From NCBI RefSeq assembly GCF_019431455.1, contig NZ_JAHYSR010000007.1:1-64000 (forward strand): a stretch of 64,000 nt of DNA, in the 5' to 3' direction. This document shows, piece by piece, positions 1 to 64,000 of this stretch. The translations under genes were made by a program, and so were the position numbers. The stretch's first letter is position 1, and every line of letters begins with the position of its first letter. Source of the stretch: Paracoccus bogoriensis (GTDB taxonomy: Bacteria; Pseudomonadota; Alphaproteobacteria; Rhodobacterales; Rhodobacteraceae). Below the pieces are notes generated by a model. It did no database searches. It saw nothing but the letters and a program-made list of their open reading frames with translations, and was not told where the DNA came from.

Positions 1-2
1 CC

Positions 3-86
3 AGCATGACAGCCATGCCCGCATCGCCTGCACCATGGCAGCTTCTCACCACCAATAGCGCTGCGAAAAGGGGTAAGACGGCATGA
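3..86 (+). other. Possible 3' end of a reading frame upstream of acr3
   Basis: A frame open from the window edge ends with TGA at 84-86, which overlaps the acr3 ATG at 83 in the ATGA arrangement typical of translationally coupled genes. Only about 27 codons are visible and the residues match no family I recognise. Genes before acr3 in arsenic operons are often arsR or arsC, but nothing visible here proves that. It may be only a chance open frame. Confidence 0.2.
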
Positions 87-1102
87 CCCTGTTTGAGCGC
101 TGGCTGAGCCTGTGGGTCGCGCTGTCCATCCTGGCCGGGCTTGCGCTTGGCGCGCTGGCGCCGGACCTCTTTGCCGTGCTGGCCGGGCTTGAATACGCCT
201 CGGTCAACCTGGTCGTGGCGGCGCTGATCTGGTCGATGGTCTATCCGATGATGATCGCCATCGACTTCGCCTCGATCCGGGATATCGGCAAGAGACCGCG
301 CGGCCTGATCATCACGCTTGTCGTGAACTGGCTGATCAAGCCCTTCACCATGGCCGCGCTGGCGGTGCTGTTCTTCGACCACGTCTATGCCGGGCTGATC
401 GACCCCGCCCGCGCGCCCGAATACATCGCGGGCCTGATCCTTCTGGGGGCCGCACCCTGCACCGCGATGGTCTTCGTCTGGTCTCAACTGACCCGAGGCG
501 ATCCGAACTACACGCTGGTGCAGGTCTCGGTGAACGATCTTGTCATGATCGTGGCCTTCGCGCCCATCGTGGCCTTTCTTCTGGGCGTGACGCAGATCAA
601 CGTGCCGTGGCAGACGCTGATCCTGTCGGTGGTGCTGTATGTCGTCATCCCGCTGATCGCGGGTGCGCTAACGCGGCGGACGCTGATGGCCAGGGGCGGT
701 GCGCAAGCGGTCGAGACCTTCACCGCGCGCATCAAGCCTGCCTCGATGGCGGGGCTGCTTGTGACGGTGGCGCTGCTCTTCGGGTTTCAGGGACAGGTGA
801 TCCTGGGACAACCGCTGCTGATCGCGCTGATTGCAGTGCCGATCCTGCTGCAATCCTATGGCATCTTCGCGCTGGCCTATGCCTGGGCCTGGGCCTGGCG
901 CGTGCCGCACAAGATCGCTGCCCCCTGCGCGCTGATCGGCACCTCGAACTTCTTCGAGATGGCGGTGGCCGTAGCAATCGGCCTTTTCGGCCTGAATTCG
1001 GGTGCGGCGCTGGCCACGGTGGTCGGCGTGCTGGTCGAGGTGCCGGTGATGCTGTCGCTGGTGGCTTTCGCCAACCGCACCCGGGCGCGCTTTCCCGCCT
1101 GA
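83..1102 (+). CDS. acr3: ACR3-family arsenite efflux permease
   Basis: This 339-residue protein is an inner-membrane carrier of the ACR3 family (bile-acid/arsenite superfamily), which exports arsenite and sometimes antimonite using the proton motive force. The chain is almost all hydrophobic, with about ten membrane segments. The family hallmark cysteine lies in the motif [15 protein letters not shown] (Cys126), and the conserved motif [16 protein letters not shown] is near residue 290. Length fits the family (about 340-360). The start at 83 overlaps an upstream stop by four bases and has a purine-rich AGGGG about ten bases before it. No other ars gene is visible downstream, so any partner genes would lie left of the window. 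Family identity is strong; the arsenite substrate is inferred. Confidence 0.9.
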
Positions 1103-1489
1103 GCCGCCCGCAAGGCCGCCCCTTGCGATACGTCCAGACGAGAAAACGTTAAAACGCTTGCCAGCCCGCCCCGCGGTGACGTGATGCCTCCCGCCACGGC
1201 ACAGGGTCCGGTTTCGCCCGATCCTCTTGCCCTTGGCCCGGCCATCATCGCGCCCGGCGCGCCCGCCCCAAGGACATGCACAAGGGTGCCGCCGTCCTTG
1301 CGACCTCCAACCTGACGGAAGCCATGAGCGAGGTGGCCGAGCGATGACCGATCACCTCGGCGGGCACAGGGCCAGCCTGCTACCGGCGGGCGGTTTGTCA
1401 CACTCGCTCTGGCCATGCCCTGGGATCAGGGCATGGCGCCCGATGCGCGTCTGCGCTAGGTCTGCGCCTGGATTGTCGGCGAGGAAGGC
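1103..1489 (+). other. 387-bp stretch without a convincing gene
   Basis: No frame here gives a recognisable protein. One short plus frame ending at the TGA at 1345-1347 has a coding-like tail (HKGAAVLATSNLTEAMSEVA, preceded by a methionine codon at 1276), which could be the remnant of a decayed gene, but I cannot name the family. A perfect 11-bp inverted repeat lies at 1412-1437 and is listed separately. A promoter for the phosphatase gene at 1490 is presumably in this stretch, but I see no clear -35/-10 pair. Confidence 0.4.
1412..1437. repeat. Perfect 11-bp inverted repeat (hairpin)
   Basis: GCCATGCCCTG at 1412-1422 pairs perfectly with CAGGGCATGGC at 1427-1437 around a GGAT loop. No T-run follows on either strand, so it is not a standard intrinsic terminator. 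It ends 52 bases before the ATG at 1490, so it could be a regulator site or an RNA hairpin in the leader of that gene. Confidence 0.6.
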
Positions 1490-2254
1490 ATGAAGGACGA
1501 TCTGGACCGGGCCGAACAGGCCGCGCGTGCGGCGGGTGCCGCCCTGATGACGCATTGGCGTGCCCGCGACCGGCTGGATGTGCGGGCCAAGCGGCGGGGC
1601 GATTATGTCTCGCAGGCCGATGCCCAGGCCGAACGGATCCTGCGCCAGCACCTGCTGCGCCCCGGCGAGGGATGGCTGGGCGAGGAAAGCGGCGCCCTGC
1701 CCGGCGCGCGGCGCTGGATCGTCGATCCGCTGGACGGGACCACGAATTTCCTGCGTGGGATCGGACATTGGGCGGTCTCGGTCGCGCTGGAGGATCGGGG
1801 CCGGCTGGTTCTGGGCGTGGTGCTCGACCCGGTCAGGGACGAGATCTTCACCGCGCATCTGGGCGGGGGGGCGTATCTGAACGGCCAAAGACTGGACCCC
1901 GCCCCGCCTGCGGGCTTCGACACGGCGCTGTTCGGCACCGGGCTGCCCTTTGGCGACATGGATCATATCGACGACCATGCCGACGACCTGCGCTGCGTGC
2001 TGCCGCAATCGGCGGGTGTGCGTCGGATGGGTGCGGCGGCGCTGGATCTGGCTTATGTCGCGGCAGGGCGGCTGGACGGGTTCTGGGAACGCCGCCTGCG
2101 CCCTTGGGACATCGCCGCGGGGCTGGTCCTGCTGCGCGAGGCCGGTTGCCGGGTCGAGGGCTGGACCGCCGAAGATCGCCCCGAGGACAGCGGCAACGTC
2201 ATCGCGGCGCCCGCGCCCCTGTTCACGGCCCTGGCCGGGGCGCTCAGACGCTGA
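1490..2254 (+). CDS. Inositol-monophosphatase-family phosphatase
   Basis: This 254-residue enzyme belongs to the Mg-dependent, lithium-sensitive inositol monophosphatase family, which removes phosphate from inositol phosphates, PAP or related sugar and nucleotide phosphates in the cytoplasm. The metal-binding motifs are in the expected order: GEES around residues 64-67, DPLDGTTNF at 79-87, and WDIAAG at 206-211. Length is typical. An in-frame TAG lies a short way upstream, so ATG 1490 is the likely start; the GAGGAAG before it is unusually close. The gene runs tail to tail into the FkbM gene with an 11-bp overlap. Family is clear, but whether the substrate is inositol phosphate, PAP or histidinol phosphate cannot be decided. 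Confidence 0.88.
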   Translation: MKDDLDRAEQAARAAGAALMTHWRARDRLDVRAKRRGDYVSQADAQAERILRQHLLRPGEGWLGEESGALPGARRWIVDPLDGTTNFLRGIGHWAVSVALEDRGRLVLGVVLDPVRDEIFTAHLGGGAYLNGQRLDPAPPAGFDTALFGTGLPFGDMDHIDDHADDLRCVLPQSAGVRRMGAAALDLAYVAAGRLDGFWERRLRPWDIAAGLVLLREAGCRVEGWTAEDRPEDSGNVIAAPAPLFTALAGALRR

Positions 2255-2981
2255 CAAGGCGCGCGTAAAGATCGCCCGACCGGGCATCCGGCGCCAGCCC
2301 TGCCAGAAAGGCCCGCGCTGCGGCCGCGTCCTGCCATTCCGGCCACAGAAAATCCGCCCGCTCACCCAGAACCGGGTTGAAACGGTATGCGCCCAAGGCC
2401 TCGAGCCGGTCGATCACCGCCAGCGTGCGGTGACGAAAGCCCGGCAGATATTCGACAGACAACATCGGCAGCGGCTGGCTGAGACCTGCCAGAACGTCCA
2501 GTTCAAACCCCTCGACATCAATCTTGACGTAATCGGGCAGACCATGATCCGCGATCAGCCGGTCCAATGTGGTCATGCGAACCTGCTGGCTGCGATCCCA
2601 CCGGACATGCCCGAAACCGGGCGCCAAGGGCGCCTCGCCGGTGAAACTGGCGCTGAGCGAGGACACCGTCGGGTGCAGCGACGAAACCGCCATCCGCGCC
2701 ATTGTCTCGACCGGGCCCACGGCCTCGCGGCGCAGCACGATGTCGCGCGGCAGGCTCAGCGCCAGGAATGCGGCGAAAGGCTCTTGCGGCTCGCAGGCCA
2801 CGACCCGCGCACCCGCTGCCCGCATCGCCCGCGACCGGCTGCCGACATGAGCCCCGATGTCAAAGACCAGGTCGCCGGGCCGCAGAAGCCTTGCGTGGAA
2901 ACGGTTGCTCGCGATGCGGCGCAGCGGATTGTAATAGATCACAAGGGACCGCATCAGTCCCAGACAGGCGCGCAATCCCAT
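2244..2981 (-). CDS. FkbM-family SAM-dependent methyltransferase
   Basis: This 245-residue protein carries the FkbM methyltransferase fold. A SAM-binding loop VFDIGAHVGSRS is at residues 39-50, the acidic post-motif sits in ACEPQEP at 62-68, and the family hallmark KIDVEGFE is at 153-160. Members O-methylate sugars, polyketides or other small molecules, often in polysaccharide clusters. There is no glycan cluster here, so the acceptor is unknown. The gene is a single unit facing the phosphatase, with their 3' ends overlapping by 11 bp. Its 5' end is about 140 bp from the divergent GTP cyclohydrolase gene, so the two promoters share that gap. Confidence 0.82.
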   Translation of the reverse strand: MGLRACLGLMRSLVIYYNPLRRIASNRFHARLLRPGDLVFDIGAHVGSRSRAMRAAGARVVACEPQEPFAAFLALSLPRDIVLRREAVGPVETMARMAVSSLHPTVSSLSASFTGEAPLAPGFGHVRWDRSQQVRMTTLDRLIADHGLPDYVKIDVEGFELDVLAGLSQPLPMLSVEYLPGFRHRTLAVIDRLEALGAYRFNPVLGERADFLWPEWQDAAAARAFLAGLAPDARSGDLYARLVSV

Positions 2982-3123
2982 GATTTCTTCCCGCTCTCAC
3001 CACGTCCAGAGCCTAAGGCACGCATCGCAGCAAGATCCAGTGCGCAGGCCACCGCCAGCCCGTGTGACATCCTGTCACGCATCACGCCCTTGAGAGGAAC
3101 CGCCGCCTGTGCGGAAGTGTTGA

Positions 3124-4320
3124 ATGCTGCGACCTTTTCGTTCCGCAGGTGGGGGGGCCTTGGAAATGATGGCTGGGCAATCAGAGGTTCAGATTGCGGG
3201 ACAGGTGGCGGAAAGCAGTAGGGCAAGGAAGGCGCAGGGCGATCCTTTCGCCCCTGACGGCGGCCAGAAAATTGCCCGCGCCTTGACTGACCTGCGCCTC
3301 GGCCTGCCGGTCCTGCTGAGCGAGGCGGCGGGCGCGGCCATCGTCCTGCCCCTGGAGACCGTGCAGCCCGACCGTCTCGCGGCGTTGCAAGTGTCAGCTC
3401 TGCTGGTGCTGACCGCCCGCCGGGCCGAGGCGCTGCGCCTGCCCGCCAAAGGGTTCGATGTGGCCGCCCTGCCCGTGCCCGCCGATGCACGGCTGGACTG
3501 GCTACTGGCGTTGGCGGACCCTTCGCGGACGCCGCCCCCCTCGGCCGCCATTCCGCAAGCCGCGACGCAGAAAACCGGCAATCTGCACCGCGCAGCGATT
3601 CGGCTGGTCAAGGCCGCGGAACTGCTGCCCGCCGCGCTTGTCACAAGCGACGCGGCAATGGTCTCGGCCGCGCTGCGGTCGGGGCTTCAGCCTCTGGCGG
3701 CCGATGAGGCCCTGTCGCAGACCATTCTGCCGCGCGACCCGCGCCCGGTCTCGAATGCGCGCGTCCCGATGCTGGCCTCGCCCAATGGGCGGCTGCATGT
3801 CTTCCGCGATCCTGGCGGGGCCGAGCATTACGCCGTCGAGATCGGTCAGCCTGACCGCGCCACGCCGGTTCTGGTGCGCCTGCATTCGGCCTGTTTCACC
3901 GGCGACGTTCTCGGCAGCCTGAAATGCGATTGCGGCCCGCAACTGCGCGCGGCCCTTGCCGCGATGGAGGATCACGGTTCTGGCGTCCTGCTGTATCTGA
4001 ACCAGGAAGGACGAGGCATCGGGCTGGCCAACAAGATGCGCGCCTATAGTCTGCAGGATCAGGGGCTGGACACGGTCGAGGCCAACCACCGCTTGGGTTT
4101 CGAGGATGACGAGCGTGATTTCCGCACCGGCGCGGCGCTGCTGCGGCGGATGGGCATTTCCCGCGTGCGTCTGATGACGAACAATCCTGCCAAGATCGCG
4201 TGGCTGGACCGCGACGGGATCGAAGTCGTCGAACGCGTGCCCCTGCGCGTCGGACGCGGCCCGGAAAACAGCGCCTATCTGGACACCAAGGCCCGGAAAT
4301 CGGGGCATCTTCTGGCATGA
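3124..4320 (+). CDS. ribA: GTP cyclohydrolase II with N-terminal extension
   Basis: This 398-residue protein opens GTP to the diaminopyrimidine that begins flavin synthesis. The C-terminal half has the full GCHII signature: zinc ligands Cys257, Cys268 and Cys270 (spacing C-x10-C-x-C) and the catalytic motif YLNQEGRGIGL at 291-301. Residues 45-215 form an extra domain that I do not recognise as an active RibB; similar extended forms occur in Rhodobacterales. ATG 3124 has a good GGAAG ribosome site; ATG 3166 is an alternative. The next gene starts inside its stop codon (ATGA at 4317-4320). It may be the housekeeping RibA, or it may feed the specialised operon it heads. The core enzyme call is firm; the pathway is inferred. 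Confidence 0.88.
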   Translation: MLRPFRSAGGGALEMMAGQSEVQIAGQVAESSRARKAQGDPFAPDGGQKIARALTDLRLGLPVLLSEAAGAAIVLPLETVQPDRLAALQVSALLVLTARRAEALRLPAKGFDVAALPVPADARLDWLLALADPSRTPPPSAAIPQAATQKTGNLHRAAIRLVKAAELLPAALVTSDAAMVSAALRSGLQPLAADEALSQTILPRDPRPVSNARVPMLASPNGRLHVFRDPGGAEHYAVEIGQPDRATPVLVRLHSACFTGDVLGSLKCDCGPQLRAALAAMEDHGSGVLLYLNQEGRGIGLANKMRAYSLQDQGLDTVEANHRLGFEDDERDFRTGAALLRRMGISRVRLMTNNPAKIAWLDRDGIEVVERVPLRVGRGPENSAYLDTKARKSGHLLA

Positions 4321-5258
4321 CGCCCCGCGCTCTGTGGTGCATCGGCCCAGACCGGGCCGAACTGCGTCCCGCCTCGGAAGGCGAAGGGGTCGGGGTGCGT
4401 GCGCTGTTTTCGGGCATCAGCCGGGGCACGGAACGTCTGGTCCTGGCAGGCCGCGTCCCTGCGGGCGAACGGACCCGGATGCGTGCACCCTTCCAGGAGG
4501 GCGACTTCCCCTTTCCGGTGAAATACGGCTATGCCTCGGTCGGGCTTGCAACCGAGGGCGAACTGGCGGGACGCCCGGTCTTTGCGCTGTTTCCGCATCA
4601 GGACGCCTATCGCCTGCCCGAGGACGCCCTGATCCCCCTGCCCAAGGGCCTGCCACCCGAACGCGGGGTGCTGGCCGCGAACATGGAGACCGCGCTGACC
4701 ATCCTGTGGGACAGCGGCGCGGGGCCGGGCGACCGGATCGCGGTCGTCGGCGGCGGGTTGGTCGGGCTTCTGACCGCCAGCCTGGCCGCGCGCCTGCCGG
4801 GGGCCGAGGTCGTCGTGATCGACCTGCTGGACCGCGCCGCGCTGGCACGCAGTCTCGGCTGCGGCTTTGCCCATCCCGGTGACGCGCCCGGCGGACAGGA
4901 TGCGGTGATCCATACCAGCGCCTCGCAGGCCGGGCTGGCACTTGCCCTGTCTCTGGCCGGCCCGCAGGCGACCATCACCGAGGCCAGCTGGCACGGCGAG
5001 GGCAGCGTCGCCCTGCCCCTCGGCGCGGCCTTTCACAGTCAGCGCCTGCGGATCGTCAGCAGCCAGGTCGGCGCGATACCGCCTGATCGCGCACCGCGCT
5101 GGACCTATCGCCGCCGCCTGACCAAGGCGCTCGACCTCTTGCGCGACGACCGGCTGGACGCGCTGATCTCGGGCGAGACCGCCTTTGCCGACCTGCCCGA
5201 CGCCTATGCCGCGATCCTGTCGGACCCGGCCACCCTTTGCCACCGCATCCGCTACTGA
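4317..5258 (+). CDS. BchC-like medium-chain dehydrogenase (no zinc ligands seen)
   Basis: This 313-residue oxidoreductase has the medium-chain dehydrogenase fold: a GroES-like N-terminal half and a Rossmann domain with VVGGGLVGLL near 143-152. The usual catalytic-zinc Cys and the four-cysteine structural zinc loop of alcohol dehydrogenases are absent. In their place is SGISRGTE at 32-39, a motif resembling that of BchC (bacteriochlorophyllide dehydrogenase). It probably performs NAD(P)-linked redox chemistry on a hydroxyl or side chain. The start overlaps the cyclohydrolase stop by four bases, so the two are translationally coupled. No photosynthesis gene is nearby, so a role in bacteriochlorophyll synthesis is unlikely; the substrate is more likely the pterin- or flavin-like product of this operon. 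Confidence 0.75.
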   Translation: MTPRALWCIGPDRAELRPASEGEGVGVRALFSGISRGTERLVLAGRVPAGERTRMRAPFQEGDFPFPVKYGYASVGLATEGELAGRPVFALFPHQDAYRLPEDALIPLPKGLPPERGVLAANMETALTILWDSGAGPGDRIAVVGGGLVGLLTASLAARLPGAEVVVIDLLDRAALARSLGCGFAHPGDAPGGQDAVIHTSASQAGLALALSLAGPQATITEASWHGEGSVALPLGAAFHSQRLRIVSSQVGAIPPDRAPRWTYRRRLTKALDLLRDDRLDALISGETAFADLPDAYAAILSDPATLCHRIRY

Positions 5259-5267
5259 GGAGCCAGC

Positions 5268-5663
5268 ATGTTCGCCGTCGAAGTCCGGGACCATATCATG
5301 ATCGCCCATTCCTTTCCCTCACCCACCTTCGGGCCGGCGCAGGGGATGCATGGCGCCACCTTCACCGTCGATGCGGCCTTCTTCGCGACCGAGATGGACC
5401 ACGAAAGCCTCGTCGTCGATATCGGCCTTGCAACCGAGGAACTGGCGCGGACGCTGGCGCCGCTGCGCTACAAGAACCTCGACGAAATCCCTGAATTCGC
5501 AGGGAAAATGACGACGACGGAATTCCTGTGCAAACATATCTTCGACCAGATGGCCGCGACCGTCCGGGCGGGCGGCCTGAAGGATGGCGGGCGCGTTCGC
5601 AAGCTGCGGATCACGCTGCATGAAAGCCACATGGCCCGCGCCTGGTTCGAGGGGGACATCTGA
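5268..5663 (+). CDS. Divergent 6-pyruvoyltetrahydropterin synthase/QueD-family protein
   Basis: This 131-residue protein has the small tunnelling fold of the PTPS/QueD family, which normally acts on dihydroneopterin triphosphate. Several family positions are recognisable: His14 in MIAHSF, His28 in MHGA, the VVDIGL strand at 49-54, TTTEFLCKHIF at 82-92, and the LHESHMARAW tail. Two key features are altered. The HGH zinc motif reads HGA (Ala30), and the catalytic cysteine expected four residues before His28 is Ala24. It is therefore unlikely to be a normal QueD or PTPS. It begins 9 bp after the dehydrogenase with a GGAG ribosome site, in the same operon. The substrate is unknown. Confidence 0.75.
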   Translation: MFAVEVRDHIMIAHSFPSPTFGPAQGMHGATFTVDAAFFATEMDHESLVVDIGLATEELARTLAPLRYKNLDEIPEFAGKMTTTEFLCKHIFDQMAATVRAGGLKDGGRVRKLRITLHESHMARAWFEGDI

Positions 5664-5664
5664 C

Positions 5665-6453
5665 ATGGGCTTCTCCGCCGCCTGGCTGGCCCTGCGCGAA
5701 CCGGCCGACCGGGCGGCGCGCGATGCGGGGCTTCTGGCCCGCGCGGCGGCGCTGGCCGGGCCGCGCCCGGTGATCCTGGACCTTGGCTGCGGCACCGGCT
5801 CGACCCTCAGGGCGATGCGCCCGCATCTACCCGGTCAGACGCTGTGGCGCCTTGCCGATCTGGACGCGGACCTCCTGGCACGTGCCGCGACCGAGGCGCC
5901 GGGCCGCGCGACCACGCACAGGCTGGACCTGCGCGATCTGAACGCCCTGCCCCTGGGGGAGGTGACACTGGTCACGGCCTCGGCGCTCCTGGACCTGATG
6001 CCCGCCTATTGGGTCGAGGCGCTCGCCGCCCATCTCATGGCCGCGCGGCTGCCGTTTTACGCGGCCCTGTCCTATGACGGGATAATGGAATGGCAACCGC
6101 CCTTGCCCGACGACGACGCAATCACGCGCGCCTTCAATGATCACCAGAGACGCGACAAGGGACTTGGCCCCGCCCTCGGCCCCGCCGCCGCGTCCCGCGC
6201 GCCCGCAATCTTCGCCGCCGCGGGGTTTGCGGTCACGACAGCCAACAGCCCTTGGCGCATCGGCGCCGATCAGCAGGATCTGCACAATGCCCTGGTCCAA
6301 GGCATCGCGTCGGCTGCCGCCGAACAGGGTGCATCCAATGCCGAGGCCTGGGCGACGCGCCGCGCTCCTCTTGCCGCGTCCGAGCGCTGCGTCATCGGGC
6401 ATGGCGACATGCTGGCCGTGCCGCCCGCCTCTGCCCATCCCGAACCCAACTGA
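5665..6453 (+). CDS. Class I SAM-dependent methyltransferase
   Basis: This 262-residue protein has the SAM-binding motif VILDLGCGTGS at residues 36-46, an acidic motif II in RLADLDADLL, and a hydrophobic LVTASALLDLMP strand where motif IV lies. The start at ATG 5665 follows the previous stop by one base, which fixes it within the operon. It sits between a pterin-synthase homologue and a RibD-type reductase, so a small heterocyclic metabolite is the likely methyl acceptor, but this is inference from position. I see no motif that would mark it as a protein or RNA methyltransferase. Confidence 0.75.
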   Translation: MGFSAAWLALREPADRAARDAGLLARAAALAGPRPVILDLGCGTGSTLRAMRPHLPGQTLWRLADLDADLLARAATEAPGRATTHRLDLRDLNALPLGEVTLVTASALLDLMPAYWVEALAAHLMAARLPFYAALSYDGIMEWQPPLPDDDAITRAFNDHQRRDKGLGPALGPAAASRAPAIFAAAGFAVTTANSPWRIGADQQDLHNALVQGIASAAAEQGASNAEAWATRRAPLAASERCVIGHGDMLAVPPASAHPEPN

Positions 6454-6465
6454 GGAAAGACCATC

Positions 6466-7293
6466 ATGCACGCCATCGACCTCACCCCTCGGGTCTGGGA
6501 CAGGATCCTGGCGGTGCGCAAGGGCACCGCCTGCGCCTGCTGCGGCCGCTTCACCCCTGCGGAACGGGCAGCACTGGAACTTTACGGTCCTGTCGCGCGC
6601 CGCGACCTGGGGCCGGTCACGGTCGCTCAGATCGGGCAGTCGCTGGACGGGCGGGTTGCGACATGTTCGGGAGATGCCCGCGACGTGTCGGGCCCCGAGG
6701 GCCTTGCGCATCTGCATCGCCTGCGCGCGCTGGTCGATGGGGTTGTGATCGGCGTCCGCACCGCGCTGCACGACCATCCAAGGTTGACCGTGCGCCTGTG
6801 CAGCGGGCACGATCCGGCGCGCATCGTTATCGACCCGCAGGGGCGTTTGCCTGATGATGCGATGTTGCTTCGGCCCGGTGGTGCCCGCAGGGTGATCGTG
6901 ACCGCCTCTGACCGCGCCCGCGCTCCGGGCGTCGAGGTTCTGCGACTGCCTACCTATGGGGGCCGCCTCGACCCGGCACAGATCCTTTCGGGACTGCGCG
7001 AGATCGGCCTCGGCTCGTTGCTGATCGAAGGTGGGGGCCTGACGATCACAAGCTTCCTCGAGGCGGGTCTGCTGGACCTTCTGCAGGTCTCCATCGCGCC
7101 GCTGATCATCGGGTCCGGCCCGCAGGGCCTGACCACGCGCAATCCGGTCGCGAGGCTCGCCGACGCACTGCGTCCCGACACGCGCGTCTATGGCCTGGGC
7201 ACCGACATCGTTTTCGATTGCGGCCTGGGCGCCCATGCCGAACTGGCGCGGCGACCCCTGCACGACCGACCGGCGACCCGATACGCCCATTAA
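6466..7293 (+). CDS. Stand-alone RibD C-terminal-type reductase
   Basis: This 275-residue protein matches the reductase half of RibD (dihydrofolate-reductase fold), which reduces the ribosyl side chain of the GTP cyclohydrolase II product with NADPH. Visible features are QIGQSLDGRVAT (55-66), VVIGVRTALHDHPRLTVR (93-110) and LLIEGGGLTITSFLEAGLLD (185-204). The deaminase half is missing, with no HAE or PCAHHGR motif. Instead an N-terminal segment carries CACC (Cys23, 25, 26), which might bind a metal. The window also has a complete ribD at 52370-53383, so this is not the housekeeping enzyme. It is the last gene of the operon, 12 bp after the methyltransferase. A role on a 2-amino (pterin-like) intermediate is inferred. 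Confidence 0.8.
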   Translation: MHAIDLTPRVWDRILAVRKGTACACCGRFTPAERAALELYGPVARRDLGPVTVAQIGQSLDGRVATCSGDARDVSGPEGLAHLHRLRALVDGVVIGVRTALHDHPRLTVRLCSGHDPARIVIDPQGRLPDDAMLLRPGGARRVIVTASDRARAPGVEVLRLPTYGGRLDPAQILSGLREIGLGSLLIEGGGLTITSFLEAGLLDLLQVSIAPLIIGSGPQGLTTRNPVARLADALRPDTRVYGLGTDIVFDCGLGAHAELARRPLHDRPATRYAH

Positions 7294-7303
7294 CACCGGG
7301 CGT

Positions 7304-9493
7304 TCAGTGCACTTGTAGGGATGCAGCGCGCAGCAGGTCATCAACCGCAGCAAGCAGTTCGGTCAGCGTGAAAGGCTTTGGCAGGAAGGCCGAATTGGCC
7401 ATCGGCTGATGCCCTTCGGCAAAGATGTCCTCGGTATAGCCGGACATGAAGATCACCGCCGCATCCGGCCGGGTCTCGCGGGCTTTGGCAACCCAACCAG
7501 GCCCGTCCATGCCCGGCATGACGACATCGGTCAGGAACAGATCGACGCGCAAGGCCGGATCGGCCAGGATTGCCAGAGCGGCCTCGGCGCTGTCGGCTTC
7601 GATCACGTCATATCCCTTGAGCTTGAGCGCGCGGGCGGCGAAGGCCCGAACCGGAGCCTCGTCCTCGACAAGCAGAAGGCGCGGCTGACGCTGCCGCTCC
7701 AGGCGCGGTGCGATCACGTTGCGGGCTTCGGACCGAGGCGCAACGGCGGATAGCGCCTGGTGCTGAAGGGCGGGCAGGTAGATCGTGAAGCTCGTTCCCG
7801 CACCTGGATGGCTATCGCAGAAGATATAGCCACCCGTCTGCTTCACGATGCCATAGGCCGTTGATAGGCCCAGTCCGGTCCCTTCACCCGTGCGCTTCGT
7901 CGTGAAGAATGGCTCGAATATCTTGGACAGATGCTCGGGCGCGATCCCGCAGCCCTGATCGCTGACCGCGATGCGCACGTAATCCCCTGCCGGCAACGCG
8001 ACACGATCGCGTCGAAGCGGCCGATCCAGGAGGGCGTTCTCGGTCCGGATGGTGATTTCACCGCCCGAGGGCATGGCATCACGCGCATTCACGACAAGAT
8101 TCATGATCACCTGCTCAAGCTGGCGCTTGTCGGCCCGGATAGGACGCAGCGCGGGGTCGTGGCTGACGGTGAGGGTGATCCGCTCACCCACGAGACGATT
8201 CAGCAGATGGGTCAGATCGGCAACCGTGTCACGCAGGTCCAGCGTCTCCATCCGCAAGTTCTGCTTGCGCGAGAAGGCCAGCAACTGCCCGACCAACGCG
8301 GCGGCACGATTGGTGTTCTGGCTGATCTGGTCCAGATCCGAATAATCCGGATCGCCCTTGTCGCGACGCAGCATCAGCAGATCGCAATGACCACGAATTG
8401 CGGTCAGAAGGTTGTTGAAATCATGCGCGACCCCGCCCGCAAGTTGACCGATGGCCTGCATCTTCTGGCTCTGGACGAATTGCGCCTCGAGTGTCTTCAT
8501 GGCGCTGATATCGGTCAGAACGGCCACCAGGCCGCCGCGCTCGGCAGGGTCCGGCGCCAGCGCCACCTGGAAATGCCGATCCTGGTCGCCACGCGCCTGG
8601 CCCCGCAGACGCAGGATCTCGGTCGAGTTGTCGAGGTTGCCGGCGCTGACCTCCTTCAGCCACTGGATCAGCGGGCGGCCCGGCCCCTCGAACAGGGTCG
8701 CAAGGTTCAGACACTGCCCGTTTGAAAAGGCCATGTCACGGTCCAGAAGACGTCGCGCTGCAAGATTGGCCTGACGCACGCGGCCATCGGGGGCAATCCG
8801 CAGCATGGCGACGGGTAGCGCCTCGATATCGCGGCTGCTGTCTGACTGATCCATCGCGGCTGCGATCTCGAACTGGTCGGGTGCGGCACCGGCCGCGTGA
8901 TAGGCCCAGATCTGCAAGGGCGCGTCGGGCGCACCGCTGAGCGACAGTGCATCGCCGTTGCCAAGTTCGATTTCGGCCGAGCCAAGGCGCATGGCCCGCG
9001 CCGAAAGCTGCGCCATCTCGGCTGCTGCATCCGCGCGCAGCCGCGACAGCACATCCAGGACCGAGGCTGCATCGCCTTCATGCATCTCGCGCGCCGCGCT
9101 GTTCTGAAACAGGATCCGACCCTCTGCATCGCAGACCCAGACGGGTTCAGGCGCCGCCGCGACCTCTCCCCTGATTGCAGACAGCGCCCGCCTGGCACGG
9201 TGATCGCGCAGGATATGGGCCAGCGCTACCGCGCCCCCCAGCAGATACCACGCAACCGCGATCGTCGCCACGATCACAGCCGCTTGCCCAGCCACCGCCC
9301 CCGGCATCACCAGAAGCGCCGCCGAGCCCAGCACCATCGGCAAAACCAGCAACGGCACCGCCGAGACCGCACCACGCGGCAGCCCAACACGTTCGTCCCA
9401 ATAAGCCATGCGAATCGCCCTTCTGGCCCCTCGATCCGACAGGCGTAGCCGATCCAATCTTAAAAGAGCGTTAAGTCGGGTCTTTCGCCTCAT
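7304..9493 (-). CDS. cckA: CckA hybrid histidine kinase/phosphatase
   Basis: CckA drives the alphaproteobacterial CckA-ChpT-CtrA phosphorelay that controls the cell cycle, motility and gene transfer. This 729-residue protein has two N-terminal membrane segments (about 43-65 and 70-92), PAS-like sensing regions (110-330), a HisKA domain with GGVAHDFNNLLTAIRGHCD (phospho-His357), an ATPase domain with NLVVNARDAMP, DQGCGIAPE and GTGLGLSTAYGIV (460-575), and a receiver domain with TDVVMPGMDG (Asp656). The HisKA sequence is strongly CckA-like. Its ATG at 9493 overlaps the rsmB stop by four bases, so the two are co-translated. An internal ATG at residue 29 is another possible start. Confidence 0.88.
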   Translation of the reverse strand: MRRKTRLNALLRLDRLRLSDRGARRAIRMAYWDERVGLPRGAVSAVPLLVLPMVLGSAALLVMPGAVAGQAAVIVATIAVAWYLLGGAVALAHILRDHRARRALSAIRGEVAAAPEPVWVCDAEGRILFQNSAAREMHEGDAASVLDVLSRLRADAAAEMAQLSARAMRLGSAEIELGNGDALSLSGAPDAPLQIWAYHAAGAAPDQFEIAAAMDQSDSSRDIEALPVAMLRIAPDGRVRQANLAARRLLDRDMAFSNGQCLNLATLFEGPGRPLIQWLKEVSAGNLDNSTEILRLRGQARGDQDRHFQVALAPDPAERGGLVAVLTDISAMKTLEAQFVQSQKMQAIGQLAGGVAHDFNNLLTAIRGHCDLLMLRRDKGDPDYSDLDQISQNTNRAAALVGQLLAFSRKQNLRMETLDLRDTVADLTHLLNRLVGERITLTVSHDPALRPIRADKRQLEQVIMNLVVNARDAMPSGGEITIRTENALLDRPLRRDRVALPAGDYVRIAVSDQGCGIAPEHLSKIFEPFFTTKRTGEGTGLGLSTAYGIVKQTGGYIFCDSHPGAGTSFTIYLPALQHQALSAVAPRSEARNVIAPRLERQRQPRLLLVEDEAPVRAFAARALKLKGYDVIEADSAEAALAILADPALRVDLFLTDVVMPGMDGPGWVAKARETRPDAAVIFMSGYTEDIFAEGHQPMANSAFLPKPFTLTELLAAVDDLLRAASLQVH

Positions 9494-10644
9494 CCATCCT
9501 CATGCCGCAGCAAGGAGAGAAAGAAGCCATCGCCCGCCTCAAGCGGGGTCCAGAGGCGCTGCGTGACCACATGGAATTCTGGACGTTCAGAAATCAATCC
9601 ACTGACTTGGCTATTGTTTTCATCATCAAGAAGTGAGCAGGTCATATAGGCGAGGTGTCCGCCCGGCACGACCCTGCCGGCTGCGTCGCGCAGAATCTGC
9701 GCCTGCGTCGCACGCAGCCGGTCCAGATCCCGCGGCGTCATGCGCCAACGCGCATCCGGGCTGCGCCGCCATGTGCCGCTGCCCGAACAGGGCACATCCG
9801 CCACGACCAGATCGAAACGCCCCGTGACCCGCGGCAGGATCGACACGCGCGCCCCTGCGCGCGCGGCGCGCGCATTCAGATCCTTGAGCCGCTGCGGAGC
9901 CGCGTCATGCGCGAAGAATATGGCGCCAGGTTGCCGCGCGGCCAGCGCCAGCACCTTGCCGCCCCCGCCCGCGCAATAATCCAGAACGCGCATCCCCGGA
10001 CCCAGCGGAAGCGCCTCGCAGGCCAGTTGCGGCGACAGATCCTGCAACTCGACCAGCCCCTCGCGATAGGCGCTGCTGGCGGCCAGGCGCCTTTCGCCCT
10101 GGGTCACGCGCAGGGAGGCCGTGCCCTCGCCCGGCTCGGTCAGCACGCCGTCCCGGGCCAGGGCCGCGGCAGCGGCCTCGCGCGGGCCGCGAGCCAGGTT
10201 CGCGCGCAGCCAGACCGGCGCGCGCTGCGCCATCCTTGCCGCGACCGCCTCGGCCCTCTCGCCGAGCGAGGCTTGCCAAGCCGGATGCAGCCATTCGGGC
10301 AGATCGGCCAGCGCACCGAGAGGCGCGGCGGTGTGGGAGGCCTCGGCCTCGGTCAGAGGCGCGGGGGCGTGGCCGGCGCCGGTGAACAGCGCCCGCGGAT
10401 CGCGGCCTTCGGCGCGGGCCAGACCGATCATCAGGCCGCGGCCCGTCAGCGCCCCGCCCAGGGCCGCCAGCGTGTTGCGCTGCCGCAGCGCGCCAAAGAC
10501 CAGATCGCGCACTGCCGCCCGATCACCCGAGCCCGCAAAGCGCGAGGCCCGCGACCAGCGCAGCAGCGCGGCCTCGGCCGGGTCGCCGGCAAGGATCCTG
10601 TCCAGAACCTCGATGGCGGCGGCGATCCGGGCGCCCGGCGTCAC
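9490..10644 (-). CDS. rsmB: RsmB-type rRNA cytosine-C5 methyltransferase
   Basis: This protein of about 384 residues belongs to the NOP2/RsmB/Sun family, which methylates cytosine 967 of 16S rRNA or a related position. An NusB-like RNA-binding N-terminus is followed by the methyltransferase core. Motif I is YCAGGGGKVLALAA, motif IV is DVPCSGSGTWRRSPD with the release cysteine, and motif VI is MTCSLLDDENNSQV with the second cysteine. The reading frame opens with TTG at 10647 and GTG at 10644; I chose GTG because a run of G bases lies just before it and the protein then starts MTPGAR. The stop overlaps the cckA start. The exact target base is not provable from sequence. Confidence 0.85.
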   Translation of the reverse strand: MTPGARIAAAIEVLDRILAGDPAEAALLRWSRASRFAGSGDRAAVRDLVFGALRQRNTLAALGGALTGRGLMIGLARAEGRDPRALFTGAGHAPAPLTEAEASHTAAPLGALADLPEWLHPAWQASLGERAEAVAARMAQRAPVWLRANLARGPREAAAAALARDGVLTEPGEGTASLRVTQGERRLAASSAYREGLVELQDLSPQLACEALPLGPGMRVLDYCAGGGGKVLALAARQPGAIFFAHDAAPQRLKDLNARAARAGARVSILPRVTGRFDLVVADVPCSGSGTWRRSPDARWRMTPRDLDRLRATQAQILRDAAGRVVPGGHLAYMTCSLLDDENNSQVSGLISERPEFHVVTQRLWTPLEAGDGFFLSLLRHEDG

Positions 10645-10707
10645 CAACCCCCCCCATCACAATGTCTCATTCGGCAGCCTTCCAGATCGTTGCAAAGGTG
10701 CAGAATG

Positions 10708-11022
10708 CTACAGGCAGGTCGAGGTCGCAATGACCGGGAACAGCGTGAACAGGGTCGAGCCCAGCCCGATCCAAGCCCCTGCCACGATCAGCCAACGCGA
10801 CCGCCCCGGCGGCACGCCCTGCGGCATCGTGCGCAGCAGGATGACGTGCAGCACCAGGCCCACGCCCCAGACCAGCCACATCGCCAGGTGGTGCCAGTCC
10901 GTGAACAGGACCGGCACGCGCCGCCAGCCCAGGGCACAGCCCGCCCCATGCAGCCCATAGACCGCCGAGAACAGCACCGCCCACAGGATGAGCCCCGCCA
11001 GCGCACGCCAGAGCCAGTTCAT
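10708..11022 (-). CDS. Small membrane protein of the terminal-oxidase operon
   Basis: This 104-residue hydrophobic protein has three predicted membrane segments (about 5-25, 47-65 and 80-98) and a short cysteine-containing tail. It matches no family I can name. Its ATG overlaps the stop of the fused oxidase subunit gene by four bases, so it is the last gene of the ctaC-ctaDE operon. It may be a small oxidase subunit in the place of subunit IV, or an assembly factor. That role rests on position alone. Confidence 0.6.
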   Translation of the reverse strand: MNWLWRALAGLILWAVLFSAVYGLHGAGCALGWRRVPVLFTDWHHLAMWLVWGVGLVLHVILLRTMPQGVPPGRSRWLIVAGAWIGLGSTLFTLFPVIATSTCL

Positions 11023-13580
11023 GTCAGCACCTCCTGCGCGAGGATCAGGATGAACGACGCGGCCGATGTGCCCAGCCAGAACAGCTGGAACAGCTGCCAG
11101 ATGGGCGAGGCGCCGACGCGGGCGGCGCTGACCCGGCCCTGACGGTGATCGGCCAGGCTGCGCAGCGCCAGAAGCGATGCGACAACGCCGTGAAAGACCG
11201 CAAAGCCCAGCACGACTCCGCGCAGCGCGTCGCGCGCGTGGCGTGTCGGATCGTCAAGGCCATAGGCCAGCACGGCCAGCGCCGCCAGCGCCAGCACGCC
11301 CGTGCCAAGCCCCACCATCGCCCAGGTGGCACCCATCGGCGTGGTCCGGGTGGTCTCGGCCCGGAACGAGGCAACAAGGCCCAGAGCCATTGCCCCAAGC
11401 GCCACAAGCGCGGCGAGCAGATTGGGCAGCGTGGCGATGCCGCTTTCCGGGGCGGGCCAGTTGGGCGCCACCACGGTCAGGAAGCCCACCCCGAACATCA
11501 GCGAGGCATAAAGCGTCCCATCCGCCAGAAGCAGCGCCAGCGTGCCGGTCCGGGCCAGCGTGTTACGGCGCTGAAAGTGCAAGGGTAGCGCCAGGCCGGG
11601 CGCCACCTGGGCAGGCGGATGGTCGCGATCCGTGCCCATGATGTCGCCCCATTTCCACCCCGCCCAGATCGTCAGCAGGATACCGACCGGCGCCAGCCAG
11701 TAGAACCCCGACAGCATCGCCGCAAAGAAGCTGCCGATCGCGGCCGAGGTCTGCAATGGCAACAAGGTGCTGTGGGCCAGCACCGCCACATGGTCGGGCT
11801 TGCCGCTGCCCGGCTCGACCACCAGCGTCTCGCGCCAGCCGCGCGGGGCGCCGGGCAGCAGCCCCTCGCCGCGGGCCAGAGGCAGAAGCGCGGTTGCATC
11901 GCTATGCCGCGGACCGGGCAATGAGGCGAAGTTGTAGGACGGCGCGGGCAACGGCATCGCCCAGTCCAGCGTCGGCGCGCGCCAGGGATTGCGCCAGCTG
12001 CGTCGCCCGAACAGCCATTGCATCACCACATCAAAGGCAAAGAGCGCAAAGCCCGCCGCCATGACCATGCCGAAGATCGACGAGATCAGGTTAAGCCATT
12101 CCCATTCCGGATTGGCCGGATAGATCGCGATGCGGCGCGGCATCCCCAGAAGCCCGGTCAGGTGCATCAGGAAAAAGGTTCCATGAAAACCGATCAGGAT
12201 CAGCCAGAACGCAGCTTCGCCCAAGCCCCTCACGCGCCAGCGCCCGCAGATCAGCGGCATCCAGTAGCTTACGGCGGCCAGCATCGGAAAGACGAAGCCA
12301 CCGATCAGGACATAATGCAGATGGGCCACCACGAAATGCGTGTCATGCGCCTGCCAGTTGAAGGGCACCATGGCCAGCATCACGCCCGTCAGCCCGCCCA
12401 TGACGAAGGTCGCGAAAAAACCCATGATATAAAGCATGGGCAGCCGGAACTGCACCTGTCCCATCCACATCGTGCCGATCCAGGCAAAGATCTGGATCGC
12501 CGTCGGCACGGCCACCAGCGCCGAGGCCGCCGAAAAGAAGGCCAGCGCCATATGCGGGATGCCCACGGTGAACATATGGTGGACCCAGAGCCCAAAGGAC
12601 AGAAAGACCAGCCCCGCCACTGCCGCCACGATGGCACCATAGCCCAGGATCGTGGTCCGCGACAGGATCGGGATGATCGTGGACAGCGCGCCTGCGGCGG
12701 GCAGGAAGATGATATAGACCTCTGGGTGGCCGAACAGCCAGAAAAGATGTTGCCACAGAAGCGGGTCGCCCCCCCGCGCGACCTCGAAAAAGGGCCAGTC
12801 GAAGGCGCGCTGCACCTCAAGCAGGATCGAGCCCAGGATCAGCGGTGGAAAGCCTACCAGCATCATCACCGCCGTCCCCAGAAGATACCACCCCATCAGC
12901 GGCATCCGGGTCAGGGCCATGCCCCCCGCGCGGCAACGCAGAATCGTCACGGTGATTTCGATGGCGGCGGCTATGGCGCTGATCTCGACGAAGGTGACGC
13001 CCAGAAGCCAGACATCCGCGTTCACGCCGGGGCTATGGGTGCGGTCCGACAGGGGCGTGTACATGAACCAGCCGTCATCGGGCGCGACCCCGAAGACCAG
13101 CGACAGCACGATCACGCTGCCGCCGAAGAAATAGCACCAATAGCCCAGCGCGCTCAGGCGCGGAAAGGCCATGTCCCGCGCGCCGAGGATCTTGGGCAGA
13201 AGCCACAGCGCCAACCCCTCCAGCATGGGGATGGCGAAAAGGAACATCATGATCGTGCCATGCATGGTGAAGATCTGGTTGTAGAGGTCCAGATCCAGGA
13301 ACGCGCCCTGCTGCGTGGCCAGCTGCGCGCGGATCAGCATGGCCAGAACGCCGCCGATGGCGAAGAAGACGAAGGCCGTCACCATGAAGCGCAGCCCGAT
13401 CGTGCCGTGATTGACCGAGGTGAAGAACCCTCTCCAGCCCGGCTCGTCGCGCCAGACCGCGTCCAGTTCACGATGTAGCGCCAGCGCGCGGCGCGGCGGG
13501 TTGGCGGCGATGTCCAGCGCATCGACCATCGGCTCGGAGGGGGCGATGGCACGGGGATCGGCGGGTGACGTGACGGTCAT
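11019..13580 (-). CDS. ctaD: Cytochrome c oxidase subunit I-III fusion
   Basis: This 853-residue protein fuses haem-copper oxidase subunit I (about 50-570) to subunit III (about 640-853). The haem and copper ligands are intact: His107, His285, Tyr289, His334-335, His420 and His422. The proton entry points are unusual. The K-channel lysine found in canonical PTGIKIF is Gln363 here (PTAIQIF), and the D-channel asparagine after DMAFPR is Ser143, although Asp136 and Glu287 remain. The layout resembles the alternative CoxMNOP-type aa3 oxidases of rhizobia. It lies between ctaC and a small membrane gene, with four-base overlaps at both ends. Oxidase identity is firm; electron donor and pumping efficiency are open. 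Confidence 0.9.
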   Translation of the reverse strand: MTVTSPADPRAIAPSEPMVDALDIAANPPRRALALHRELDAVWRDEPGWRGFFTSVNHGTIGLRFMVTAFVFFAIGGVLAMLIRAQLATQQGAFLDLDLYNQIFTMHGTIMMFLFAIPMLEGLALWLLPKILGARDMAFPRLSALGYWCYFFGGSVIVLSLVFGVAPDDGWFMYTPLSDRTHSPGVNADVWLLGVTFVEISAIAAAIEITVTILRCRAGGMALTRMPLMGWYLLGTAVMMLVGFPPLILGSILLEVQRAFDWPFFEVARGGDPLLWQHLFWLFGHPEVYIIFLPAAGALSTIIPILSRTTILGYGAIVAAVAGLVFLSFGLWVHHMFTVGIPHMALAFFSAASALVAVPTAIQIFAWIGTMWMGQVQFRLPMLYIMGFFATFVMGGLTGVMLAMVPFNWQAHDTHFVVAHLHYVLIGGFVFPMLAAVSYWMPLICGRWRVRGLGEAAFWLILIGFHGTFFLMHLTGLLGMPRRIAIYPANPEWEWLNLISSIFGMVMAAGFALFAFDVVMQWLFGRRSWRNPWRAPTLDWAMPLPAPSYNFASLPGPRHSDATALLPLARGEGLLPGAPRGWRETLVVEPGSGKPDHVAVLAHSTLLPLQTSAAIGSFFAAMLSGFYWLAPVGILLTIWAGWKWGDIMGTDRDHPPAQVAPGLALPLHFQRRNTLARTGTLALLLADGTLYASLMFGVGFLTVVAPNWPAPESGIATLPNLLAALVALGAMALGLVASFRAETTRTTPMGATWAMVGLGTGVLALAALAVLAYGLDDPTRHARDALRGVVLGFAVFHGVVASLLALRSLADHRQGRVSAARVGASPIWQLFQLFWLGTSAASFILILAQEVLT

Positions 13581-14257
13581 GGAAGCATCTCTGCCTGATT
13601 GTCTGCGAAGGGGGCCATCGCCTCGGACATGTCCGGCATGGGCAGGGCGGGGTCATAGGCAATGACGGTAAAGCGCATGAAATTATGGCCGATGCCGCAG
13701 AATTCGGCACAAAGCCCCTCATAGACGCCCGGAGCGTCGGCGCGCAGGCGGTGGCGATTCACATGGCCCGGAATGGCATCCATCTTGCCGCCAAGCTGCG
13801 GCACCCAGAAACTGTGGATCACGTCCTCGGAGGTGATGACGACATCGAAACTGGTGCCGGCGGGGACATAGAGCGTGTCCAGCGTTGCGACCGGCTGACC
13901 GTCGGGACCAGGCTGGATGAAGCGCCATTCCCATTGCGCCGCATGGGCCGAGACCTCAAGCGCGTCATCGGCCCGCGCCAGCATCCGCTCGCCCAGCCAT
14001 AGCGAAAAACCGACCAGCACGGTCAGCACGCTCAGCGTGAAGCCCAGACCCCAGCCCCAGATCCAGTGCCGTTCCGAGGCTCGCCCGCCCTTGTTGCGGA
14101 TCGCCAGGACCAGCATCGCGCCGACCATCAGCGTGATCAGCGTGGAACCCGCCAGCATCGCCCACCACAGGATCGCCACATCCCGCGCCGCCGGCCCCGA
14201 AGGTTCGAGCGTGCTCAGGGGCCCATCGCAAGCAGCCAGCAGCGGAACCGGCAGCAT
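13577..14257 (-). CDS. ctaC: Cytochrome c oxidase subunit II (CuA)
   Basis: Subunit II passes electrons from cytochrome c to the oxidase core through the binuclear CuA centre in the periplasm. In this 226-residue form the CuA ligands are complete: His148 in HSFWVP, then Cys183, Glu185, Cys187, His191 and Met194 in CAEFCGIGHNFM. Two membrane helices lie at about 28-53 and 68-90. The N-terminus PVPLLAACDG looks like a short lipoprotein signal with Cys10. I chose ATG 14257; a TTG six codons earlier is an alternative. Longer open sequence beyond it is antisense to the DUF2231 gene and is not real. It heads the oxidase operon. Confidence 0.9.
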   Translation of the reverse strand: MLPVPLLAACDGPLSTLEPSGPAARDVAILWWAMLAGSTLITLMVGAMLVLAIRNKGGRASERHWIWGWGLGFTLSVLTVLVGFSLWLGERMLARADDALEVSAHAAQWEWRFIQPGPDGQPVATLDTLYVPAGTSFDVVITSEDVIHSFWVPQLGGKMDAIPGHVNRHRLRADAPGVYEGLCAEFCGIGHNFMRFTVIAYDPALPMPDMSEAMAPFADNQAEMLP

Positions 14258-14302
14258 GGCCGCCTTGTTCCCCAATCGCCGACCCCAAAGGAGAGACCGA
14301 AG

Positions 14303-14842
14303 ATGCGCCAGAAAAGAAGCTGGAAACAGCGCCGCCGCCTTGCCGACCCGATCGAGGAGCACGCGGCCTTTGACGATACCGAGACCAAGATCGCCGTGTC
14401 GGGTCATCCGCTTCACGCGATGATGGTCGCCTTTCCCATCGCGCTGGCCTTCTCGACCCTCGGGGCGGATGCGCTCTACTGGTGGACGGGCGACGCCTTC
14501 TGGCCGCGCGTCGCGCTCTGGGCCTCGGGAATAGCGTTCTGGCTGGGCGTTGCGGCGGGCGTGACCGGCACGATCGAACTTCTGATCGTGCCAGGCATCC
14601 GCATCCGGTCGGCTAGCTGGACTCATTTCATTCTCGCAGTGATGCTTTTGTCGCTTCTGGGCCTGAACTGGGGCTTCCGCTTGCCAGACCCCGAGGGCGC
14701 TGTCCTGCCCTTCGGCATTCTGCTGTCGGCGCTGGCGGGCCTGATGACCGGGATCACCGGCTGGCACGGCGGCAAGCTGGTCTTTGACTATCAGATCGGC
14801 ACGCAGCGCCGGCCTGGGGTCGGGGACCAGGACAGGGCCTAG
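14303..14842 (+). CDS. DUF2231 membrane protein
   Basis: This 179-residue protein has the DUF2231 signature SGHPLHAMMVAFPIA (His35 and His38) and four predicted membrane segments. Members often sit beside cytochrome oxidase or c-type cytochrome genes, but their function is unknown; conserved histidines suggest haem or metal binding. The ATG at 14303 has a strong AAAGGAG ribosome site eight bases upstream. It is transcribed divergently from ctaC, with only 45 bp between the two starts, so both promoters overlap the two 5' ends. Confidence 0.78.
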   Translation: MRQKRSWKQRRRLADPIEEHAAFDDTETKIAVSGHPLHAMMVAFPIALAFSTLGADALYWWTGDAFWPRVALWASGIAFWLGVAAGVTGTIELLIVPGIRIRSASWTHFILAVMLLSLLGLNWGFRLPDPEGAVLPFGILLSALAGLMTGITGWHGGKLVFDYQIGTQRRPGVGDQDRA

Positions 14843-14847
14843 CCGCC

Positions 14848-15357
14848 TCATGGCTGGTCTCCGATTCCGCGGGGGGACAGCATGAATTCGGGCATCAGAT
14901 TGACGGTCCAGGCCAGATCGGGCTTGGCCAGGACCAGCCATAAGACCGCCGCCATCAGCGGTATCCCCAGAACCAGAGCCCAGAGAGGCGAGGGCAGGTC
15001 ATACAGCCCCCTCTGTTCGCCCGAGGACAGGATCAGGTGCCCGATCCAGGCGTGGACCAGGCTCATGCCCGCGACCAGCGCCAACTTGGCCACGAACCAC
15101 AGGTCAAAGACCTGATCGGCAAAAATCAGTCCTGTTCCCGCCGCGATGGCGATGATCGCCGCCGGGGTCGCAAAACCGATGTAGCCGTAATGCGTGATCA
15201 GCCGGAATTCGGCATAGCGGGCCTGCGTCTGTTCAGACCCGGTCCGGCGGCGCCAGATGCTACCGTAAAGCCACAGCATCATCGGCAAGGCGATCATCGC
15301 CGCACACCAGGCGACCATGGCAGCGATGTGCAGGAATTTCAGCCCCGCGACCATCAT
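14848..15357 (-). CDS. CopD/HemJ-superfamily membrane protein
   Basis: This 169-residue protein has about four membrane helices and the pattern KFLHIAAMVAWCAAM, HYGYIGFATP and LWFVAKLALV...LVHAW, which resembles the CopD/HemJ superfamily (copper import or haem-binding membrane proteins). It starts inside the ctaG stop codon (ATGA at 15354-15357). Placed next to CtaG, it most likely helps copper or haem supply for oxidase assembly. HemJ, the protoporphyrinogen oxidase, is a close alternative, so I leave the symbol blank. Confidence 0.6.
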   Translation of the reverse strand: MMVAGLKFLHIAAMVAWCAAMIALPMMLWLYGSIWRRRTGSEQTQARYAEFRLITHYGYIGFATPAAIIAIAAGTGLIFADQVFDLWFVAKLALVAGMSLVHAWIGHLILSSGEQRGLYDLPSPLWALVLGIPLMAAVLWLVLAKPDLAWTVNLMPEFMLSPRGIGDQP

Positions 15358-16085
15358 GCGGCAAAGCCCCGGCGCCAGCCTTGCCACAACATGCCCGCCG
15401 CGATCACCGCAACCGGCAGGAAGCCCGGCACCCACATGACCAGGCCGGCAAGTTGCTGATCGACCAGCGGGTCCAGGCCCCAGGCAACCGCCCCTTCGAC
15501 ATGCTGGAAATAAAGGATCGAGGGCGCAAAGGTCAGGATCGCTCCCAGGAAACCCATCACCCCGGCCAGCCCGCCGATCAGGACGGCACGGCGCAGGGCC
15601 TCGTCCCCGGCCGGGGCGGGGGCCAGAACCGCCGACCAGAAGGCCCAGGCCGGCAGCAGCATCGCCGCCTGCATCAGCCAATAAAGCCCGTCCGACCGCC
15701 AGATCGCATCATAGATCGCAGGGACGTGCCAAGCCACCATCGCACCGGACAGAACCGCCAGGGACAGGCCCGCAGGCAGACGGCGCGCAAGGATCGGCCA
15801 AGCCACCGCCAGGGCGGGCGCGGCCAGCGTGATAAGCAGCAGGTGATGGGCCGAGCGCACCGAAAACAGCGCTACCGTCATCGCGCAAAGCGGCGAGACG
15901 AAGGCCACGAACAGCGCCGCCACCGCGATCAGACCCGCGCCCTTCTGCGTTCGTCCCGCCCGCCACAAGAGCAGTGCCGAGAACAGCGCAAGTCCTGCCA
16001 GAAGCGGCGGATCGAAATTCCAGCTTTGCCACAGCGTGCCCGGAGCCGGGGCCGGTCCGCAATAAGGGTCAAACCTGTCGCTCAT
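15354..16085 (-). CDS. ctaG: CtaG (caa3-type) oxidase assembly protein
   Basis: This 243-residue polytopic membrane protein matches the caa3_CtaG family, which is needed for copper insertion or assembly of haem-copper oxidases. It has about seven hydrophobic helices and the conserved segments SPLCAMTVALFSVRSAHHLL, WHVPAIYDA and LDQ-like DPLVDQQLAGLVMWVPG. The N-terminus has a conserved YCGPAP motif with a cysteine. ATG 16085 is preceded by a tandemly repeated AGGCAGGA that may act as ribosome site. Longer upstream open sequence is a low-complexity GC repeat. The adjacent oxidase subunit genes support the role. Confidence 0.82.
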   Translation of the reverse strand: MSDRFDPYCGPAPAPGTLWQSWNFDPPLLAGLALFSALLLWRAGRTQKGAGLIAVAALFVAFVSPLCAMTVALFSVRSAHHLLLITLAAPALAVAWPILARRLPAGLSLAVLSGAMVAWHVPAIYDAIWRSDGLYWLMQAAMLLPAWAFWSAVLAPAPAGDEALRRAVLIGGLAGVMGFLGAILTFAPSILYFQHVEGAVAWGLDPLVDQQLAGLVMWVPGFLPVAVIAAGMLWQGWRRGFAA

Positions 16086-16096
16086 GAGATGCCTCG

Positions 16097-16118
16097 TCCT
16101 GCCTTGATCCTGCCTTGA
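16097..16118. repeat. 11-bp tandem duplication before ctaG
   Basis: The unit TCCTGCCTTGA occurs twice in direct succession (16097-16107 and 16108-16118). On the ctaG strand it reads TCAAGGCAGGA and so duplicates a purine-rich, ribosome-site-like sequence 12 to 33 bases before the ctaG ATG. Confidence 0.6.
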
Positions 16119-16203
16119 TCCGCCCCGCCCGGCGGACAGGGTTGCATCAGAGGCACAACCGCGCCCGCGCCCCCCGGTTCCCCCCGCCCGCGCCCGTTCC
16201 CCA

Positions 16204-16229
16204 CGCCCGCGCCCGCGCCCGCGCCCGCG
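16204..16229. repeat. CGCCCG hexamer repeat
   Basis: The hexamer CGCCCG is repeated four times plus two bases. It lies in a GC-only stretch (about 16160-16230) between the divergent ctaG and flavocytochrome genes. Such slippage-prone runs are common in GC-rich intergenic DNA and may vary in copy number. Confidence 0.6.
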
Positions 16230-16368
16230 ATGCTGGACGCTGCCGCTACCGATGCCACCACCCCGCCCTATGATCGCGGCATACCTTCGGCTTCCGGTTT
16301 CCCCACGCCTGCGCCCACCCCCGCGACAGGCACCCGGAACCGCCCCGACCTCAAGGCGTTGCCCTGGC

Positions 16369-17757
16369 ATGAGCGCCTCTCGCACTGCCCTGCCTCAGGA
16401 CCATGTCCGGCCCGCCGATCGCCCCGCCGTGATCCTGGCCGAGGCCGCGGCCTGGATTCTGGCCGCAGCCCTGCTGTTGGCGCTGCCCTTCGTCGTGATC
16501 CTTGCCGGAGACCCGCCGCGCGGCGCGCCCTTCACCCGCAATCTGGCCTATGCCCTGGGCTTCGGGGCGCTGGCGCTGGCGGGGCTGCAATTTGCGCTGA
16601 CGGGGCGGCTGAAGCCGCTGCTGCGGCCTTTCGGGGCCGATATCGTGCCGGTCTTTCACCGCTTTCTCAGCTGGGCGGCGCTGGCCTTCATGCTGGGCCA
16701 TTTCGGAATGCTTTACGTCTGGCATCAGGATGACTTGGGCAGTCTCAGCCCGCTTCAGGCGCAACCGCACATGACGGCAGGCCGCGTTGCTCTGGCGGCC
16801 TTTCTGGTGCTGATCGTCAGTTCCGAGTTCCGCAAGAGGATCGGACTGGATTATCTCTGGTGGCGCAGGCTGCACGTCGTCATGGCGCTGCTGGGCTTCG
16901 GAGCGGCCATCTGGCATGTGCTGGGCGCGGGATACTTCACCGCCCAGGACGGCACACGCGGATTGTGGCTGGCGGTGACGCTGGCCTGGCTTGGCCTGAT
17001 CCTCTACACGCGGCTTATCCGGCCCTGGTGGCAATCGCGCAACCCCTGGCGGGTGATCGAGAACCGCGACGAAGGCGACGGTATCCGCCTGCTGCGCCTG
17101 CGTCCCGAAGGCCGCCCGCTGCGCGACTGGCGGCCAGGGCAATTTGCCTGGCTTGCTATCGGCAATTCGCCCTATTCCCTGCGCGAGCATCCCTTTACCA
17201 TCGCCACCGCACCCGACAAGGGGCACGAGATCAGCTTTGCCATCAAGGAACTGGGCGATGACAGCCGCCGCCTGGCCAGCGCCGAGATCGGCAGCAAAGC
17301 CTGGATCGACGGTCCCTATGGCGTTTTCACCATCGACCGCGAGGCCGAGGCAAAAGGGTTCGTGATGATCGCGGGCGGGGTGGGCATCACGCCGGTCATC
17401 GCCAATCTGCACGCACTTCAGGAACGCAAAGATCCGCGCCCGGTCCATCTGCTTTATGCGAATACGGATTGGGACAGCATCGCCTTCCGCGCCGAACTGG
17501 ACCGGATTGCCCGCCATATCGACCTGCATGTAACGCATGTGCTTGAAACCGCGCCCGACAACCCGCCCCAAGGTCAGCGCATTGTCGAAGGCCGCATCGA
17601 CGCAGACCTGATTGCGACAATTCTGCCCGACGAAAGCCGCGACTGGCCTCATATGATGTGCGGCCCCGCGCCGATGCTGGACGCGCTGCGAAAGGCGCTG
17701 CGGCATCGCGGCGTGCCGGCGCACCGCATCCACAGCGAAATCTTCGAGATGGTCTGA
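16369..17757 (+). CDS. Ferric-reductase-like flavocytochrome with FAD/NAD(P) module
   Basis: This 462-residue membrane protein joins a ferric-reductase-type transmembrane domain (about 20-225) to a ferredoxin-reductase-like FAD/NAD(P) domain (about 230-462). Two paired histidines are visible, FHRFLSWAALAFMLGH and LHVVMALLGFGAAIWH, suitable for two haems across the membrane. Flavin binding is shown by REHPFTIATAP and pyridine nucleotide binding by AGGVGITP and MMCGPAPML. It would move electrons from cytoplasmic NAD(P)H across the membrane to iron, oxygen or another acceptor. ATG 16369 was chosen because upstream sequence is low-complexity. A 29-residue membrane peptide follows after three bases. 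Confidence 0.8.
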   Translation: MSASRTALPQDHVRPADRPAVILAEAAAWILAAALLLALPFVVILAGDPPRGAPFTRNLAYALGFGALALAGLQFALTGRLKPLLRPFGADIVPVFHRFLSWAALAFMLGHFGMLYVWHQDDLGSLSPLQAQPHMTAGRVALAAFLVLIVSSEFRKRIGLDYLWWRRLHVVMALLGFGAAIWHVLGAGYFTAQDGTRGLWLAVTLAWLGLILYTRLIRPWWQSRNPWRVIENRDEGDGIRLLRLRPEGRPLRDWRPGQFAWLAIGNSPYSLREHPFTIATAPDKGHEISFAIKELGDDSRRLASAEIGSKAWIDGPYGVFTIDREAEAKGFVMIAGGVGITPVIANLHALQERKDPRPVHLLYANTDWDSIAFRAELDRIARHIDLHVTHVLETAPDNPPQGQRIVEGRIDADLIATILPDESRDWPHMMCGPAPMLDALRKALRHRGVPAHRIHSEIFEMV

Positions 17758-17760
17758 CCC

Positions 17761-17850
17761 ATGCGCCCGTTTCTGGCCCGCCTTCTGGCGCTGATCCTCG
17801 CCATGCTGACGCTTGGCTACGCCGTCGGGCTGGCCCTGCTGGTCAGCTAG
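17761..17850 (+). CDS. 29-residue membrane peptide
   Basis: An ATG three bases after the flavocytochrome stop opens a 29-codon frame (MRPFLARLLALILAMLTLGY and nine further residues) ending with TAG. The peptide has an Arg-rich start and one membrane helix, like small subunits of membrane enzymes. It could be a partner of the flavocytochrome. No homologue is known to me, so its translation is inferred from position and composition. Confidence 0.5.
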   Translation: MRPFLARLLALILAMLTLGYAVGLALLVS

Positions 17851-17918
17851 CATCGCTTGCATCCGGGCCCGCGCTGGTCGATCAATCGGCAACCGAGACA
17901 CGGCCTGCGGAGCCTGAG

Positions 17919-18737
17919 ATGAGCCTGCCCCTGCTGGGCGTTGCCCTGACCCACCCCGATTTCGACGGCCTGCGTGACTGGATCTGCGCGCCGGGCCGCG
18001 CAGTCGAGATCCAGGATTTCTGCGCGCTGGATGCGATCCGTGACGTGCGCGACGACCTCATTGCCGCTTGGGCCGCGCTGCGCGACGACCTGACGGGGCC
18101 GGTGGGTATTCATGGACCGTTTCTTGGCCTTGATATCGGCAATCCCGATGGCGAAATCCGCGCCATCGTGCAGAAACGCCTGCTGGAAGGGATCGAGATC
18201 GCACTGGCCCTGCGCGCCGATCAGATGGTCGTCCACAGCCCCTTTACCTATTGGCAGCACCTGAACCGCGAGAATTACCCCATGATCCGGCCCGCGATCT
18301 TCGAGGCGGCGGCGGATTGCCTGGCCCCCGTCCTGGCCCGCGCGACCGAGGCGGGCTGCCAGATCGTGCTGGAAAACATCGACGACGCCGATCCGACGGT
18401 GCGTGTCGATCTGGTCGCCGCGATCGACCACCCGCTGCTGGCCGTCTCGCTGGATACGGGCCATGCAGAACTGGCGCATGGCCGCTATGGCGCGCCGCCG
18501 GTGGTCGATTACATCGCCGCCGCGCGGGGGCGATTGGCCCATGTGCATCTGCAGGACGCGGATGGCTACGCGGATCGCCACTGGCATCCGGGAGACGGGC
18601 GCATCCCCTGGCGCCCGGTCCTTGACGCGATCGCCGCCCTGCCCGACCGGCCGCGCCTGATTCTTGAGGTCAATGACGACCTGCCGCGCCTGCCCGACAC
18701 GGTGGCCCGGCTGGAGGCGCTTGGTCTCGCACGCTGA
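17919..18737 (+). CDS. Sugar phosphate isomerase/epimerase-family TIM-barrel protein
   Basis: This 272-residue protein has the xylose-isomerase-like TIM-barrel fold. Likely metal ligands appear in family order: Glu in IVLENIDD, Asp and His in SLDTGHAELAHG, His in HVHLQDADG, and Glu in LILEVNDD. Such enzymes isomerise or epimerise sugars, inositols or hydroxy-acids in catabolic clusters. ATG 17919 was chosen as the first methionine of the conserved core, preceded by GGAG. It sits convergent with the hydroxyisobutyrate-dehydrogenase-like gene, about 130 bp apart, so it may not share its regulation. The substrate is unknown. Confidence 0.72.
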   Translation: MSLPLLGVALTHPDFDGLRDWICAPGRAVEIQDFCALDAIRDVRDDLIAAWAALRDDLTGPVGIHGPFLGLDIGNPDGEIRAIVQKRLLEGIEIALALRADQMVVHSPFTYWQHLNRENYPMIRPAIFEAAADCLAPVLARATEAGCQIVLENIDDADPTVRVDLVAAIDHPLLAVSLDTGHAELAHGRYGAPPVVDYIAAARGRLAHVHLQDADGYADRHWHPGDGRIPWRPVLDAIAALPDRPRLILEVNDDLPRLPDTVARLEALGLAR

Positions 18738-18869
18738 CCGCTGGGCAAGGCTGTGTCGCAAGGGGCCGTATCGTTCCGCCTGCCCCGCCCTGCCCGGACC
18801 GATTGATGCAGCCCTGACGTCCCTTGTGCCCGATCCGTTTCGGGCCCCCGGTGCAGGACAGATGATGCA

Positions 18870-19775
18870 TCAAGGGTCGAACCGCGCCGGCCGCGCCCCG
18901 GCGAAAGCCTCGTGCAGGATTTCGGCCAGTTCGGGCAGCGTCGCGTCGCCGACGCCAAGGGCAACCGCATGGGCCAGGGCCTGCCGCAGGCCATCGGCCG
19001 CCATGCGGGCAGCGCCCGCCTCGGTGGCCATCTGGACATAATAATCCAGATCCTTGGCGGCATTGGCGATGGAAAAGGGCATCGCCTGGCGATCCCCGCG
19101 GGTCAGGAAGGGCTCGATCCTGTCCAGCGCCACGCTGGCGCCTCCGCCTGCCCGAAGCACCGCGATCAGATCGCCGGGCGCGATCCCGGCCTCGCGTGCC
19201 TGAGCCGCGGCCTCTGCCAGGATGGTCAGAAACCCGACCGAGACGTAATTGTGCAAAAGCTTCATCCGGTGGCCCGCACCGATGGGGCCGACATGCGTGA
19301 CGGCCTCGGCGAAGGCATCCAGAACCGGGCGCATCGCCGCCAACACCCCGGCCTCGCCGCCGACCAGCAGGTTCAGGCGGCCCTCATGGGCGGCCTGCGC
19401 CGTCCGCGTCATCGGCGCATCAAGGTAATGGCCGCCCGCCTCGGCCACCAGCACCGCCATGCGCTGCGTGGAATGGGGCAGCGAGGTCGAGCAGTCGATC
19501 ACCGTCGCCCCCGTCGCCAGCGAGGACAGGACGCCGTCGGGGGCTGTCAGCACGGCCTCGACCTGGGGCGAGCCGGTCACACAGAGAATCACCGCATCCG
19601 CCCCGCCCGCCACGGCGGCGGGCGACAGGGCCGGGCGACCGCCCAGCGACAGGATCTCGCCGGCGGGGCGATTGCCGGGATGATCCAGAAAGACCAGCCG
19701 ATGCCCCTTGATCAGCAGGTTGCGCGCGATGCCGTGGCCCATATGGCCCAGTCCGATCAGTCCGACTTGCGCCAT
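18870..19775 (-). CDS. 3-hydroxyisobutyrate dehydrogenase-family NAD(P) oxidoreductase
   Basis: This 301-residue beta-hydroxyacid dehydrogenase has an N-terminal Rossmann motif GLIGLGHMGHGIARNL (5-20), the substrate motif DCSTSLP near 94-100, and the catalytic lysine Lys172 in GAGHRMKLLHNY with Asn176. Members oxidise 3-hydroxyisobutyrate, tartronate semialdehyde, D-threonine-type acids or similar. It is the last gene of a run of amidase, aldehyde dehydrogenase and this enzyme, 12 bp after the aldehyde dehydrogenase. Pairing with that enzyme suggests stepwise oxidation of a hydroxy-acid or alcohol. Family is sure; the substrate is not. Confidence 0.85.
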   Translation of the reverse strand: MAQVGLIGLGHMGHGIARNLLIKGHRLVFLDHPGNRPAGEILSLGGRPALSPAAVAGGADAVILCVTGSPQVEAVLTAPDGVLSSLATGATVIDCSTSLPHSTQRMAVLVAEAGGHYLDAPMTRTAQAAHEGRLNLLVGGEAGVLAAMRPVLDAFAEAVTHVGPIGAGHRMKLLHNYVSVGFLTILAEAAAQAREAGIAPGDLIAVLRAGGGASVALDRIEPFLTRGDRQAMPFSIANAAKDLDYYVQMATEAGAARMAADGLRQALAHAVALGVGDATLPELAEILHEAFAGARPARFDP

Positions 19776-19787
19776 CGCGCGCCCCTT

Positions 19788-21272
19788 TCAGTCCGTGTTG
19801 ATCCAGATGGCCTTGGTGTCGAGAAACTCGTCCAGGTGCTCGGTCCCGCCCTCGCGGCCATGGCCCGACATCCGCACCCCGCCAAAGGGAACGGCCGGGT
19901 CGATGGCGTGATACATGTTGACCCAGACCGTCCCCGCCCGCAGCCGTTGCGCCAGCTTGTGCGCGGTGCCCAGATCGCGGGTGAAGACGCCGGCAGCCAG
20001 CCCATAGGGGGTGGCGTTGGCACGGCGCAGCGCGTCTTCCGGATCGTCGAAGGGCAGCACCGACAGGACCGGGCCGAAGATTTCCTCGCGCGCGATGGTC
20101 ATGTCGTCCGAAACCCCGGCAAAGATCGTGGGCTGGATGAAATGCCCCGCCAGCCCCTCGGGCGTGACGCGCGCGCCGCCGGTCAGCAGCCGCGCGCCCT
20201 CGTCCTGGCCGCGCTGCAAATAGCTTTCGACCCGCGCGGCCTGGCGAGCCGAGATCAGCGGACCCAGATCGACCTCGGGGTCGATGCCGTGGCCAAGGCG
20301 CAGGCCACGCGCGTGATCGGCCAGATGGGACAACACCTCGTCCTCGATCTCGCGCGCGACGAAGAGGCGCGATCCGGCGATGCAGATCTGGCCGGAATTG
20401 GCAAAGACCGCCATTGCCGCGACCGGGATGGCCCGGTCCAGATCGGCATCGCGGCACAGGATCACCGGCGACTTGCCGCCCAGTTCCAGCGAGACGCGCT
20501 TGATGTTGCCGCCCGCCGCCCGCGCGATGGCGCGCCCCGTCTCGGTCGAGCCGGTAAAGGCGATGCGGTCGATCCCCGGATGGGCGGCCAGCGCCGCCCC
20601 CGCATCCGCGCCAAGCCCGGTGACGACGTTCAGCACGCCATCCGGCAGGCCGCATTCCTGCATGATCCGCGCAAGCCGCAGCACCGTCAGCGAGGCTTCC
20701 TCGGAGGGCTTCAGCACCACGGTGCAACCCGTCGCCAAGGCGGGCGCGATCTTCCAGACCGAGCCCGCGATGGGTGCGTTCCACGGGATGATCGCACCGA
20801 CCACGCCAAGCGGTTCGCGCACCGTCATCGAGACGATCTCGCCCGGAAAGGAATTCGCGATCGTGTGGCCGTGGATCGCCACCGCCTGCCCGGCATAGAA
20901 GCGCAGCATTCCCAGCACGCGGCGGCTGTTGGCCAGGCTGCGCTGGATCGGCATACCCATGTCCAGCGTGTCCGACAGGCACAGATCCTGCCATTCGGCC
21001 TCGACCCGCTCGGCGATCCGCAGCAGCAGGGCCTGCCGTTCAAAGGGGGTGAACCGCGACCACGGCCCCTCGAAGGCGCGGCGTGCGGCGGTCACGGCGG
21101 CGTCGATATCGGCGGCGCCCCCCTTGGGGATCGTGGCCAGCAGGCGGCCATCGGCGGGGTCGCGGGCCTCGATCACCTCGCCCGAGGCGGCGTCGCGCCA
21201 TTCTCCGTCGATCAGCATTCGGCGGTGGCGGCCGTCATAAAGCTCCGCCGCGCGGGCCGCCCAGCCGGTCAT
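19788..21272 (-). CDS. NAD(P)-dependent aldehyde dehydrogenase
   Basis: This 494-residue enzyme of the aldehyde dehydrogenase superfamily oxidises an aldehyde to an acid. Catalytic residues are visible: Asn165 in IIPWNAPIAG, Glu263 in LELGGKSP, and the nucleophile Cys297 in NSGQICIAGSR. The cofactor loop is FTGSTETGRAI (239-249). Length is standard. I chose ATG 21272, which overlaps the amidase stop by four bases; a longer upstream frame overlaps amidase coding sequence. The operon context suggests it handles an aldehyde released after amide hydrolysis, but the substrate cannot be read from sequence. Confidence 0.88.
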   Translation of the reverse strand: MTGWAARAAELYDGRHRRMLIDGEWRDAASGEVIEARDPADGRLLATIPKGGAADIDAAVTAARRAFEGPWSRFTPFERQALLLRIAERVEAEWQDLCLSDTLDMGMPIQRSLANSRRVLGMLRFYAGQAVAIHGHTIANSFPGEIVSMTVREPLGVVGAIIPWNAPIAGSVWKIAPALATGCTVVLKPSEEASLTVLRLARIMQECGLPDGVLNVVTGLGADAGAALAAHPGIDRIAFTGSTETGRAIARAAGGNIKRVSLELGGKSPVILCRDADLDRAIPVAAMAVFANSGQICIAGSRLFVAREIEDEVLSHLADHARGLRLGHGIDPEVDLGPLISARQAARVESYLQRGQDEGARLLTGGARVTPEGLAGHFIQPTIFAGVSDDMTIAREEIFGPVLSVLPFDDPEDALRRANATPYGLAAGVFTRDLGTAHKLAQRLRAGTVWVNMYHAIDPAVPFGGVRMSGHGREGGTEHLDEFLDTKAIWINTD

Positions 21273-22684
21273 GCGGGCACCCTTTGGGCCATCGGCCAGG
21301 GGCGCGGCGCTGGGGCGATGGCCTCCCATGCGCGGGCGGCGCGCAGGACGCCCAGATCGTCGAAGCGCCGCCCCGCGATCTGCAGACCGATGGGCACACC
21401 CGCCGCATCATGGCCGCAGGGAACCGAGATCGCGGGCTGTTCGCCCAGGTTGAAGGGCATGGTGAAGCCGATATGGGCCATCGTGCGCGCCATGTCGTTC
21501 TCGCAGGGGCAGGCCCAATCCGCCGGAAAGGCCGTGTTGGGCGAGACCGGCGACAGGATCAGGTCGTAACGCTGGCTGACTTCGGTCGTGCGGCGGCGGA
21601 CCTCGATCGTGGCGGCATAGTCGCGATAGACCGCCTCGCCGCTGCGGCCCAGCCCGGCTTCGGCCCATTCAAGGATCTTGGGCAGGATCTTCGCGCGCCG
21701 TTCGGCGGGCAGGCCGCCCGTTTCGACGGCCGCGCGGGTGCGCCAGAAGTCATCAACATGCTTCAACAGATCGGGCGTCATCCAGGGGTCAAGGGTCTTG
21801 ACCAGCGCGCCGGCCTCGCGGAAGCGGTCGGCGGCGGCCTGAACGGCGGCCATCACTTCGGGGGCGACGGGCATCCCGCAGCCCGCATCCAGCAGCAGGC
21901 CCACGCGCAGCCCGCGAAGCGTGCCGTCCAGATCCTGCCAGTCCAGCGCGGCGGGGGGCAGGCTCATGTGGTCGCGCCCATCTGGCCCCGACAGCACCGC
22001 CATCGCAAGCGCCGCATCCGCGACATTGCGCGTCATCGGCCCCGCGACGCGGCCCATGAAGGGCGGGTCGATCGGCACGCGGCCAAGGCTGGGCTTCAAC
22101 CCGACCAGCCCGCACCACGCCGCAGGCAGCCGGATCGAGCCGCCGATATCCGTGCCCAGATGGATCGGCCCATAACCCGCTGCCCCCGCGACCCCCGCCC
22201 CCGCGCTTGATCCGCCTGGATTCATCGCCGTGTTCCACGGATTGCGCGCCAGCCGGTGAAAGCTGGACAGGCCCGAGGACAGCATCCCCAGATCGGGCAT
22301 TGTCGTGCGACCGACAAAGACCGCCCCTGCCTCGCGCAGGCGGGCGGCGGGGGGCGCGTCCTCGCTGCGGGGGGTCAGGTCGGTGGCTGCAGTGCCAAGC
22401 GGCATCGGCACCCCGCGCGTGGCGATGTTTTCCTTGATCGTGACCGGCACGCCGTCCAGCACCGCACCATTCACCAAAAGCGGCGCCCCCGCCCGCCAGC
22501 GCGCCTCGGAGGCGCGGGCCTGCGCCATCGCCTCGTCGCGGTCCAGATGCCAGATCGCGTTCAGCACCGGGTCGCAGCGGTCGATCTGCGCCAGCACGTC
22601 CGACAGCACCTCGACCGGAGAAAAACGCCCGGCCCGATAACCTTCGACCAGTTCCGTGGCCGCCAGTTCGTTCAATCCGGTCAT
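21269..22684 (-). CDS. Amidase-signature-family hydrolase
   Basis: This 471-residue enzyme hydrolyses amide bonds with the Ser-Ser-Lys triad. Lys84 is in VTIKENIATRG, the cis-Ser is in NPGGSSAGAG (159-160), and the nucleophile Ser183 is in GTDIGGSIRLPA. ATG 22684 follows a GGGG-containing ribosome site. It is the first gene of the amidase, aldehyde dehydrogenase and hydroxyacid dehydrogenase run. A perfect 17-bp palindrome lies 19 bp before the start, so an IclR-type protein from the divergent gene likely controls it. GatA is unlikely, since gatB/gatC are absent and the context is catabolic. Confidence 0.85.
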   Translation of the reverse strand: MTGLNELAATELVEGYRAGRFSPVEVLSDVLAQIDRCDPVLNAIWHLDRDEAMAQARASEARWRAGAPLLVNGAVLDGVPVTIKENIATRGVPMPLGTAATDLTPRSEDAPPAARLREAGAVFVGRTTMPDLGMLSSGLSSFHRLARNPWNTAMNPGGSSAGAGVAGAAGYGPIHLGTDIGGSIRLPAAWCGLVGLKPSLGRVPIDPPFMGRVAGPMTRNVADAALAMAVLSGPDGRDHMSLPPAALDWQDLDGTLRGLRVGLLLDAGCGMPVAPEVMAAVQAAADRFREAGALVKTLDPWMTPDLLKHVDDFWRTRAAVETGGLPAERRAKILPKILEWAEAGLGRSGEAVYRDYAATIEVRRRTTEVSQRYDLILSPVSPNTAFPADWACPCENDMARTMAHIGFTMPFNLGEQPAISVPCGHDAAGVPIGLQIAGRRFDDLGVLRAARAWEAIAPAPRPWPMAQRVPA

Positions 22685-22702
22685 CGGGAGCCCCTTGCAA
22701 AA

Positions 22703-22719
22703 GTATCGCAAAGCGATAC
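22703..22719. promoter_or_regulatory. Probable IclR operator, perfect palindrome
   Basis: GTATCGCAAAGCGATAC is a perfect 7-3-7 palindrome in the gap between the amidase gene and the divergent iclR gene. A similar site (13 of 17 positions) lies just before the second iclR gene at 31660-31676. The position and symmetry suit a dimeric IclR regulator; binding is inferred. Confidence 0.65.
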
Positions 22720-22725
22720 GGTAGT

Positions 22726-22736
22726 ATCGTTACGAT
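22726..22736. promoter_or_regulatory. Second operator half-palindrome (5-1-5)
   Basis: ATCGTTACGAT is an 11-bp palindrome (ATCGT, T, ACGAT) seven bases downstream of the 17-bp palindrome. It shares the ATCG core with it. Two adjacent sites would fit cooperative IclR binding. Confidence 0.5.
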
Positions 22737-22775
22737 GATATGCCCCGCTTTTGCGGCCCGTCAAGGCGAACCCGC

Positions 22776-23582
22776 ATGACCGACATCACCCGCCCCGTCC
22801 TGCCCCCCCTGCCCGTCCCCGCGCCGCAGGATGACGCGCTGTTCGTCGATTCCATCGCGCGGGGCTTCCGCGTCCTGTCGGCCTTTCACGGCGCCTCTGG
22901 GCCGCTGTCCCTGGGCGAGATCGCGGCGCAGAGCGGGCTGACCAAAAGCGCGGTGCAGCGGATCGTCCACACGCTGCGCCAGCAGGGCTATCTGCGCCGC
23001 GACCCTGCCGACCGGGGCTATCTGCCGGGGCTGCGGCTGCTGGATCACGCGCTGGATTACCAGCGCCTGAACCCCGAGATCGCGCGCGTCCTGCCCGTGC
23101 TGATGGAGCTTCGCGCCGCCACCGGAGAACGGGTCGATTTCAGCCTGCGCGACGATCTGCGGCTGGTCTATGCGCTGCGCTTCCAGTCCAAGCGCGGCTT
23201 CTACGCAGCCTCGCTGATCGGGACCAGCGTGCCGCTCTACTGCACTGCGGGCGGGCGCGCGATCCTGAGCCGACTGCCCGAGGACGAAGCCAGGTCCGTC
23301 ATCGCAAGATCCCCGCTGGTTCCCTATTCCAGCCGCACGCTGACCGACCCCGCGGCCATCATGGCGCGCGTGGCCGAGGCGCGCGAAGCCGGTTACGCCA
23401 TTGCCGAGGAACAGATCGTCGCGGGTGAGATCGCGCTTGGTGTCCCGGTTCTGGACGAGGCCGGGCACCCCATCGGCGCGATCCACGTCGCCGGATCGCT
23501 GGCCGAATGGGATGCGGACAGCTTCGCGCGCAATTTCGCGCCTCTGGCGATGACCGCCGCCGGATCGCTGAACCGGGGTTAG
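22776..23582 (+). CDS. IclR-family transcriptional regulator (first copy)
   Basis: This 268-residue regulator has an N-terminal winged helix-turn-helix (SLGEIAAQSGLTKSAVQRIVHTLRQ is the reading region, about 43-67) and a C-terminal IclR effector domain ending in VAGSLAEWDADSF. It is divergent from the amidase gene and close to two palindromes. It is clearly paralogous to the IclR at 31740-32528: RSA/KSA-QR-VHTLR, R-QSKR and IHVAGSLAEW are shared. I chose ATG 22776; an in-frame ATG at 22740 is possible but overlaps the operator region. Its stop overlaps that of the M20 gene by four bases. It likely controls the neighbouring catabolic genes. Confidence 0.87.
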   Translation: MTDITRPVLPPLPVPAPQDDALFVDSIARGFRVLSAFHGASGPLSLGEIAAQSGLTKSAVQRIVHTLRQQGYLRRDPADRGYLPGLRLLDHALDYQRLNPEIARVLPVLMELRAATGERVDFSLRDDLRLVYALRFQSKRGFYAASLIGTSVPLYCTAGGRAILSRLPEDEARSVIARSPLVPYSSRTLTDPAAIMARVAEAREAGYAIAEEQIVAGEIALGVPVLDEAGHPIGAIHVAGSLAEWDADSFARNFAPLAMTAAGSLNRG

Positions 23583-24709
23583 CGAATCTCGGTCAGCAGC
23601 CCTGCGGCCAGACGGGCGCGCTCGGTCAGGCTGGCCACCTCGATATGCTCGTCCAGCGTATGCAGGCCGCGGCCCCGGACGCCGATGGAATCCAGCGTGG
23701 GCACGCCCATCGCCCCGGTGAAGTTCCCGTCCGACCCCCCGCCCGACCGGTCCGAGGTCAGGTCGAAGCCGATCCGGCCCGCGATGCTTCGCGCCAGATC
23801 GTAAAGCGCCATCGTGCCGGGCTGCGGTTCCCAGACCGGGCGGGTGACGCCGCGGGTGACGGTGAATTCGACGCCGTTCTCTTCGCCCTGAAGGGCCATC
23901 ATCGCGGCAACGCAACGGTCCAGATCGTCCTGCGTCTTGGCCATCGACAAGGCCTCGGCCCGGCATTCCGAGGCCACGCAATTAACCCATTGTCCGGCAT
24001 GGATGACGCCCACCGAAAATGTGCAATCCTCGGTCGTCATCGCCTCGATCTGCAGGATGCGGCGGGCCATGGCGGCGATGGCGGATCGCCCGTCCTTGAG
24101 CGCCCAGCCCGCATGACTGGGCCGCCCACGCGTCAACAGGTCGAAACGCGCGATGGCGTAGCGGCCGATCACCGCGCCGCCATCGGGCAGCGCCGGTTCG
24201 GGAACCAGCACGGCACGCTGACCGCGTGCGGCATCCTCGATCAGGCTGCGCGTGGCGGGGGTGCCGGCCTCCTCGTCGGGGGTAAAGAGAAACGTGACCG
24301 GCAATGGCGTCGTCAAACCGGCGCGGACGATCTGGCGCATCGCCTCAAGAAAGACGAAGTTCCCGCCCTTCATGTCCATGATGCCCGGCCCCCACGCCTT
24401 GCCGTCCTCGACGCGGAAGGGCAGTTTTTCCAGCGTTCCGACCGGATGGACCGTGTCCATGTGCCCCGAGACAAGAATGCCCGGCTGACCCTGATCGGGA
24501 TGCGGAAAACGCGCGCGGATCGAGGTGCCGAAGCCCTTGGTCCCCGCCACGGTCTCGACCGTCGCGCCAATGGCCGACAGGTCGCGCGCGGCCAGATCCA
24601 TCATCCGGCTGACGGCGGCGGCGTCCCAGGTGGGGCTTTCGCATTCGATCCAGGGGCGCAGGCCCGCCAGCATCGCATCCGCGTCAAAGGGCAGGTCAAG
24701 CGCGCTCAT
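23579..24709 (-). CDS. M20-family metallopeptidase (carboxypeptidase G2-like)
   Basis: This 376-residue M20 zinc hydrolase resembles the glutamate carboxypeptidase subgroup, which cleaves C-terminal glutamate or other residues from N-acyl or peptide substrates. Active-site signatures are SGHMDTVHPVG (zinc His and Asp), GPGIMDMKGGN (bridging Asp) and TPDEEAGTPA (general-base Glu and zinc Glu). The dimerisation domain follows (about 180-290). It overlaps the preceding M20 gene by four bases and is the last gene of the ABC transporter operon. No signal peptide is seen, so it acts on imported substrate in the cytoplasm. Confidence 0.85.
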   Translation of the reverse strand: MSALDLPFDADAMLAGLRPWIECESPTWDAAAVSRMMDLAARDLSAIGATVETVAGTKGFGTSIRARFPHPDQGQPGILVSGHMDTVHPVGTLEKLPFRVEDGKAWGPGIMDMKGGNFVFLEAMRQIVRAGLTTPLPVTFLFTPDEEAGTPATRSLIEDAARGQRAVLVPEPALPDGGAVIGRYAIARFDLLTRGRPSHAGWALKDGRSAIAAMARRILQIEAMTTEDCTFSVGVIHAGQWVNCVASECRAEALSMAKTQDDLDRCVAAMMALQGEENGVEFTVTRGVTRPVWEPQPGTMALYDLARSIAGRIGFDLTSDRSGGGSDGNFTGAMGVPTLDSIGVRGRGLHTLDEHIEVASLTERARLAAGLLTEIR

Positions 24710-25875
24710 GCCGCCACCGGCAGGCGGCGTTCGATCAGGCGGGCATAGATGGACGCGCCGACCGGCAGGGTTCCTTCGTCCAGCACGAAGCCCGGATTGT
24801 GCAGCGGCACGGTGCCCGCATGGCCCAGATTGCCGTAAGCGCCCGGCACCTGTTGCAGCATGTCGGCGAAATCCTCGGAGCCGGTGAAGGGCTGGGCGTC
24901 GTCGCGCACATTTTCTGCGCCCAGGATATCGGCGGCAGCCTGGGTCCAGGCGTCGGACAGGTCGGCATCGTTCACCAGCACGTCGAAGATCTCGCGGAAC
25001 TCGCAGGTGATCGACAGATCAAAGGCCTGCGCGGCGCCCTCGCAGATGGCGCGCATCCGCGCCTGCATCAGGTCGCGCACCTCGGGTTTGAAGAAGCGGA
25101 TCGTGCCGGCCAGCGTCGCGGATTCCGGCACCACGTTATAGGCGCTGCCCGCATGGATCTGCGTCACCGACAGGACCGCCTGATCCAGCGGCGCGACGTT
25201 GCGGCCCAGGATCGTCTGGAACTGCCCGACCAGCCCCGAGGCCGCGACCAGTGCGTCGCGCGATTGCTGGGGTATCGCGGCGTGGCTGCCCTTGCCCGTC
25301 ACGGTGATGTCGAAAAACGACGCGCCCGCCATGGCCGGACCCTTGCACAGGCTCGCGCGGCCCGGCTGACCATTGGGCTGATTGTGCATCCCGTAGATCT
25401 CGTCCACGGGAAAGCGGCGGAACAGCCCATCCACGATCATGGCGCGGGCGCCTCCCAGACCTTCCTCGGCAGGCTGGAAGATCAGAACCGCCGTGCCGTC
25501 GAAATTGCGCGTCCGCGCCAGATATTGCGCCGCGCCCAGCAGCATCGTCGTATGCCCGTCATGGCCGCAGGCATGCATCTTGCCGGGGTTGGTCGAGGCA
25601 TGGGGCAGGCCCGTCGTCTCGTGGATCGGCAGCGCGTCCATGTCTGCGCGCAGGCCGATGCGGCGGTTGCCCTGCCCCCGCCCGCGCAGGATGCCGACCA
25701 CGCCGGTCTTGCCGACGCCCTCATGCACCTCGTCCACGCCCCATTCGCGCAGCTTCGCGGCCACGACCGAGGCGGTGCGAACCTCTTCCATCCCGATCTC
25801 GGGATGGGCGTGGAGGTCGCGGAAGATCGCTGTCAGGTCAGACGCAGCGGCGTCGATTTCAGGCAGGTTCGGCAT
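24706..25875 (-). CDS. M20D-family amidohydrolase (aminoacylase/hippurate-hydrolase type)
   Basis: This 389-residue enzyme belongs to the M20D group, which deacylates N-acyl amino acids. Motifs include DLHAHPEIGMEE, GLRADMDALPI, the metal cysteine and histidine in HACGHDGHT, and FQPAEEGLGGA with the catalytic glutamate. It begins 17 bp inside the ABC ATPase gene, so it is part of that operon, and overlaps the second M20 gene by four bases. Together with that gene it probably processes what the transporter imports. It has no export signal. An N-acetyl or N-acyl amino acid is the likely substrate, but the acyl group is not predictable. Confidence 0.88.
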   Translation of the reverse strand: MPNLPEIDAAASDLTAIFRDLHAHPEIGMEEVRTASVVAAKLREWGVDEVHEGVGKTGVVGILRGRGQGNRRIGLRADMDALPIHETTGLPHASTNPGKMHACGHDGHTTMLLGAAQYLARTRNFDGTAVLIFQPAEEGLGGARAMIVDGLFRRFPVDEIYGMHNQPNGQPGRASLCKGPAMAGASFFDITVTGKGSHAAIPQQSRDALVAASGLVGQFQTILGRNVAPLDQAVLSVTQIHAGSAYNVVPESATLAGTIRFFKPEVRDLMQARMRAICEGAAQAFDLSITCEFREIFDVLVNDADLSDAWTQAAADILGAENVRDDAQPFTGSEDFADMLQQVPGAYGNLGHAGTVPLHNPGFVLDEGTLPVGASIYARLIERRLPVAA

Positions 25876-27532
25876 GGATCACCTCTGGCATCTCGCGGAA
25901 ATTCTGAAAGTCCCAGGCCCGGCCGGGGGCGGCTTCGATCAGGGCGCGGGTATAAGGATGGGCGGGGGCGGCCAGGACCTGGCCAGCGGGGCCGTGTTCG
26001 ACCACCGCGCCGCGCTGCATGACGATCACCTCGTCGCAGATCTGGGCTGCGACACGCAGATCGTGGGTGATGAAGACGATGGCGATGCCCAGATCGCGCT
26101 GGAGCTGGTCCAGAAGGTCCAGCACCTGAGCCTGAACGGACACGTCCAGCGCCGAGACCGCCTCGTCCGCGACCAGCACGTCGGGGCGCATCATCACCGC
26201 GCGGGCGATGGCGATGCGCTGGCGCTGCCCGCCGGAAAACTGATGCGGATATCGGCGCAGCGCATCCTCGGGCAAGCCCACGACGCCCATCAGGCGGGCG
26301 GCCTCGGCCATGGCCTCGCGGCGGGGCGTGCCATAGTTCAGCGGCCCTTCGATCAGGCTTTCGCCCACCGTCCAGCGCGGGTTCAGCGACCGCATCGGGT
26401 CCTGGAACACCACCTGCAGCTTGCGGCGATGCGGGCGCAGGGCGGCGCGGGACAGGGGCGCGATATCGGCCCCGTCCAGCATGATCCGCCCCGAGGAGGG
26501 CTCGATCAGCCGCATGATGCAGCGCGCCACGGTGGACTTGCCCGACCCCGATTCCCCCACGATCCCCAAGGTCCGGCCCCGCGACAGGGCGAAGGTTACA
26601 TCCTTGGCCGCATGGGCCACCGGCAGCTTGCGAAAGAGACCGCCGCCGCCATAGACCTTGTTCAGACCCTCGACCCGCAGGACCGGATCGCCGCCCATCG
26701 CGCGTGCGGGGCGCGGCGCAAGGCTTGGCACGGCGCGCAGCAATTTCTGCGTGTAATCGGCCTTGGGCGCACGCAGCAGGGACTCGACCGCGCCATGCTC
26801 GACGATCTCGCCCTGCTTCATCACATAGACCGTATCCGCGATCTCGGCGACCACGCCCATGTCATGGGTGATGAACAGGACGGCGGTCCCGTGCTTCTGC
26901 TGCAATTCGTCGATCAGCGACAGGATCTGGCGTTGGGTCGTCACGTCCAGCGCGGTCGTGGGCTCGTCCGCGATCAGCAGCGCGGGCTCCAGCACCAGCG
27001 CCATGGCGATCATGATGCGCTGGCGCTGCCCGCCCGACAGCTGGTGCGGATAGGACCGGAAGATGCGGTCAACATCGGGCAGATGGACCTGCTCCATGAT
27101 GGCGATGGCGCGGCGGCGGCGTTCGGCGGCGGAAAGCTGGGTGTGAAGCTCCATCACCTCCATGATCTGGTCGCCCACGCGCAGGACGGGGTTCAGCGCG
27201 GTCATGGGTTCCTGAAAGATCATGGCGACGCGGGCCGCACGCAGATCGCGCATCTGCGCCCGGCTCAGCGCCAGAAGGTCACGTCCCTGCAGATGGATGC
27301 TGCCGCCCGCCACGCGCAGCGCCTGCGGCAGAAGCCCCATCACAGCCAGCGAGGTCACGGATTTTCCCGACCCGGATTCGCCGACCAGACAGACGGTTTC
27401 CCCCGCCCGGATGGTCACGTCGATGGATTTCAGCACCGCCGGATTGCCTGGCGTCTCGGGCAGGGTCACGGACAGGTCGCGGACGGTCAGGACCACCTCG
27501 GCCGCGTCGAAAGTGCCGGTCTTGAAGCGCAT
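25859..27532 (-). CDS. Double-domain ABC ATPase (DppD-DppF fusion type)
   Basis: This 557-residue protein holds two ATP-binding cassettes, like GsiA and YejF. The first has [10 protein letters not shown] (Walker A), [15 protein letters not shown] (signature) and [12 protein letters not shown] (Walker B). The second has [25 protein letters not shown] and [12 protein letters not shown]. It powers an oligopeptide-type importer with the two permeases upstream. The ATG at 27532-27530 overlaps the permease stop (TGATG). The linker carries the peptide-transporter C-terminal region. Gene order and M20 partners suggest an acylated amino acid or peptide as substrate. Confidence 0.9.
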
Positions 27533-28407
27533 CAGCCTGCCCTCTTCTTCAGCCGTGGGTCCAGCATGTCGCGCGCGGCGTCCCCCAGCAGGTTGATCGA
27601 CAGGATGCAGAGCGACAGCGCGATGCCGGGATAGAGGATCAGCTCCGGCTTGATGCGGAAGAACTGCCGCCCCTCGGCCATGATGTTGCCCCAGGTGGGG
27701 GTCTCGGTGCTGACGCCCGCGCCCAGAAAGGACAGGATCGCCTCGGTCAGGATGGCGGAGGCCAGGATATAGGTGCCCTGCACGATCAGGGGCGCCGTGG
27801 TGTTCGGGACCAGATGGCGGACCAGGATCTTGCGCATGGGGGTGCCAAGCGCGATGGCAGCCTCGACATAGGGTTCCTCGCGCGCGGACAGGATCACGGC
27901 GCGGACGAGACGGACCACGCGCGGGATCTCGGGGATGGTGATGGCGGCGATCACCGACCCGACGGACGGCCCGTTCAGCGCCACAAGCGCGATGGCCAGA
28001 AGGATCGAGGGGATCGCCATCAGCGCATCCATCGCCCGCATGATGATCGCATCCGCGGTGCGGAAGAACCCCGCCACCAGTCCGATCACCAGGCCCAGGG
28101 TCACGGCCACCACCGCCGTGGCGATGCCGATGATCAGCGATAACTGGCCGCCGATCAGCACCCGGCTGAAGATGTCGCGCCCGAAATTGTCGGTGCCGAG
28201 CGGATGGCCCGGTTGCGATCCCTGCAGGCGCACCATCGGGTTCATGGCCAGCGGATCATGCGGCGCGATCCAGCCCGCCAGCAGCGTCAGCAGGACGATG
28301 ACCGCCAGGATCAGCGCCGCCAGTTTCGCGCCCAGACCGAATTGCGGCAGGCGCAGCGCGCGCAGCACGGGCTGCATCGCGGAAGTGGGTTGCGGGATCG
28401 GTGCCAT
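27532..28407 (-). CDS. ABC transporter permease, DppC type
   Basis: This 291-residue inner-membrane permease has six membrane segments and the DppC-type N-terminal domain ending HPLGTDNFGRDIFSRVLIGG. The EAA loop that contacts the ATPase is EAAIALGTPMRKILVRHLVP. It pairs with the DppB-type permease upstream, overlapping its stop by one base (TGATG). A substrate cannot be deduced from permease sequence. Confidence 0.9.
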   Translation of the reverse strand: MAPIPQPTSAMQPVLRALRLPQFGLGAKLAALILAVIVLLTLLAGWIAPHDPLAMNPMVRLQGSQPGHPLGTDNFGRDIFSRVLIGGQLSLIIGIATAVVAVTLGLVIGLVAGFFRTADAIIMRAMDALMAIPSILLAIALVALNGPSVGSVIAAITIPEIPRVVRLVRAVILSAREEPYVEAAIALGTPMRKILVRHLVPNTTAPLIVQGTYILASAILTEAILSFLGAGVSTETPTWGNIMAEGRQFFRIKPELILYPGIALSLCILSINLLGDAARDMLDPRLKKRAG

Positions 28408-29348
28408 CAGTAGCGGATCCTTGGATCAAAGAGGCTGTAGCTGAGGTCGATCAGAAGGTTCACCAGCACATAGAGAAAGCTGGTCAGCAGGATCATCGCC
28501 TGGATCACCGGATAGTCCCGCGCAAGGATCGCATCGACCGTCAGCCGCCCCAATCCGGGGATGTTGAAGACGGTTTCCGTGACCACCACGCCCCCGATCA
28601 GCAGCGCAAATCCGGTGCCGATCACCGTCAGGATCGGCACGGCGGCATTCCTCAGCGCATGGCGGAACAGGACGCGCCGTTCGGGCGCGCCCTTGGCGCG
28701 GGCGGTGCGGATGTAATCCTCGCCCAGCACGTCCAGCATGTTGGCCCGCGTCATCCGCGCAATCAGGGCGACATAGATCGTGGACAATGTCAGCGCGGGC
28801 AGGAAGGCGCTGGACAAAAATGGGCGCAGGCCGGCCGAGATCGGCTGAAAGCCCTGCACCGGAAACCAGCCCAGTCTCAGCGAAAAGATCAGGATGAACA
28901 GATATCCGATCACGAAGACCGGCACCGAAAAGCCCAGGACCGAAAAGGTCATCACCGCGTAATCCACGCCGCTGCGATGTTTCCACGCGGCCAGCACACC
29001 CATCGGCACGGAAATGACAACCGACATCAGGATGGTCAGCACTGCGATCGAGATCGTCGGCCCGATACGCTCGGCCACCATTATCGAAACCGGCGTGTTC
29101 GAGATCAGCGACACGCCCAGATCGCCCTGCATGAGCTGCCCGATCCAGGTCGCGAACTGAACGGGGATAGGGTCGTTCAGGCCCATCGCCTCGCGGATAC
29201 GCTCCAGCTGGGCGGGGGTGGCCATGTCGCCCGCGATGATCGCGGCCGGATCGCCCGGCGTCAGGCGCAGCAGCAGGAAGACGAAGACCGCGACCAGCAG
29301 CATGACGGGAATGACGGCAAGACAGCGCCGCAGGATATAGCCGGACAT
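28407..29348 (-). CDS. ABC transporter permease, DppB type
   Basis: This 313-residue permease has the DppB layout: an N-terminal helix, the LLRLTPGDPAA motif, and an EAA-like loop RTARAKGAPERRVLFRHALR before the last helices. ATG 29348 was chosen because GGAGGAG lies seven bases before it; upstream in-frame methionine lacks a ribosome site. A short hairpin in the 75-bp gap separates it from the binding-protein gene. Confidence 0.9.
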   Translation of the reverse strand: MSGYILRRCLAVIPVMLLVAVFVFLLLRLTPGDPAAIIAGDMATPAQLERIREAMGLNDPIPVQFATWIGQLMQGDLGVSLISNTPVSIMVAERIGPTISIAVLTILMSVVISVPMGVLAAWKHRSGVDYAVMTFSVLGFSVPVFVIGYLFILIFSLRLGWFPVQGFQPISAGLRPFLSSAFLPALTLSTIYVALIARMTRANMLDVLGEDYIRTARAKGAPERRVLFRHALRNAAVPILTVIGTGFALLIGGVVVTETVFNIPGLGRLTVDAILARDYPVIQAMILLTSFLYVLVNLLIDLSYSLFDPRIRY

Positions 29349-29384
29349 CTGGCTCCTCCGGGAATGGGCCGAAAGATGTGGCAA

Positions 29385-29402
29385 GGGCGGAACGCGCCGC
29401 CC
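29385..29402 (-). other. Intercistronic hairpin after the binding-protein gene
   Basis: GGGCGG at 29385-29390 pairs with CCGCCC at 29397-29402 around a six-base loop, in the gap between the binding-protein and permease genes. There is no U-run, so it more likely protects the upstream message from 3' decay than ends transcription. Confidence 0.45.
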
Positions 29403-29423
29403 TCGCCGGTTGACGGGCGTCGA

Positions 29424-30989
29424 TCACTCGGTCTTGTTGATGCCCCAGAAGACCGGGACCGGGCTGTCGATCATGTCGGTGATCGTCGTGCGGCGCGCCT
29501 GCGGCAGGGTGTATTGCCCAAGCGGCACCAGCAACACGTTGTCGAGGGCGTGATCCTGGATGCGGGCAGCGACCTCGGCCTGCGCCTCGGGATCGGCGGC
29601 GTCGATGAACTCTTCCTTCAGCGCCTCGATGGTCTCGTCGGTGGGCCAGCCGAACCAGGCATCGTTGCCGCGCCCGTTCAGCATCGGGTTCGAGATCGGG
29701 TTCGAGATCTCGGGCACCATCCAGTTGGTGATGAAGATGTTCCAGCCGCCATCGGCAGGGGCCGCCTGGCTGGCACGACGCGTCACCAGCGTCTGCCAGT
29801 CCATCGGCTGCATGTCCACATTGAAGCCGACCTCGCGCAGCGCCTGCGAGACCACGACCGGCTGCGTGACCAGCGCGACCAGATCGGTCGGCGCCATGAT
29901 GACGACTGGCGTGCCGTCATAGCCCGCCTCTTCCAGCAGAGCGCGCGCCGCGTCCTGCCCGCCGCCTTCGGTCAGCGTCTCGGACCCGCCGGTGCTTTCC
30001 AGAGGTGTGCCGCAGCCCAGGACCGCACCGCAGATCTGATAATATTCGGGATTGCCGACCATCGCGGCCAGGACCGGTTCCTGCGTGATCGCCTTCAGCG
30101 CCGCCTGCCGGACCTGCTGATTGTCAAAGGGCGGGTGCAGGAAGTTCATCCGCACCATGGTCTGCATCCCGGTCGGCTCGCGCTTTTCGACCACGACATT
30201 CGGATCGCCCTCTAGCAGCGGGATCAGATCGACCTGCATCGCCTCGATATAGTCGATTTCGCCACTGGACAGCGCGTTCACCGCCGTCTGCACATCGGGC
30301 ATGTTGACCCATTCGACGCGATCCACATTCACCACCTTGCCGCCCGCCATCCAGTCGGCCGGTTCGTCACGCGGCACATAATCGTCGAACTTCTCATAGA
30401 CGACCTTCAGGCCCGGCTGAAACTCGGCCTCTAGGAAGCGGAACGGCCCCGAGCCGATATATTCGGTGATTGCCTCGTCGGCGGGCGTCTCGGCCACGCG
30501 GGCAGGCATGATGAAGGGCGGGATGGCGGATTGCTTGGACAGCACGTCCAGCATCGGCACGAAGGGCTCGGTCAGGGTCCAGGTGATCGTGCGGTCGTCT
30601 GTGGCCTCAAGGCTTTCGGTGCGGTCCATGATGACCTGGCCGCCCGCATCGCGCTGCGCCCACCGCTTCAGCGAGGCAACCGCATCGGCCGCCGTCACCG
30701 GCGCGCCATCGTGAAAGACCAGCCCTTCGCGCAGGGTGAAGGTCCAGGTCAGCCCGTCATCCGATGTGGTCCAGTCGGCCATCTGCGGCTGCGGCTGGAA
30801 CTGGCTGTCCTGCGCGACCAGCACGTCATAGATCATGTAGGCGTGATTGCGGGTGATATGGGCCGTGGTGATGATCGGGTCCAGAACGCGCAGGCCCGAA
30901 TGCATCACGGCGGTGATCGTGGTTTCGGCAAAGGCCGTGCCGGCCAGCATGGTCGAGGCCAGAAGCCCCGCGGTCAGTCGGTTGAACAT
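29424..30989 (-). CDS. Periplasmic substrate-binding protein, family 5 (peptide type)
   Basis: This 521-residue periplasmic receptor belongs to solute-binding family 5 (dipeptide, oligopeptide, nickel or glutathione). A signal peptide ends at AFAET around residue 22. The family motifs RNHAYMIYDVLVAQD, WTFTLREGLVFHDG and GSGPFRFLE are visible. ATG 30989 with AGAGGA ahead is the start; the open sequence further upstream has no coding character. It is the first gene of the binding protein, DppB, DppC, ATPase and two M20 operon. The ligand is probably a peptide or acylated amino acid that the M20 enzymes cleave. Confidence 0.9.
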   Translation of the reverse strand: MFNRLTAGLLASTMLAGTAFAETTITAVMHSGLRVLDPIITTAHITRNHAYMIYDVLVAQDSQFQPQPQMADWTTSDDGLTWTFTLREGLVFHDGAPVTAADAVASLKRWAQRDAGGQVIMDRTESLEATDDRTITWTLTEPFVPMLDVLSKQSAIPPFIMPARVAETPADEAITEYIGSGPFRFLEAEFQPGLKVVYEKFDDYVPRDEPADWMAGGKVVNVDRVEWVNMPDVQTAVNALSSGEIDYIEAMQVDLIPLLEGDPNVVVEKREPTGMQTMVRMNFLHPPFDNQQVRQAALKAITQEPVLAAMVGNPEYYQICGAVLGCGTPLESTGGSETLTEGGGQDAARALLEEAGYDGTPVVIMAPTDLVALVTQPVVVSQALREVGFNVDMQPMDWQTLVTRRASQAAPADGGWNIFITNWMVPEISNPISNPMLNGRGNDAWFGWPTDETIEALKEEFIDAADPEAQAEVAARIQDHALDNVLLVPLGQYTLPQARRTTITDMIDSPVPVFWGINKTE

Positions 30990-31739
30990 GATGTCCTCTC
31001 TGTATGGCGATGGTGCTGGCCGGTCTTGGCGCCGGCTTGCGCGGTTGCGGAAAAGGGCCGGGTGACGACCAGAAGCCTGAGGCCGGGGGCAAAATGCAGA
31101 AAGGGCCGCGTCGCTGCCGGACCAAGGGGCATCAGGCCGGGTGCTGCGCAGCTCAGGATGCGCGCCGCACAGAGCGCGAAATCGGCGCGAAGATGATTGT
31201 AGCCCGCCTCCAGGCGGATTTTCTGCGCCCGAGGCTCGCCGCCCGGAAAACAGGAATCCGCCGATCGGCCATCTGCGCCTTTCCCCGACTGACGGCCATC
31301 CGGGCGCAGGCGATCCGCAGCAGCGCCGCAAGGCCAGGCCGCCGATGCACGCCGCCGAAACCGGGACCGGTCGCACGATGATGCCCGTCCGACAGGGGCT
31401 CGACCGCGAAGCCGCCCGCCGAAGGTCTGCGACACCTGCGCGCGAGGCGCCGCCTCCGCCGAGACCTGCAGCAGCAGCGTCAAGCCCGCCTGGCCTGGAT
31501 GGTCGATCATCCCCGCAACCGGCAGGTTCGGGCGCAGCGGCAGATGGTCCCCGCCCTGTTCAAAGGCCGCCATCTCGCCCCGGCTTGGCGCAGGGGAATC
31601 GCCCCCTTGCACAAAACCGGCAAGAGCGATGCGCGCGGTCTGGGCAGGTCGGGACATCTGTATTGCTATCCGATACGGCTGCATTGCATAATGAGATTAG
31701 AAGTCTGGTTTTCCACCTGTCAACGCCAGAGACACGCCA
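30990..31739. other. 750-bp divergent intergenic region
   Basis: No convincing protein is encoded on either strand between the binding-protein gene and the second iclR gene; the open frames lack any recognisable motif and look like antisense or chance frames. The end nearest iclR is relatively AT-rich (about 31660-31710) and holds an operator-like palindrome. If the transporter operon starts there, it has a leader of about 650 bases. Confidence 0.5.
31660..31676. promoter_or_regulatory. Probable IclR operator upstream of second iclR gene
   Basis: GTATTGCTATCCGATAC is an imperfect palindrome that matches the perfect site at 22703-22719 in 13 of 17 positions, with both outer arms conserved. 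It lies 64 bp before the GTG start of the second iclR gene. Confidence 0.55.
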
Positions 31740-32528
31740 GTGACCGAAAACGATCATTCTGATCCGTCCAGAGGCGCGGACGGGCTATTCAACCGATCTC
31801 TTGCCCGCGGACTGAGCGTTCTTGAATCCTTTCGCGATGCCGACCGGCCCCTGTCGCTGGCGGAGATCGCGTCGCGGACCGGCCTGACGCGCAGCGCGGC
31901 GCAAAGACTGGTCCACACGTTGCGAAAGCTGGGCTATCTGACGCTGGCCGATGACGGCCGGGGGTTTCTGCTGAATCTGCCGATTCTGGATCTGACGCAT
32001 GATTACCTGCGCATGAACCCGGTTTTACGGCGCGCCAGCCCGGTGCTGCTGGAATTGCGACGGCAGGTGCAGGAACGGGTGGACCTGTCGCTGTTCGACG
32101 GGGTGAGGATGGTCTATGCGACCCGCCTGCAAAGCAAGCGCGAGGCGTTTTTTGCCACGCTGGTCGGCCATAGCGTGCCAGTGACCGGTTCTTCGGGCGG
32201 ATGGGCGGCGCTGGCCTTGCTGCCGGATGCCGAGATCGACGCGATCCTGGCCCGCGCGCCCCTGCGCGCGCTGACGCCGCGCAGCCTGACCGACCCCGAC
32301 GCGATCCGCGCCCAGATCGCCGCGGTTCGCCGCGACGGTCACGCGCTGGCGCTGGAGCAGGTGCTGATGGGCGAGGTGGCCATCGCCATGGCAATCTCCG
32401 ACCCACAGGGGCGACCGGTCGGTGCGGTCCATATCGCCGGATCGCTGGCCGAGTGGCAACCCGAGGACTTCCGCCGCCGCATGGCCCCTCCTCTGGCTGC
32501 GGCGATCCGAAGCCTTCGCGCAGCCTGA
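31740..32528 (+). CDS. IclR-family transcriptional regulator (second copy)
   Basis: This 262-residue regulator is a paralogue of the IclR at 22776-23582. The winged helix reads SLAEIASRTGLTRSAAQRLV, and the effector domain ends in HIAGSLAEWQPEDF. The start codon is GTG at 31740 because no ATG is suitably placed. It is divergent from the peptide-type transporter operon and is its likely regulator, perhaps also acting at the amidase promoter through the shared operator. It faces the SDR gene tail to tail, with six bases between stops. Confidence 0.85.
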   Translation: MTENDHSDPSRGADGLFNRSLARGLSVLESFRDADRPLSLAEIASRTGLTRSAAQRLVHTLRKLGYLTLADDGRGFLLNLPILDLTHDYLRMNPVLRRASPVLLELRRQVQERVDLSLFDGVRMVYATRLQSKREAFFATLVGHSVPVTGSSGGWAALALLPDAEIDAILARAPLRALTPRSLTDPDAIRAQIAAVRRDGHALALEQVLMGEVAIAMAISDPQGRPVGAVHIAGSLAEWQPEDFRRRMAPPLAAAIRSLRAA

Positions 32529-32534
32529 CTGCGA

Positions 32535-33284
32535 TCAGTCCGCCAGACCGATACGGCGCCGGATATCGGGATCGCGCAGAGAGATCTCGTCGCCCAGCCA
32601 GGGATCGGCCTCGGATCCGCACATCCAGACCAGCGCGCGGGCAGGCCATTCGGGCGGGATGTGCAAGGACCAGTCCAGCCTGCTGACCGGGCCCACCCCG
32701 CTATCGCGAATCGCGCGCTGCATGTCGGTCGCAACCGTGCCCGGCGACAGGCTGATCGCGCGAATACCATCGCCCCGCGCCTCGAGGTCAAGCGACCGGG
32801 TCAGCATCAGCGCCCCGGCCTTGCTGGCGCAATAGGCGCTCCAGCCCTCTTGCGGGCGATGGGCCGCGCCCGAGCCGATGGTCAGGACCGTGCCGCCCCC
32901 CGCCGCACGCATCAGCGGCAGCACCGCCCGGATGCCGTGAAAGACGCCCTTGATGTTCACGTCGATGCACGCGCCCCAGTCCTTGGCATCGGCCAGATCC
33001 ATGCGGCTCAACGGCCCGATCAGTCCCGCATTGTTCACCAGCACGTCCAGCCGCCCGGCCCGGTCGTGCAGGGCGGTCACGACCCGCTCCATGTCCCCGG
33101 CCACAGCCACATCGCCCACCAGCGGCAAGCCGCCGATCTCGTCTGCCAGCGCCTCGACGGCCTCGGCACTCCGAGCCATCACGCCGACGAGTGCGCCGGC
33201 CGCAGCAAAGGCCCGCGCCGCCGCCGCGCCGATGCCGCGCGACGCCCCTGTCACCAGAACCGCCTTGCCCGTCAGATCGACCAT
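32535..33284 (-). CDS. Short-chain dehydrogenase/reductase
   Basis: This 249-residue SDR has the cofactor motif TGASRGIG (13-20), the NNAG motif, the catalytic tyrosine and lysine in YCASK, and a serine in TIGSGA about 13 residues before. It oxidises or reduces a hydroxyl/keto group with NAD(P). The C-terminal tail WLGDEISLRDPDIRRRIG is reminiscent of SDRs acting on small polyols or acids. It is a single gene next to the second iclR. Its link to the catabolic genes is inferred from location only. Confidence 0.85.
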   Translation of the reverse strand: MVDLTGKAVLVTGASRGIGAAAARAFAAAGALVGVMARSAEAVEALADEIGGLPLVGDVAVAGDMERVVTALHDRAGRLDVLVNNAGLIGPLSRMDLADAKDWGACIDVNIKGVFHGIRAVLPLMRAAGGGTVLTIGSGAAHRPQEGWSAYCASKAGALMLTRSLDLEARGDGIRAISLSPGTVATDMQRAIRDSGVGPVSRLDWSLHIPPEWPARALVWMCGSEADPWLGDEISLRDPDIRRRIGLAD

Positions 33285-33910
33285 ATCGCGCTCTCCTGTT
33301 TGTCAGATCCCCGTTGTGCGGGCGGGCGCCAGCGCGCGTCAAGGGGCGGGTTTCGGGCAAGGAACCCGCATGGGCTCCGCAGCCCCGCTCTGACGACCCT
33401 CATCCGGGTGATATGCCGGCAAAGGCCGGGCGAAGAGGCCGAGCCATGAACCAAGGCGGCTACGCCCCGTCGCGGCGTTCTACCTTGATGTGCGGTCAGC
33501 CCGTCCAGCGCGCCCGGCTTGTCGTGGATCGTCAGCCGGTCCATCAGCGTCGCAGAGGCTTCGTTCAAGCCGATGACCTGTGGTGGGATCAAGGCCGGAT
33601 ATCTTCGCGCGCAAGGCGCAGATCCGCGCCCGCCTCGAAAGAGCAGAGGCCGTCACGCTCGTCCTCGATCCTGCGATACGCCTCTGCGTCGATCGGCACC
33701 CGAGGATCGGCCGCCGGGCGAAGCGTGGGACCAGTCCAGAAGACCAGGCCCCGCAGGAAGCCAGGCCTGAGACGGCTGTTCGGATGGTCAGCCCGCATCC
33801 CGTCCGGCAGCACCGCGATGCTGCGGCGCCACATATTCCTGGCCGTCCCGTGACGGCGCGTCACAAAGACCCGGCGAACCGGCCTTGATGGAGGGATGGC
33901 GCAGAGTGGG
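33285..33910 (-). other. 626-bp region with possible gene remnant
   Basis: No intact gene is apparent. On the minus strand, two overlapping frames show coding-like text: one ends EDERDGLCSFEAGADLRLA at about 33594, and another starts IPPQVIGLNEASATLMDRLT from about 33592. Together they look like one gene broken by a frameshift, with no recognised family. On the plus strand about 33405-33480 there is a GC-rich, hairpin-rich stretch that I could not match to a known RNA. Confidence 0.3.
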
Positions 33911-35242
33911 TCAGACAGTGTCGAGATACAGTTCGACCGTTTCCTCGTCGGACAATTCCGCCATGTAGTGCAATTCCTGCCGCTTGGTCATCAGATAATT
34001 CTCGACCAGGTGATCGGGGAAAATGCGTCGGATCTCGGGGCAGGCAGCGAAAGCCTCGATCGCTGCACCCCAGTCGCCGGGCAACTGCGCAAGGTTCTGG
34101 TCATAGGCGTTGCCCTTGAAGGCAGGGGGCGGCTCGATCCCGTCCTGGATGCCGTTCAGCGCCGCGCCCAGAATGGCCGCGATGGTCAGATAGGGGTTCA
34201 CGTCGCCCCCCGCCACACGATGCTCGATCCGGCGCGACCGCGGGGGGCCTGAGGGGATGCGGATGGCGGCGGTGCGATTCTCGTAGGCCCAGCCGATCCC
34301 GGTCGGCGCATGGGCGTTCGGGACCAGCCGGTCATAGCTGTTCTCGTGCGGGGCGAACAACAGGGTCGAGCCGGGCATGGCGCGCAGGCAGCCGCCGACG
34401 GCATGGCGCAGCGCCTCGGTTCCCTCTTCGCCGCCATTGTCGAAGATGTTGCGCCCGTCCTCGGTCAGGATCGAGAAATGCATGTGCAGCCCGTTGCCCG
34501 AGAAAGCCTCGTAGGGCTTGGCCATGAAGCTGCCCGCAAAGCCGTATTGGCGAGCTATGCCCTTGACCAGCATCTTGAACAGCCATGTGTCATCGGCCGC
34601 CTTCAGCGGATCGGCCTGATGCATCAGGTTGATCTCGAACTGACCCGGCCCGGCCTCTGATATGGCAGTGTCGGCGGGAATATCCATCGACTCGCAGGCA
34701 TCATAGAGCGTGGTGAAGAACTGGTCGAACGCATCCAGCGCGCGCAGCGACAGCACCTCGCCGCCGGTGCGGCGCTTGCCGGAACGAGGGCTGGGCGGCA
34801 CGCGCAGCTGCTTGCCGCTGTCGTCGATCAGGAAGAACTCCAGCTCGGTCGCGACAACGGGGACCAGGCCTGCGGCCTTGTAGCGTTCCACCACCCGCGC
34901 CAGCGCCTGACGCGGATCGCCCTCATAGGGGCGGCCGTCGGGGTGGAACATCCACAGCGGCAGCAGCGCGGTCGGGGCATCCAGCCAGGGCATGGGCAGA
35001 AAGCCGCGTTCCGTGGGCAGAAGCAGCCCGTCGGGATCGCCGGATTCAAAGACCAGCGGGCTGTCCTCGACATCCTCGCCCCAGATATCCAGGTTCAATA
35101 CCGAATAGGGAAACTTGGTCCCCTCATCCAGAAGCTTGCTGGCATAGCGCGCCGGGATACGCTTGCCGCGCGCGACGCCGTTCAGATCGGCGGCGGCCAC
35201 GCGGATCGTCTTGACCTCGGGATGCTCTTTCAGCCAGTCCAT
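33911..35242 (-). CDS. Glutamine-synthetase-family enzyme (gamma-glutamyl-amine synthetase type)
   Basis: This 443-residue protein has the glutamine synthetase fold. The catalytic segments are VATELEFFLID, EAGPGQFEINL, GNGLHMHFSILTEDG, PNAHAPTGIGWAYENRTAAI and IEHRVAGGDVNPYL. Sequence and length resemble PuuA-type gamma-glutamylpolyamine synthetases rather than the ammonia-assimilating GlnA (about 470 residues). It is the last gene behind a polar amino-acid-type transporter, so it may gamma-glutamylate an imported amine. GlnT-like functions are an alternative. Specificity is unproven. Confidence 0.8.
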   Translation of the reverse strand: MDWLKEHPEVKTIRVAAADLNGVARGKRIPARYASKLLDEGTKFPYSVLNLDIWGEDVEDSPLVFESGDPDGLLLPTERGFLPMPWLDAPTALLPLWMFHPDGRPYEGDPRQALARVVERYKAAGLVPVVATELEFFLIDDSGKQLRVPPSPRSGKRRTGGEVLSLRALDAFDQFFTTLYDACESMDIPADTAISEAGPGQFEINLMHQADPLKAADDTWLFKMLVKGIARQYGFAGSFMAKPYEAFSGNGLHMHFSILTEDGRNIFDNGGEEGTEALRHAVGGCLRAMPGSTLLFAPHENSYDRLVPNAHAPTGIGWAYENRTAAIRIPSGPPRSRRIEHRVAGGDVNPYLTIAAILGAALNGIQDGIEPPPAFKGNAYDQNLAQLPGDWGAAIEAFAACPEIRRIFPDHLVENYLMTKRQELHYMAELSDEETVELYLDTV

Positions 35243-35246
35243 GATC

Positions 35247-36071
35247 TCATCTCAACAGCAGGGGGCGGTAACGCAGGCGCCTGGCGGGGCCCGGAAGATG
35301 GCGGTTCAACCGCCGGTTCACCCTGCCAAACAGCCAGATCAAAGCCAAGGTCGCCAGCACGAAATAAAGCGCCGCAATGGGATAGGCGACAAAGGGGTTG
35401 AAGGTGCGGTCCGCGAAATAGCGCGCGTAATACAGCGCGTCGCCCTGTTGCTGGAAGGCCGGAAAGCCCGAGAAGAAGACCAGCGTCGTGGCGTGGAACA
35501 GAAAGATCGCCTCGTTCGTGTAGCTGGGCCAGGCCAGCCGCATCATCGAGGGCCAGATCACCCTGCGGAACCGGGTCCAGCCTGTCATGCCATAGGCGTC
35601 CGCGGCCTCGACATCGCCGCGCGGCACCGCCATCAGCGCGCCGTGGAAGATGTTGGCCGAATAGGCGGCGGTGTTCAGGATCAGGACGATCAGCGCGCCC
35701 GCCCAGGCACGGGTCAACCAGCTTGTCTGGACCGTGAAGCCGAAGATCTCGATCCCCGCGCGCGGCAGCAGGACCAGCAGTTCGTAGGCCAGAAAGAACT
35801 GGATGAACAGCGGACTGCCCCGAAAGACAAAGATGAACGCATCCGAGGGGCGGTTCAGCCAGGGGTTCCGGCTGGCCTTGCCAAGCGCCAGCAGGTTGGC
35901 CAGCACAAAGCCGAAGGCCAGCGCCAGGACCGCGAAATAGAGGTTCCAGATCAGCCCCGACCCGATCAGCGTGAACTGCTGGCACAGCGTGTAATCGGCG
36001 CGCGGCAAGAGCCTTTCGCCAATGCCGATCGAGCGCAGGCCATAGTCGATGATGGTCTGCGCGCAACTCAT
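35247..36071 (-). CDS. Polar amino-acid ABC permease (HisM type)
   Basis: This 274-residue permease has about five helices and the EAA loop DVEAADAYGMTGWTRFRRVI, matching HisM/ArtM-type proteins that import polar amino acids. The conserved RGSPLFIQFF motif is near residue 85. ATG 36071 overlaps the stop of the partner permease (ATGA). Longer upstream sequence is antisense or overlaps that partner. Confidence 0.87.
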   Translation of the reverse strand: MSCAQTIIDYGLRSIGIGERLLPRADYTLCQQFTLIGSGLIWNLYFAVLALAFGFVLANLLALGKASRNPWLNRPSDAFIFVFRGSPLFIQFFLAYELLVLLPRAGIEIFGFTVQTSWLTRAWAGALIVLILNTAAYSANIFHGALMAVPRGDVEAADAYGMTGWTRFRRVIWPSMMRLAWPSYTNEAIFLFHATTLVFFSGFPAFQQQGDALYYARYFADRTFNPFVAYPIAALYFVLATLALIWLFGRVNRRLNRHLPGPARRLRYRPLLLR

Positions 36072-36949
36072 GCGGCGGCCTCCCTGCGCAGAGCCTCGCC
36101 GCCAAGCGTCGCCTGACCACGCGACAGGCGGCGCGTGACGCGCGCCAGCACGCGTTCCGATATCGCCGTCATCAGCAGGTAAAAGACCAGCAGCGCAAGA
36201 AAGTAGTAAAGCCGCCAGTCGGGATGCGGATAGCTGAAGGCCGAGGTCTTGGCCCCGCCCAGTTCGCGCGCCCAATAGACCACGTCCTCGATCCCCAGGA
36301 TGAACAGCAGCGGCGTCGCCTTGATCAGGATCATCCACAGATTCGACAGGCCGGGCAGCGCATAAATCCACATCTGCGGCACGAGGATGCGGCGCATCAC
36401 CTGACGGGGGGTCATGCCGTAGGCCTCGGCGGTTTCAAGCTGGGCGCGCGGGACAGCCTGCATCGCGCCGTAAAGCACATTGGCCGCGAAGGCGCCGAAG
36501 ACCACGGCAAAGGCGATGATCGCCAAGGTCAGGTTGTAGGTGTTGTGGACCCATTCGGCGGCATTGTTCAGCGGCAGCTTGGCGGCCGGGCAAACAACGA
36601 AGTCGTTTCCCTGCCTGACGGGGGTACCGCTGTCGCAAAGGAACTGGTGGCGGACCCATTCCAGCCCCTGATCCAAGGCAATCGGCACGAACAGGAAGAA
36701 CAGGATGTCGGGAATGCCCCGCACCATCGAGGTGTAGGTCTTGCCGAACCAGCGCAGCGGCGCGATCTGTGACCGCGAGGCCAGCGCCCCGGCATAGCCA
36801 AGCGCCAGCGCGGCGGGCGCGGTCAGCGCCAGCAGCAGGAAAACCGTCCCGAAACTGGCATAGAACAGCAGATGCGTCCCCGAGGTCAGGTAGCATGACA
36901 TCCAGACCAGGCCCTCGAGTTGCGAGGGATCAGAGCAATAGGAAAACAT
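36068..36949 (-). CDS. Polar amino-acid ABC permease (HisQ type)
   Basis: This 293-residue permease pairs with the HisM-type gene. It has RGIPDILFFLF, the EAA loop QLETAEAYGMTPRQVMRRIL, and an unusual insert around residues 105-130 with two cysteines (CDSGTPV and VCPAAK) that probably faces the periplasm. A stem-loop in the gap before it separates it from the binding-protein gene. The insert may shape contact with the binding protein; this is inference. Confidence 0.87.
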   Translation of the reverse strand: MFSYCSDPSQLEGLVWMSCYLTSGTHLLFYASFGTVFLLLALTAPAALALGYAGALASRSQIAPLRWFGKTYTSMVRGIPDILFFLFVPIALDQGLEWVRHQFLCDSGTPVRQGNDFVVCPAAKLPLNNAAEWVHNTYNLTLAIIAFAVVFGAFAANVLYGAMQAVPRAQLETAEAYGMTPRQVMRRILVPQMWIYALPGLSNLWMILIKATPLLFILGIEDVVYWARELGGAKTSAFSYPHPDWRLYYFLALLVFYLLMTAISERVLARVTRRLSRGQATLGGEALRREAAA

Positions 36950-36965
36950 CGGCCATCCCGAACGG

Positions 36966-36993
36966 GCCGCCGCACGTCAGCACGCGCGGCGGC
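36966..36993 (-). other. Intercistronic hairpin after amino-acid binding-protein gene
   Basis: GCCGCCGC at 36966-36973 pairs with GCGGCGGC at 36986-36993 around a 12-base loop. It lies between the binding-protein stop and the permease start, without a T-run. This is the usual place for an RNA hairpin that raises binding-protein output. Confidence 0.5.
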
Positions 36994-37009
36994 AGGTCAG
37001 ATCAATGGA

Positions 37010-37744
37010 TCACTCGAAGACCAGCGCGTCTTCGCCGAACCATTTGCGGATCAGCTCGTTCAGACTGCCGTCCTCTTTCATTGCGGTGATCTGGGCGTCG
37101 AAGGTCTCGCGCAGTTCGTTGTCGGACTGGCGCAGACCCATGCCGATCCCCTCGCCCATGGGAACGGTGTCGAAGCCCTCGACCCAGACCAGCTGTCCAT
37201 TCGATTCGGCCACGATCGGCGCCAGGAAGTCCTTGTCGGCAAAAACCGCATCGGCCTCGCCGTTGCGGACGGCGGCGATGGTCTCGTCGGGGGTGGGGAA
37301 CTCCAGCAGCGTGGCGCCGGTCTGAGCCACATGACCCGCCTGGATGGTGTTCGTCTGCGCCGCGACCACGCCATTCTCGACATCGACATCGGGGGACAGG
37401 GCAGCATAGGCCGAGGGCATGGGCGGGGTATAGGGCTGGGTGAACTGGATGACCTGCTTGCGATCCTCGTTGATGTTCATGCCGGCCATGATCGTGTCGT
37501 AGTTGCCCGAAACAAGGTTCGGGATGATCGAATCCCAGTCATTGCGGACCCAGGTGCATTCCAGTCCGGCGCGCTCGCACAGCGCATTGCCCAGCTCGAT
37601 CTCGAAGCCCGTGACCTGCCCCGTCGCGTCATCGATGAAGTTATACGGAGGATAGGCGCCCTCGGTCCCCATGCGGATGGTCTGGGCCGAGCTCAGCCCG
37701 GCAGTCAACGCAAGAGCGGCAGCGGCAAGCGTCAGAGTTTTCAT
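37010..37744 (-). CDS. Periplasmic amino-acid-binding protein (family 3)
   Basis: This 244-residue receptor has a signal peptide ending ALTAGLSSAQ and the family 3 start IRMGTEGAYPPYNFIDD, followed by GFEIELGNALCERAG and the ligand loop NYDTIMAGMNINEDRKQV. Such proteins bind histidine, arginine, lysine, ornithine or related polar amino acids. It lies between the ATPase gene (upstream) and the permease genes. The GS-family gene in the same operon hints at an amine or amino acid linked to glutamylation. The exact ligand is unknown. Confidence 0.88.
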   Translation of the reverse strand: MKTLTLAAAALALTAGLSSAQTIRMGTEGAYPPYNFIDDATGQVTGFEIELGNALCERAGLECTWVRNDWDSIIPNLVSGNYDTIMAGMNINEDRKQVIQFTQPYTPPMPSAYAALSPDVDVENGVVAAQTNTIQAGHVAQTGATLLEFPTPDETIAAVRNGEADAVFADKDFLAPIVAESNGQLVWVEGFDTVPMGEGIGMGLRQSDNELRETFDAQITAMKEDGSLNELIRKWFGEDALVFE

Positions 37745-37765
37745 TCGGTTCTCTCCTGTTGGTGA

Positions 37766-38578
37766 TTATTCGACCATCGAGGCTGACAGGAATTGCCGCA
37801 GACGATCGGTCTGCGGGTTCCCGAACAGCCTTTCAGGCGGGCCTTCTTCGCAGATCACGCCCTGATGCAGGAACAGGACATGATCGCTGACATCGGCGGC
37901 CAGGCGCATGTCATGGGTGACAATGATCATGGTCCGGTGCTCGGCGGCCAGATCCTTGATGACGCGCACGACCTCCTGCTGAAGCTCGGGGTCCAGCGCG
38001 CTGGTCGGCTCGTCGAAAAGCAGCGCGGCGGGCTGCATGCACAAGGCGCGCGCGATCGCGGCCCGCTGCTGCTGGCCGCCCGATAGCTGGGCCGGCCAGG
38101 CGTCGACCTTGTCCCCGATCCCGACCTTGGCCAGAAGCGCGCGCGCGCGGTCCTCGACCTCGGCGCGGTCCTGGCGCAGCACGCTGACCGGAGCCTCCAT
38201 GACGTTTTGCAGGACCGTCATGTGCGACCACAGGTTGAACTGCTGGAACACCATGGACAGATTCGTGCGCATTCGGGTGACCTGGTCGCGGTCGGCAGGC
38301 ACCCGCGAGGCGCCTTGTCCCTTCCAGCGCACGGCCTCTCCCTGGAACAGGATCTGGCCAGACTGGCTGTTTTCCAGCAGGTTGCAGCAGCGCAGCAGCG
38401 TGGATTTACCCGACCCGGATGAGCCGATCAGGCTGATCACATGGCCGCGCGGGGCGGTCATCGACACGCCCTTGAGCACCTCGAGCGGGCCATAGGCCTT
38501 GCGCAGGTCGCGGATCTCTATGACCGGCGCCGCGCCGGGCTGGCCGGGTTGCGAAGGAACGGTGTCTGTCTGCATCAT
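37766..38578 (-). CDS. Polar amino-acid ABC transporter ATPase (HisP type)
   Basis: This 270-residue ATPase has Walker A GSSGSGKST, the signature LSGGQQQRAAIARAL and Walker B ALLFDEPTSALDPE, then VTHDMRLAADVSD. It starts the transporter operon, 21 bp before the binding-protein gene. The frame extends to a TTG at 38596; I chose ATG 38578 because no ribosome site supports the longer form. It resembles HisP/GlnQ-type proteins closely. Confidence 0.87.
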   Translation of the reverse strand: MMQTDTVPSQPGQPGAAPVIEIRDLRKAYGPLEVLKGVSMTAPRGHVISLIGSSGSGKSTLLRCCNLLENSQSGQILFQGEAVRWKGQGASRVPADRDQVTRMRTNLSMVFQQFNLWSHMTVLQNVMEAPVSVLRQDRAEVEDRARALLAKVGIGDKVDAWPAQLSGGQQQRAAIARALCMQPAALLFDEPTSALDPELQQEVVRVIKDLAAEHRTMIIVTHDMRLAADVSDHVLFLHQGVICEEGPPERLFGNPQTDRLRQFLSASMVE

Positions 38579-38671
38579 CCGCACATTGGGCGACAATCGC
38601 GCGCCTTTTGCAACGGGGTCGCATGGACAACCTGACGATAAAGGCAGGTTGCCGCAGCGTCAGCCCAAGGG

Positions 38672-38911
38672 TCAGGCAATCTCGATCGCGTATTTCTCGA
38701 TCACGGTATTGGCCAGAAGCCCTTCGCACATGCGGGCGACCTCGGCGCGGGCGGCCTCGGGATCGGTAGCGTCCAGGTCCAGCTCGATCAGCTTGCCTTG
38801 CCGGACCCCGGTGACACCCTTGTGACCCAGCCCGCCAAGCGCGTGTCGGATCGCTTCGCCCTGCGGATCGAGGACGCCATCCTTCAACATGATGGTGACG
38901 CGTGCTTTCAT
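38672..38911 (-). CDS. purS: PurS, subunit of phosphoribosylformylglycinamidine synthase
   Basis: This 79-residue protein is PurS, the small bridging subunit of the PurSQL enzyme in purine synthesis. It matches the family start KARVTIMLKDGVLDPQGEAI and the ending KLIELDL...MCEGLLANTVIEKY. Length is right. It lies 10 bp after purC. purQ and purL normally follow but are absent here; the next gene is an unrelated transporter ATPase, so they must lie elsewhere. Confidence 0.93.
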   Translation of the reverse strand: MKARVTIMLKDGVLDPQGEAIRHALGGLGHKGVTGVRQGKLIELDLDATDPEAARAEVARMCEGLLANTVIEKYAIEIA

Positions 38912-38921
38912 GGCGGGCTCC

Positions 38922-39683
38922 CTAGTTGATCGCGGTCGGCTTGAGGCTGGTCGTGTTGGCGGGCATCAGGCCCAGACGGCGCGCCACCTCGGTATAGGCA
39001 TCGGTCAGGTTGCCCAGATCGCGGCGGAACACGTCCTTGTCCAGCTTCTGGCCGGTCTTGATATCCCACAGGCGGCAGCTGTCGGGGCTGATCTCGTCGG
39101 CGACGATCAGGCGCATGAAATCGTTGTCCCAGACGCGACCGATCTCGATCTTGAAGTCGATCAGCTTGATGCCGACACCATAGAACACCCCCGACAGGAA
39201 ATCGTTGACGCGCAGCGCCAGCGACACGATGTCGTCCAGATCCTGCTGCGTGGCCCAGCCGAAGGCGATGATATATTCCTCGCTGACCATCGGGTCGCCC
39301 AGCTCGTCGTTCTTGAAGCTGTATTCGACGATGGGGCGCGGCAGCATCGTGCCTTCCTCCAGCCCCAGCCGCCTGGACAGCGAGCCGGCGGCGAAGTTGC
39401 GCACGATCACCTCCAGCGGAATGATTTCGACCTGGCGGATCAGCTGCTCGCGCATGTTCACGCGGCGGATGAAGTGGTTGGGCACGCCGATATTCGTCAG
39501 GCCCTGCATGAAGAACTCGGACAGGCGGTTGTTCAGCACCCCCTTGCCTTCGATCGTGGCCTTTTTCTGCGCGTTGAAGGCAGTAGCGTCATCCTTGAAA
39601 TACTGGATGAGCGTGCCCGGCTCGGTGCCTTCGTAAAGGATCTTGGCCTTGCCTTCGTAAATCTTCTTGCGCCGCGGTGCCAT
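38922..39683 (-). CDS. purC: PurC, SAICAR synthetase
   Basis: This 253-residue enzyme joins aspartate to CAIR with ATP, the seventh step of purine synthesis. The family motifs [13 protein letters not shown] (6-18), [12 protein letters not shown] and [10 protein letters not shown] are clear. ATG 39683 begins at [11 protein letters not shown]. It starts the purC-purS pair and is divergent from the zeta-subunit gene, with about 130 bp between them. Confidence 0.95.
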
Positions 39684-39816
39684 CAGCCGACCGTCCTTTC
39701 GCGTGTCCCCAAAGTGGCGCCTTATCCCAGAACACCCTGCCGGGGCAATACACGAGGCTTGAAGGCGTCGCTGCGCGGGGGCATATCCTTTGCAGAACAC
39801 AAGCAGGAGGGTTCAG

Positions 39817-40131
39817 ATGTCCACGTTCGACGACCGCGAACGCGCCTACGAGGCGAAATTCGCCCATGACGCCGACTTGCGCTTCAAGGCCGAGGCCCGC
39901 CGGAACCGCCTGCTGGGCGAATGGGCCGCCGGGCTACTGGGCAAGACGGGCGACGATGCGCGCGCCTATGCCATGAGCGTGGTCAACGCCGATTTCGAGG
40001 AACCGGGCGAAGAGGACGTGTTCCGCAAGGTCGAGGCCGACCTGACCGGCCATGCCGATGCCGCAACCATCCGCGCCAAGATGGCCGAATTGATGGACGA
40101 GGCCCGCCGTCAGGTGATCGAGGAAAGCTGA
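39817..40131 (+). CDS. DUF1476 protein, F1-ATPase inhibitor zeta subunit
   Basis: This 104-residue protein belongs to DUF1476, identified in Paracoccus denitrificans as the zeta subunit, which inhibits ATP hydrolysis by the F1FO-ATP synthase. The family opening FDDRERAYEAKFAHD, the RNRLLGEWAAGLLG segment and DFEEPGEEDVFRKVEADL are visible. ATG 39817 has AGGAGG nine bases upstream. A terminator follows about 20 bp after the stop, so it forms its own unit. Confidence 0.9.
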   Translation: MSTFDDRERAYEAKFAHDADLRFKAEARRNRLLGEWAAGLLGKTGDDARAYAMSVVNADFEEPGEEDVFRKVEADLTGHADAATIRAKMAELMDEARRQVIEES

Positions 40132-40153
40132 GGCGGGCGCGACCCTCATCAGG

Positions 40154-40178
40154 AAAGGGGCCCGTCGCGGCCCCTTTT
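40154..40178 (+). terminator. Intrinsic terminator after the zeta-subunit gene
   Basis: AAAGGGGCC at 40154-40162 pairs with GGCCCCTTT at 40169-40177 around a six-base loop, followed by a T. It lies 22 bp after the stop codon. Confidence 0.8.
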
Positions 40179-40226
40179 GCATGGCGGCATGGCGTCACCC
40201 TTGCCCACGACGCGCAAACGGCCACG

Positions 40227-40254
40227 GGGCAAACGCATACAGGGCAGACGCATA
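40227..40254. repeat. Imperfect 13-bp direct repeat
   Basis: GGGCAAACGCATA (40227-40239) and GGGCAGACGCATA (40242-40254) differ in one base and are spaced 15 bases apart. They lie about 80-110 bp before the binding-protein ATG at 40336, where a regulator could bind. Confidence 0.5.
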
Positions 40255-40335
40255 TCGGCCGCGATCCTGCTTCCCTTTTCAGCGGGCTGCTTCTAACCTG
40301 CCGACAGGACAATGTTCCAACTGGGAGACTACAGA

Positions 40336-41520
40336 ATGAAAAAACTTCTCCTCGCAACCGCCGCCGGGGCGCTGATCGCCGGTGCGGCCGGAGCGGAAGA
40401 CATCAAGCTGGGCATCTCGCTCGGTTTCACCGGGCCTCTGGAATCGATGTCGCCCGCGATGGCGGCAGGCGCCGAGCTGGCGATGAAGGAAGTGTCGGAT
40501 TCGGGTCTGCTGCTGGGCGGCGCCACCGTCGTTCCGGTTCGCGGCGATTCGACCTGCATCGACGCGGCCGCCGCCACCGCCACGGTCGAGCGTCTGATCA
40601 CGGCCGAAGGCGTGCGCGGCATTGTCGGCGGCATGTGCTCGGGCGAGACCATCGCCTCATTGGAGAATGTCGCCAGGGCGAACGGGATCGTGATGATCTC
40701 GCCTTCGGCCACCTCGCCCGCCCTGTCCACGATCGAGGATGACGGCCTGTTCTTCCGCACGGCGCCCTCGGATGCGCGTCAGGGCCAGGTCATGGCCGAA
40801 ATCATCATGGAACGCGGCCTGAACAGCGTCGCCGTGACCTATACCAACAACGATTACGGCAAGGGGCTGGCGGACAGCTTCGCGGCGGCCTTCCAGGAGG
40901 CGGGCGGCACCGTCACCGTGAACGCACCCCATGACGACGGCAAGGCCGATTATTCGGCCGAAGTCGCGGCACTGGCCGCAGCGGGCGGCGATGCGCTGGT
41001 CGTGGCGGGCTATGTCGATCAGGGCGGCTCGGGCGTGGTGCGCGCTGCGCTGGATACGGGCGCCTTTGACACCTTTGTCTTCCCCGACGGCATGGTCGGC
41101 AGCGCTCTGGAAAGCAATTTCGGCTCTGAAATCGACGGCAGCTTCGGCCAGAACCCCGCCGCCGAAGGCGAGGGCCGCGACCTGTTCCTGGCCCTGGCCG
41201 AGGAAGCGGGCTTCGACGGCGCCGGCGTCTATTCGGGCGAGTCTTATGACGCGGCGGCCCTGATCCTTCTGGCGATGGCCAAGGCGGGCAGCAGCGACCC
41301 GGCCGAATACAAGAACCACATCATGGACGTGGCCAACGCCCCCGGCGAGCCGATCCTGCCCGGCGAACTGGCCAAGGCGCTGGAAATCATCGCGGATGGC
41401 GGCGAGGTCGATTATGTCGGCGCGACCGCGGTCGAGCTGATCGGCTCGGGCGAGGCGGGCGGCAGCTTCCGCGAGATCGAGATCCGGGACGGCAGGATCG
41501 AGACGATCGGCTTCCGCTGA
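40336..41520 (+). CDS. Branched-chain amino-acid-type periplasmic binding protein
   Basis: This 394-residue receptor belongs to the leucine/isoleucine/valine-binding type family (Peripla_BP_6). It has a signal peptide MKKLLLATAAGALIAGAAGA cleaved before EDIKLG, then LGISLGFTGPLESMSPAMAAGA and the GIVGGMCSGETIA hinge segment. GGGAG lies about eight bases before ATG 40336. It is followed by a strong hairpin and then the ATPase and permease genes. The ligand could be an amino acid or another small molecule such as urea or an amide. Confidence 0.9.
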   Translation: MKKLLLATAAGALIAGAAGAEDIKLGISLGFTGPLESMSPAMAAGAELAMKEVSDSGLLLGGATVVPVRGDSTCIDAAAATATVERLITAEGVRGIVGGMCSGETIASLENVARANGIVMISPSATSPALSTIEDDGLFFRTAPSDARQGQVMAEIIMERGLNSVAVTYTNNDYGKGLADSFAAAFQEAGGTVTVNAPHDDGKADYSAEVAALAAAGGDALVVAGYVDQGGSGVVRAALDTGAFDTFVFPDGMVGSALESNFGSEIDGSFGQNPAAEGEGRDLFLALAEEAGFDGAGVYSGESYDAAALILLAMAKAGSSDPAEYKNHIMDVANAPGEPILPGELAKALEIIADGGEVDYVGATAVELIGSGEAGGSFREIEIRDGRIETIGFR

Positions 41521-41538
41521 TCCTGCAGGAGACTGACA

Positions 41539-41571
41539 GGCCCGGCACCCTTCGCGGTGCCGGGCCATTTT
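41539..41571 (+). terminator. Intra-operon terminator between binding-protein and ATPase genes
   Basis: GGCCCGGCACC (41539-41549) pairs perfectly with GGTGCCGGGCC (41556-41566) around CTTCGC, and ATTTT follows. It is a strong hairpin 18 bp after the binding-protein stop and 64 bp before the ATPase gene, and would make downstream expression partial. Confidence 0.8.
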
Positions 41572-41634
41572 GCAATCATACGAGCCACGAACACGGCCGG
41601 CTTTCTCCCGCATGGGACAACAGGGAAGCGCAAC

Positions 41635-42414
41635 ATGATCAGGGTCGAGAACCTTCACAGACATTTCGGCGGCTTTCGCGCCGTGGACGGTGCCAGCCTG
41701 ACGATCGAGACCGGCTCGATCACCGGGCTGATCGGGCCGAACGGGGCGGGAAAATCGACCTTGTTCAACGTCATCGCGGGCGTCTTGCCCCCCACCTCGG
41801 GCCGCGTCCTGATGGATGGCGAGGACATCACCGGCCTGCCTCCGCACGAATTGTTCCACAAGGGCCTGTTGCGGACCTTCCAGCTGGCGCATGAATTCGC
41901 CTCGATGACGGTGCGCGAGAACCTGATGATGGTTCCGGGCGGCCAGTCGGGCGAGACGATCTGGAAGACCTGGCTGCAACGCGGCCGCATCAGGGCCGAG
42001 GAACGCGCCTTGCGGAAAAAGGCCGACGAAGTGCTGGAGTTTCTGACCATCCGCCATCTGGCGGACGAACTGGCGGGAAATCTGTCGGGCGGACAGAAGA
42101 AGCTGCTGGAACTGGGTCGCACGATGATGGTGGACGCCAAGATCGTGTTCCTGGACGAGGTCGGCGCAGGCGTGAACCGCACGCTGCTGATGACCATCGC
42201 CGACGCAATCATCCGGCTGAACAAGGAACGCGGCTACACCTTCTGCGTGATCGAACACGACATGGACTTCATCGGCAAGCTCTGCGACCCGGTCATCGTC
42301 ATGGCCGAAGGCAAGGTTCTGGCCCAGGGCAGCGCCGCCGACATCATGCAGAACGAGGCCGTGATCGAGGCCTATCTGGGCACCGGTCTCAAGAACAAGG
42401 ACATGGTCGGATGA
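41635..42414 (+). CDS. ABC transporter ATPase, LivG type
   Basis: This 259-residue ATPase has GPNGAGKSTLFNVIAGV (Walker A), LSGGQKKLLELGR (signature) and KIVFLDEVGAGV (Walker B), then IEHDMDF. The Walker B has EVGAGV where EPTAGV is usual, which is a known variant. ATG 41635 is at the start of the conserved core, with AGGGAAG upstream. Its stop overlaps the next ATPase start (ATGA). Confidence 0.87.
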   Translation: MIRVENLHRHFGGFRAVDGASLTIETGSITGLIGPNGAGKSTLFNVIAGVLPPTSGRVLMDGEDITGLPPHELFHKGLLRTFQLAHEFASMTVRENLMMVPGGQSGETIWKTWLQRGRIRAEERALRKKADEVLEFLTIRHLADELAGNLSGGQKKLLELGRTMMVDAKIVFLDEVGAGVNRTLLMTIADAIIRLNKERGYTFCVIEHDMDFIGKLCDPVIVMAEGKVLAQGSAADIMQNEAVIEAYLGTGLKNKDMVG

Positions 42415-43244
42415 GCGATCAGGACGCAGTTTTCGGCAATCGCGGCAACCGCGACCTGTCGGTGGTCAATCCCCAGGGGCGCGGCACGACCGACGGCACC
42501 CGTCGTTCCGGCCCCGTGGGCGAGGGGCGCCCCGGCGATCCTTTCCTGATCGGCGAGAACATGACCGGCGGCTACGGCAAGGGCGCGGACATCCTGCACA
42601 ACTGCACCATCGCCGTGGAAAAGGGCCAGATCGCCGTGATCGTCGGCCCGAACGGCGCGGGCAAGTCCACCGCCATGAAGGCCATCTTCGGCATGTTGAA
42701 CCTGCGCCAGGGCAGCGTGCGGCTGGACGGGCGAGACATCACCGCGCTGAACCCGCAGGACCGGGTCAGGGCGGGGATGGGCTTCGTGCCGCAGGTCAAC
42801 AACATCTTTCCCTCGATGAGCGTCGAAGAGAACCTGGAAATGGGCGCCTATATCCGCAAGGACGACATCCGCGCCACGATGGAACAGGTCTATGAACTGT
42901 TCCCCGCCATCGCCGCCAAGCGCCGCCAGGCGGCGGGCGAATTGTCGGGCGGCCAGCGCCAGCAGGTCGCGGTGGGACGGGCGCTGATGACCCGACCTTC
43001 GGTCCTGATGCTCGACGAGCCGACTGCGGGCGTCAGCCCCATCGTGATGGACGAGCTTTTCGACCGCATCATCGCCATCGCACGCGGCGGCCTGCCCGTG
43101 CTGATGGTCGAGCAGAATGCACGCCAGGCCATGATGATCGCCGACAAGGCCTATGTGCTGGTGCAGGGGGCGAATGCGCATACCGGCACCGGAAAGGAAC
43201 TGATGCAGAACGACGAGGTGCGCCGCACCTTCCTGGGGGGCTGA
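42411..43244 (+). CDS. ABC transporter ATPase, LivF type, with N-terminal extension
   Basis: This 277-residue ATPase has GPNGAGKSTAMKAIFG, LSGGQRQQVAVGRAL and LMLDEPTAGVSP motifs. The first 45 or so residues are an extension rich in Gly, Arg, Asn and Asp, preceding the usual LivF start (FLIGENMTGGYGKG). LivF proteins are normally about 235-240 residues. The start overlaps the LivG stop, so the extension is likely translated. It forms a heterodimer with the LivG-type ATPase. Confidence 0.85.
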   Translation: MSDQDAVFGNRGNRDLSVVNPQGRGTTDGTRRSGPVGEGRPGDPFLIGENMTGGYGKGADILHNCTIAVEKGQIAVIVGPNGAGKSTAMKAIFGMLNLRQGSVRLDGRDITALNPQDRVRAGMGFVPQVNNIFPSMSVEENLEMGAYIRKDDIRATMEQVYELFPAIAAKRRQAAGELSGGQRQQVAVGRALMTRPSVLMLDEPTAGVSPIVMDELFDRIIAIARGGLPVLMVEQNARQAMMIADKAYVLVQGANAHTGTGKELMQNDEVRRTFLGG

Positions 43245-43247
43245 GCC

Positions 43248-44261
43248 ATGGATATCCTGAACGGCCTCGTGGTCTTTCTGAACTTCGTGTTCATCCCCGC
43301 CGCCGCCTATGGCGCGCAGCTTGCGCTCGGGGCGCTTGGCGTGACGCTGATCTATGGCATCCTGCGCTTTTCGAACTTCGCGCATGGCGACACGATGGCC
43401 TTCGGCACGGCCATCGTGATCCTGCTGACCTGGGGGTTGCAGGCGCTTGGCGTCTCGATCTTCCCGCTGCCGACCGCGCTGCTGGCGCTGCCGCTGGCCA
43501 TCGCACTGACGGCGCTGCTGGTCCTGGGCACGGACCGCGCGGTCTATCGCTTCTACCGCCGCCAGAAGGCCGCACCGATCATCTTCGTGATGGCCTCGGT
43601 GGGCGTGATGTTCGTGATGAACGGCCTGACGCGCCTGCTGATCGGAGTGAACGAACAGCGCTTCGACGACGGCGCGCGCTTCCTGATCGATGTCCGCACC
43701 TTCCGCGAGGTGACTGGCCTGGCCGAGGGCTTGGCGCTGCGCTCGACCCAGGCGCTGACGGTGGTGCTGGCCTTCGCGGTGATGGTGGCGCTGTTCTGGT
43801 TCCTGAACCGCACCCGGTCGGGCAAGGCGATGCGCGCCTATTCCGACAACGAGGATCTTGCGCTGCTGTCGGGGATCGACCCCGAACGCGTCGTGCGCCT
43901 GACCTGGATCATCGCGGCGGGGCTGATGGTGATTGCGGGCACGCTTTATGGTCTGGACAAGTCCTTCCGGCCCTTCAACTACTTCCAGATCCTGCTGCCG
44001 ATCTTCGCGGCTGCCATCGTGGGGGGCCTGGGCAATCCGCTCGGCGCCATTGCGGGCGGGTTTCTGGTCGCCTTTTCCGAGGTCGCAGTCACCTATCCCT
44101 GGGTGCGCGTGGTCAGCTATATCGCGCCCTGGTATGATCCGGGGCCGGGCAACCTGATGCAGCTTCTGGGCACCGAATACAAATTCGCCGTCAGCTTCGT
44201 GATCCTGATCGTGGTGCTGCTGTTCCGGCCCACGGGCCTGTTCCGCGGCAAGTCGGTCTAA
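43248..44261 (+). CDS. ABC transporter permease, LivH type
   Basis: This 337-residue permease has about eight helices and the LivH pattern LGVTLIYGILRFSNFAHGD near residue 30, with GRSGKAMRA-like RTRSGKAMRAYSDNEDLALL as ATPase contact. GGLGNPLGAIAGG is typical of the family. It starts three bases after the LivF stop. A substrate is not deducible from it. Confidence 0.88.
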   Translation: MDILNGLVVFLNFVFIPAAAYGAQLALGALGVTLIYGILRFSNFAHGDTMAFGTAIVILLTWGLQALGVSIFPLPTALLALPLAIALTALLVLGTDRAVYRFYRRQKAAPIIFVMASVGVMFVMNGLTRLLIGVNEQRFDDGARFLIDVRTFREVTGLAEGLALRSTQALTVVLAFAVMVALFWFLNRTRSGKAMRAYSDNEDLALLSGIDPERVVRLTWIIAAGLMVIAGTLYGLDKSFRPFNYFQILLPIFAAAIVGGLGNPLGAIAGGFLVAFSEVAVTYPWVRVVSYIAPWYDPGPGNLMQLLGTEYKFAVSFVILIVVLLFRPTGLFRGKSV

Positions 44262-44274
44262 GGAGGGGTTCATC

Positions 44275-45606
44275 ATGGCAACAAACCGACAAGCCGCAGC
44301 CTCCAGCCCCTGGCGGGCGCCCATCGTGCTGGCGATCCTGGCCGTGCTGTTTCTGCTGGAGGGCACGGTCAGGAACGCGATGTTCTCGGGCAGTTGGAAC
44401 ACGGCGCTGGCAATCCTGAACATGGGGCTGATCTCGGCCATCGTGGCGCTTGGGGTGAACATGCAATGGGGCTATGCGGGCCTCTTCAACGTAGGGGTCG
44501 TGGGCTTTCTGGCCCTGGGTGGACTGGCCCCGGTGCTGGTCTCGCTTCCGCCGGTCGAAGGCGCATGGGAAGCGGGCGGGCCGCGACTGATCCTGTCGCT
44601 TCTGGTAGGGCTGGGGGTGCTGGCGGCAGCCAGCCTTGTCTGGCGGCGGTGGCGCAAGGGCTGGGCGGTGGCGCTGGTGCTCATCGCGGGCTTCTTTCTC
44701 TTTCGCCACCTGTTCGATCCGGCCGTCGCGGCCATCGAGGCCAACAACCCCGCGCGGCACGGCAATATCGGCGGGCTGGGCCTGCCGGTGCTGGTCTCGT
44801 GGCTGGTGGGCGGGCTGTTTGCCGCCGCCGCGGCCTGGGCGATCGGCAAGGTCGCGCTTGGCCTGCGGTCGGATTATCTGGCCATCGCCACGCTCGGCAT
44901 CGGCGAAATCATCGTGGCGGTGCTGCGCAACGAGGAATGGCTGGCGCGCGGCGTGATGAACGTCACCTCGATCCCGCGCCCCGTCGCGTATGAGATCGAC
45001 CTGCAGCGCAACCCCGACTTTGTCGCGTTCGCCCAAGGCTGGGGCCTGCCCGTGGCCGAGGCGTCGGGGATCTGGGTCAAGCTGTCCTACATGTCGCTGT
45101 TTCTCGTGGTGCTGCTGGTCATCATCCTGCTGGCCGAACTGGCGCTGAAATCGCCCTGGGGGCGGATGATGCGCGCCATCCGCGACAACGAGACCGCGGC
45201 CGGGGCGATGGGCAAGAACGTCACCGGGCGGCACCTTCAGGTGTTCATCCTGGGCTCGGCCGTCATCGGCATCGCCGGGGCGATGATGGTGACGCTGGAC
45301 GGGCTTCTGGCGCCGACCAGCTACAACCCGCTGCGCTACACCTTTCTCATCTGGGTCATGGTGATCGTCGGCGGCTCGGGCAACAACTGGGGCGCGGTTC
45401 TGGGCGCGGTGCTGATCTGGTTCCTCTGGATCAAGGCCGAGGTCTGGGGCCCTGCCCTGATCGCGCTTCTGACCGGGCCGATGGCCGATGGCCCGCTCAA
45501 GGCGCATCTGCTGGAAAGCGCGCCGCATATGCGCTTCATCGCGATGGGGGCGGTCCTGCTGCTGGTCCTGCGCTTCGCGCCGCGCGGGCTGGTGCCCGAA
45601 CGCTGA
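44275..45606 (+). CDS. ABC transporter permease, LivM type
   Basis: This 443-residue permease has about ten helices and the LivM motifs GVNMQWGYAGLFNVGVVGFL, ATLGIGEIIVAV, and RAIRDNETAAGAMGKNV for ATPase contact. GGAGGGGT lies shortly before its ATG, 13 bp after the LivH stop. Length is longer than average owing to two extra helices around 105-170. It ends the operon, followed by a bidirectional terminator. Confidence 0.88.
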   Translation: MATNRQAAASSPWRAPIVLAILAVLFLLEGTVRNAMFSGSWNTALAILNMGLISAIVALGVNMQWGYAGLFNVGVVGFLALGGLAPVLVSLPPVEGAWEAGGPRLILSLLVGLGVLAAASLVWRRWRKGWAVALVLIAGFFLFRHLFDPAVAAIEANNPARHGNIGGLGLPVLVSWLVGGLFAAAAAWAIGKVALGLRSDYLAIATLGIGEIIVAVLRNEEWLARGVMNVTSIPRPVAYEIDLQRNPDFVAFAQGWGLPVAEASGIWVKLSYMSLFLVVLLVIILLAELALKSPWGRMMRAIRDNETAAGAMGKNVTGRHLQVFILGSAVIGIAGAMMVTLDGLLAPTSYNPLRYTFLIWVMVIVGGSGNNWGAVLGAVLIWFLWIKAEVWGPALIALLTGPMADGPLKAHLLESAPHMRFIAMGAVLLLVLRFAPRGLVPER

Positions 45607-45622
45607 CCACAACGCGGATCGA

Positions 45623-45650
45623 AAAAGGGGGCGCCACGGCGCCCCCTTTT
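45623..45650. terminator. Bidirectional terminator between LivM-type and apbE genes
   Basis: AAAAGGGGGCGCC and GGCGCCCCCTTTT form a strong hairpin with an A-run on one side and T-run on the other. It lies 17 bp after the LivM-type stop and 20 bp from the end of the convergent apbE gene, so it can end both. Confidence 0.85.
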
Positions 45651-45669
45651 ATTTGCGGACCTTGACCTT

Positions 45670-46590
45670 TCAGGCCGGGCGGATGCGCTCTACCCTGCCC
45701 CGCCGGTCCAGCAGCAGCACCTCGCGCACATCCCCCAGCAGGGTGGCCACGGCCGCGATCTCTTCCGTGCTCATCAGGCAGGCCGCCGTCGAGAACCCGT
45801 CGGCCATGGCCGCACTGTCCGCCACCACCGCCACGCTGGACCATGGCGGTTCCTCGCCGCCAAGCGGGTTCAGGATATGGAAGATGCCGGGCGCCACGCT
45901 CAGCGCACCGGGGCTGGACACGGCCAGAGCCGTATCCTGCAAGACCACGCGGCCAAAGCGACCCTTCTGGGGGTCCAGAACACCCATCCGCCAAGGCCCT
46001 CCTGCCGTCGCCGTCTCGCCCATATCGACGCAGAGCCGCGTCAGACCCGCCTCGCGCAGGACTTGCCGCACCGCGTCGCTGGCCGCCCCCTGCGCGATCC
46101 CGTTCAGGCTGAGCGCCTGCCCCGCGTCCAGATGCAGGCCGCGCCGCCCCGGCGCGGGCAAGGCGACGCGGCCCCAGCCGACCAGCGCCCGTGCCGCGCT
46201 GATGTCGCCGCCCGTCGCATGGGCCAGCCACAGCGGCTGGATCGTCGGATCGAACCGCCCCCCGGTCGCACGGTGCAGTCGGTCGCAAAGGTCCAGCATC
46301 GCCCGCCAGCGCGCATCCAGATCGGGCAGATGCCCCGCCGCATTCAGGCGCGACAGGTCGGAGGCGGCGCGGAACAGGCTGAACCGGGCCTCGTAGGCCT
46401 CGATCTCGTGGCGGGCGCGGGCCAGGGCGGGGCGCGTCACCTCGGGCGGGCCATCCAGCGTGATGCTGACCTCTGCCCCAAGCGCCACGCCCCGCCATGT
46501 CAGGCGCGGGGCAGGTGCGGCACCGGCCGAGCCCGTCAGCCCGGTCGCGGCCGAGATCGCCAGAAAGCGGCGGCGCGACAGCCCGCTCAT
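45670..46590 (-). CDS. apbE: ApbE-type FAD:protein FMN transferase
   Basis: ApbE moves FMN from FAD onto a threonine of target flavoproteins in the periplasm. This 306-residue copy has a twin-arginine signal (SRRRFLAISAATG, residues 5-17), the conserved GGDISAARALVGWG-like segment and DMGETATAGGPWRMGVLDP. It is encoded after the NosR-like gene with a four-base overlap; in nitrous-oxide-reductase clusters this partner is called NosX. The NosR-like protein is its likely substrate. Confidence 0.87.
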   Translation of the reverse strand: MSGLSRRRFLAISAATGLTGSAGAAPAPRLTWRGVALGAEVSITLDGPPEVTRPALARARHEIEAYEARFSLFRAASDLSRLNAAGHLPDLDARWRAMLDLCDRLHRATGGRFDPTIQPLWLAHATGGDISAARALVGWGRVALPAPGRRGLHLDAGQALSLNGIAQGAASDAVRQVLREAGLTRLCVDMGETATAGGPWRMGVLDPQKGRFGRVVLQDTALAVSSPGALSVAPGIFHILNPLGGEEPPWSSVAVVADSAAMADGFSTAACLMSTEEIAAVATLLGDVREVLLLDRRGRVERIRPA

Positions 46591-48695
46591 GCGCCGGCCT
46601 CCTGCGGTTGCGGCACAAGGGCCGGAGGCCGCGAGCCGGTCCGCCCGGCGCGTCTTGCCGCCAGGACCAGCGGCACGCAGCGGCTTTGATCATCATGGAT
46701 CGCGACACAATCGAGGCATTGGAAACACTCGGAATAATCAATCCGACCGCTTTTCTCGATGGCACCATACCTGCATTTGACGCGGCACAGATGACAGGGA
46801 CTGCCGCATTCGACGCGCCGCGCGATCCAGTCGCGCCCGCGCAGCAGCCCGCCCAGGGCCATGAAGGCGCCCAGCGGGCAGAGATAGCGGCAAAAGCCCT
46901 TGAACAGCACCATGCCCAGGGCCAGCCAGAACAGCGCGTAGGCCACGAAATACCATTCGCGCTGGAAATGGACGGTGATCGCGGTCTTGAAGGGCTCGAT
47001 CTCGGCGGCCTTGTCCACATGCTGCGGCGCCAGAAAGACCAGCGCGACCAGCCCGGCCAGCGCGACGTATTTCAGCGATTTCAGCCGCCGGTCCCACCGG
47101 GCCGAGGGGGTGATCTGCGGCAGACGCAGCGCCCGGCCCAGATGATGCGCGAATTCCTGAAGCGCCCCGAACGGACACAGCCAGCCGCAGAAAAGCCCCC
47201 TGCCCCACAGCACGAAGCCCAGGATCGCCGCCGCCCAGACCAGCAGCGAAAACGGATCGTAAAGCAGAAAGGCATAGCTGCCCCCCTCGACGGCGCTGCG
47301 CAGCACCGCAAGGGGCGTGACGATCGACAATTGCCCCTGCCCCCAGAAGCCCACGAAGCCCGTCATCACAGCCAGGATCAGCAACCGCGCGGGCGTGAAA
47401 TGGCGCCAGCCCGCCAGCCGGTTCATCCGCGCGCCAAGCGCCCAGACCAACGCCCCCAGCCCCGTTGCCAGAAGGATCAGATCGACCTGCCGGTTCTGAA
47501 GCGCCTCAAGCCAGGGCGGCACAGGGACGGGCGGCACCTCGCGGAGGAAGAACCGCTCGTCGGTCTGGTGGTCCAGCGACAGTTCGACCCGGCCGACCTC
47601 GGGGGTGATATAGCCATGCTCGCGCACGGCCTCGATCAGCAGGGTGAAGGGCTCGGCGGGGTTGAAGCCCAGCCTGCGGTCGGTGCGCAGGATCAGCGCC
47701 GTCCCCTGGGGCACGCCGGGGGCCAGATCGACCAGGAAATCGGCATCGCGCAGCGCGATGGGCAGACCGCCCTGTTCGGCCTTGATCAGGTCGGGGGCGG
47801 TGTTGCGGACGAAATCCTCGCTGACCAGCCCATGCCGCCCTGCATCGATCAGCAGCAGGAACTCGTCCGTCGGTGCCACGCCGCGAAACCGGTCCATCTG
47901 GTCGATGGTGGACTGGTCCAGCGCCGCGCGGGCCAGTGCGGGCGGCGTCACATCGACCAGCCACAGGTCCAGATAGGGATCGTCCGGCCGGGCCCGGGCT
48001 TCGGGGTCGGATTGCGCCCAGATCGTGCCTGCAAAGGCCGCGTCGATCTGGGCATTGCTGACCTGAAGGCGGCTGACCAGCCCCTGCGCCACCAGATCGC
48101 CCCATGTCAGCGCCTCGTCATGGTCGAAATCGGGGCGTGCGGCGGGGGCGGCAACGCGGCCTTGCAGATGCTCGCGCGCGACGGTATGGGCGGCCGCCAT
48201 GATCGATTCATGCGCGATCCGGACCGAGGCCGTGGCCTTCGTCACCCCGTCCAGATGCACCAGCGCCGAGCCGCTGTCGGCGCCGCCATAGGGCGTGCCG
48301 ATGGTCATGGGCGACCAGATCGACTTGCCCGCATATTGTTCGAAGAACTCGCGGAACGGCCCCTCTCCCATGCCCGAGACGAAGATCGGCTCGTTGTGGT
48401 GGACCAGCCGCACGGTGACGATGGTCCCCTCGCGGTCCAGCACCACGACCACGTTGACCGGCGCACCGGCAAAGCCCGGCAGCGGCGCATAGGGCTGTGT
48501 GGTAAAAGCATAACCCGCCGGCGCGCCGCCCGAGTTCAGCACCTGATACAGGCCCTTGTCGTTCAGCGCCTCGCCCAGGGCGAAGGGCGGCGGGACATAG
48601 GCCAGCATCTCGTCGGCCGACAGTGCCTGGGCCCGCGCCTGCAAGGGCAGAAGGCCGATCAGCAACACGAGGACAAGACGAAGCAGCGACATCAT
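46587..48695 (-). CDS. nosR: NosR-family membrane flavo-iron-sulfur protein
   Basis: This 702-residue protein matches NosR, which supplies electrons for nitrous oxide reductase. It has a signal peptide (1-23), a periplasmic FMN-binding domain with DGVTKATASV at 149-158, membrane helices (about 405-600), two CPxG turns (CPFGALQEF, CPLGAF) and a C-terminal ferredoxin-like segment (CHLCRVKCRYG, CFQCLDC). The flavinylation motif has Lys153 where Gly is usual; Thr155 would carry FMN. No nosZ, nosD, nosF or nosY is in this window. It is co-encoded with apbE. It may serve another electron acceptor. Confidence 0.82.
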   Translation of the reverse strand: MMSLLRLVLVLLIGLLPLQARAQALSADEMLAYVPPPFALGEALNDKGLYQVLNSGGAPAGYAFTTQPYAPLPGFAGAPVNVVVVLDREGTIVTVRLVHHNEPIFVSGMGEGPFREFFEQYAGKSIWSPMTIGTPYGGADSGSALVHLDGVTKATASVRIAHESIMAAAHTVAREHLQGRVAAPAARPDFDHDEALTWGDLVAQGLVSRLQVSNAQIDAAFAGTIWAQSDPEARARPDDPYLDLWLVDVTPPALARAALDQSTIDQMDRFRGVAPTDEFLLLIDAGRHGLVSEDFVRNTAPDLIKAEQGGLPIALRDADFLVDLAPGVPQGTALILRTDRRLGFNPAEPFTLLIEAVREHGYITPEVGRVELSLDHQTDERFFLREVPPVPVPPWLEALQNRQVDLILLATGLGALVWALGARMNRLAGWRHFTPARLLILAVMTGFVGFWGQGQLSIVTPLAVLRSAVEGGSYAFLLYDPFSLLVWAAAILGFVLWGRGLFCGWLCPFGALQEFAHHLGRALRLPQITPSARWDRRLKSLKYVALAGLVALVFLAPQHVDKAAEIEPFKTAITVHFQREWYFVAYALFWLALGMVLFKGFCRYLCPLGAFMALGGLLRGRDWIARRVECGSPCHLCRVKCRYGAIEKSGRIDYSECFQCLDCVAIHDDQSRCVPLVLAARRAGRTGSRPPALVPQPQEAGA

Positions 48696-48757
48696 GGGCC
48701 AAGGCTATGCCTGCGGGCCGGGCCTGCCTATTCGACTTTCGGCAGGGGCGGGGACGT

Positions 48758-48783
48758 GAAAAACCCGGCCGCAGGGGCCGGGC
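48758..48783 (-). terminator. Terminator after the PQQ dehydrogenase gene
   Basis: CCCGGCC at 48764-48770 pairs with GGCCGGG at 48776-48782 with a GCAGG loop. The minus strand then reads into a T-run (complement of 48759-48763). It lies 25 bp past the dehydrogenase stop. Confidence 0.75.
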
Positions 48784-48807
48784 TTCGCAGTGTCGCGGAT
48801 GACGCGA

Positions 48808-50553
48808 TCAGTTGGCCGAGGCCAGAAGCTGGTCGGGGATGCGGAAGGTCCAGACCGAACCGCCCTGGTTCAGATAGGACACCTCCTGCGCCACCTCGCC
48901 ACCCCAGAGCGGCACGGCCCCGCCCCAGCCCGAGACGACCGACAGCCATTGCACGCCATCTTCGTCTTCCCAGGTGACAGGCTGGCCGGTCACACCCGAC
49001 CCGGTCTGGAACTGCCAGAGAATCTCGCCCGTCTCGTCGTTGATCGCCTGGATATAGCCTTCGGGCGTGCCGTAGAAGACCAGCCCCCCCGCCGTTGCCA
49101 TGGTCGAACCCCAGAGCGGCGCGCCATTGGGAACCTCGAACTTGATCTCCATCGTGTTCGGGTCGATCGCCTTCAGCGCGCCGATATGATCCTCGAACAG
49201 CGGCTTGATGGTGAAGCCCGCACCCAGATAGGCCGCGCCCTGACGATAGGTGATCGGCTCGTTCCAGATATCCATGCCCCATTCGTTCGAGGGCACGTAG
49301 AAATAGCCCGTGCGCTGCGAATAGGACATGTGCTGCCAGTTCTTGCCGCCCAGGAAGCCCGGCACGGCCCAGACGACCTCGCCCTTTTGCCCGTCGGCTG
49401 CGTCCGCAGGGTTGCCCGGACGGTTCTCGGGATTGTAGATCGGGCGGCCGTTCTCGTCGATGCCGCTGGCCCAGGTGATATCCTTCACGAAGGGCATGGC
49501 GTCCACGAAGCTGCCATCCTCGCGGTTGAGCACATAGAAGAAGCCGTTGCGATCCGCCGTGGCCAGGCGGCCATTGCCGTTGGCGTCGGTGAAGGGGATC
49601 ACCTCGTTCACACCATCATAATCCCAACCCTCCCAGGGCGTGGTCTGGAAATACCACTTGATCTCGCCCGTGGCGGGGTCGAGGCCGATGCGGCTGGCGG
49701 CATAGAGGTTGTCGCCCTCGCGCAGGTGGCTGTTCCAGGGCGCGGGGTTGCCGGTGCCGAAGATCAGCGTGTCGGTCTGGGCGTCATAGGTGCCGCCCAG
49801 CCAGGGCGCGCCGCCGCCGGTTTTCCACATGTCGCCCGGCCAGCTGGCATTCAGCGTGCCGGTCATGGTGCTTTCCTCGCCGTTCAGCTCGCCCATGTGC
49901 CCCTCGATCACGGGGCGGCGCCAGACCAGTTCGCCATTCTCGGCGTCGCGGGCCTCGATGGCGCCGACGATGCCGAACTCACCGCCGGAATTGCCGGTGA
50001 TGACCAGTCCGTTCACGATCAGGGGCGCGGCGGTGTAGCTGTAACCCTCGCGGTAATCGGCGATGCGCTTGTTCCAGACGACCGCGCCGGTCTTGCGGTC
50101 CAGCGCGACGATGCGCGCGTCCAGCGTGCCGAAATAAATGTTGTCGCCATAGATCGCCGCGCCGCGGTTGATCACGTCGCAGCAAGGCAGGATGCCTTCG
50201 GGCAGGCGGGCGTCGTATTGCCAGATCTTGCGGCCGGTCTTGGCGTCCAGCGCGAAGACGCGGCTATACGAGCCGGTCACATACATCACACCGTCATAGA
50301 TCAGCGGCTGCGATTGCTGGCCGCGCTGGCGTTCGCCGCCGAAGCTGAAGGACCAGGCCGGGAACAGGTTCTTCACTGTCTCGCGGTTGATCTGGTCCAG
50401 CGGGCTATAGCGCTGCCAGTCCCGGCCCATGCCGTTGGTCACAACCTGAGTCGTGATGGTCTGGTCGTTCAGAAGATCCTCCTCGGTCACCTGTGCGAAC
50501 GCGCCAGGCGTCGCCATCATGCCGATGCAGGCGGCCATTACGAACTTGTTCAT
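48808..50553 (-). CDS. PQQ-dependent alcohol dehydrogenase with lanthanide signature
   Basis: This 581-residue periplasmic quinoprotein oxidises a primary alcohol and passes electrons to cytochrome c. It has a signal peptide ending GAFA-QV at about residue 20, the eight-bladed propeller, the vicinal disulfide Cys124-Cys125 in PCCDVINRG, and metal ligands Glu192 and Asn269. The catalytic region is [10 protein letters not shown]: Asp311 with an extra Asp313, the pattern of lanthanide-dependent XoxF and ExaF/PedH enzymes rather than calcium MxaF. Sequence seems closer to the ethanol-type group. No cytochrome or PQQ gene is adjacent. ATG 50553 has GGAGGAGAGA ahead; further open sequence is antisense to guaA. 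Confidence 0.88.
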
Positions 50554-50751
50554 CCTCTCTCCTCCCAAGGGGCCGGGCTGGACCGGGCGACGGTGACGGC
50601 ACGGCAGAACAGACATGCCCGCAGTATCAGCAGTGCGAGAGAGGCTTGAAAATTGCACATTGGTCTTAGGTCCGCCTTGGCCATGACGCATTGCGCGGCG
50701 ATGGGCCTCGGGGGGCTTGCGCGAGGCGGGTGGCGCGCTTAAAGGCGGGCC

Positions 50752-52311
50752 ATGACACAGCATCAGCGCCTTCTGATCATCGACTTCGGCAGCCAGGTGA
50801 CCCAGCTTATCGCGCGGCGTCTGCGCGAGCTGAACGTCTATTGCGAAATCCGCCCCTTCAACCTGCTGACCGATGCGGCGCTGCGCGAGATGGCGCCGCA
50901 GGCGATCATCCTGTCCGGCGGACCGGCCAGCGTGACCGATCCGGGCAGCCCCCGCGCACCTCAGGCGGTGTTCGAGATGGGCGTTCCGGTCTTCGGCATC
51001 TGCTACGGCCAGCAGGTGATGATGGCGCAGCTTGGCGGTGCCGTCGAGGCGGGCCATCATGCCGAATACGGCCGCGCCTTCATCACCCCCGCCGCGGGGC
51101 ACAAGGGCGATGGCATCTTTGCCGGCTTGTTCCAGACGGGCCGCGAAGAGGTCTGGATGAGCCATGGCGACCGCGTCACGCGGCTTGCCCCCGGCTTCGA
51201 GGTGATCGGCACTTCGCCCAACGCCCCCCTTGCGATGATCGCGGACGAGGCGCGGCGCTTCTATGGCGTGCAGTTCCACCCCGAGGTGCATCACACCCCC
51301 AATGGTCGCCGGATGCTGGAAAACTTCGTCCGGCTGGCGGGCTTCACCGGCGACTGGACCATGGCCTCTTACAAGGACGAGGCGATCCGCAAGATCCGCG
51401 AGCAGGTCGGCGACCGCAAGGTGATCTGCGGCCTCTCGGGCGGGGTGGACAGCTCGGTCGCGGCGGTTCTGATCCATCAGGCGATCGGCGACCAACTGAC
51501 CTGCGTCTTTGTCGATCACGGCCTTCTGCGCCTGAACGAGGCCGAGCAGGTCGTGGCCATGTTCCGCGACAATTACAACATCCCGCTGATCCACGCGAAT
51601 GAAAGCGAGCTGTTCCTGGGCGCGCTGGAAGGCGTCAGCGATCCCGAGGTCAAGCGCAAGACCATCGGGCGGCTGTTCATCGACGTGTTCCAGAAATACG
51701 CAAGCCAGATCGAGGGCGCGGATTTCCTGGCCCAAGGCACGCTTTACCCGGACGTGATCGAAAGCGTCAGCTTCTCGGGCGGGCCTTCGGTCACGATCAA
51801 GTCGCACCACAATGTCGGCGGCCTGCCCGAGAAGATGGGCCTGAAGCTGGTGGAACCCCTGCGCGAGCTGTTCAAGGACGAGGTCCGCGCGCTTGGCCGC
51901 GAACTGGGCCTGCCCGAAAGCTTCATCGGCCGCCACCCCTTCCCCGGCCCGGGCCTGGCGATCCGCTGCCCCGGCGAGATCACCCGCGAAAAGCTGGAGA
52001 TCCTGCGCAAGGCCGATGCGATCTTCATCGACCAGATCCGCAAGCATGGTTTGTATGACGAGATCTGGCAGGCCTTCGTGGCCATCCTGCCGGTCCGCAC
52101 CGTCGGCGTGATGGGCGACGGGCGGACCTACGACTATGCCTGCGCATTGCGGGCCGTGACCTCGGTTGACGGGATGACAGCGGATTACTACCCGTTCACC
52201 CACGACTTCCTGGGCGAGACCGCGACGCGGATCATCAACGAGGTCAAGGGCATCAACCGCTGCACTTATGACATCACCTCGAAGCCCCCGGGCACGATCG
52301 AGTGGGAATGA
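50752..52311 (+). CDS. guaA: GMP synthase (glutamine-hydrolysing)
   Basis: GuaA converts XMP to GMP. This 519-residue protein has the class I amidotransferase domain (Cys84 in GICYGQQ, and the His-Glu pair in HPEVHH), the ATP-pyrophosphatase domain with [13 protein letters not shown] (about 229-241), and the dimerisation domain ending GTIEWE. It is divergent from the PQQ dehydrogenase gene, with about 200 bp between, and ends in a strong terminator. Confidence 0.97.
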
Positions 52312-52334
52312 AGGCCGCGCGCCCCTCTCACCGC

Positions 52335-52359
52335 AAGCCCGCCCCGAGGCGGGCTTTTT
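52335..52359 (+). terminator. Terminator after guaA
   Basis: AAGCCCGCC and GGCGGGCTT flank a CCGA loop, and TTT follows. It ends 11 bp before the convergent ribD stop. Confidence 0.85.
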
Positions 52360-52369
52360 CATGCGCCGT

Positions 52370-53383
52370 TCACGGCGCGTCGGGTGTCCAGCGATGAAAG
52401 AGGTCGTTGCCCAGACGCCGCGTCTCGACCAGCCGGAAACGCGGGGCGGCAGCAAGACTGGGCCAGTCGGTCGCGCCGATGGCAGGACGGGCCGCCGCGC
52501 CCAGCGCCAGTCCGGCGGTGTAGCCCATCACCTGATCGACCAGCCCCGCCCGCAGCAGATCCGCGGCCAGAACGCCGCCCCCCTCGCAGAAAAGCCGCGT
52601 GATACCGCGCTGCGAGAGTTCGCCCATGATTTCGGGCAATTCACCCTGCATGAACCACAGCGGACCATGGGTTTCGTCCTCGGGCGGCATCGGCGGCGGC
52701 GAGCCGCGCGTCAGCACCACGCGCACCGGCTGGCGGGGCGTGGCGATGCCGCGCACGTTCAGATGCGGCAGATCGGTCCGCGCCGTCCGGGCACCCACCA
52801 TTACCGCATCGTGGCTGGCGCGCATCGCATGGACATGCAGCCGCGCCTCGGGGCCGGTGATCCAGCGGCTTTCACCATCCGGCATGGCGATGCGTCCGTC
52901 GAAACTGGTCGCCAGCTTCAGCGTCACGAAGGGCCGCCCCCGCATCAGGCGGCTGAGAAAACCGGCCTGCAACCGCGCGGCCTCGGGCGCCAGCACGTTC
53001 TCGGTCAGGGTCACGCCGCCCTCGCGCAGGATCGCATGGCCCGCACCACAGACGCGCGGGTCAGGATCGGTCATGGCCGAGACGACGCGCGCGATGCCCG
53101 CCGTGACCAGCCCGCTGGCGCAGGGCGGCGTGCGGCCATGATGGGCGCAGGGCTCCAGCGTCACATAGGCCGTGGCGCCGCGCGCGGCCTCGCCCGCCAT
53201 GTCCAGCGCCATGCGTTCGGCATGGGGGCGCCCGCCGGGCTGGGTCCAGCCGCGCCCCACGACGCGGCCATCCCTGACGATGACGCAGCCCACCGCCGGG
53301 TTCGGCCAGACATTGCCCAGACCCCGCGCGGCAAGGCGCAGGGCATGGCGCATGTGGCGGATGTCGTCCTCGGGGGCGGTCAC
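52370..53383 (-). CDS. ribD: RibD, bifunctional deaminase/reductase of riboflavin synthesis
   Basis: RibD deaminates the GTP cyclohydrolase II product and then reduces its side chain. This 337-residue protein has both halves. The deaminase zinc site is HAE (54-56) and [11 protein letters not shown] (Cys79, Cys88), and the reductase half has [11 protein letters not shown] and [14 protein letters not shown]. It lies 8 bp after nrdR, a common alphaproteobacterial order (nrdR-ribD). The rest of the rib genes do not follow here; guaA is next, convergent. This is the normal enzyme and contrasts with the reductase-only homologue at 6466-7293. Confidence 0.95.
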
Positions 53384-53391
53384 GCCGCAGA

Positions 53392-53856
53392 TTACTCGGA
53401 CGCGGCGCCGGGGCGCAGTTCCGAGACGAACTTGTCGAAATCGTCCGCGTCCTGGAAGTTCTTGTAAACGCTTGCGAACCGCACATAGCCGACATTGTCG
53501 ATGCGCGACAGCGCCTCCATCACGATCTCGCCGATCATCTTCGAGGGGATATCGGTCTCGCCCGTGCTTTCCAGCCGCCGCACGATGCCGCTGATCATCT
53601 GCTCGATCCGCTCGGGCTCGACGGGGCGCTTCTGCATGGCGATGCGGATGGACCGGGCCATCTTGTCGCGGTCGAAATCTTCGCGCCGCCCGTTCGACTT
53701 GACCACGACCAGATCGCGCAACTGCACGCGCTCATAGGTGGTGAAACGGCCCCCGCAACCGGGGCAGAGGCGGCGGCGGCGGATGGCCACGTTGTCCTCG
53801 GCCGGGCGCGAGTCCTTGACCTGCGTATCGGCATGTCCACAGAATGGGCAGCGCAT
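53392..53856 (-). CDS. nrdR: NrdR, ribonucleotide reductase repressor
   Basis: NrdR represses ribonucleotide reductase genes by sensing ATP and dATP. This 154-residue protein has the zinc ribbon (Cys3, Cys6, Cys31, Cys34: RCPFCGH and LCPGCGG) and the ATP-cone domain starting [16 protein letters not shown]. Length is typical. It is the first gene of nrdR-ribD and is divergent from the thiamine operon. Confidence 0.95.
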
Positions 53857-54014
53857 GGATGGTCCCTCTGGTCCGGCAATCCACCGTCACTATAGGCAGA
53901 GCCGCAAGGATTGGGTAGCCTAATCCACGACCTACCAGATCCGCCCCGCCTTCTGTGTCCCGATTGTCGCGTTTGCCCCCTTGCGCACCAGACGCGGCCG
54001 GTCTAGCGTGACGC

Positions 54015-54105
<91 letters not shown>

Positions 54106-54107
54106 TC

Positions 54108-54185
54108 ATGACGCAGCCCGCGCGCTGCCCCTGCGTATCGCCCCCTTGCCGATATCCCGACCGACAGCAAGGAGGAGGCGTGTGA
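54108..54185 (+). CDS. 25-residue leader ORF between TPP riboswitch and thiD
   Basis: An ATG three bases after the aptamer opens a 25-codon frame (start MTQPARCPC) that ends with TGA at 54183-54185, overlapping the thiD GTG by the usual coupling bases. GGAGGG inside the riboswitch (54091-54096) could be its ribosome site, 11 bases away. The peptide is cysteine-rich and unlike any family. Translation is inferred, not shown. Confidence 0.35.
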
Positions 54186-54985
54186 CCGCCATCGCCCTGA
54201 CCATCGCAGGCTCGGATTCCGGCGGCGGCGCTGGGATACAGGCCGATCTCAAGACCTTTTCGGCGCTCGGCGTCTATGGCGCCAGCGTGATCACCGCGCT
54301 GACCGCGCAGAACACCCGCGCCGTGACCATGGTGGAACCGGCAAGCCCCGCGATGATCGCGGCGCAGATGCGGGCGGTGTTCGACGATCTGGACATTCGC
54401 GCCGTCAAGCTGGGGATGCTGGGCGACGCGCAGGCCATCCGCATCGTGGCCGAGGGGCTGGACGGGCAAGCGGTGCCGGTCGTGCTGGACCCGGTGATGG
54501 TGGCGAAATCAGGCGACGCGCTGCTACCCGAAGCCGCCATCGGCGCGCTGCGCGATCTGATGCTGCCCCGCGCGCGCCTTGCGACCCCGAACCTGCCCGA
54601 GGCCGCGCGGCTTCTGGGCTGCGCCCCCGCCTGTGACGCGGCCGAGATGGCGCGTCAGGGGCGCGCGCTGCTGGATCTGGGGCCGCAGGCGGTGCTGATG
54701 AAGGGCGGCCATGCCGAGGGGTCGGTTTGCACCGATCTTCTGATCACAGCCCAAGGCATCACCGAGTTCACCGCGCCGCGTCAGGCCACCCGCAACACCC
54801 ATGGCACGGGCTGCACCCTGTCGGCGGCGATCGCCGCCGGGCTGGCGCAGGGGCTTGACCTGCCGCTGGCCGTGGGGGTCGCGCATCGCTATCTGCAGGG
54901 TGCCATCGCGGCGGCGGACGGGCTGGCCATAGGCTCGGGTCACGGGCCGGTGCATCACTTCCACGCGGTCTGGGCCGATGGCTGA
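54182..54985 (+). CDS. thiD: ThiD, HMP / HMP-phosphate kinase
   Basis: ThiD phosphorylates hydroxymethylpyrimidine twice to HMP-PP. This 267-residue kinase has [18 protein letters not shown] (9-26), [12 protein letters not shown] and the anion-hole segment [17 protein letters not shown]. The start is GTG 54182, with a very strong AAGGAGGAGG seven bases upstream. It is the first enzyme of the operon and overlaps thiO by eight bases. Regulation is by the TPP riboswitch. Confidence 0.95.
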
Positions 54986-55940
54986 CATCACGATCATCGG
55001 CGCGGGCGTCGCGGGCCTTTTCGCCGCGCATGAACTGGCGCGGCGCGGCCTGCGCCCCCGCATCCTGGATCGGAACGGCCCGCCGGGGCCGCATGGCTGT
55101 TCCTGGTGGGCGGGGGGCATGTTGGCGCCCCATTGCGAGGGCGTGACCGCCGAGCCCGTCATCACCCGCCTCGGGGCCCAGGCCGCCGATGCCTGGGCGG
55201 CGATCACCCCCGTCGCCCGCCGCGGCACGCTGGTCGTCGCGCTGGACCGCGACCGGGCCGAGCTGACACGCTTTGCCCGCCGCTGCCCCGCGCATCAGCC
55301 CTGCGCGCCGGGCGATCTGGAACCGGGCCTTGCCCATCACCGCGCCGGCCTGCATGTCCCGTCCGAGGCGCATCTGGACCCCCGCCGCGCGCTGGCCGAC
55401 CTGATCGCCGCCCTGTCCGCCCAAGGCATCGCCATCGAACGCGCCGAGGCCGAGCCGGACGGCATCCAAGGCCCGGTCATCGACGCCCGCGGCTTGGCCA
55501 GCCCCCTGCCCGGCCTGCGCGGCGTGCGGGGCGAGATGGCGGTCCTTCACGCCCCCGACATCACGCTGTCGCGCCCGGTGCGGCTGCTGCATCCGCGCCA
55601 TCCCCTCTATATCGTGCCGCGCGAGGGGGGGCTGTTCATGCTGGGCGCGACCCAGATCGAAAGCGCCAGCCGCGCCCCCGCCACCGCCCGCTCGGCGCTG
55701 GAGCTGCTGTCAGCCGCCTATGCGCTGGACTCGCGCTTTGCCGAAGGCTCCATCGTCGAACTGGGCGCCGACCTGCGCCCGGCCTTTGCCGACAACATCC
55801 CCCGCGTGGTGGTGCGGGGCCGGGTGCTGCACCTGAACGGCCTTTTCCGCCACGGCTATCTGATGGCCCCGGCGCTGGCGCGCCAGGCGGCCGATTACCT
55901 GACCGACCGAATCAAGGGAGAACTGATCCATGAGGATTGA
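54978..55940 (+). CDS. thiO: ThiO, glycine oxidase
   Basis: ThiO oxidises glycine to the dehydroglycine (iminoacetate) used for the thiazole ring. This 320-residue FAD protein has the Rossmann motif IIGAGVAGLFAAHELARRG (6-24) and the C-terminal FAD contact LNGLFRHGYLMAPALA. GCSWWAGGMLAPHCEG matches the family. Length is a little shorter than in Bacillus. It overlaps thiS by 11 bases. Confidence 0.92.
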   Translation: MADITIIGAGVAGLFAAHELARRGLRPRILDRNGPPGPHGCSWWAGGMLAPHCEGVTAEPVITRLGAQAADAWAAITPVARRGTLVVALDRDRAELTRFARRCPAHQPCAPGDLEPGLAHHRAGLHVPSEAHLDPRRALADLIAALSAQGIAIERAEAEPDGIQGPVIDARGLASPLPGLRGVRGEMAVLHAPDITLSRPVRLLHPRHPLYIVPREGGLFMLGATQIESASRAPATARSALELLSAAYALDSRFAEGSIVELGADLRPAFADNIPRVVVRGRVLHLNGLFRHGYLMAPALARQAADYLTDRIKGELIHED

Positions 55941-56127
55941 GGTCAACGGCACCGCCCGCGACATCACCGCCACCACGCTTGCCGAGGCACTGGTCGAACT
56001 GGGCTGGGCCGAGGCCCGCGTCGCCACCGCGCTGAACGGGGAATTCGTCCCCTCATCCGCCCGGGCCGGACAGGCGCTACGCGACGGCGACCGGCTCGAG
56101 GTGCTGGCCCCGATGCAGGGCGGCTGA
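55930..56127 (+). CDS. thiS: ThiS, sulfur carrier protein
   Basis: ThiS carries sulfur as a C-terminal thiocarboxylate. This 65-residue ubiquitin-like protein ends in MQGG, with the required Gly-Gly tail. It sits between thiO and thiG, with one base before thiG. The adenylating partner is the ThiF-type protein downstream. Confidence 0.95.
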
Positions 56128-56128
56128 G

Positions 56129-56890
56129 ATGCGCGATTTCTACGGGGTCACCCTCGATTCGCCCCTGATGCTGGGGACGGCGCAATACCCCTCGCCCGCC
56201 ATCCTGCAGGCGGCCTTCCGCGCCAGCGGGGCGAGCGTGGCCACCGTGTCCCTGCGGCGCGAGGGCGGGCAGGGCCAGGCCTTCTGGTCGCTGATCCGCG
56301 ATCTGGGCGTGCGCGTTCTGCCCAACACCGCAGGCTGTCACAGCGCGCGCGAGGCCGTCACCACCGCCCGCATGGCGCGCGAGGTCTTCGAGACGAACTG
56401 GATCAAGCTGGAGGTGATCGGCCATGCCGACACGCTGCAGCCCGACCCCTTCGGCCTTCTGGACGCCGCCGAGACCCTGTCGGCCGAGGGCTTCGAGGTC
56501 TTTCCCTACACGACCGAGGATCAGGTTCTTGCCGGACGCCTTCTGGATGCGGGCTGCAAGGTGCTGATGCCCTGGGGCGCGCCCATCGGCTCGGGGCTGG
56601 GGCTGAACAACCGCTATGGGCTCAGGATGCTGCGCGCGGCCTTCCCCGATGTGCCCATGGTGATCGATGCAGGGATCGGCCTGCCCAGCCACGCGGCGGA
56701 TGCGCTGGAGATGGGCTTTGACGCGGTGCTGCTGAACACCGCCGTGGCGCAGGCGGGCGACCCCGAGGCCATGGCCCGCGCCTTCGGCCTTGCGGTGCAG
56801 GCGGGCGCCTTGGCCCGCGCCGCCGACCCGATGGAGCCGCGCGAGATGGCCGCCCCCTCGACCCCCCTCATCGGAAAGGCCTGGCTGTGA
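56129..56890 (+). CDS. thiG: ThiG, thiazole synthase
   Basis: ThiG builds the thiazole phosphate from deoxyxylulose phosphate, dehydroglycine and ThiS thiocarboxylate. This 253-residue TIM-barrel protein has the Schiff-base lysine Lys93 in [10 protein letters not shown], plus [15 protein letters not shown] and [15 protein letters not shown]. It overlaps thiE by four bases. Confidence 0.96.
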
Positions 56891-57483
56891 TCCTGCCCCG
56901 TTTCTACCCGATCTTCGACGATGTGGCCTGGCTGGACCGCGCCCTGCCCTTGGGCGTCCGCCTGGTGCAGCTGCGCCTGAAGGACCGCGCGCCGGACGAT
57001 CTGCGCGACCAGATCCGGCGCGGGCTGGCGCGGGCGCGGGCGCATGGCGCGGCGCTGGTCGTCAATGACCACTGGCGGATCGCCATCGAGGAAGGCGCCG
57101 ACTGGCTGCATCTGGGCCAGGAGGATCTGGACCACGCCGACATCCCCGCGATCCGCCGTGCGGGGTTGCGGCTTGGGCTGTCCACCCATGACCATGCGGA
57201 ACTGGACCGCGCGCTGGCGCTGGCGCCCGATTACGTGGCGCTCGGGCCGGTCTGGCCGACGATCCTGAAGAAGATGCGCTGGCACGAACAGGGCCTGGAC
57301 CGCGTGACCGAATGGAAGCGGCTCGTCGGCGCGACGCCCTTGGTGGCGATCGGCGGGCTGACGCCCGATCGCGGGCGGCAGGCCCTGGCGGCGGGGGCGG
57401 ATGTGGTCTCGGCGGTGACCGACATCACGCTGAACCCCGATCCCGAGGGCCGGATGCGCGACTGGCTGGCGGTGGCGCCATGA
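56887..57483 (+). CDS. thiE: ThiE, thiamine phosphate synthase
   Basis: ThiE couples HMP-PP and thiazole phosphate to thiamine phosphate. This 198-residue protein has [37 protein letters not shown] and [14 protein letters not shown], then [10 protein letters not shown]. It has the typical TIM-barrel length. It overlaps thiG and the ThiF-type gene by four bases each. Confidence 0.95.
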
Positions 57484-58433
57484 TGCGCTATGCCCGCCAG
57501 ATGGTCCTGCCGGAACTGGGCGAGGCCGGCCAGCAGCGCCTGACGGATGCCCATGTGCTGGTCGTCGGCGCGGGGGGGCTGGGCTGTCCGGCGCTGCAAT
57601 ATCTGACCGGCGCAGGGGTGGGCCGGATCACCCTGATCGACGGCGATCATGTCGAGGAGACGAACCTCCACCGCCAGCCGATCTTTGCCATGCGCCAGAT
57701 CGGCCAGCCCAAGGCCTGCGCGGCGGCGGCCCAGATGGCCGCGCTGAACCCCGATGTGACGGTGACGCCCCTGACCGAATGGCTGACGCCTGCCAATGCG
57801 CCCGCGCTGGTGGCAGGGGCCGATCTGGTGCTGGATTGCGCCGACACTTTCGCGGTCAGCCTGACGCTGTCGGATGCCTGCATGGCCGCAGGGCGCCCGC
57901 TGATCGCGGGATCGGCGCTGGCGCGGTCGGGCTATGCGCTTGGCTGCTGCGGCGGCGCGCCCAGCCTGCGGGCGGTCTTTCCCGACCTGCCTTTGCGCGG
58001 CGCGACCTGCGCCACGGCGGGGGTGATGGGGCCGGTCGTGGGCATGATCGGCGCGCTGCAGGCGCAGATGGCGCTGGCGGTGCTGCTGGGGCACGATCCC
58101 TCGCCTCTGGGGCGGCTGGTCAGCTTGGATGCGGCCAGCTGGCGGATGGGCGGCTTCCGCTTCGACCGCGCGCCCGAGCCCGAGGCCCCCCTGCCCTTCA
58201 TCGCCGAAAGCCAGATCGCGCCGGGCGATCTGCTGGTCGATCTGCGCGCCGAATCCGCGCCCTTTCGCGCGGATGCCCGCCACCTGCCGCCCGAGCGCAT
58301 CGCCCATCTCGACCCGCCCGAGGGCGCGCGCGTCGTGCTGGCCTGCCGCACCGGGCTGCGCGCGCATAATGCGGGGCGCGATCTGCAATCCATCTGGCCG
58401 GGGCGCATCGCCCTTCTGGCCCTGAACGACTGA
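57480..58433 (+). CDS. thiF: ThiF/MoeB-family adenylyltransferase with C-terminal rhodanese-like tail
   Basis: ThiF activates the ThiS C-terminus with ATP before sulfur transfer. This 317-residue protein has VVGAGGLGCPALQYLTGAGVG (28-48), the IDGDHVEETNLHRQPIF segment (53-69), and RGATCATAGVMGPVVG with Cys177. The zinc CxxC seen in most MoeB/ThiF proteins is replaced by APSLR at 160-164. Residues 240-317 form a short rhodanese-like tail with VVLACRTGLRAHNAG and a persulfide-type Cys289. It starts with ATG 57480, overlapping the thiE stop. It likely does both adenylation and sulfur transfer for ThiS. Confidence 0.88.
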   Translation: MMRYARQMVLPELGEAGQQRLTDAHVLVVGAGGLGCPALQYLTGAGVGRITLIDGDHVEETNLHRQPIFAMRQIGQPKACAAAAQMAALNPDVTVTPLTEWLTPANAPALVAGADLVLDCADTFAVSLTLSDACMAAGRPLIAGSALARSGYALGCCGGAPSLRAVFPDLPLRGATCATAGVMGPVVGMIGALQAQMALAVLLGHDPSPLGRLVSLDAASWRMGGFRFDRAPEPEAPLPFIAESQIAPGDLLVDLRAESAPFRADARHLPPERIAHLDPPEGARVVLACRTGLRAHNAGRDLQSIWPGRIALLALND

Positions 58434-58439
58434 GGACAC

Positions 58440-59375
58440 ATGCGACATATCCTTGTCCTGGCCCTGATGGCCGCCCCCGCACACGCGGATACGAACCTGA
58501 CGGTGATGCTGGACTGGTTCGTGAACCCCGACCACGCCCCCATCATCCTGGCCGAGGAACTGGGCTATTTCACCGATGCAGGGCTTTCGGTCGAGGTCGT
58601 CACCCCCTCGGACCCCAATGATCCGCCGCGCATGGTGGCGGCCGGTCGCGCCGATCTGGCGATCAGCTATCAGCCGCAACTGCACCTGTCGCGCCACCAA
58701 GGCCTGCCGGTGATCCGCGTGGGCACCCTGATCGAGACACCGCTGACCTGCCTCGTGGTGCTGGCGGACAGCGACATCCGGACCCCCGCCGATCTGTCGG
58801 GCCGCCGCGTGGGTTTCGCCGTGGCCGGCGTGCAGGAGGTGATGCTGGACGCCATGCTGGCCGATGACGGGCTGGTGCCGGGCGATGTGGAACAGATCAA
58901 TATCGGCTGGTCGATCTCGCCTGCGCTGATGTCGGGGCAGGTCGATGGGGTGATCGGCGCCTTCCGCAATTTCGAACTGAACCAGTTGCGGCTGGAGGGA
59001 TTCGACGGCCGCTGCCTCTATCCCGAGGCGCATGGCATCCCCGCATATGACGAACTGGTCTATATCGCCAATCCCGACCGCATGGACCCCGAGGCGGTTG
59101 GCGCCTTCCTCGAGGCCACGGCGCGGGCCACCGACTTCCTCAAGAACGACCCCGACGAGGCTTGGCGCATCTTCTCGGCCACGGCGTCCGAATTGCAGAC
59201 GCCGCTGAACGAGGCCGCCTGGCCCGACACCTGGCCGCGTTTCTCCAGCCGCCCGGCGGCGGTGGATGCGGGGCGCTATCAGCGCTTCGAGGCGTTTCTG
59301 GCCGAACGCGGCGCGACGCCGGGCGGGCTGGTCCTGTCCGACCTGGCCATCGACGTGAACAAGGTGCCGCAATGA
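58440..59375 (+). CDS. thiY: ThiY-type periplasmic binding protein for pyrimidine precursor
   Basis: ThiY binds N-formyl-aminomethyl-pyrimidine or related HMP precursors. This 311-residue protein has a short signal peptide ending HAD (about residue 17) and then the NMT1/Thi5-like pattern VMLDWFVNPDHAPIILAEELGYF. FRNFELNQLRLEGF and the segment ending LAIDVNKV are further family features. It is encoded with the ATPase, permease and TenA, forming the salvage branch. Confidence 0.9.
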   Translation: MRHILVLALMAAPAHADTNLTVMLDWFVNPDHAPIILAEELGYFTDAGLSVEVVTPSDPNDPPRMVAAGRADLAISYQPQLHLSRHQGLPVIRVGTLIETPLTCLVVLADSDIRTPADLSGRRVGFAVAGVQEVMLDAMLADDGLVPGDVEQINIGWSISPALMSGQVDGVIGAFRNFELNQLRLEGFDGRCLYPEAHGIPAYDELVYIANPDRMDPEAVGAFLEATARATDFLKNDPDEAWRIFSATASELQTPLNEAAWPDTWPRFSSRPAAVDAGRYQRFEAFLAERGATPGGLVLSDLAIDVNKVPQ

Positions 59376-60046
59376 CCCCCGATTACGGACGCGCCTTTGC
59401 GCTGTGGCGGCAGGCGGCGGCACCCCATTGGGACGCCTATATCCACCACGCCTTCGTGCGCCAACTGGCGGCGGGCAGCCTGCCCCGCGACAGCTTCCTG
59501 CATTACCTGCAGCAGGATTACGTGTTCCTGCTGCATTTCGCACGGTCCTGGGCGCTGGTCTTTGCCAAATCGGACCGGATGTCGGAGATGGCGCTGGCCT
59601 CTTCAATCGCGCATGGCTTGCTGAACGGCGAGATGCCGCTGCATGTCGAGATCTGCGGCCGCGAGGGCATCTCCGAGGCGATGCTGCAGCAGACCCCGGA
59701 ATCGCCTGCCAACATGGCCTATACGCGCTATGTCCAGGCCTCGGGCTATGCGGGCGACATGCTGGACCTGCTGGCGGCGCTCGCTCCTTGCGTCTTCGGC
59801 TATGGCGAGATCGGGCTGATCCATAAGGATAGCGGCGGTCCTTATGGCGAATGGACCGCGACCTATGGCGGGGCGGATTACCAGAAGGTCTGCCACGATG
59901 TCGGCGCGCTGATCGACAGCGCGCTCGAGGCGCGGCTTGGCCCCGACTGGCCGTCCCTGCCCCGCGCCGAGGATCTGGCGCGGCATTTCCGGCGGGCGAC
60001 GCAGCTTGAGGTCGGCTTCTGGCAGATGGGGCTGGACCGGACATGA
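59372..60046 (+). CDS. tenA: TenA, aminopyrimidine aminohydrolase
   Basis: TenA converts aminomethyl-aminopyrimidine to HMP and can act as thiaminase II. This 224-residue helical protein has FLHYLQQDYVFLLHFAR and the catalytic Cys140 in APCVFGYGEIG. It is the bacterial cysteine-type TenA. ATG 59372 overlaps the thiY stop by four bases. It connects import by ThiXYZ to phosphorylation by ThiD. Confidence 0.93.
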   Translation: MTPDYGRAFALWRQAAAPHWDAYIHHAFVRQLAAGSLPRDSFLHYLQQDYVFLLHFARSWALVFAKSDRMSEMALASSIAHGLLNGEMPLHVEICGREGISEAMLQQTPESPANMAYTRYVQASGYAGDMLDLLAALAPCVFGYGEIGLIHKDSGGPYGEWTATYGGADYQKVCHDVGALIDSALEARLGPDWPSLPRAEDLARHFRRATQLEVGFWQMGLDRT

Positions 60047-60840
60047 GCGCGAGCCCGCACGACAGCGGCAGGGGGGCGCTGCCCCCTGTCCTGCGGACTC
60101 CCCCCGGGATATTTGCCGACCAGGGCAAAGAGGCGGGGGCGGTCACGATCCGCGGCGATCTGTGGCTTGGCGATGCGGTTCTGGCGCGGGGGCTGGACAT
60201 TCACTGTCGCGCGGGCTGCTGGACCTGTCTGATGGGGCCGTCGGGCGCGGGGAAATCGACGCTGGGGCGGCTGGTGGCGGGACTGCCCGTCAAGGCGCGG
60301 CTGGAGGGTCGTGTGAATGTGCCCTTTGGACGGGTCGCGCTGATGGGTCAGGCGGACCAGTTGTTGCCATGGGCGAGCGCGCTGGACAATGTCTGCATCG
60401 GGGCGCGGTTGCGGGGCGAGCGGGCGGACCGGGACCGGGCGCGGGCCTTGCTGGCGCTGGTCGGCCTGGAGGGGCTTGAGGACAGGCGGCCCGACGAATT
60501 GTCCGGCGGGCAGCGGCAGCGGGTGGCGCTGGCGCGGACCTTGATCGAGGAGGCGGCAGTCGTGGTGCTGGACGAGCCATTCTCGGCACTGGATGCGGGG
60601 ACGCGGGCGGCGATGCAGGATCTGGCCGCGCGGCTGCTGGCGGGGCGGGTCGTGATCCTGATCAGCCATGATCCGCTGGAGGCCGCGCGTCTGGCCGACC
60701 ATGCCTGGCTGATCGGACGCGAGGGCAGCCGCGCCCTGCCTTTGCCCGGCGGGACTGCGCCGCGCCCAATAGATGCGCCCCAGGTTCTGGCCGCGCAGGC
60801 CGCATTGTTCCAGGCGCTGTCCCGCCCATGCGCGGTCTGA
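60043..60840 (+). CDS. thiZ: ThiZ-type ABC ATPase
   Basis: This 265-residue ATPase drives pyrimidine import. It has [15 protein letters not shown] (Walker A), [15 protein letters not shown] (signature) and VVLDEPFSALD (Walker B), followed by SHDPLEAARLAD. About 40 residues precede the usual core start, so the first ATG at 60043 (overlapping tenA by four bases) may not be the sole start. It overlaps the permease gene by 13 bases. Confidence 0.88.
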   Translation: MSASPHDSGRGALPPVLRTPPGIFADQGKEAGAVTIRGDLWLGDAVLARGLDIHCRAGCWTCLMGPSGAGKSTLGRLVAGLPVKARLEGRVNVPFGRVALMGQADQLLPWASALDNVCIGARLRGERADRDRARALLALVGLEGLEDRRPDELSGGQRQRVALARTLIEEAAVVVLDEPFSALDAGTRAAMQDLAARLLAGRVVILISHDPLEAARLADHAWLIGREGSRALPLPGGTAPRPIDAPQVLAAQAALFQALSRPCAV

Positions 60841-61592
60841 GGCTGATCGCCGTTCCCCTGTCGCTGCTTGCGCTGTGGCAGGCGTTGGTCTGGGTGACGG
60901 CTGTGCCGCCTTTCATCCTGCCCGGTCCGGCGCGGGTGGGGGCAGCGCTGTTCGGCAATGCCGCGATGCTGGCAGAACATGCGCGTTTTACCATCGGCAA
61001 TCTTTTGACGGGGATGCTGGCGGGGGTCGCGCTTGGATTGGCGACGGCGCTGAACCTGGCGCTGTTGCCCCTGGCGCGGGCCATGATGCGGCCGATGCTG
61101 GTCGTGGCGCAGGCGATCCCGGTCTTTGCGCTGGCGCCGGTCGTCACGCTGTGGCTGGGCTACGGACCGGCCTCGAAGGTGGTGATGGTGGCGCTGGTCG
61201 TCTATTTCCCGGTCGCCTCGGTGCTGTTCGACGCGCTGATGCGGCCGCCTGCCGCGCTGGACGATCTGGCCCGCGCGATGGGCGCGACGCCGATGCGGCG
61301 GCTGTGGCTGATCCAGTTGCCCCATGCGCTGCCTGCGCTTGGCTCGGGGCTGCGGCTGGCGGCGGTCTATGCGCCCTTTGCCGTCATCGTGGGCGAATGG
61401 GTCGGGTCCAGCCGGGGGCTGGGCTATCTGATGCTGATGGCCAACGGGCGCGGTCAGACCGATCTGATGTTCGCAGCCCTTGCGCTGCTGGCGGCGATGG
61501 GGCTGGTCCTGTTCGGGCTGGCGGGCGCCGTTCAGCGCCTGACGGAAAGGGGCCGCCCGGTGGGGGCGGCCCGCGATTTTACCAAGAGGTGA
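60828..61592 (+). CDS. thiX: ThiX-type ABC permease
   Basis: This 254-residue permease has about six helices and the SsuC/TauC/ThiX-type pattern ALWQALVWVTAVPPFILPGP, with the ATPase contact [20 protein letters not shown]. It completes the ThiXYZ importer. It is the last gene of the operon and overlaps the convergent metQ end by 14 bases. Confidence 0.88.
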   Translation: MRGLRLIAVPLSLLALWQALVWVTAVPPFILPGPARVGAALFGNAAMLAEHARFTIGNLLTGMLAGVALGLATALNLALLPLARAMMRPMLVVAQAIPVFALAPVVTLWLGYGPASKVVMVALVVYFPVASVLFDALMRPPAALDDLARAMGATPMRRLWLIQLPHALPALGSGLRLAAVYAPFAVIVGEWVGSSRGLGYLMLMANGRGQTDLMFAALALLAAMGLVLFGLAGAVQRLTERGRPVGAARDFTKR

Positions 61593-62352
61593 TTACGGCG
61601 CCGTCATAGCTGTCCTCGATGAAGGCTTTCACCTCGGGCGATTGATAGGCCCGGATCAGCGTCTGGACCCAGGGCTCGGCCTCGCGGCCCTCTTGCACGA
61701 CGATGATGTTCACATAGGGGCTGTCGGCCTTTTCCATCGCGATCGAATCCTCACGCGGGGAGAGGCCCGCGGCCAGCGCGAAATTCGTGTTGATCACCGC
61801 CGCATCGGCATCTTCCAGCGCGCGGGGCAGTTGCGCGGCGTCCAGTTCGACAAAGCGCAGGCCTCGCGGATTGTCGGCGATGTCCAGAGGGCTGGGCACA
61901 AGGCCGGTGCCCTCGGTCAGGGTGATCAGGCCAAGATCCTGAAGGATCAACAGCGCGCGGCCTCCATTCGTGGGATCGTTGGGGATCGCCACCTGCGCGC
62001 CTTCGGGCAGGTCGGCCAGATCCTCGACACGCGCGGAATAGACGCCCATCGGGGTCGTGATCGTGGTGGCAACCTCGACCAGACGGAAGCCGCGATCGCG
62101 CATCTGATTTTCCAGATAGGGGCGGTGCTGGAAGCTGTTGGCATCCAGATCGCCATCGGCCAGTGCCTGGTTCGGCACCACGTAATCCGAGAACTCGATG
62201 ACCCGGATGTCCAGACCCAGGGGGGCGGCGATCTCGGCCACCTTCTCCATGATCTCGGCATGTTCGCCAGGAGTGACGCCGACGGCGATGCTGTCGGCCA
62301 GAGCCGCGCCGGAAAGGGCCAGCGTCGAAACGAACGCGGTCAGTCGCAGCAT
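61579..62352 (-). CDS. metQ: MetQ, methionine-binding protein (NlpA family)
   Basis: This 257-residue receptor binds methionine. It has a signal peptide ending SGAALADS, then VGVTPGEHAEIMEKVAE and YVVPNQALADGDLDANSFQH, typical of the NlpA/MetQ family. No lipobox cysteine is visible, so it is a soluble rather than lipid-anchored form. It is the last gene of the metN-metI-metQ order, 36 bp after metI. Confidence 0.88.
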   Translation of the reverse strand: MLRLTAFVSTLALSGAALADSIAVGVTPGEHAEIMEKVAEIAAPLGLDIRVIEFSDYVVPNQALADGDLDANSFQHRPYLENQMRDRGFRLVEVATTITTPMGVYSARVEDLADLPEGAQVAIPNDPTNGGRALLILQDLGLITLTEGTGLVPSPLDIADNPRGLRFVELDAAQLPRALEDADAAVINTNFALAAGLSPREDSIAMEKADSPYVNIIVVQEGREAEPWVQTLIRAYQSPEVKAFIEDSYDGAVITSW

Positions 62353-62388
62353 GGGATTTGTCCTTTCTTGTCTGCGGAAAAAGCGGGG

Positions 62389-63063
62389 TCAGGCGCCGCG
62401 GTTGCGGGGGGCGCGGCGATCCAGACGGGCGGCGATCCATTCGCCGATGGACTGGACCAACTGCACCATCACGATCAGGATGACCACGACGGCAGCCATC
62501 ACCTCGGGCATGAAGCGCTGATAGCCATAGCGGATGCCCAGATCGCCCAGGCCCTGTCCGCCCACCGCGCCGACCATTGCGGAATAGCCGATCAGGCTGA
62601 CCACGGCCAAGGTCAGGCCAAGCGTGATGCCGGGCAGCGCCTCGGGGATCAGCACCTTGCGGATGATCTGCAAGGGCGTGGCGCCCATGGCGCGGGCGGC
62701 CTCGATCAGGCCGGCATCGACCTCGCGGATGGCGTTTTCCACCAGCCGCGCGATGAAGGGGATCGCCGCCAGGGTCAGCGGCACGATGGCCGCGTTCGTG
62801 CCGATCGAGGTGCCGACGATGGCGCGGGTCAACGGGATGATCGCCACCACCAGGATGATGAAGGGGACCGAGCGCGTGGCATTGACCGCCAGCCCGAGAA
62901 TCCTGTTCATCCAAGGCGCGCTGAGCAACTCGCCACGCTGCGAGCAGGCCAGGAACACGCCCAGAGGCAGGCCGCCAAGCGCGCCCAGCAGCGACGAGAT
63001 CGCCACCATATACAGGGTCTGCAGCGTGGCTTCCCAGAGAATCGGGATCAGGTTAGCGGACAT
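62389..63063 (-). CDS. metI: MetI, methionine ABC permease
   Basis: This 224-residue permease has five helices and the MetI motifs [23 protein letters not shown]-like [20 protein letters not shown] and [20 protein letters not shown] for ATPase contact. It overlaps metN by 11 bases. Length is typical. Confidence 0.92.
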
Positions 63064-64000
63064 GGCCCAGCACCTCCGTCGTCAGACCGTGACGTTCCAG
63101 AAAGGCGCGCGTCTCGGCGCCCCGGTCCAGAGGCACCGAGATCAGCAGATTGCCGAAGGGCTTGGCACCGATTTCCTCGATCGTGCCGCCCAGGATATTG
63201 GCGCTGATGCCCAGATCGGTGGCCAGACGGGCCAGCATCGGATCGGTCGCGTGAGCGCCCGCAAAGGTCACGCGGATCACCGGATCGCCCGGCGGCTCGG
63301 GCGCCAGCCGTTCCGCGACGAAGGCAGGCAATGTCGCGCCGGTGACGCCCGCCAGAAAGCGCCGCGTGGTGGGATGGGCAGGACGGGCAAAGATGTCGTA
63401 GGTCGGACCGGATTCCACGATGCGGCCGGCCTCGATCACCGCCATATGGCTGGCGATGTCACGCAGGACGGCCATTTCATGCGTGATCAACAACACCGTC
63501 AGACCCAGTTCACGGTTGATCTGCGCCAGAAGGTTCAGCACTGTCTGCGTCGTCTCGGGGTCCAGCGCGCTGGTCGCCTCGTCCGACAGAAGCACCTTGG
63601 GGCCGGTGGCAAGCGCCCGCGCAATGCCCACGCGCTGCTTCTGGCCGCCCGACAATTCGGCAGGGTAGCGTTCGGCCAGCGCGCCCAGGCCGACCTGCTC
63701 GATCAGCTCGGCCACGCGGGCACGGATCTGGCTGCGTGCCATGCCCGCGATTTCAAGCGGCAGGGCGACGTTGTCGCGCACATTGCGCGAGGCCAGCAGG
63801 TTGAAGTGCTGAAAGATCATCCCGACATCGCGCCTGATGCGCCGCAAGGCCGGGCCGCGCGCCTGCCCGACATCCTGCCCCTCGACCAGCACCCGCCCCC
63901 GCGAGGGGCGTTCTAGCCCGTTGACCATCCGCAGCAGCGTGGATTTGCCTGCGCCCGACCGGCCGATGATGCCGGTGATGCTACCCTTCGGCACCGCAAG
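63053..64000 (-). CDS. metN: MetN, methionine ABC ATPase (5' end beyond window)
   Basis: The visible 315 or so residues include [18 protein letters not shown] (Walker A), [28 protein letters not shown] and the C-terminal NIL domain (about 235-313), which binds methionine and inhibits transport. MetN proteins usually start about 30 residues earlier, so the true start lies past the right edge. DEATSALDP in Walker B is typical of MetN. Confidence 0.93.

Follow-up and report, generated by a model that had tools for sequence, protein, structure and literature searches.

We propose, at odds close to even (a probability of a little under one half), that the five-gene operon described here supplies the soluble half of a pathway dedicated to turning GTP into a methylated, glycosylated and often lipid-linked pterin-type compound. 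The operon lies in a stretch of 64,000 nucleotides of the Paracoccus bogoriensis genome, referred to below as the window. The gene set and its conservation are supported by computation and the entry intermediate by family knowledge, and we infer ring formation, the product and the role of the pathway.

Operon layout and conservation of the gene cluster

All five ORFs were intact, with start and stop codons checked. The GTP cyclohydrolase II (GCHII) and dehydrogenase genes overlapped by 4 bp (ATGA), and gaps of 9, 1 and 12 bp followed. The ORF coordinates and Pfam assignments confirmed the arrangement given in the preliminary description, five genes in one direction with gaps of 12 bp or less and an ATGA overlap (Table 1), and its reading of the last gene as a reductase-only RibD was borne out.

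Table 1. Genes of the operon and two conserved neighbours in the window
Feature	Position	Strand	Evidence
GTP cyclohydrolase II, N-terminal extension	3124..4320	+	Pfam GTP_cyclohydro2 3.4e-59; motifs
Medium-chain dehydrogenase without usual catalytic-zinc motifs	4317..5258	+	polyol/alcohol-dehydrogenase fold (predicted)
PTPS-IV (T-fold) protein	5268..5663	+	Pfam PTPS 3.5e-20; FGPAQ signature
Class I SAM-dependent methyltransferase	5665..6453	+	Pfam Methyltransf_25 6.2e-8
Reductase-only RibD_C, ribosylaminopyrimidine reductase type	6466..7293	+	Pfam RibD_C 8.1e-35; deaminase domain absent
Inositol-monophosphatase (IMP)-family gene	1490..2254	+	conserved with cluster
FkbM-family methyltransferase	2244..2981	-	conserved with cluster; divergent from operon

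The neighbourhoods of 126 PTPS-IV genes from Alpha- and Gammaproteobacteria and Actinomycetota were examined, some of them cut by contig ends. They comprised the best 80 of 539 matches, a choice that favours close kin, 20 further alphaproteobacterial loci out of 45 (19 of them without a CDP-alcohol transferase in the stretch), and those matches from Actinomycetota (14 of 27) and from plasmids (12 of 20) that were opened. The PTPS-IV gene was accompanied by the dehydrogenase in 122 loci, the methyltransferase in 112, RibD_C in 107 and a GT4 glycosyltransferase in 93. Recurrence of the same genes in most of the loci indicates that their grouping is not due to chance, and the GT4 gene is part of the cluster core. 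Conservation across genomes had been set beforehand as the test of the idea, and the cluster proved to be kept far beyond close strains; Paracoccus marcusii (L007) and P. zeaxanthinifaciens (L045) are among those that carry it. Matches to the IMP-family gene were found in 64 loci (also 64 within 6 kb of the PTPS gene) and to the FkbM methyltransferase in 63 (62 within 6 kb). A cytochrome b561 gene was present in 34 of the 126 loci.

PTPS-IV occurred in 45 of 385 alphaproteobacterial genomes, about one in nine, and in 20 of 72,556 plasmid records; at least the core was kept in some bacteria with genomes of 1.1–1.6 Mb. Within the stretches read, the methyltransferase was absent from seven of the 14 actinobacterial loci (L174-L180), and two Streptomyces plasmids (L093 and L094) carried a lone PTPS-IV gene and no cluster.

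Neither a RibD deaminase (tblastn at 1e-4 with the protein of the window's own genome; positive control at 52949-53383 in the window) nor lumazine synthase (RibH; tblastn at 1e-3 with each of the two RibH proteins of that genome) was detected in the 126 loci. The earlier suggestion that the 2-amino group would be kept for want of a deaminase is thus probably right. The same searches bear on the reading of the operon as a riboflavin side-operon, in which the extra GCHII and reductase boost vitamin B2 and the other genes are bystanders. Both proteins do belong to riboflavin enzyme families, and a Sinorhizobium meliloti ribBA deletion reduced flavin secretion without causing auxotrophy (PMC9478397). 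However, the window's genome has a complete RibD of its own (52370-53383, minus strand), another GCHII, RibBA and two RibH, no FMN riboswitch was found in the window, and PTPS-IV, GT4 and the methyltransferase travel with the set across phyla. With these housekeeping copies and clusters free of detectable deaminase and RibH, we disfavour this explanation as very improbable. The preliminary five-gene set stood as a dedicated one, distinct from the riboflavin genes of the genome; it was incomplete, missing GT4 and the CDP-alcohol transferase module described below.

Predicted functions of the core proteins

The FGPAQ signature carried by the window PTPS protein recurred without change in 119 of the 127 sequences aligned. 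The sole PDB match of the protein at E 0.001 was 3D7J (SCO6650; 139.7 bits). By signature and neighbourhood, the protein is assigned to the PTPS-IV subfamily of COG0720. It had been introduced as a divergent PTPS-family protein; the family was right, and the divergence is that of a known subfamily with a solved relative. No catalytic Cys of the CxxxHGH-type motif of PTPS-I/II was found between H14 and H28 in the 127 sequences, one of which was gapped there. The HGH zinc ligands were replaced by HGA in the window protein and in 121 of 126 scorable sequences, HGH being seen only in L176-L180. The third zinc His is therefore lost in the window protein, whereas Glu119 was kept in all 127 aligned sequences. 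A role in queuosine synthesis was rejected: the true QueD of the same genome (L084), which has the catalytic Cys, lies on another contig (C11) with QueC- and QueE-like ORFs, and the window protein lacks the QueD catalytic residues.

PTPS-IV neighbourhoods were partly noted already in 2017: passages of the AGeNNT paper describe a PTPS-IV cluster of 561 sequences with PF00925 and PF01872 as neighbours (PMC5445326), and the FGPAQ signature and both neighbours are common to the window locus. Those passages name no product, contain no GT4, methyltransferase, dehydrogenase, creatininase or lipid module, and label PF00925 as FolE2, whereas it is GTP cyclohydrolase II in the present loci (PMC5445326).

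The window GCHII is a paralogue (55%) of another full GCHII of its own genome, and motif reading found both the zinc-ligand motif HSxCxTGD...CDC and the catalytic-type Tyr (KMRAYSLQ). The preliminary description named the family correctly and counted the enzyme as a pathway member; with matches in only 63 of the 126 loci, it looks like a replaceable supply gene. Typing of the catalytic residue, in which one further match (the second piece in L005) was unreadable, found Met in place of Tyr in eight actinobacterial loci, all eight with a creatininase gene. Seven of these eight had no RibD_C within the stretch read. In L095 the creatininase and RibD_C ORFs overlapped by 4 bp. Creatininase was also present in four of the 55 Tyr-type loci, all four alphaproteobacterial, so it marks the Met type in one direction only and was rejected as a strict marker. 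The Met/creatininase pairing was confined to one clade and perhaps reflects a single event.

Streptomyces coelicolor SCO6655 is reportedly a GCHII that forms FAPy and has Met in the place of Tyr (Spoonamore 2006), and we know of no pathway assigned to it. The Streptomyces plasmid clusters and six close relatives resemble it in carrying a Met-type GCHII, which there adjoins PTPS-IV; the window enzyme differs in having Tyr. A creatininase-family enzyme is presented in passages of PMC9478397 as a demonstrated AFRPP formamidase yielding DARoPP. Together with the Met/creatininase pairing, this favours DARoPP as the entry intermediate: the Tyr-type GCHII route and the route via Met-type GCHII and creatininase would arrive at the same 2,5-diamino-ribosylaminopyrimidinone.

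The best PDB matches of the reductase were 2azn (5e-25), which we take to be archaeal, and 6p8c (1e-24), a 2,5-diamino-6-ribosylaminopyrimidinone phosphate reductase. Speaking against the scheme proposed below, the NCBIfam model of the general RibD C-terminal domain scored higher (115.5 bits) than that of the archaeal diaminopyrimidine reductase (95.1), both under their cut-offs. The methyltransferase gave only generic class I fold matches (3mgg, Z 20.2, 3.3 A over 232; all others at most 17), which offer no clue to its substrate.

The dehydrogenase had been called BchC-like. Its resemblance to BchC was limited to residues 14-50 and scored 27.7 bits, where the cut-off is 291, and only the dehydrogenase fold stood. 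Sequence matches were weak, with Pfam ADH_zinc_N (2.4e-4) under its cut-off and phmmer matches to the PDB starting only at about residue 70. The fold search returned 4oh1 (gutB; Z 30.7, 2.5 A over 288), idonate, xylitol and sorbitol dehydrogenases at Z 29-30 and, next, plain alcohol dehydrogenases at Z 27-28.6; the protein is thus predicted to have the overall fold of MDR polyol/alcohol dehydrogenases. Zinc-dependent members of this group carry a catalytic zinc Cys and a His-Glu motif. By motif reading, not residue superposition, the window protein has neither, with SGISRGTE and KYGY in place of the GICGTD-like and GHE-like motifs, and its Ser35 and Tyr72 were invariant in 23 of 23 sequences.

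The CDP-alcohol transferase module and a proposed pathway

On another contig of the window's genome, one operon encodes a CDP-alcohol phosphatidyltransferase, a sulfatase-like protein, a YbhN-type protein and a GT4 glycosyltransferase. The transferase (L104; PF01066, 48.8 bits) has the DGxxAR-type motif that marks this family (DGIDGWLARR...GARFDLEVD). It occurred in 26 of 385 alphaproteobacterial genomes, 23 of which also had PTPS-IV (Fisher 1.5e-21, phylogeny ignored), and the module is statistically tied to the PTPS-IV cluster. The two genes lay within 10 kb of each other in 15 of the 23 shared genomes, and 25 of 28 searched genomes without a transferase in the PTPS-IV stretch carried one outside it. 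Of the 45 genomes in the class sample that have PTPS-IV, 22 showed no such transferase by BLAST, so lipid attachment is not universal. An OpgH-like glycosyltransferase was found in 10 of the 19 transferase-less loci read. OpgH and the transferase were rejected as strict alternatives: 15 loci had OpgH (at least 40% identity) without the transferase, but two had both, and a more distant OpgH was seen in eight further transferase loci.

The core genes might instead make a pterin glycoside and the transferase module a separate phosphoglycolipid, the two pathways merely co-occurring. The absence of the transferase from roughly one in two of the sampled genomes with PTPS-IV and the placement of the two operons on different contigs in the window's genome speak for such a split, which we nevertheless hold to be distinctly unlikely: PTPS-IV is present in 23 of the 26 genomes that carry the transferase, with the two genes within 10 kb in 15 of 23, and the core GT4 sits inside the lipid operon of the window's genome.

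In the single-pathway scheme that we prefer, GCHII would open GTP to 2,5-diamino-6-ribosylamino-4(3H)-pyrimidinone 5'-phosphate (DARoPP), and the reductase-only RibD would turn the ribosyl into a ribityl chain without deamination, retaining the 2-amino-4-oxo edge. This entry chemistry, drawn from family knowledge, is fairly supported. In a third step, an IMP-family phosphatase may remove the phosphate, the zinc-less polyol-dehydrogenase-like protein may oxidise a hydroxyl, and PTPS-IV, with the pterin-anchoring Glu kept and the PTPS catalytic site not, may bind the 2-amino-4-oxo ring and assist pteridine closure. Methylation and then GT4 glycosylation would follow. Finally, the CDP-alcohol phosphatidyltransferase could join the compound to a phospholipid; its movement or modification at the membrane could fall to the YbhN-type protein and the sulfatase-like enzyme.

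The third step may be wrong, since ring closing straight onto the chain would make the prior ribosyl reduction needless. A flavin-like product with an N-ribityl group agrees better with the reductase: the ribityl would stay on nitrogen, and condensation of the diaminopyrimidine with a carbonyl from outside would give an N-ribityl 2-amino-pteridine, later methylated and glycosylated. A dedicated ribosyl reductase is most sensible if its ribityl chain is retained; the undetected deaminase agrees with such a product, as does a second lumazine synthase in the genome (contig C8). Yet RibH was likewise undetected in the loci, and RibH2-type genes, present in 43 of 385 genomes, shared only 11 with PTPS-IV (p 0.009, phylogeny ignored), an association far weaker than that of the CDP-alcohol transferase. 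RibH2 was set aside as a hidden partner and kept only as a weak rival, and we consider the deaminase-free flavin-like product rather unlikely.

F420 synthesis, too, starts from a ribityl-aminopyrimidine, although it needs the deaminated compound. A passage of PMC5041015 mentions PTPS-IV in archaeal F420 synthesis as unpublished. No match to the radical-SAM enzyme CofH was found in the window's genome at E 0.001, while 3 of 14 control genomes scored over the cut-off. Synthesis of a precursor of F420, or of some related deazaflavin, was therefore rejected as highly improbable.

Relation to known systems and significance

Cyanobacterial and green-sulfur pterin glycosides start from FolE (GCHI) and use an active PTPS. 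The lipid-linked pterin scheme shares their logic of pterin plus sugar, with a PTPS homologue and a glycosyltransferase, but the present clusters use GCHII and RibD_C, and their PTPS-IV lacks the catalytic Cys. The archaeal ArfA/ArfB/ArfC riboflavin entry passes through the same first intermediates, and its reductase acts before deamination. The BrbF formamidase and RibD, as given in passages of PMC9478397, likewise share these intermediates and include a creatininase-family deformylase. The present loci differ from both systems, having no detected deaminase or RibH and being tied to PTPS-IV, GT4 and the methyltransferase.

No function or product of the gene set was found in the openly licensed literature searched. 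The pathway is nevertheless widely shared among bacteria, from about one in nine of the sampled alphaproteobacterial genomes to parts of Actinomycetota and, sometimes, plasmids. It is now reduced to a testable scheme that combines a single entry intermediate with a core of five enzymes and, at the membrane, a module whose family chemistry is known. The scheme would explain the orphans SCO6650 and SCO6655 and many genes annotated '6-carboxytetrahydropterin synthase'. A more specific and quite doubtful version of it is a novel class of membrane molecule with a methylated pterin head, a sugar and a phospholipid, acting as a redox- or light-active cofactor, a role for which the cytochrome b561 genes of 34 loci are a hint, and made by the GCHII/RibD route instead of FolE. 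Were the product a lipid-linked pterin, it would represent a novel type of membrane cofactor.

The operon and its genome

The arrangement reported in the preliminary description held: GTP cyclohydrolase II (GCHII), a dehydrogenase, a PTPS-like protein, a methyltransferase and RibD_C are encoded by five intact ORFs in one direction, start and stop codons included; the first two overlap by 4 bp (ATGA), and the others lie 9, 1 and 12 bp apart. The family calls were also reproduced, except that the likeness of the dehydrogenase to BchC is short and far under the family cut-off. The closest relatives found were from Paracoccus, the PTPS reaching 96% in locus L004. The 3.0-Mb genome (97 contigs) carries a further complete GCHII, a canonical QueD, two lumazine synthases and a RibBA in which, by reading, the GCHII half seems degenerate. 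Since these and a complete RibD are present, the operon is additional to riboflavin and queuosine synthesis.

Coordinates of the operon and of other features observed
Feature	Location	Strand	Remark
Five-gene operon	window 3124-7293	+	GCHII, dehydrogenase, PTPS-like, methyltransferase, RibD_C
Complete RibD	window 52370-53383	-	in the same window as the operon
TPP riboswitch	window 54013-54114		above gathering score; directly upstream of thiamine-like ORFs (function by reading only)
ORF with PQQ-type alcohol dehydrogenase-like C-terminal part	window 48808-52455	-	by reading only
NosR/NapH-like membrane iron-sulfur protein	window 46587-48695	-	by reading only
Second lumazine synthase	contig C8 of the window's genome (G000), 66144-66611		RibH2-type
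PfkB-family sugar kinase	L097, 11997-12887		adjoins cluster on a Rhodobacterales plasmid
PfkB-family sugar kinase	L098, 7834-8751		adjoins cluster on a Rhodobacterales plasmid

Conservation of the gene set and the split lipid module

Loci bearing PTPS-IV, the subfamily of the operon's PTPS-like protein, numbered 126: the best 80 of 539 encoding stretches from a species-genome collection scan, 12 plasmid, 20 alphaproteobacterial and 14 actinobacterial loci. Genes were counted by tblastn inside the locus stretches, part of the misses being loci cut by contig ends. In this set, with its best 80 of 539, we found the dehydrogenase in 122 loci, methyltransferase in 112, RibD_C in 107, the glycosyltransferase GT4 in 93, inositol-monophosphatase-family genes in 64, FkbM-family methyltransferases and GCHII in 63 each, CDP-alcohol phosphatidyltransferase (hereafter transferase) in 55, YbhN-like in 49, sulfatase-like in 41, cytochrome b561 in 34, OpgH-like in 25 and creatininase in 14. 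Within 6 kb of the PTPS gene the counts were 122 (dehydrogenase), 112 (methyltransferase), 104 (RibD_C), 90 (GT4) and 50 (transferase). The gene set singled out earlier thus recurs in other genomes, PTPS, dehydrogenase, methyltransferase and RibD_C occurring jointly in 98 of the 126 loci, and with GT4 in 69. The methyltransferase was undetected in 7 of the 14 actinobacterial loci (L174-L180). Streptomyces plasmids L093 and L094 carry a lone PTPS-IV gene, the rest of the pathway being absent within 20 kb; it adjoins MEKHLA- and cupin-domain genes.

GT4 and the lipid genes were absent near the operon in the Paracoccus loci. On contig C44 of the window's own genome, a reverse cytochrome b561 gene is followed by a packed operon for transferase, sulfatase-like protein, YbhN-type protein and GT4. 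Where the PTPS-IV stretch lacked the transferase, 25 of 28 searched genomes had it elsewhere (the count leaves out L063 and L073, the latter because its transferase lies inside its stretch). Among 385 alphaproteobacterial genomes PTPS-IV occurred in 45 and the transferase in 26, of which 23 had both (Fisher p 1.5e-21, phylogeny ignored), at most 10 kb apart in 15 of the 23; the other three comprised two weak matches (E ~1e-9) and one genome 74% complete. RibH2, of similar frequency (43 of 385 matching at 1e-20), was shared with PTPS-IV in only 11 (p 0.009). The converse was weaker: no transferase was seen in 22 of the 45 PTPS-IV genomes, and 10 of 19 loci read from such genomes had an OpgH-like gene. 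In the actinobacterial phylum sample PTPS-IV was found in 27 of 396 genomes, 17 of them with distant 34-40% matches.

PTPS-IV, the later enzymes and the entry intermediate

The family itself is not new. A structure exists, and the 2017 AGeNNT paper (PMC5445326) gives FGPAQ as the PTPS-IV signature, with PF00925 (GCHII) and PF01872 (RibD_C) as neighbours; PMC5041015 mentions, as unpublished, a role in the archaeal synthesis of F420. In the CC-licensed literature searched, most subscription papers lying outside it, there was no description of the complete gene set, the division of the lipid module, the co-occurrence or the two-route entry. The window protein carries FGPAQ, and its sole PDB sequence match at E 0.001 was SCO6650 of Streptomyces coelicolor (3d7j, E 4.7e-40). 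In 127 aligned sequences, the segment bounded by the two histidines of the motif never held a Cys; at the HGH position 121 sequences read HGA, 5 read HGH and one was gapped; and Glu119, which in PTPS and QueD holds the pterin by its 2-amino/N3 edge, was invariant. These residues suggest that the protein has a pterin pocket but not the site known from PTPS. Deep PTPS-IV-like proteins of actinobacterial loci L176-L180 (34-40% to the Streptomyces query) keep HGH and lack the Cys; their genes sit with dehydrogenase, RibD_C and GT4, no methyltransferase being detected, and may represent an older version of the pathway.

The window's RibD_C shares 38-89% identity with its counterparts in other clusters and 30% with the genome's own RibD half. 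The top PDB matches of the window's RibD_C were 2azn and 6p8c, and NCBIfam preferred the general RibD C-terminal model over the archaeal one. The absence of a deaminase from the operon extends to the 126 loci (best 80 of 539 included), where neither a RibD-type deaminase nor RibH was detected. The structures nearest to the dehydrogenase model (pLDDT 93) were polyol dehydrogenases, among them gutB and the enzymes for idonate, xylitol and sorbitol, at Z 29-31 and 2.3-2.5 A over ~285 residues; plain alcohol dehydrogenases scored just 1-3 Z units below. Ser and Tyr occupy the expected catalytic zinc Cys and His positions. The methyltransferase model has a generic class I fold, and GT4 matched Tll1590 first, then, at low score, MshA- and PimB-type glycosyltransferases.

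Both the zinc motif and a catalytic-type Tyr are present in the GCHII of the window; eight clusters, two from Streptomyces plasmids and six closely related to these, have Met instead of the Tyr. A creatininase gene lay in the locus of all 8 Met-type GCHIIs, compared with 4 of the 55 of Tyr type, a single unreadable match being left out; in L095 the creatininase ORF overlaps that of RibD_C. The Met-type enzyme SCO6655 (Spoonamore, 2006) reportedly halts at the formylated intermediate. A Sinorhizobium creatininase-family enzyme is a demonstrated formamidase converting AFRPP, the formylated precursor, to DARoPP (2,5-diamino-6-ribosylamino-4(3H)-pyrimidinone 5'-phosphate; PMC9478397), so both cluster types would share DARoPP as entry intermediate. 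Against a clean two-route entry, the eight Met-type GCHIIs form one clade and RibD_C was undetected in the stretch of seven. GCHII was undetected in half of the 126 loci (best 80 of 539 included), and the own-genome housekeeping copy, the only one included in the tree, sits next to cluster GCHIIs from Puniceibacterium and from an uncultured relative, which suggests repeated recruitment; the cluster GCHII looks exchangeable.

Proposed product and its spread

GTP would be converted to DARoPP and this to ribityl-diaminopyrimidinone, from which PTPS-IV and the dehydrogenase may help form a 2-amino-4-oxo pteridine, to be methylated, glycosylated and, where the lipid module is present, linked to phospholipid. 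The simplest ring closure onto the chain would make the prior reduction pointless, which favours the main rival, a flavin-like product retaining the ribityl group. We put the full pteridine scheme at slightly under one chance in two, given that no methyltransferase was detected in seven of the actinobacterial loci and that the model preferred by NCBIfam for RibD_C is mildly against it.

Cluster genes also occur on mobile plasmids, one 59-kb and mobilizable in Microbacterium (L092) and one conjugative in Neorhizobium (L099), which suggests horizontal spread. Two alphaproteobacterial genomes of 1.4-1.6 Mb (L157, L159) carry a compact seven-gene set of GCHII, RibD_C, methyltransferase, GT4, PTPS-IV, dehydrogenase and creatininase; its retention in such small genomes argues that the product is important.
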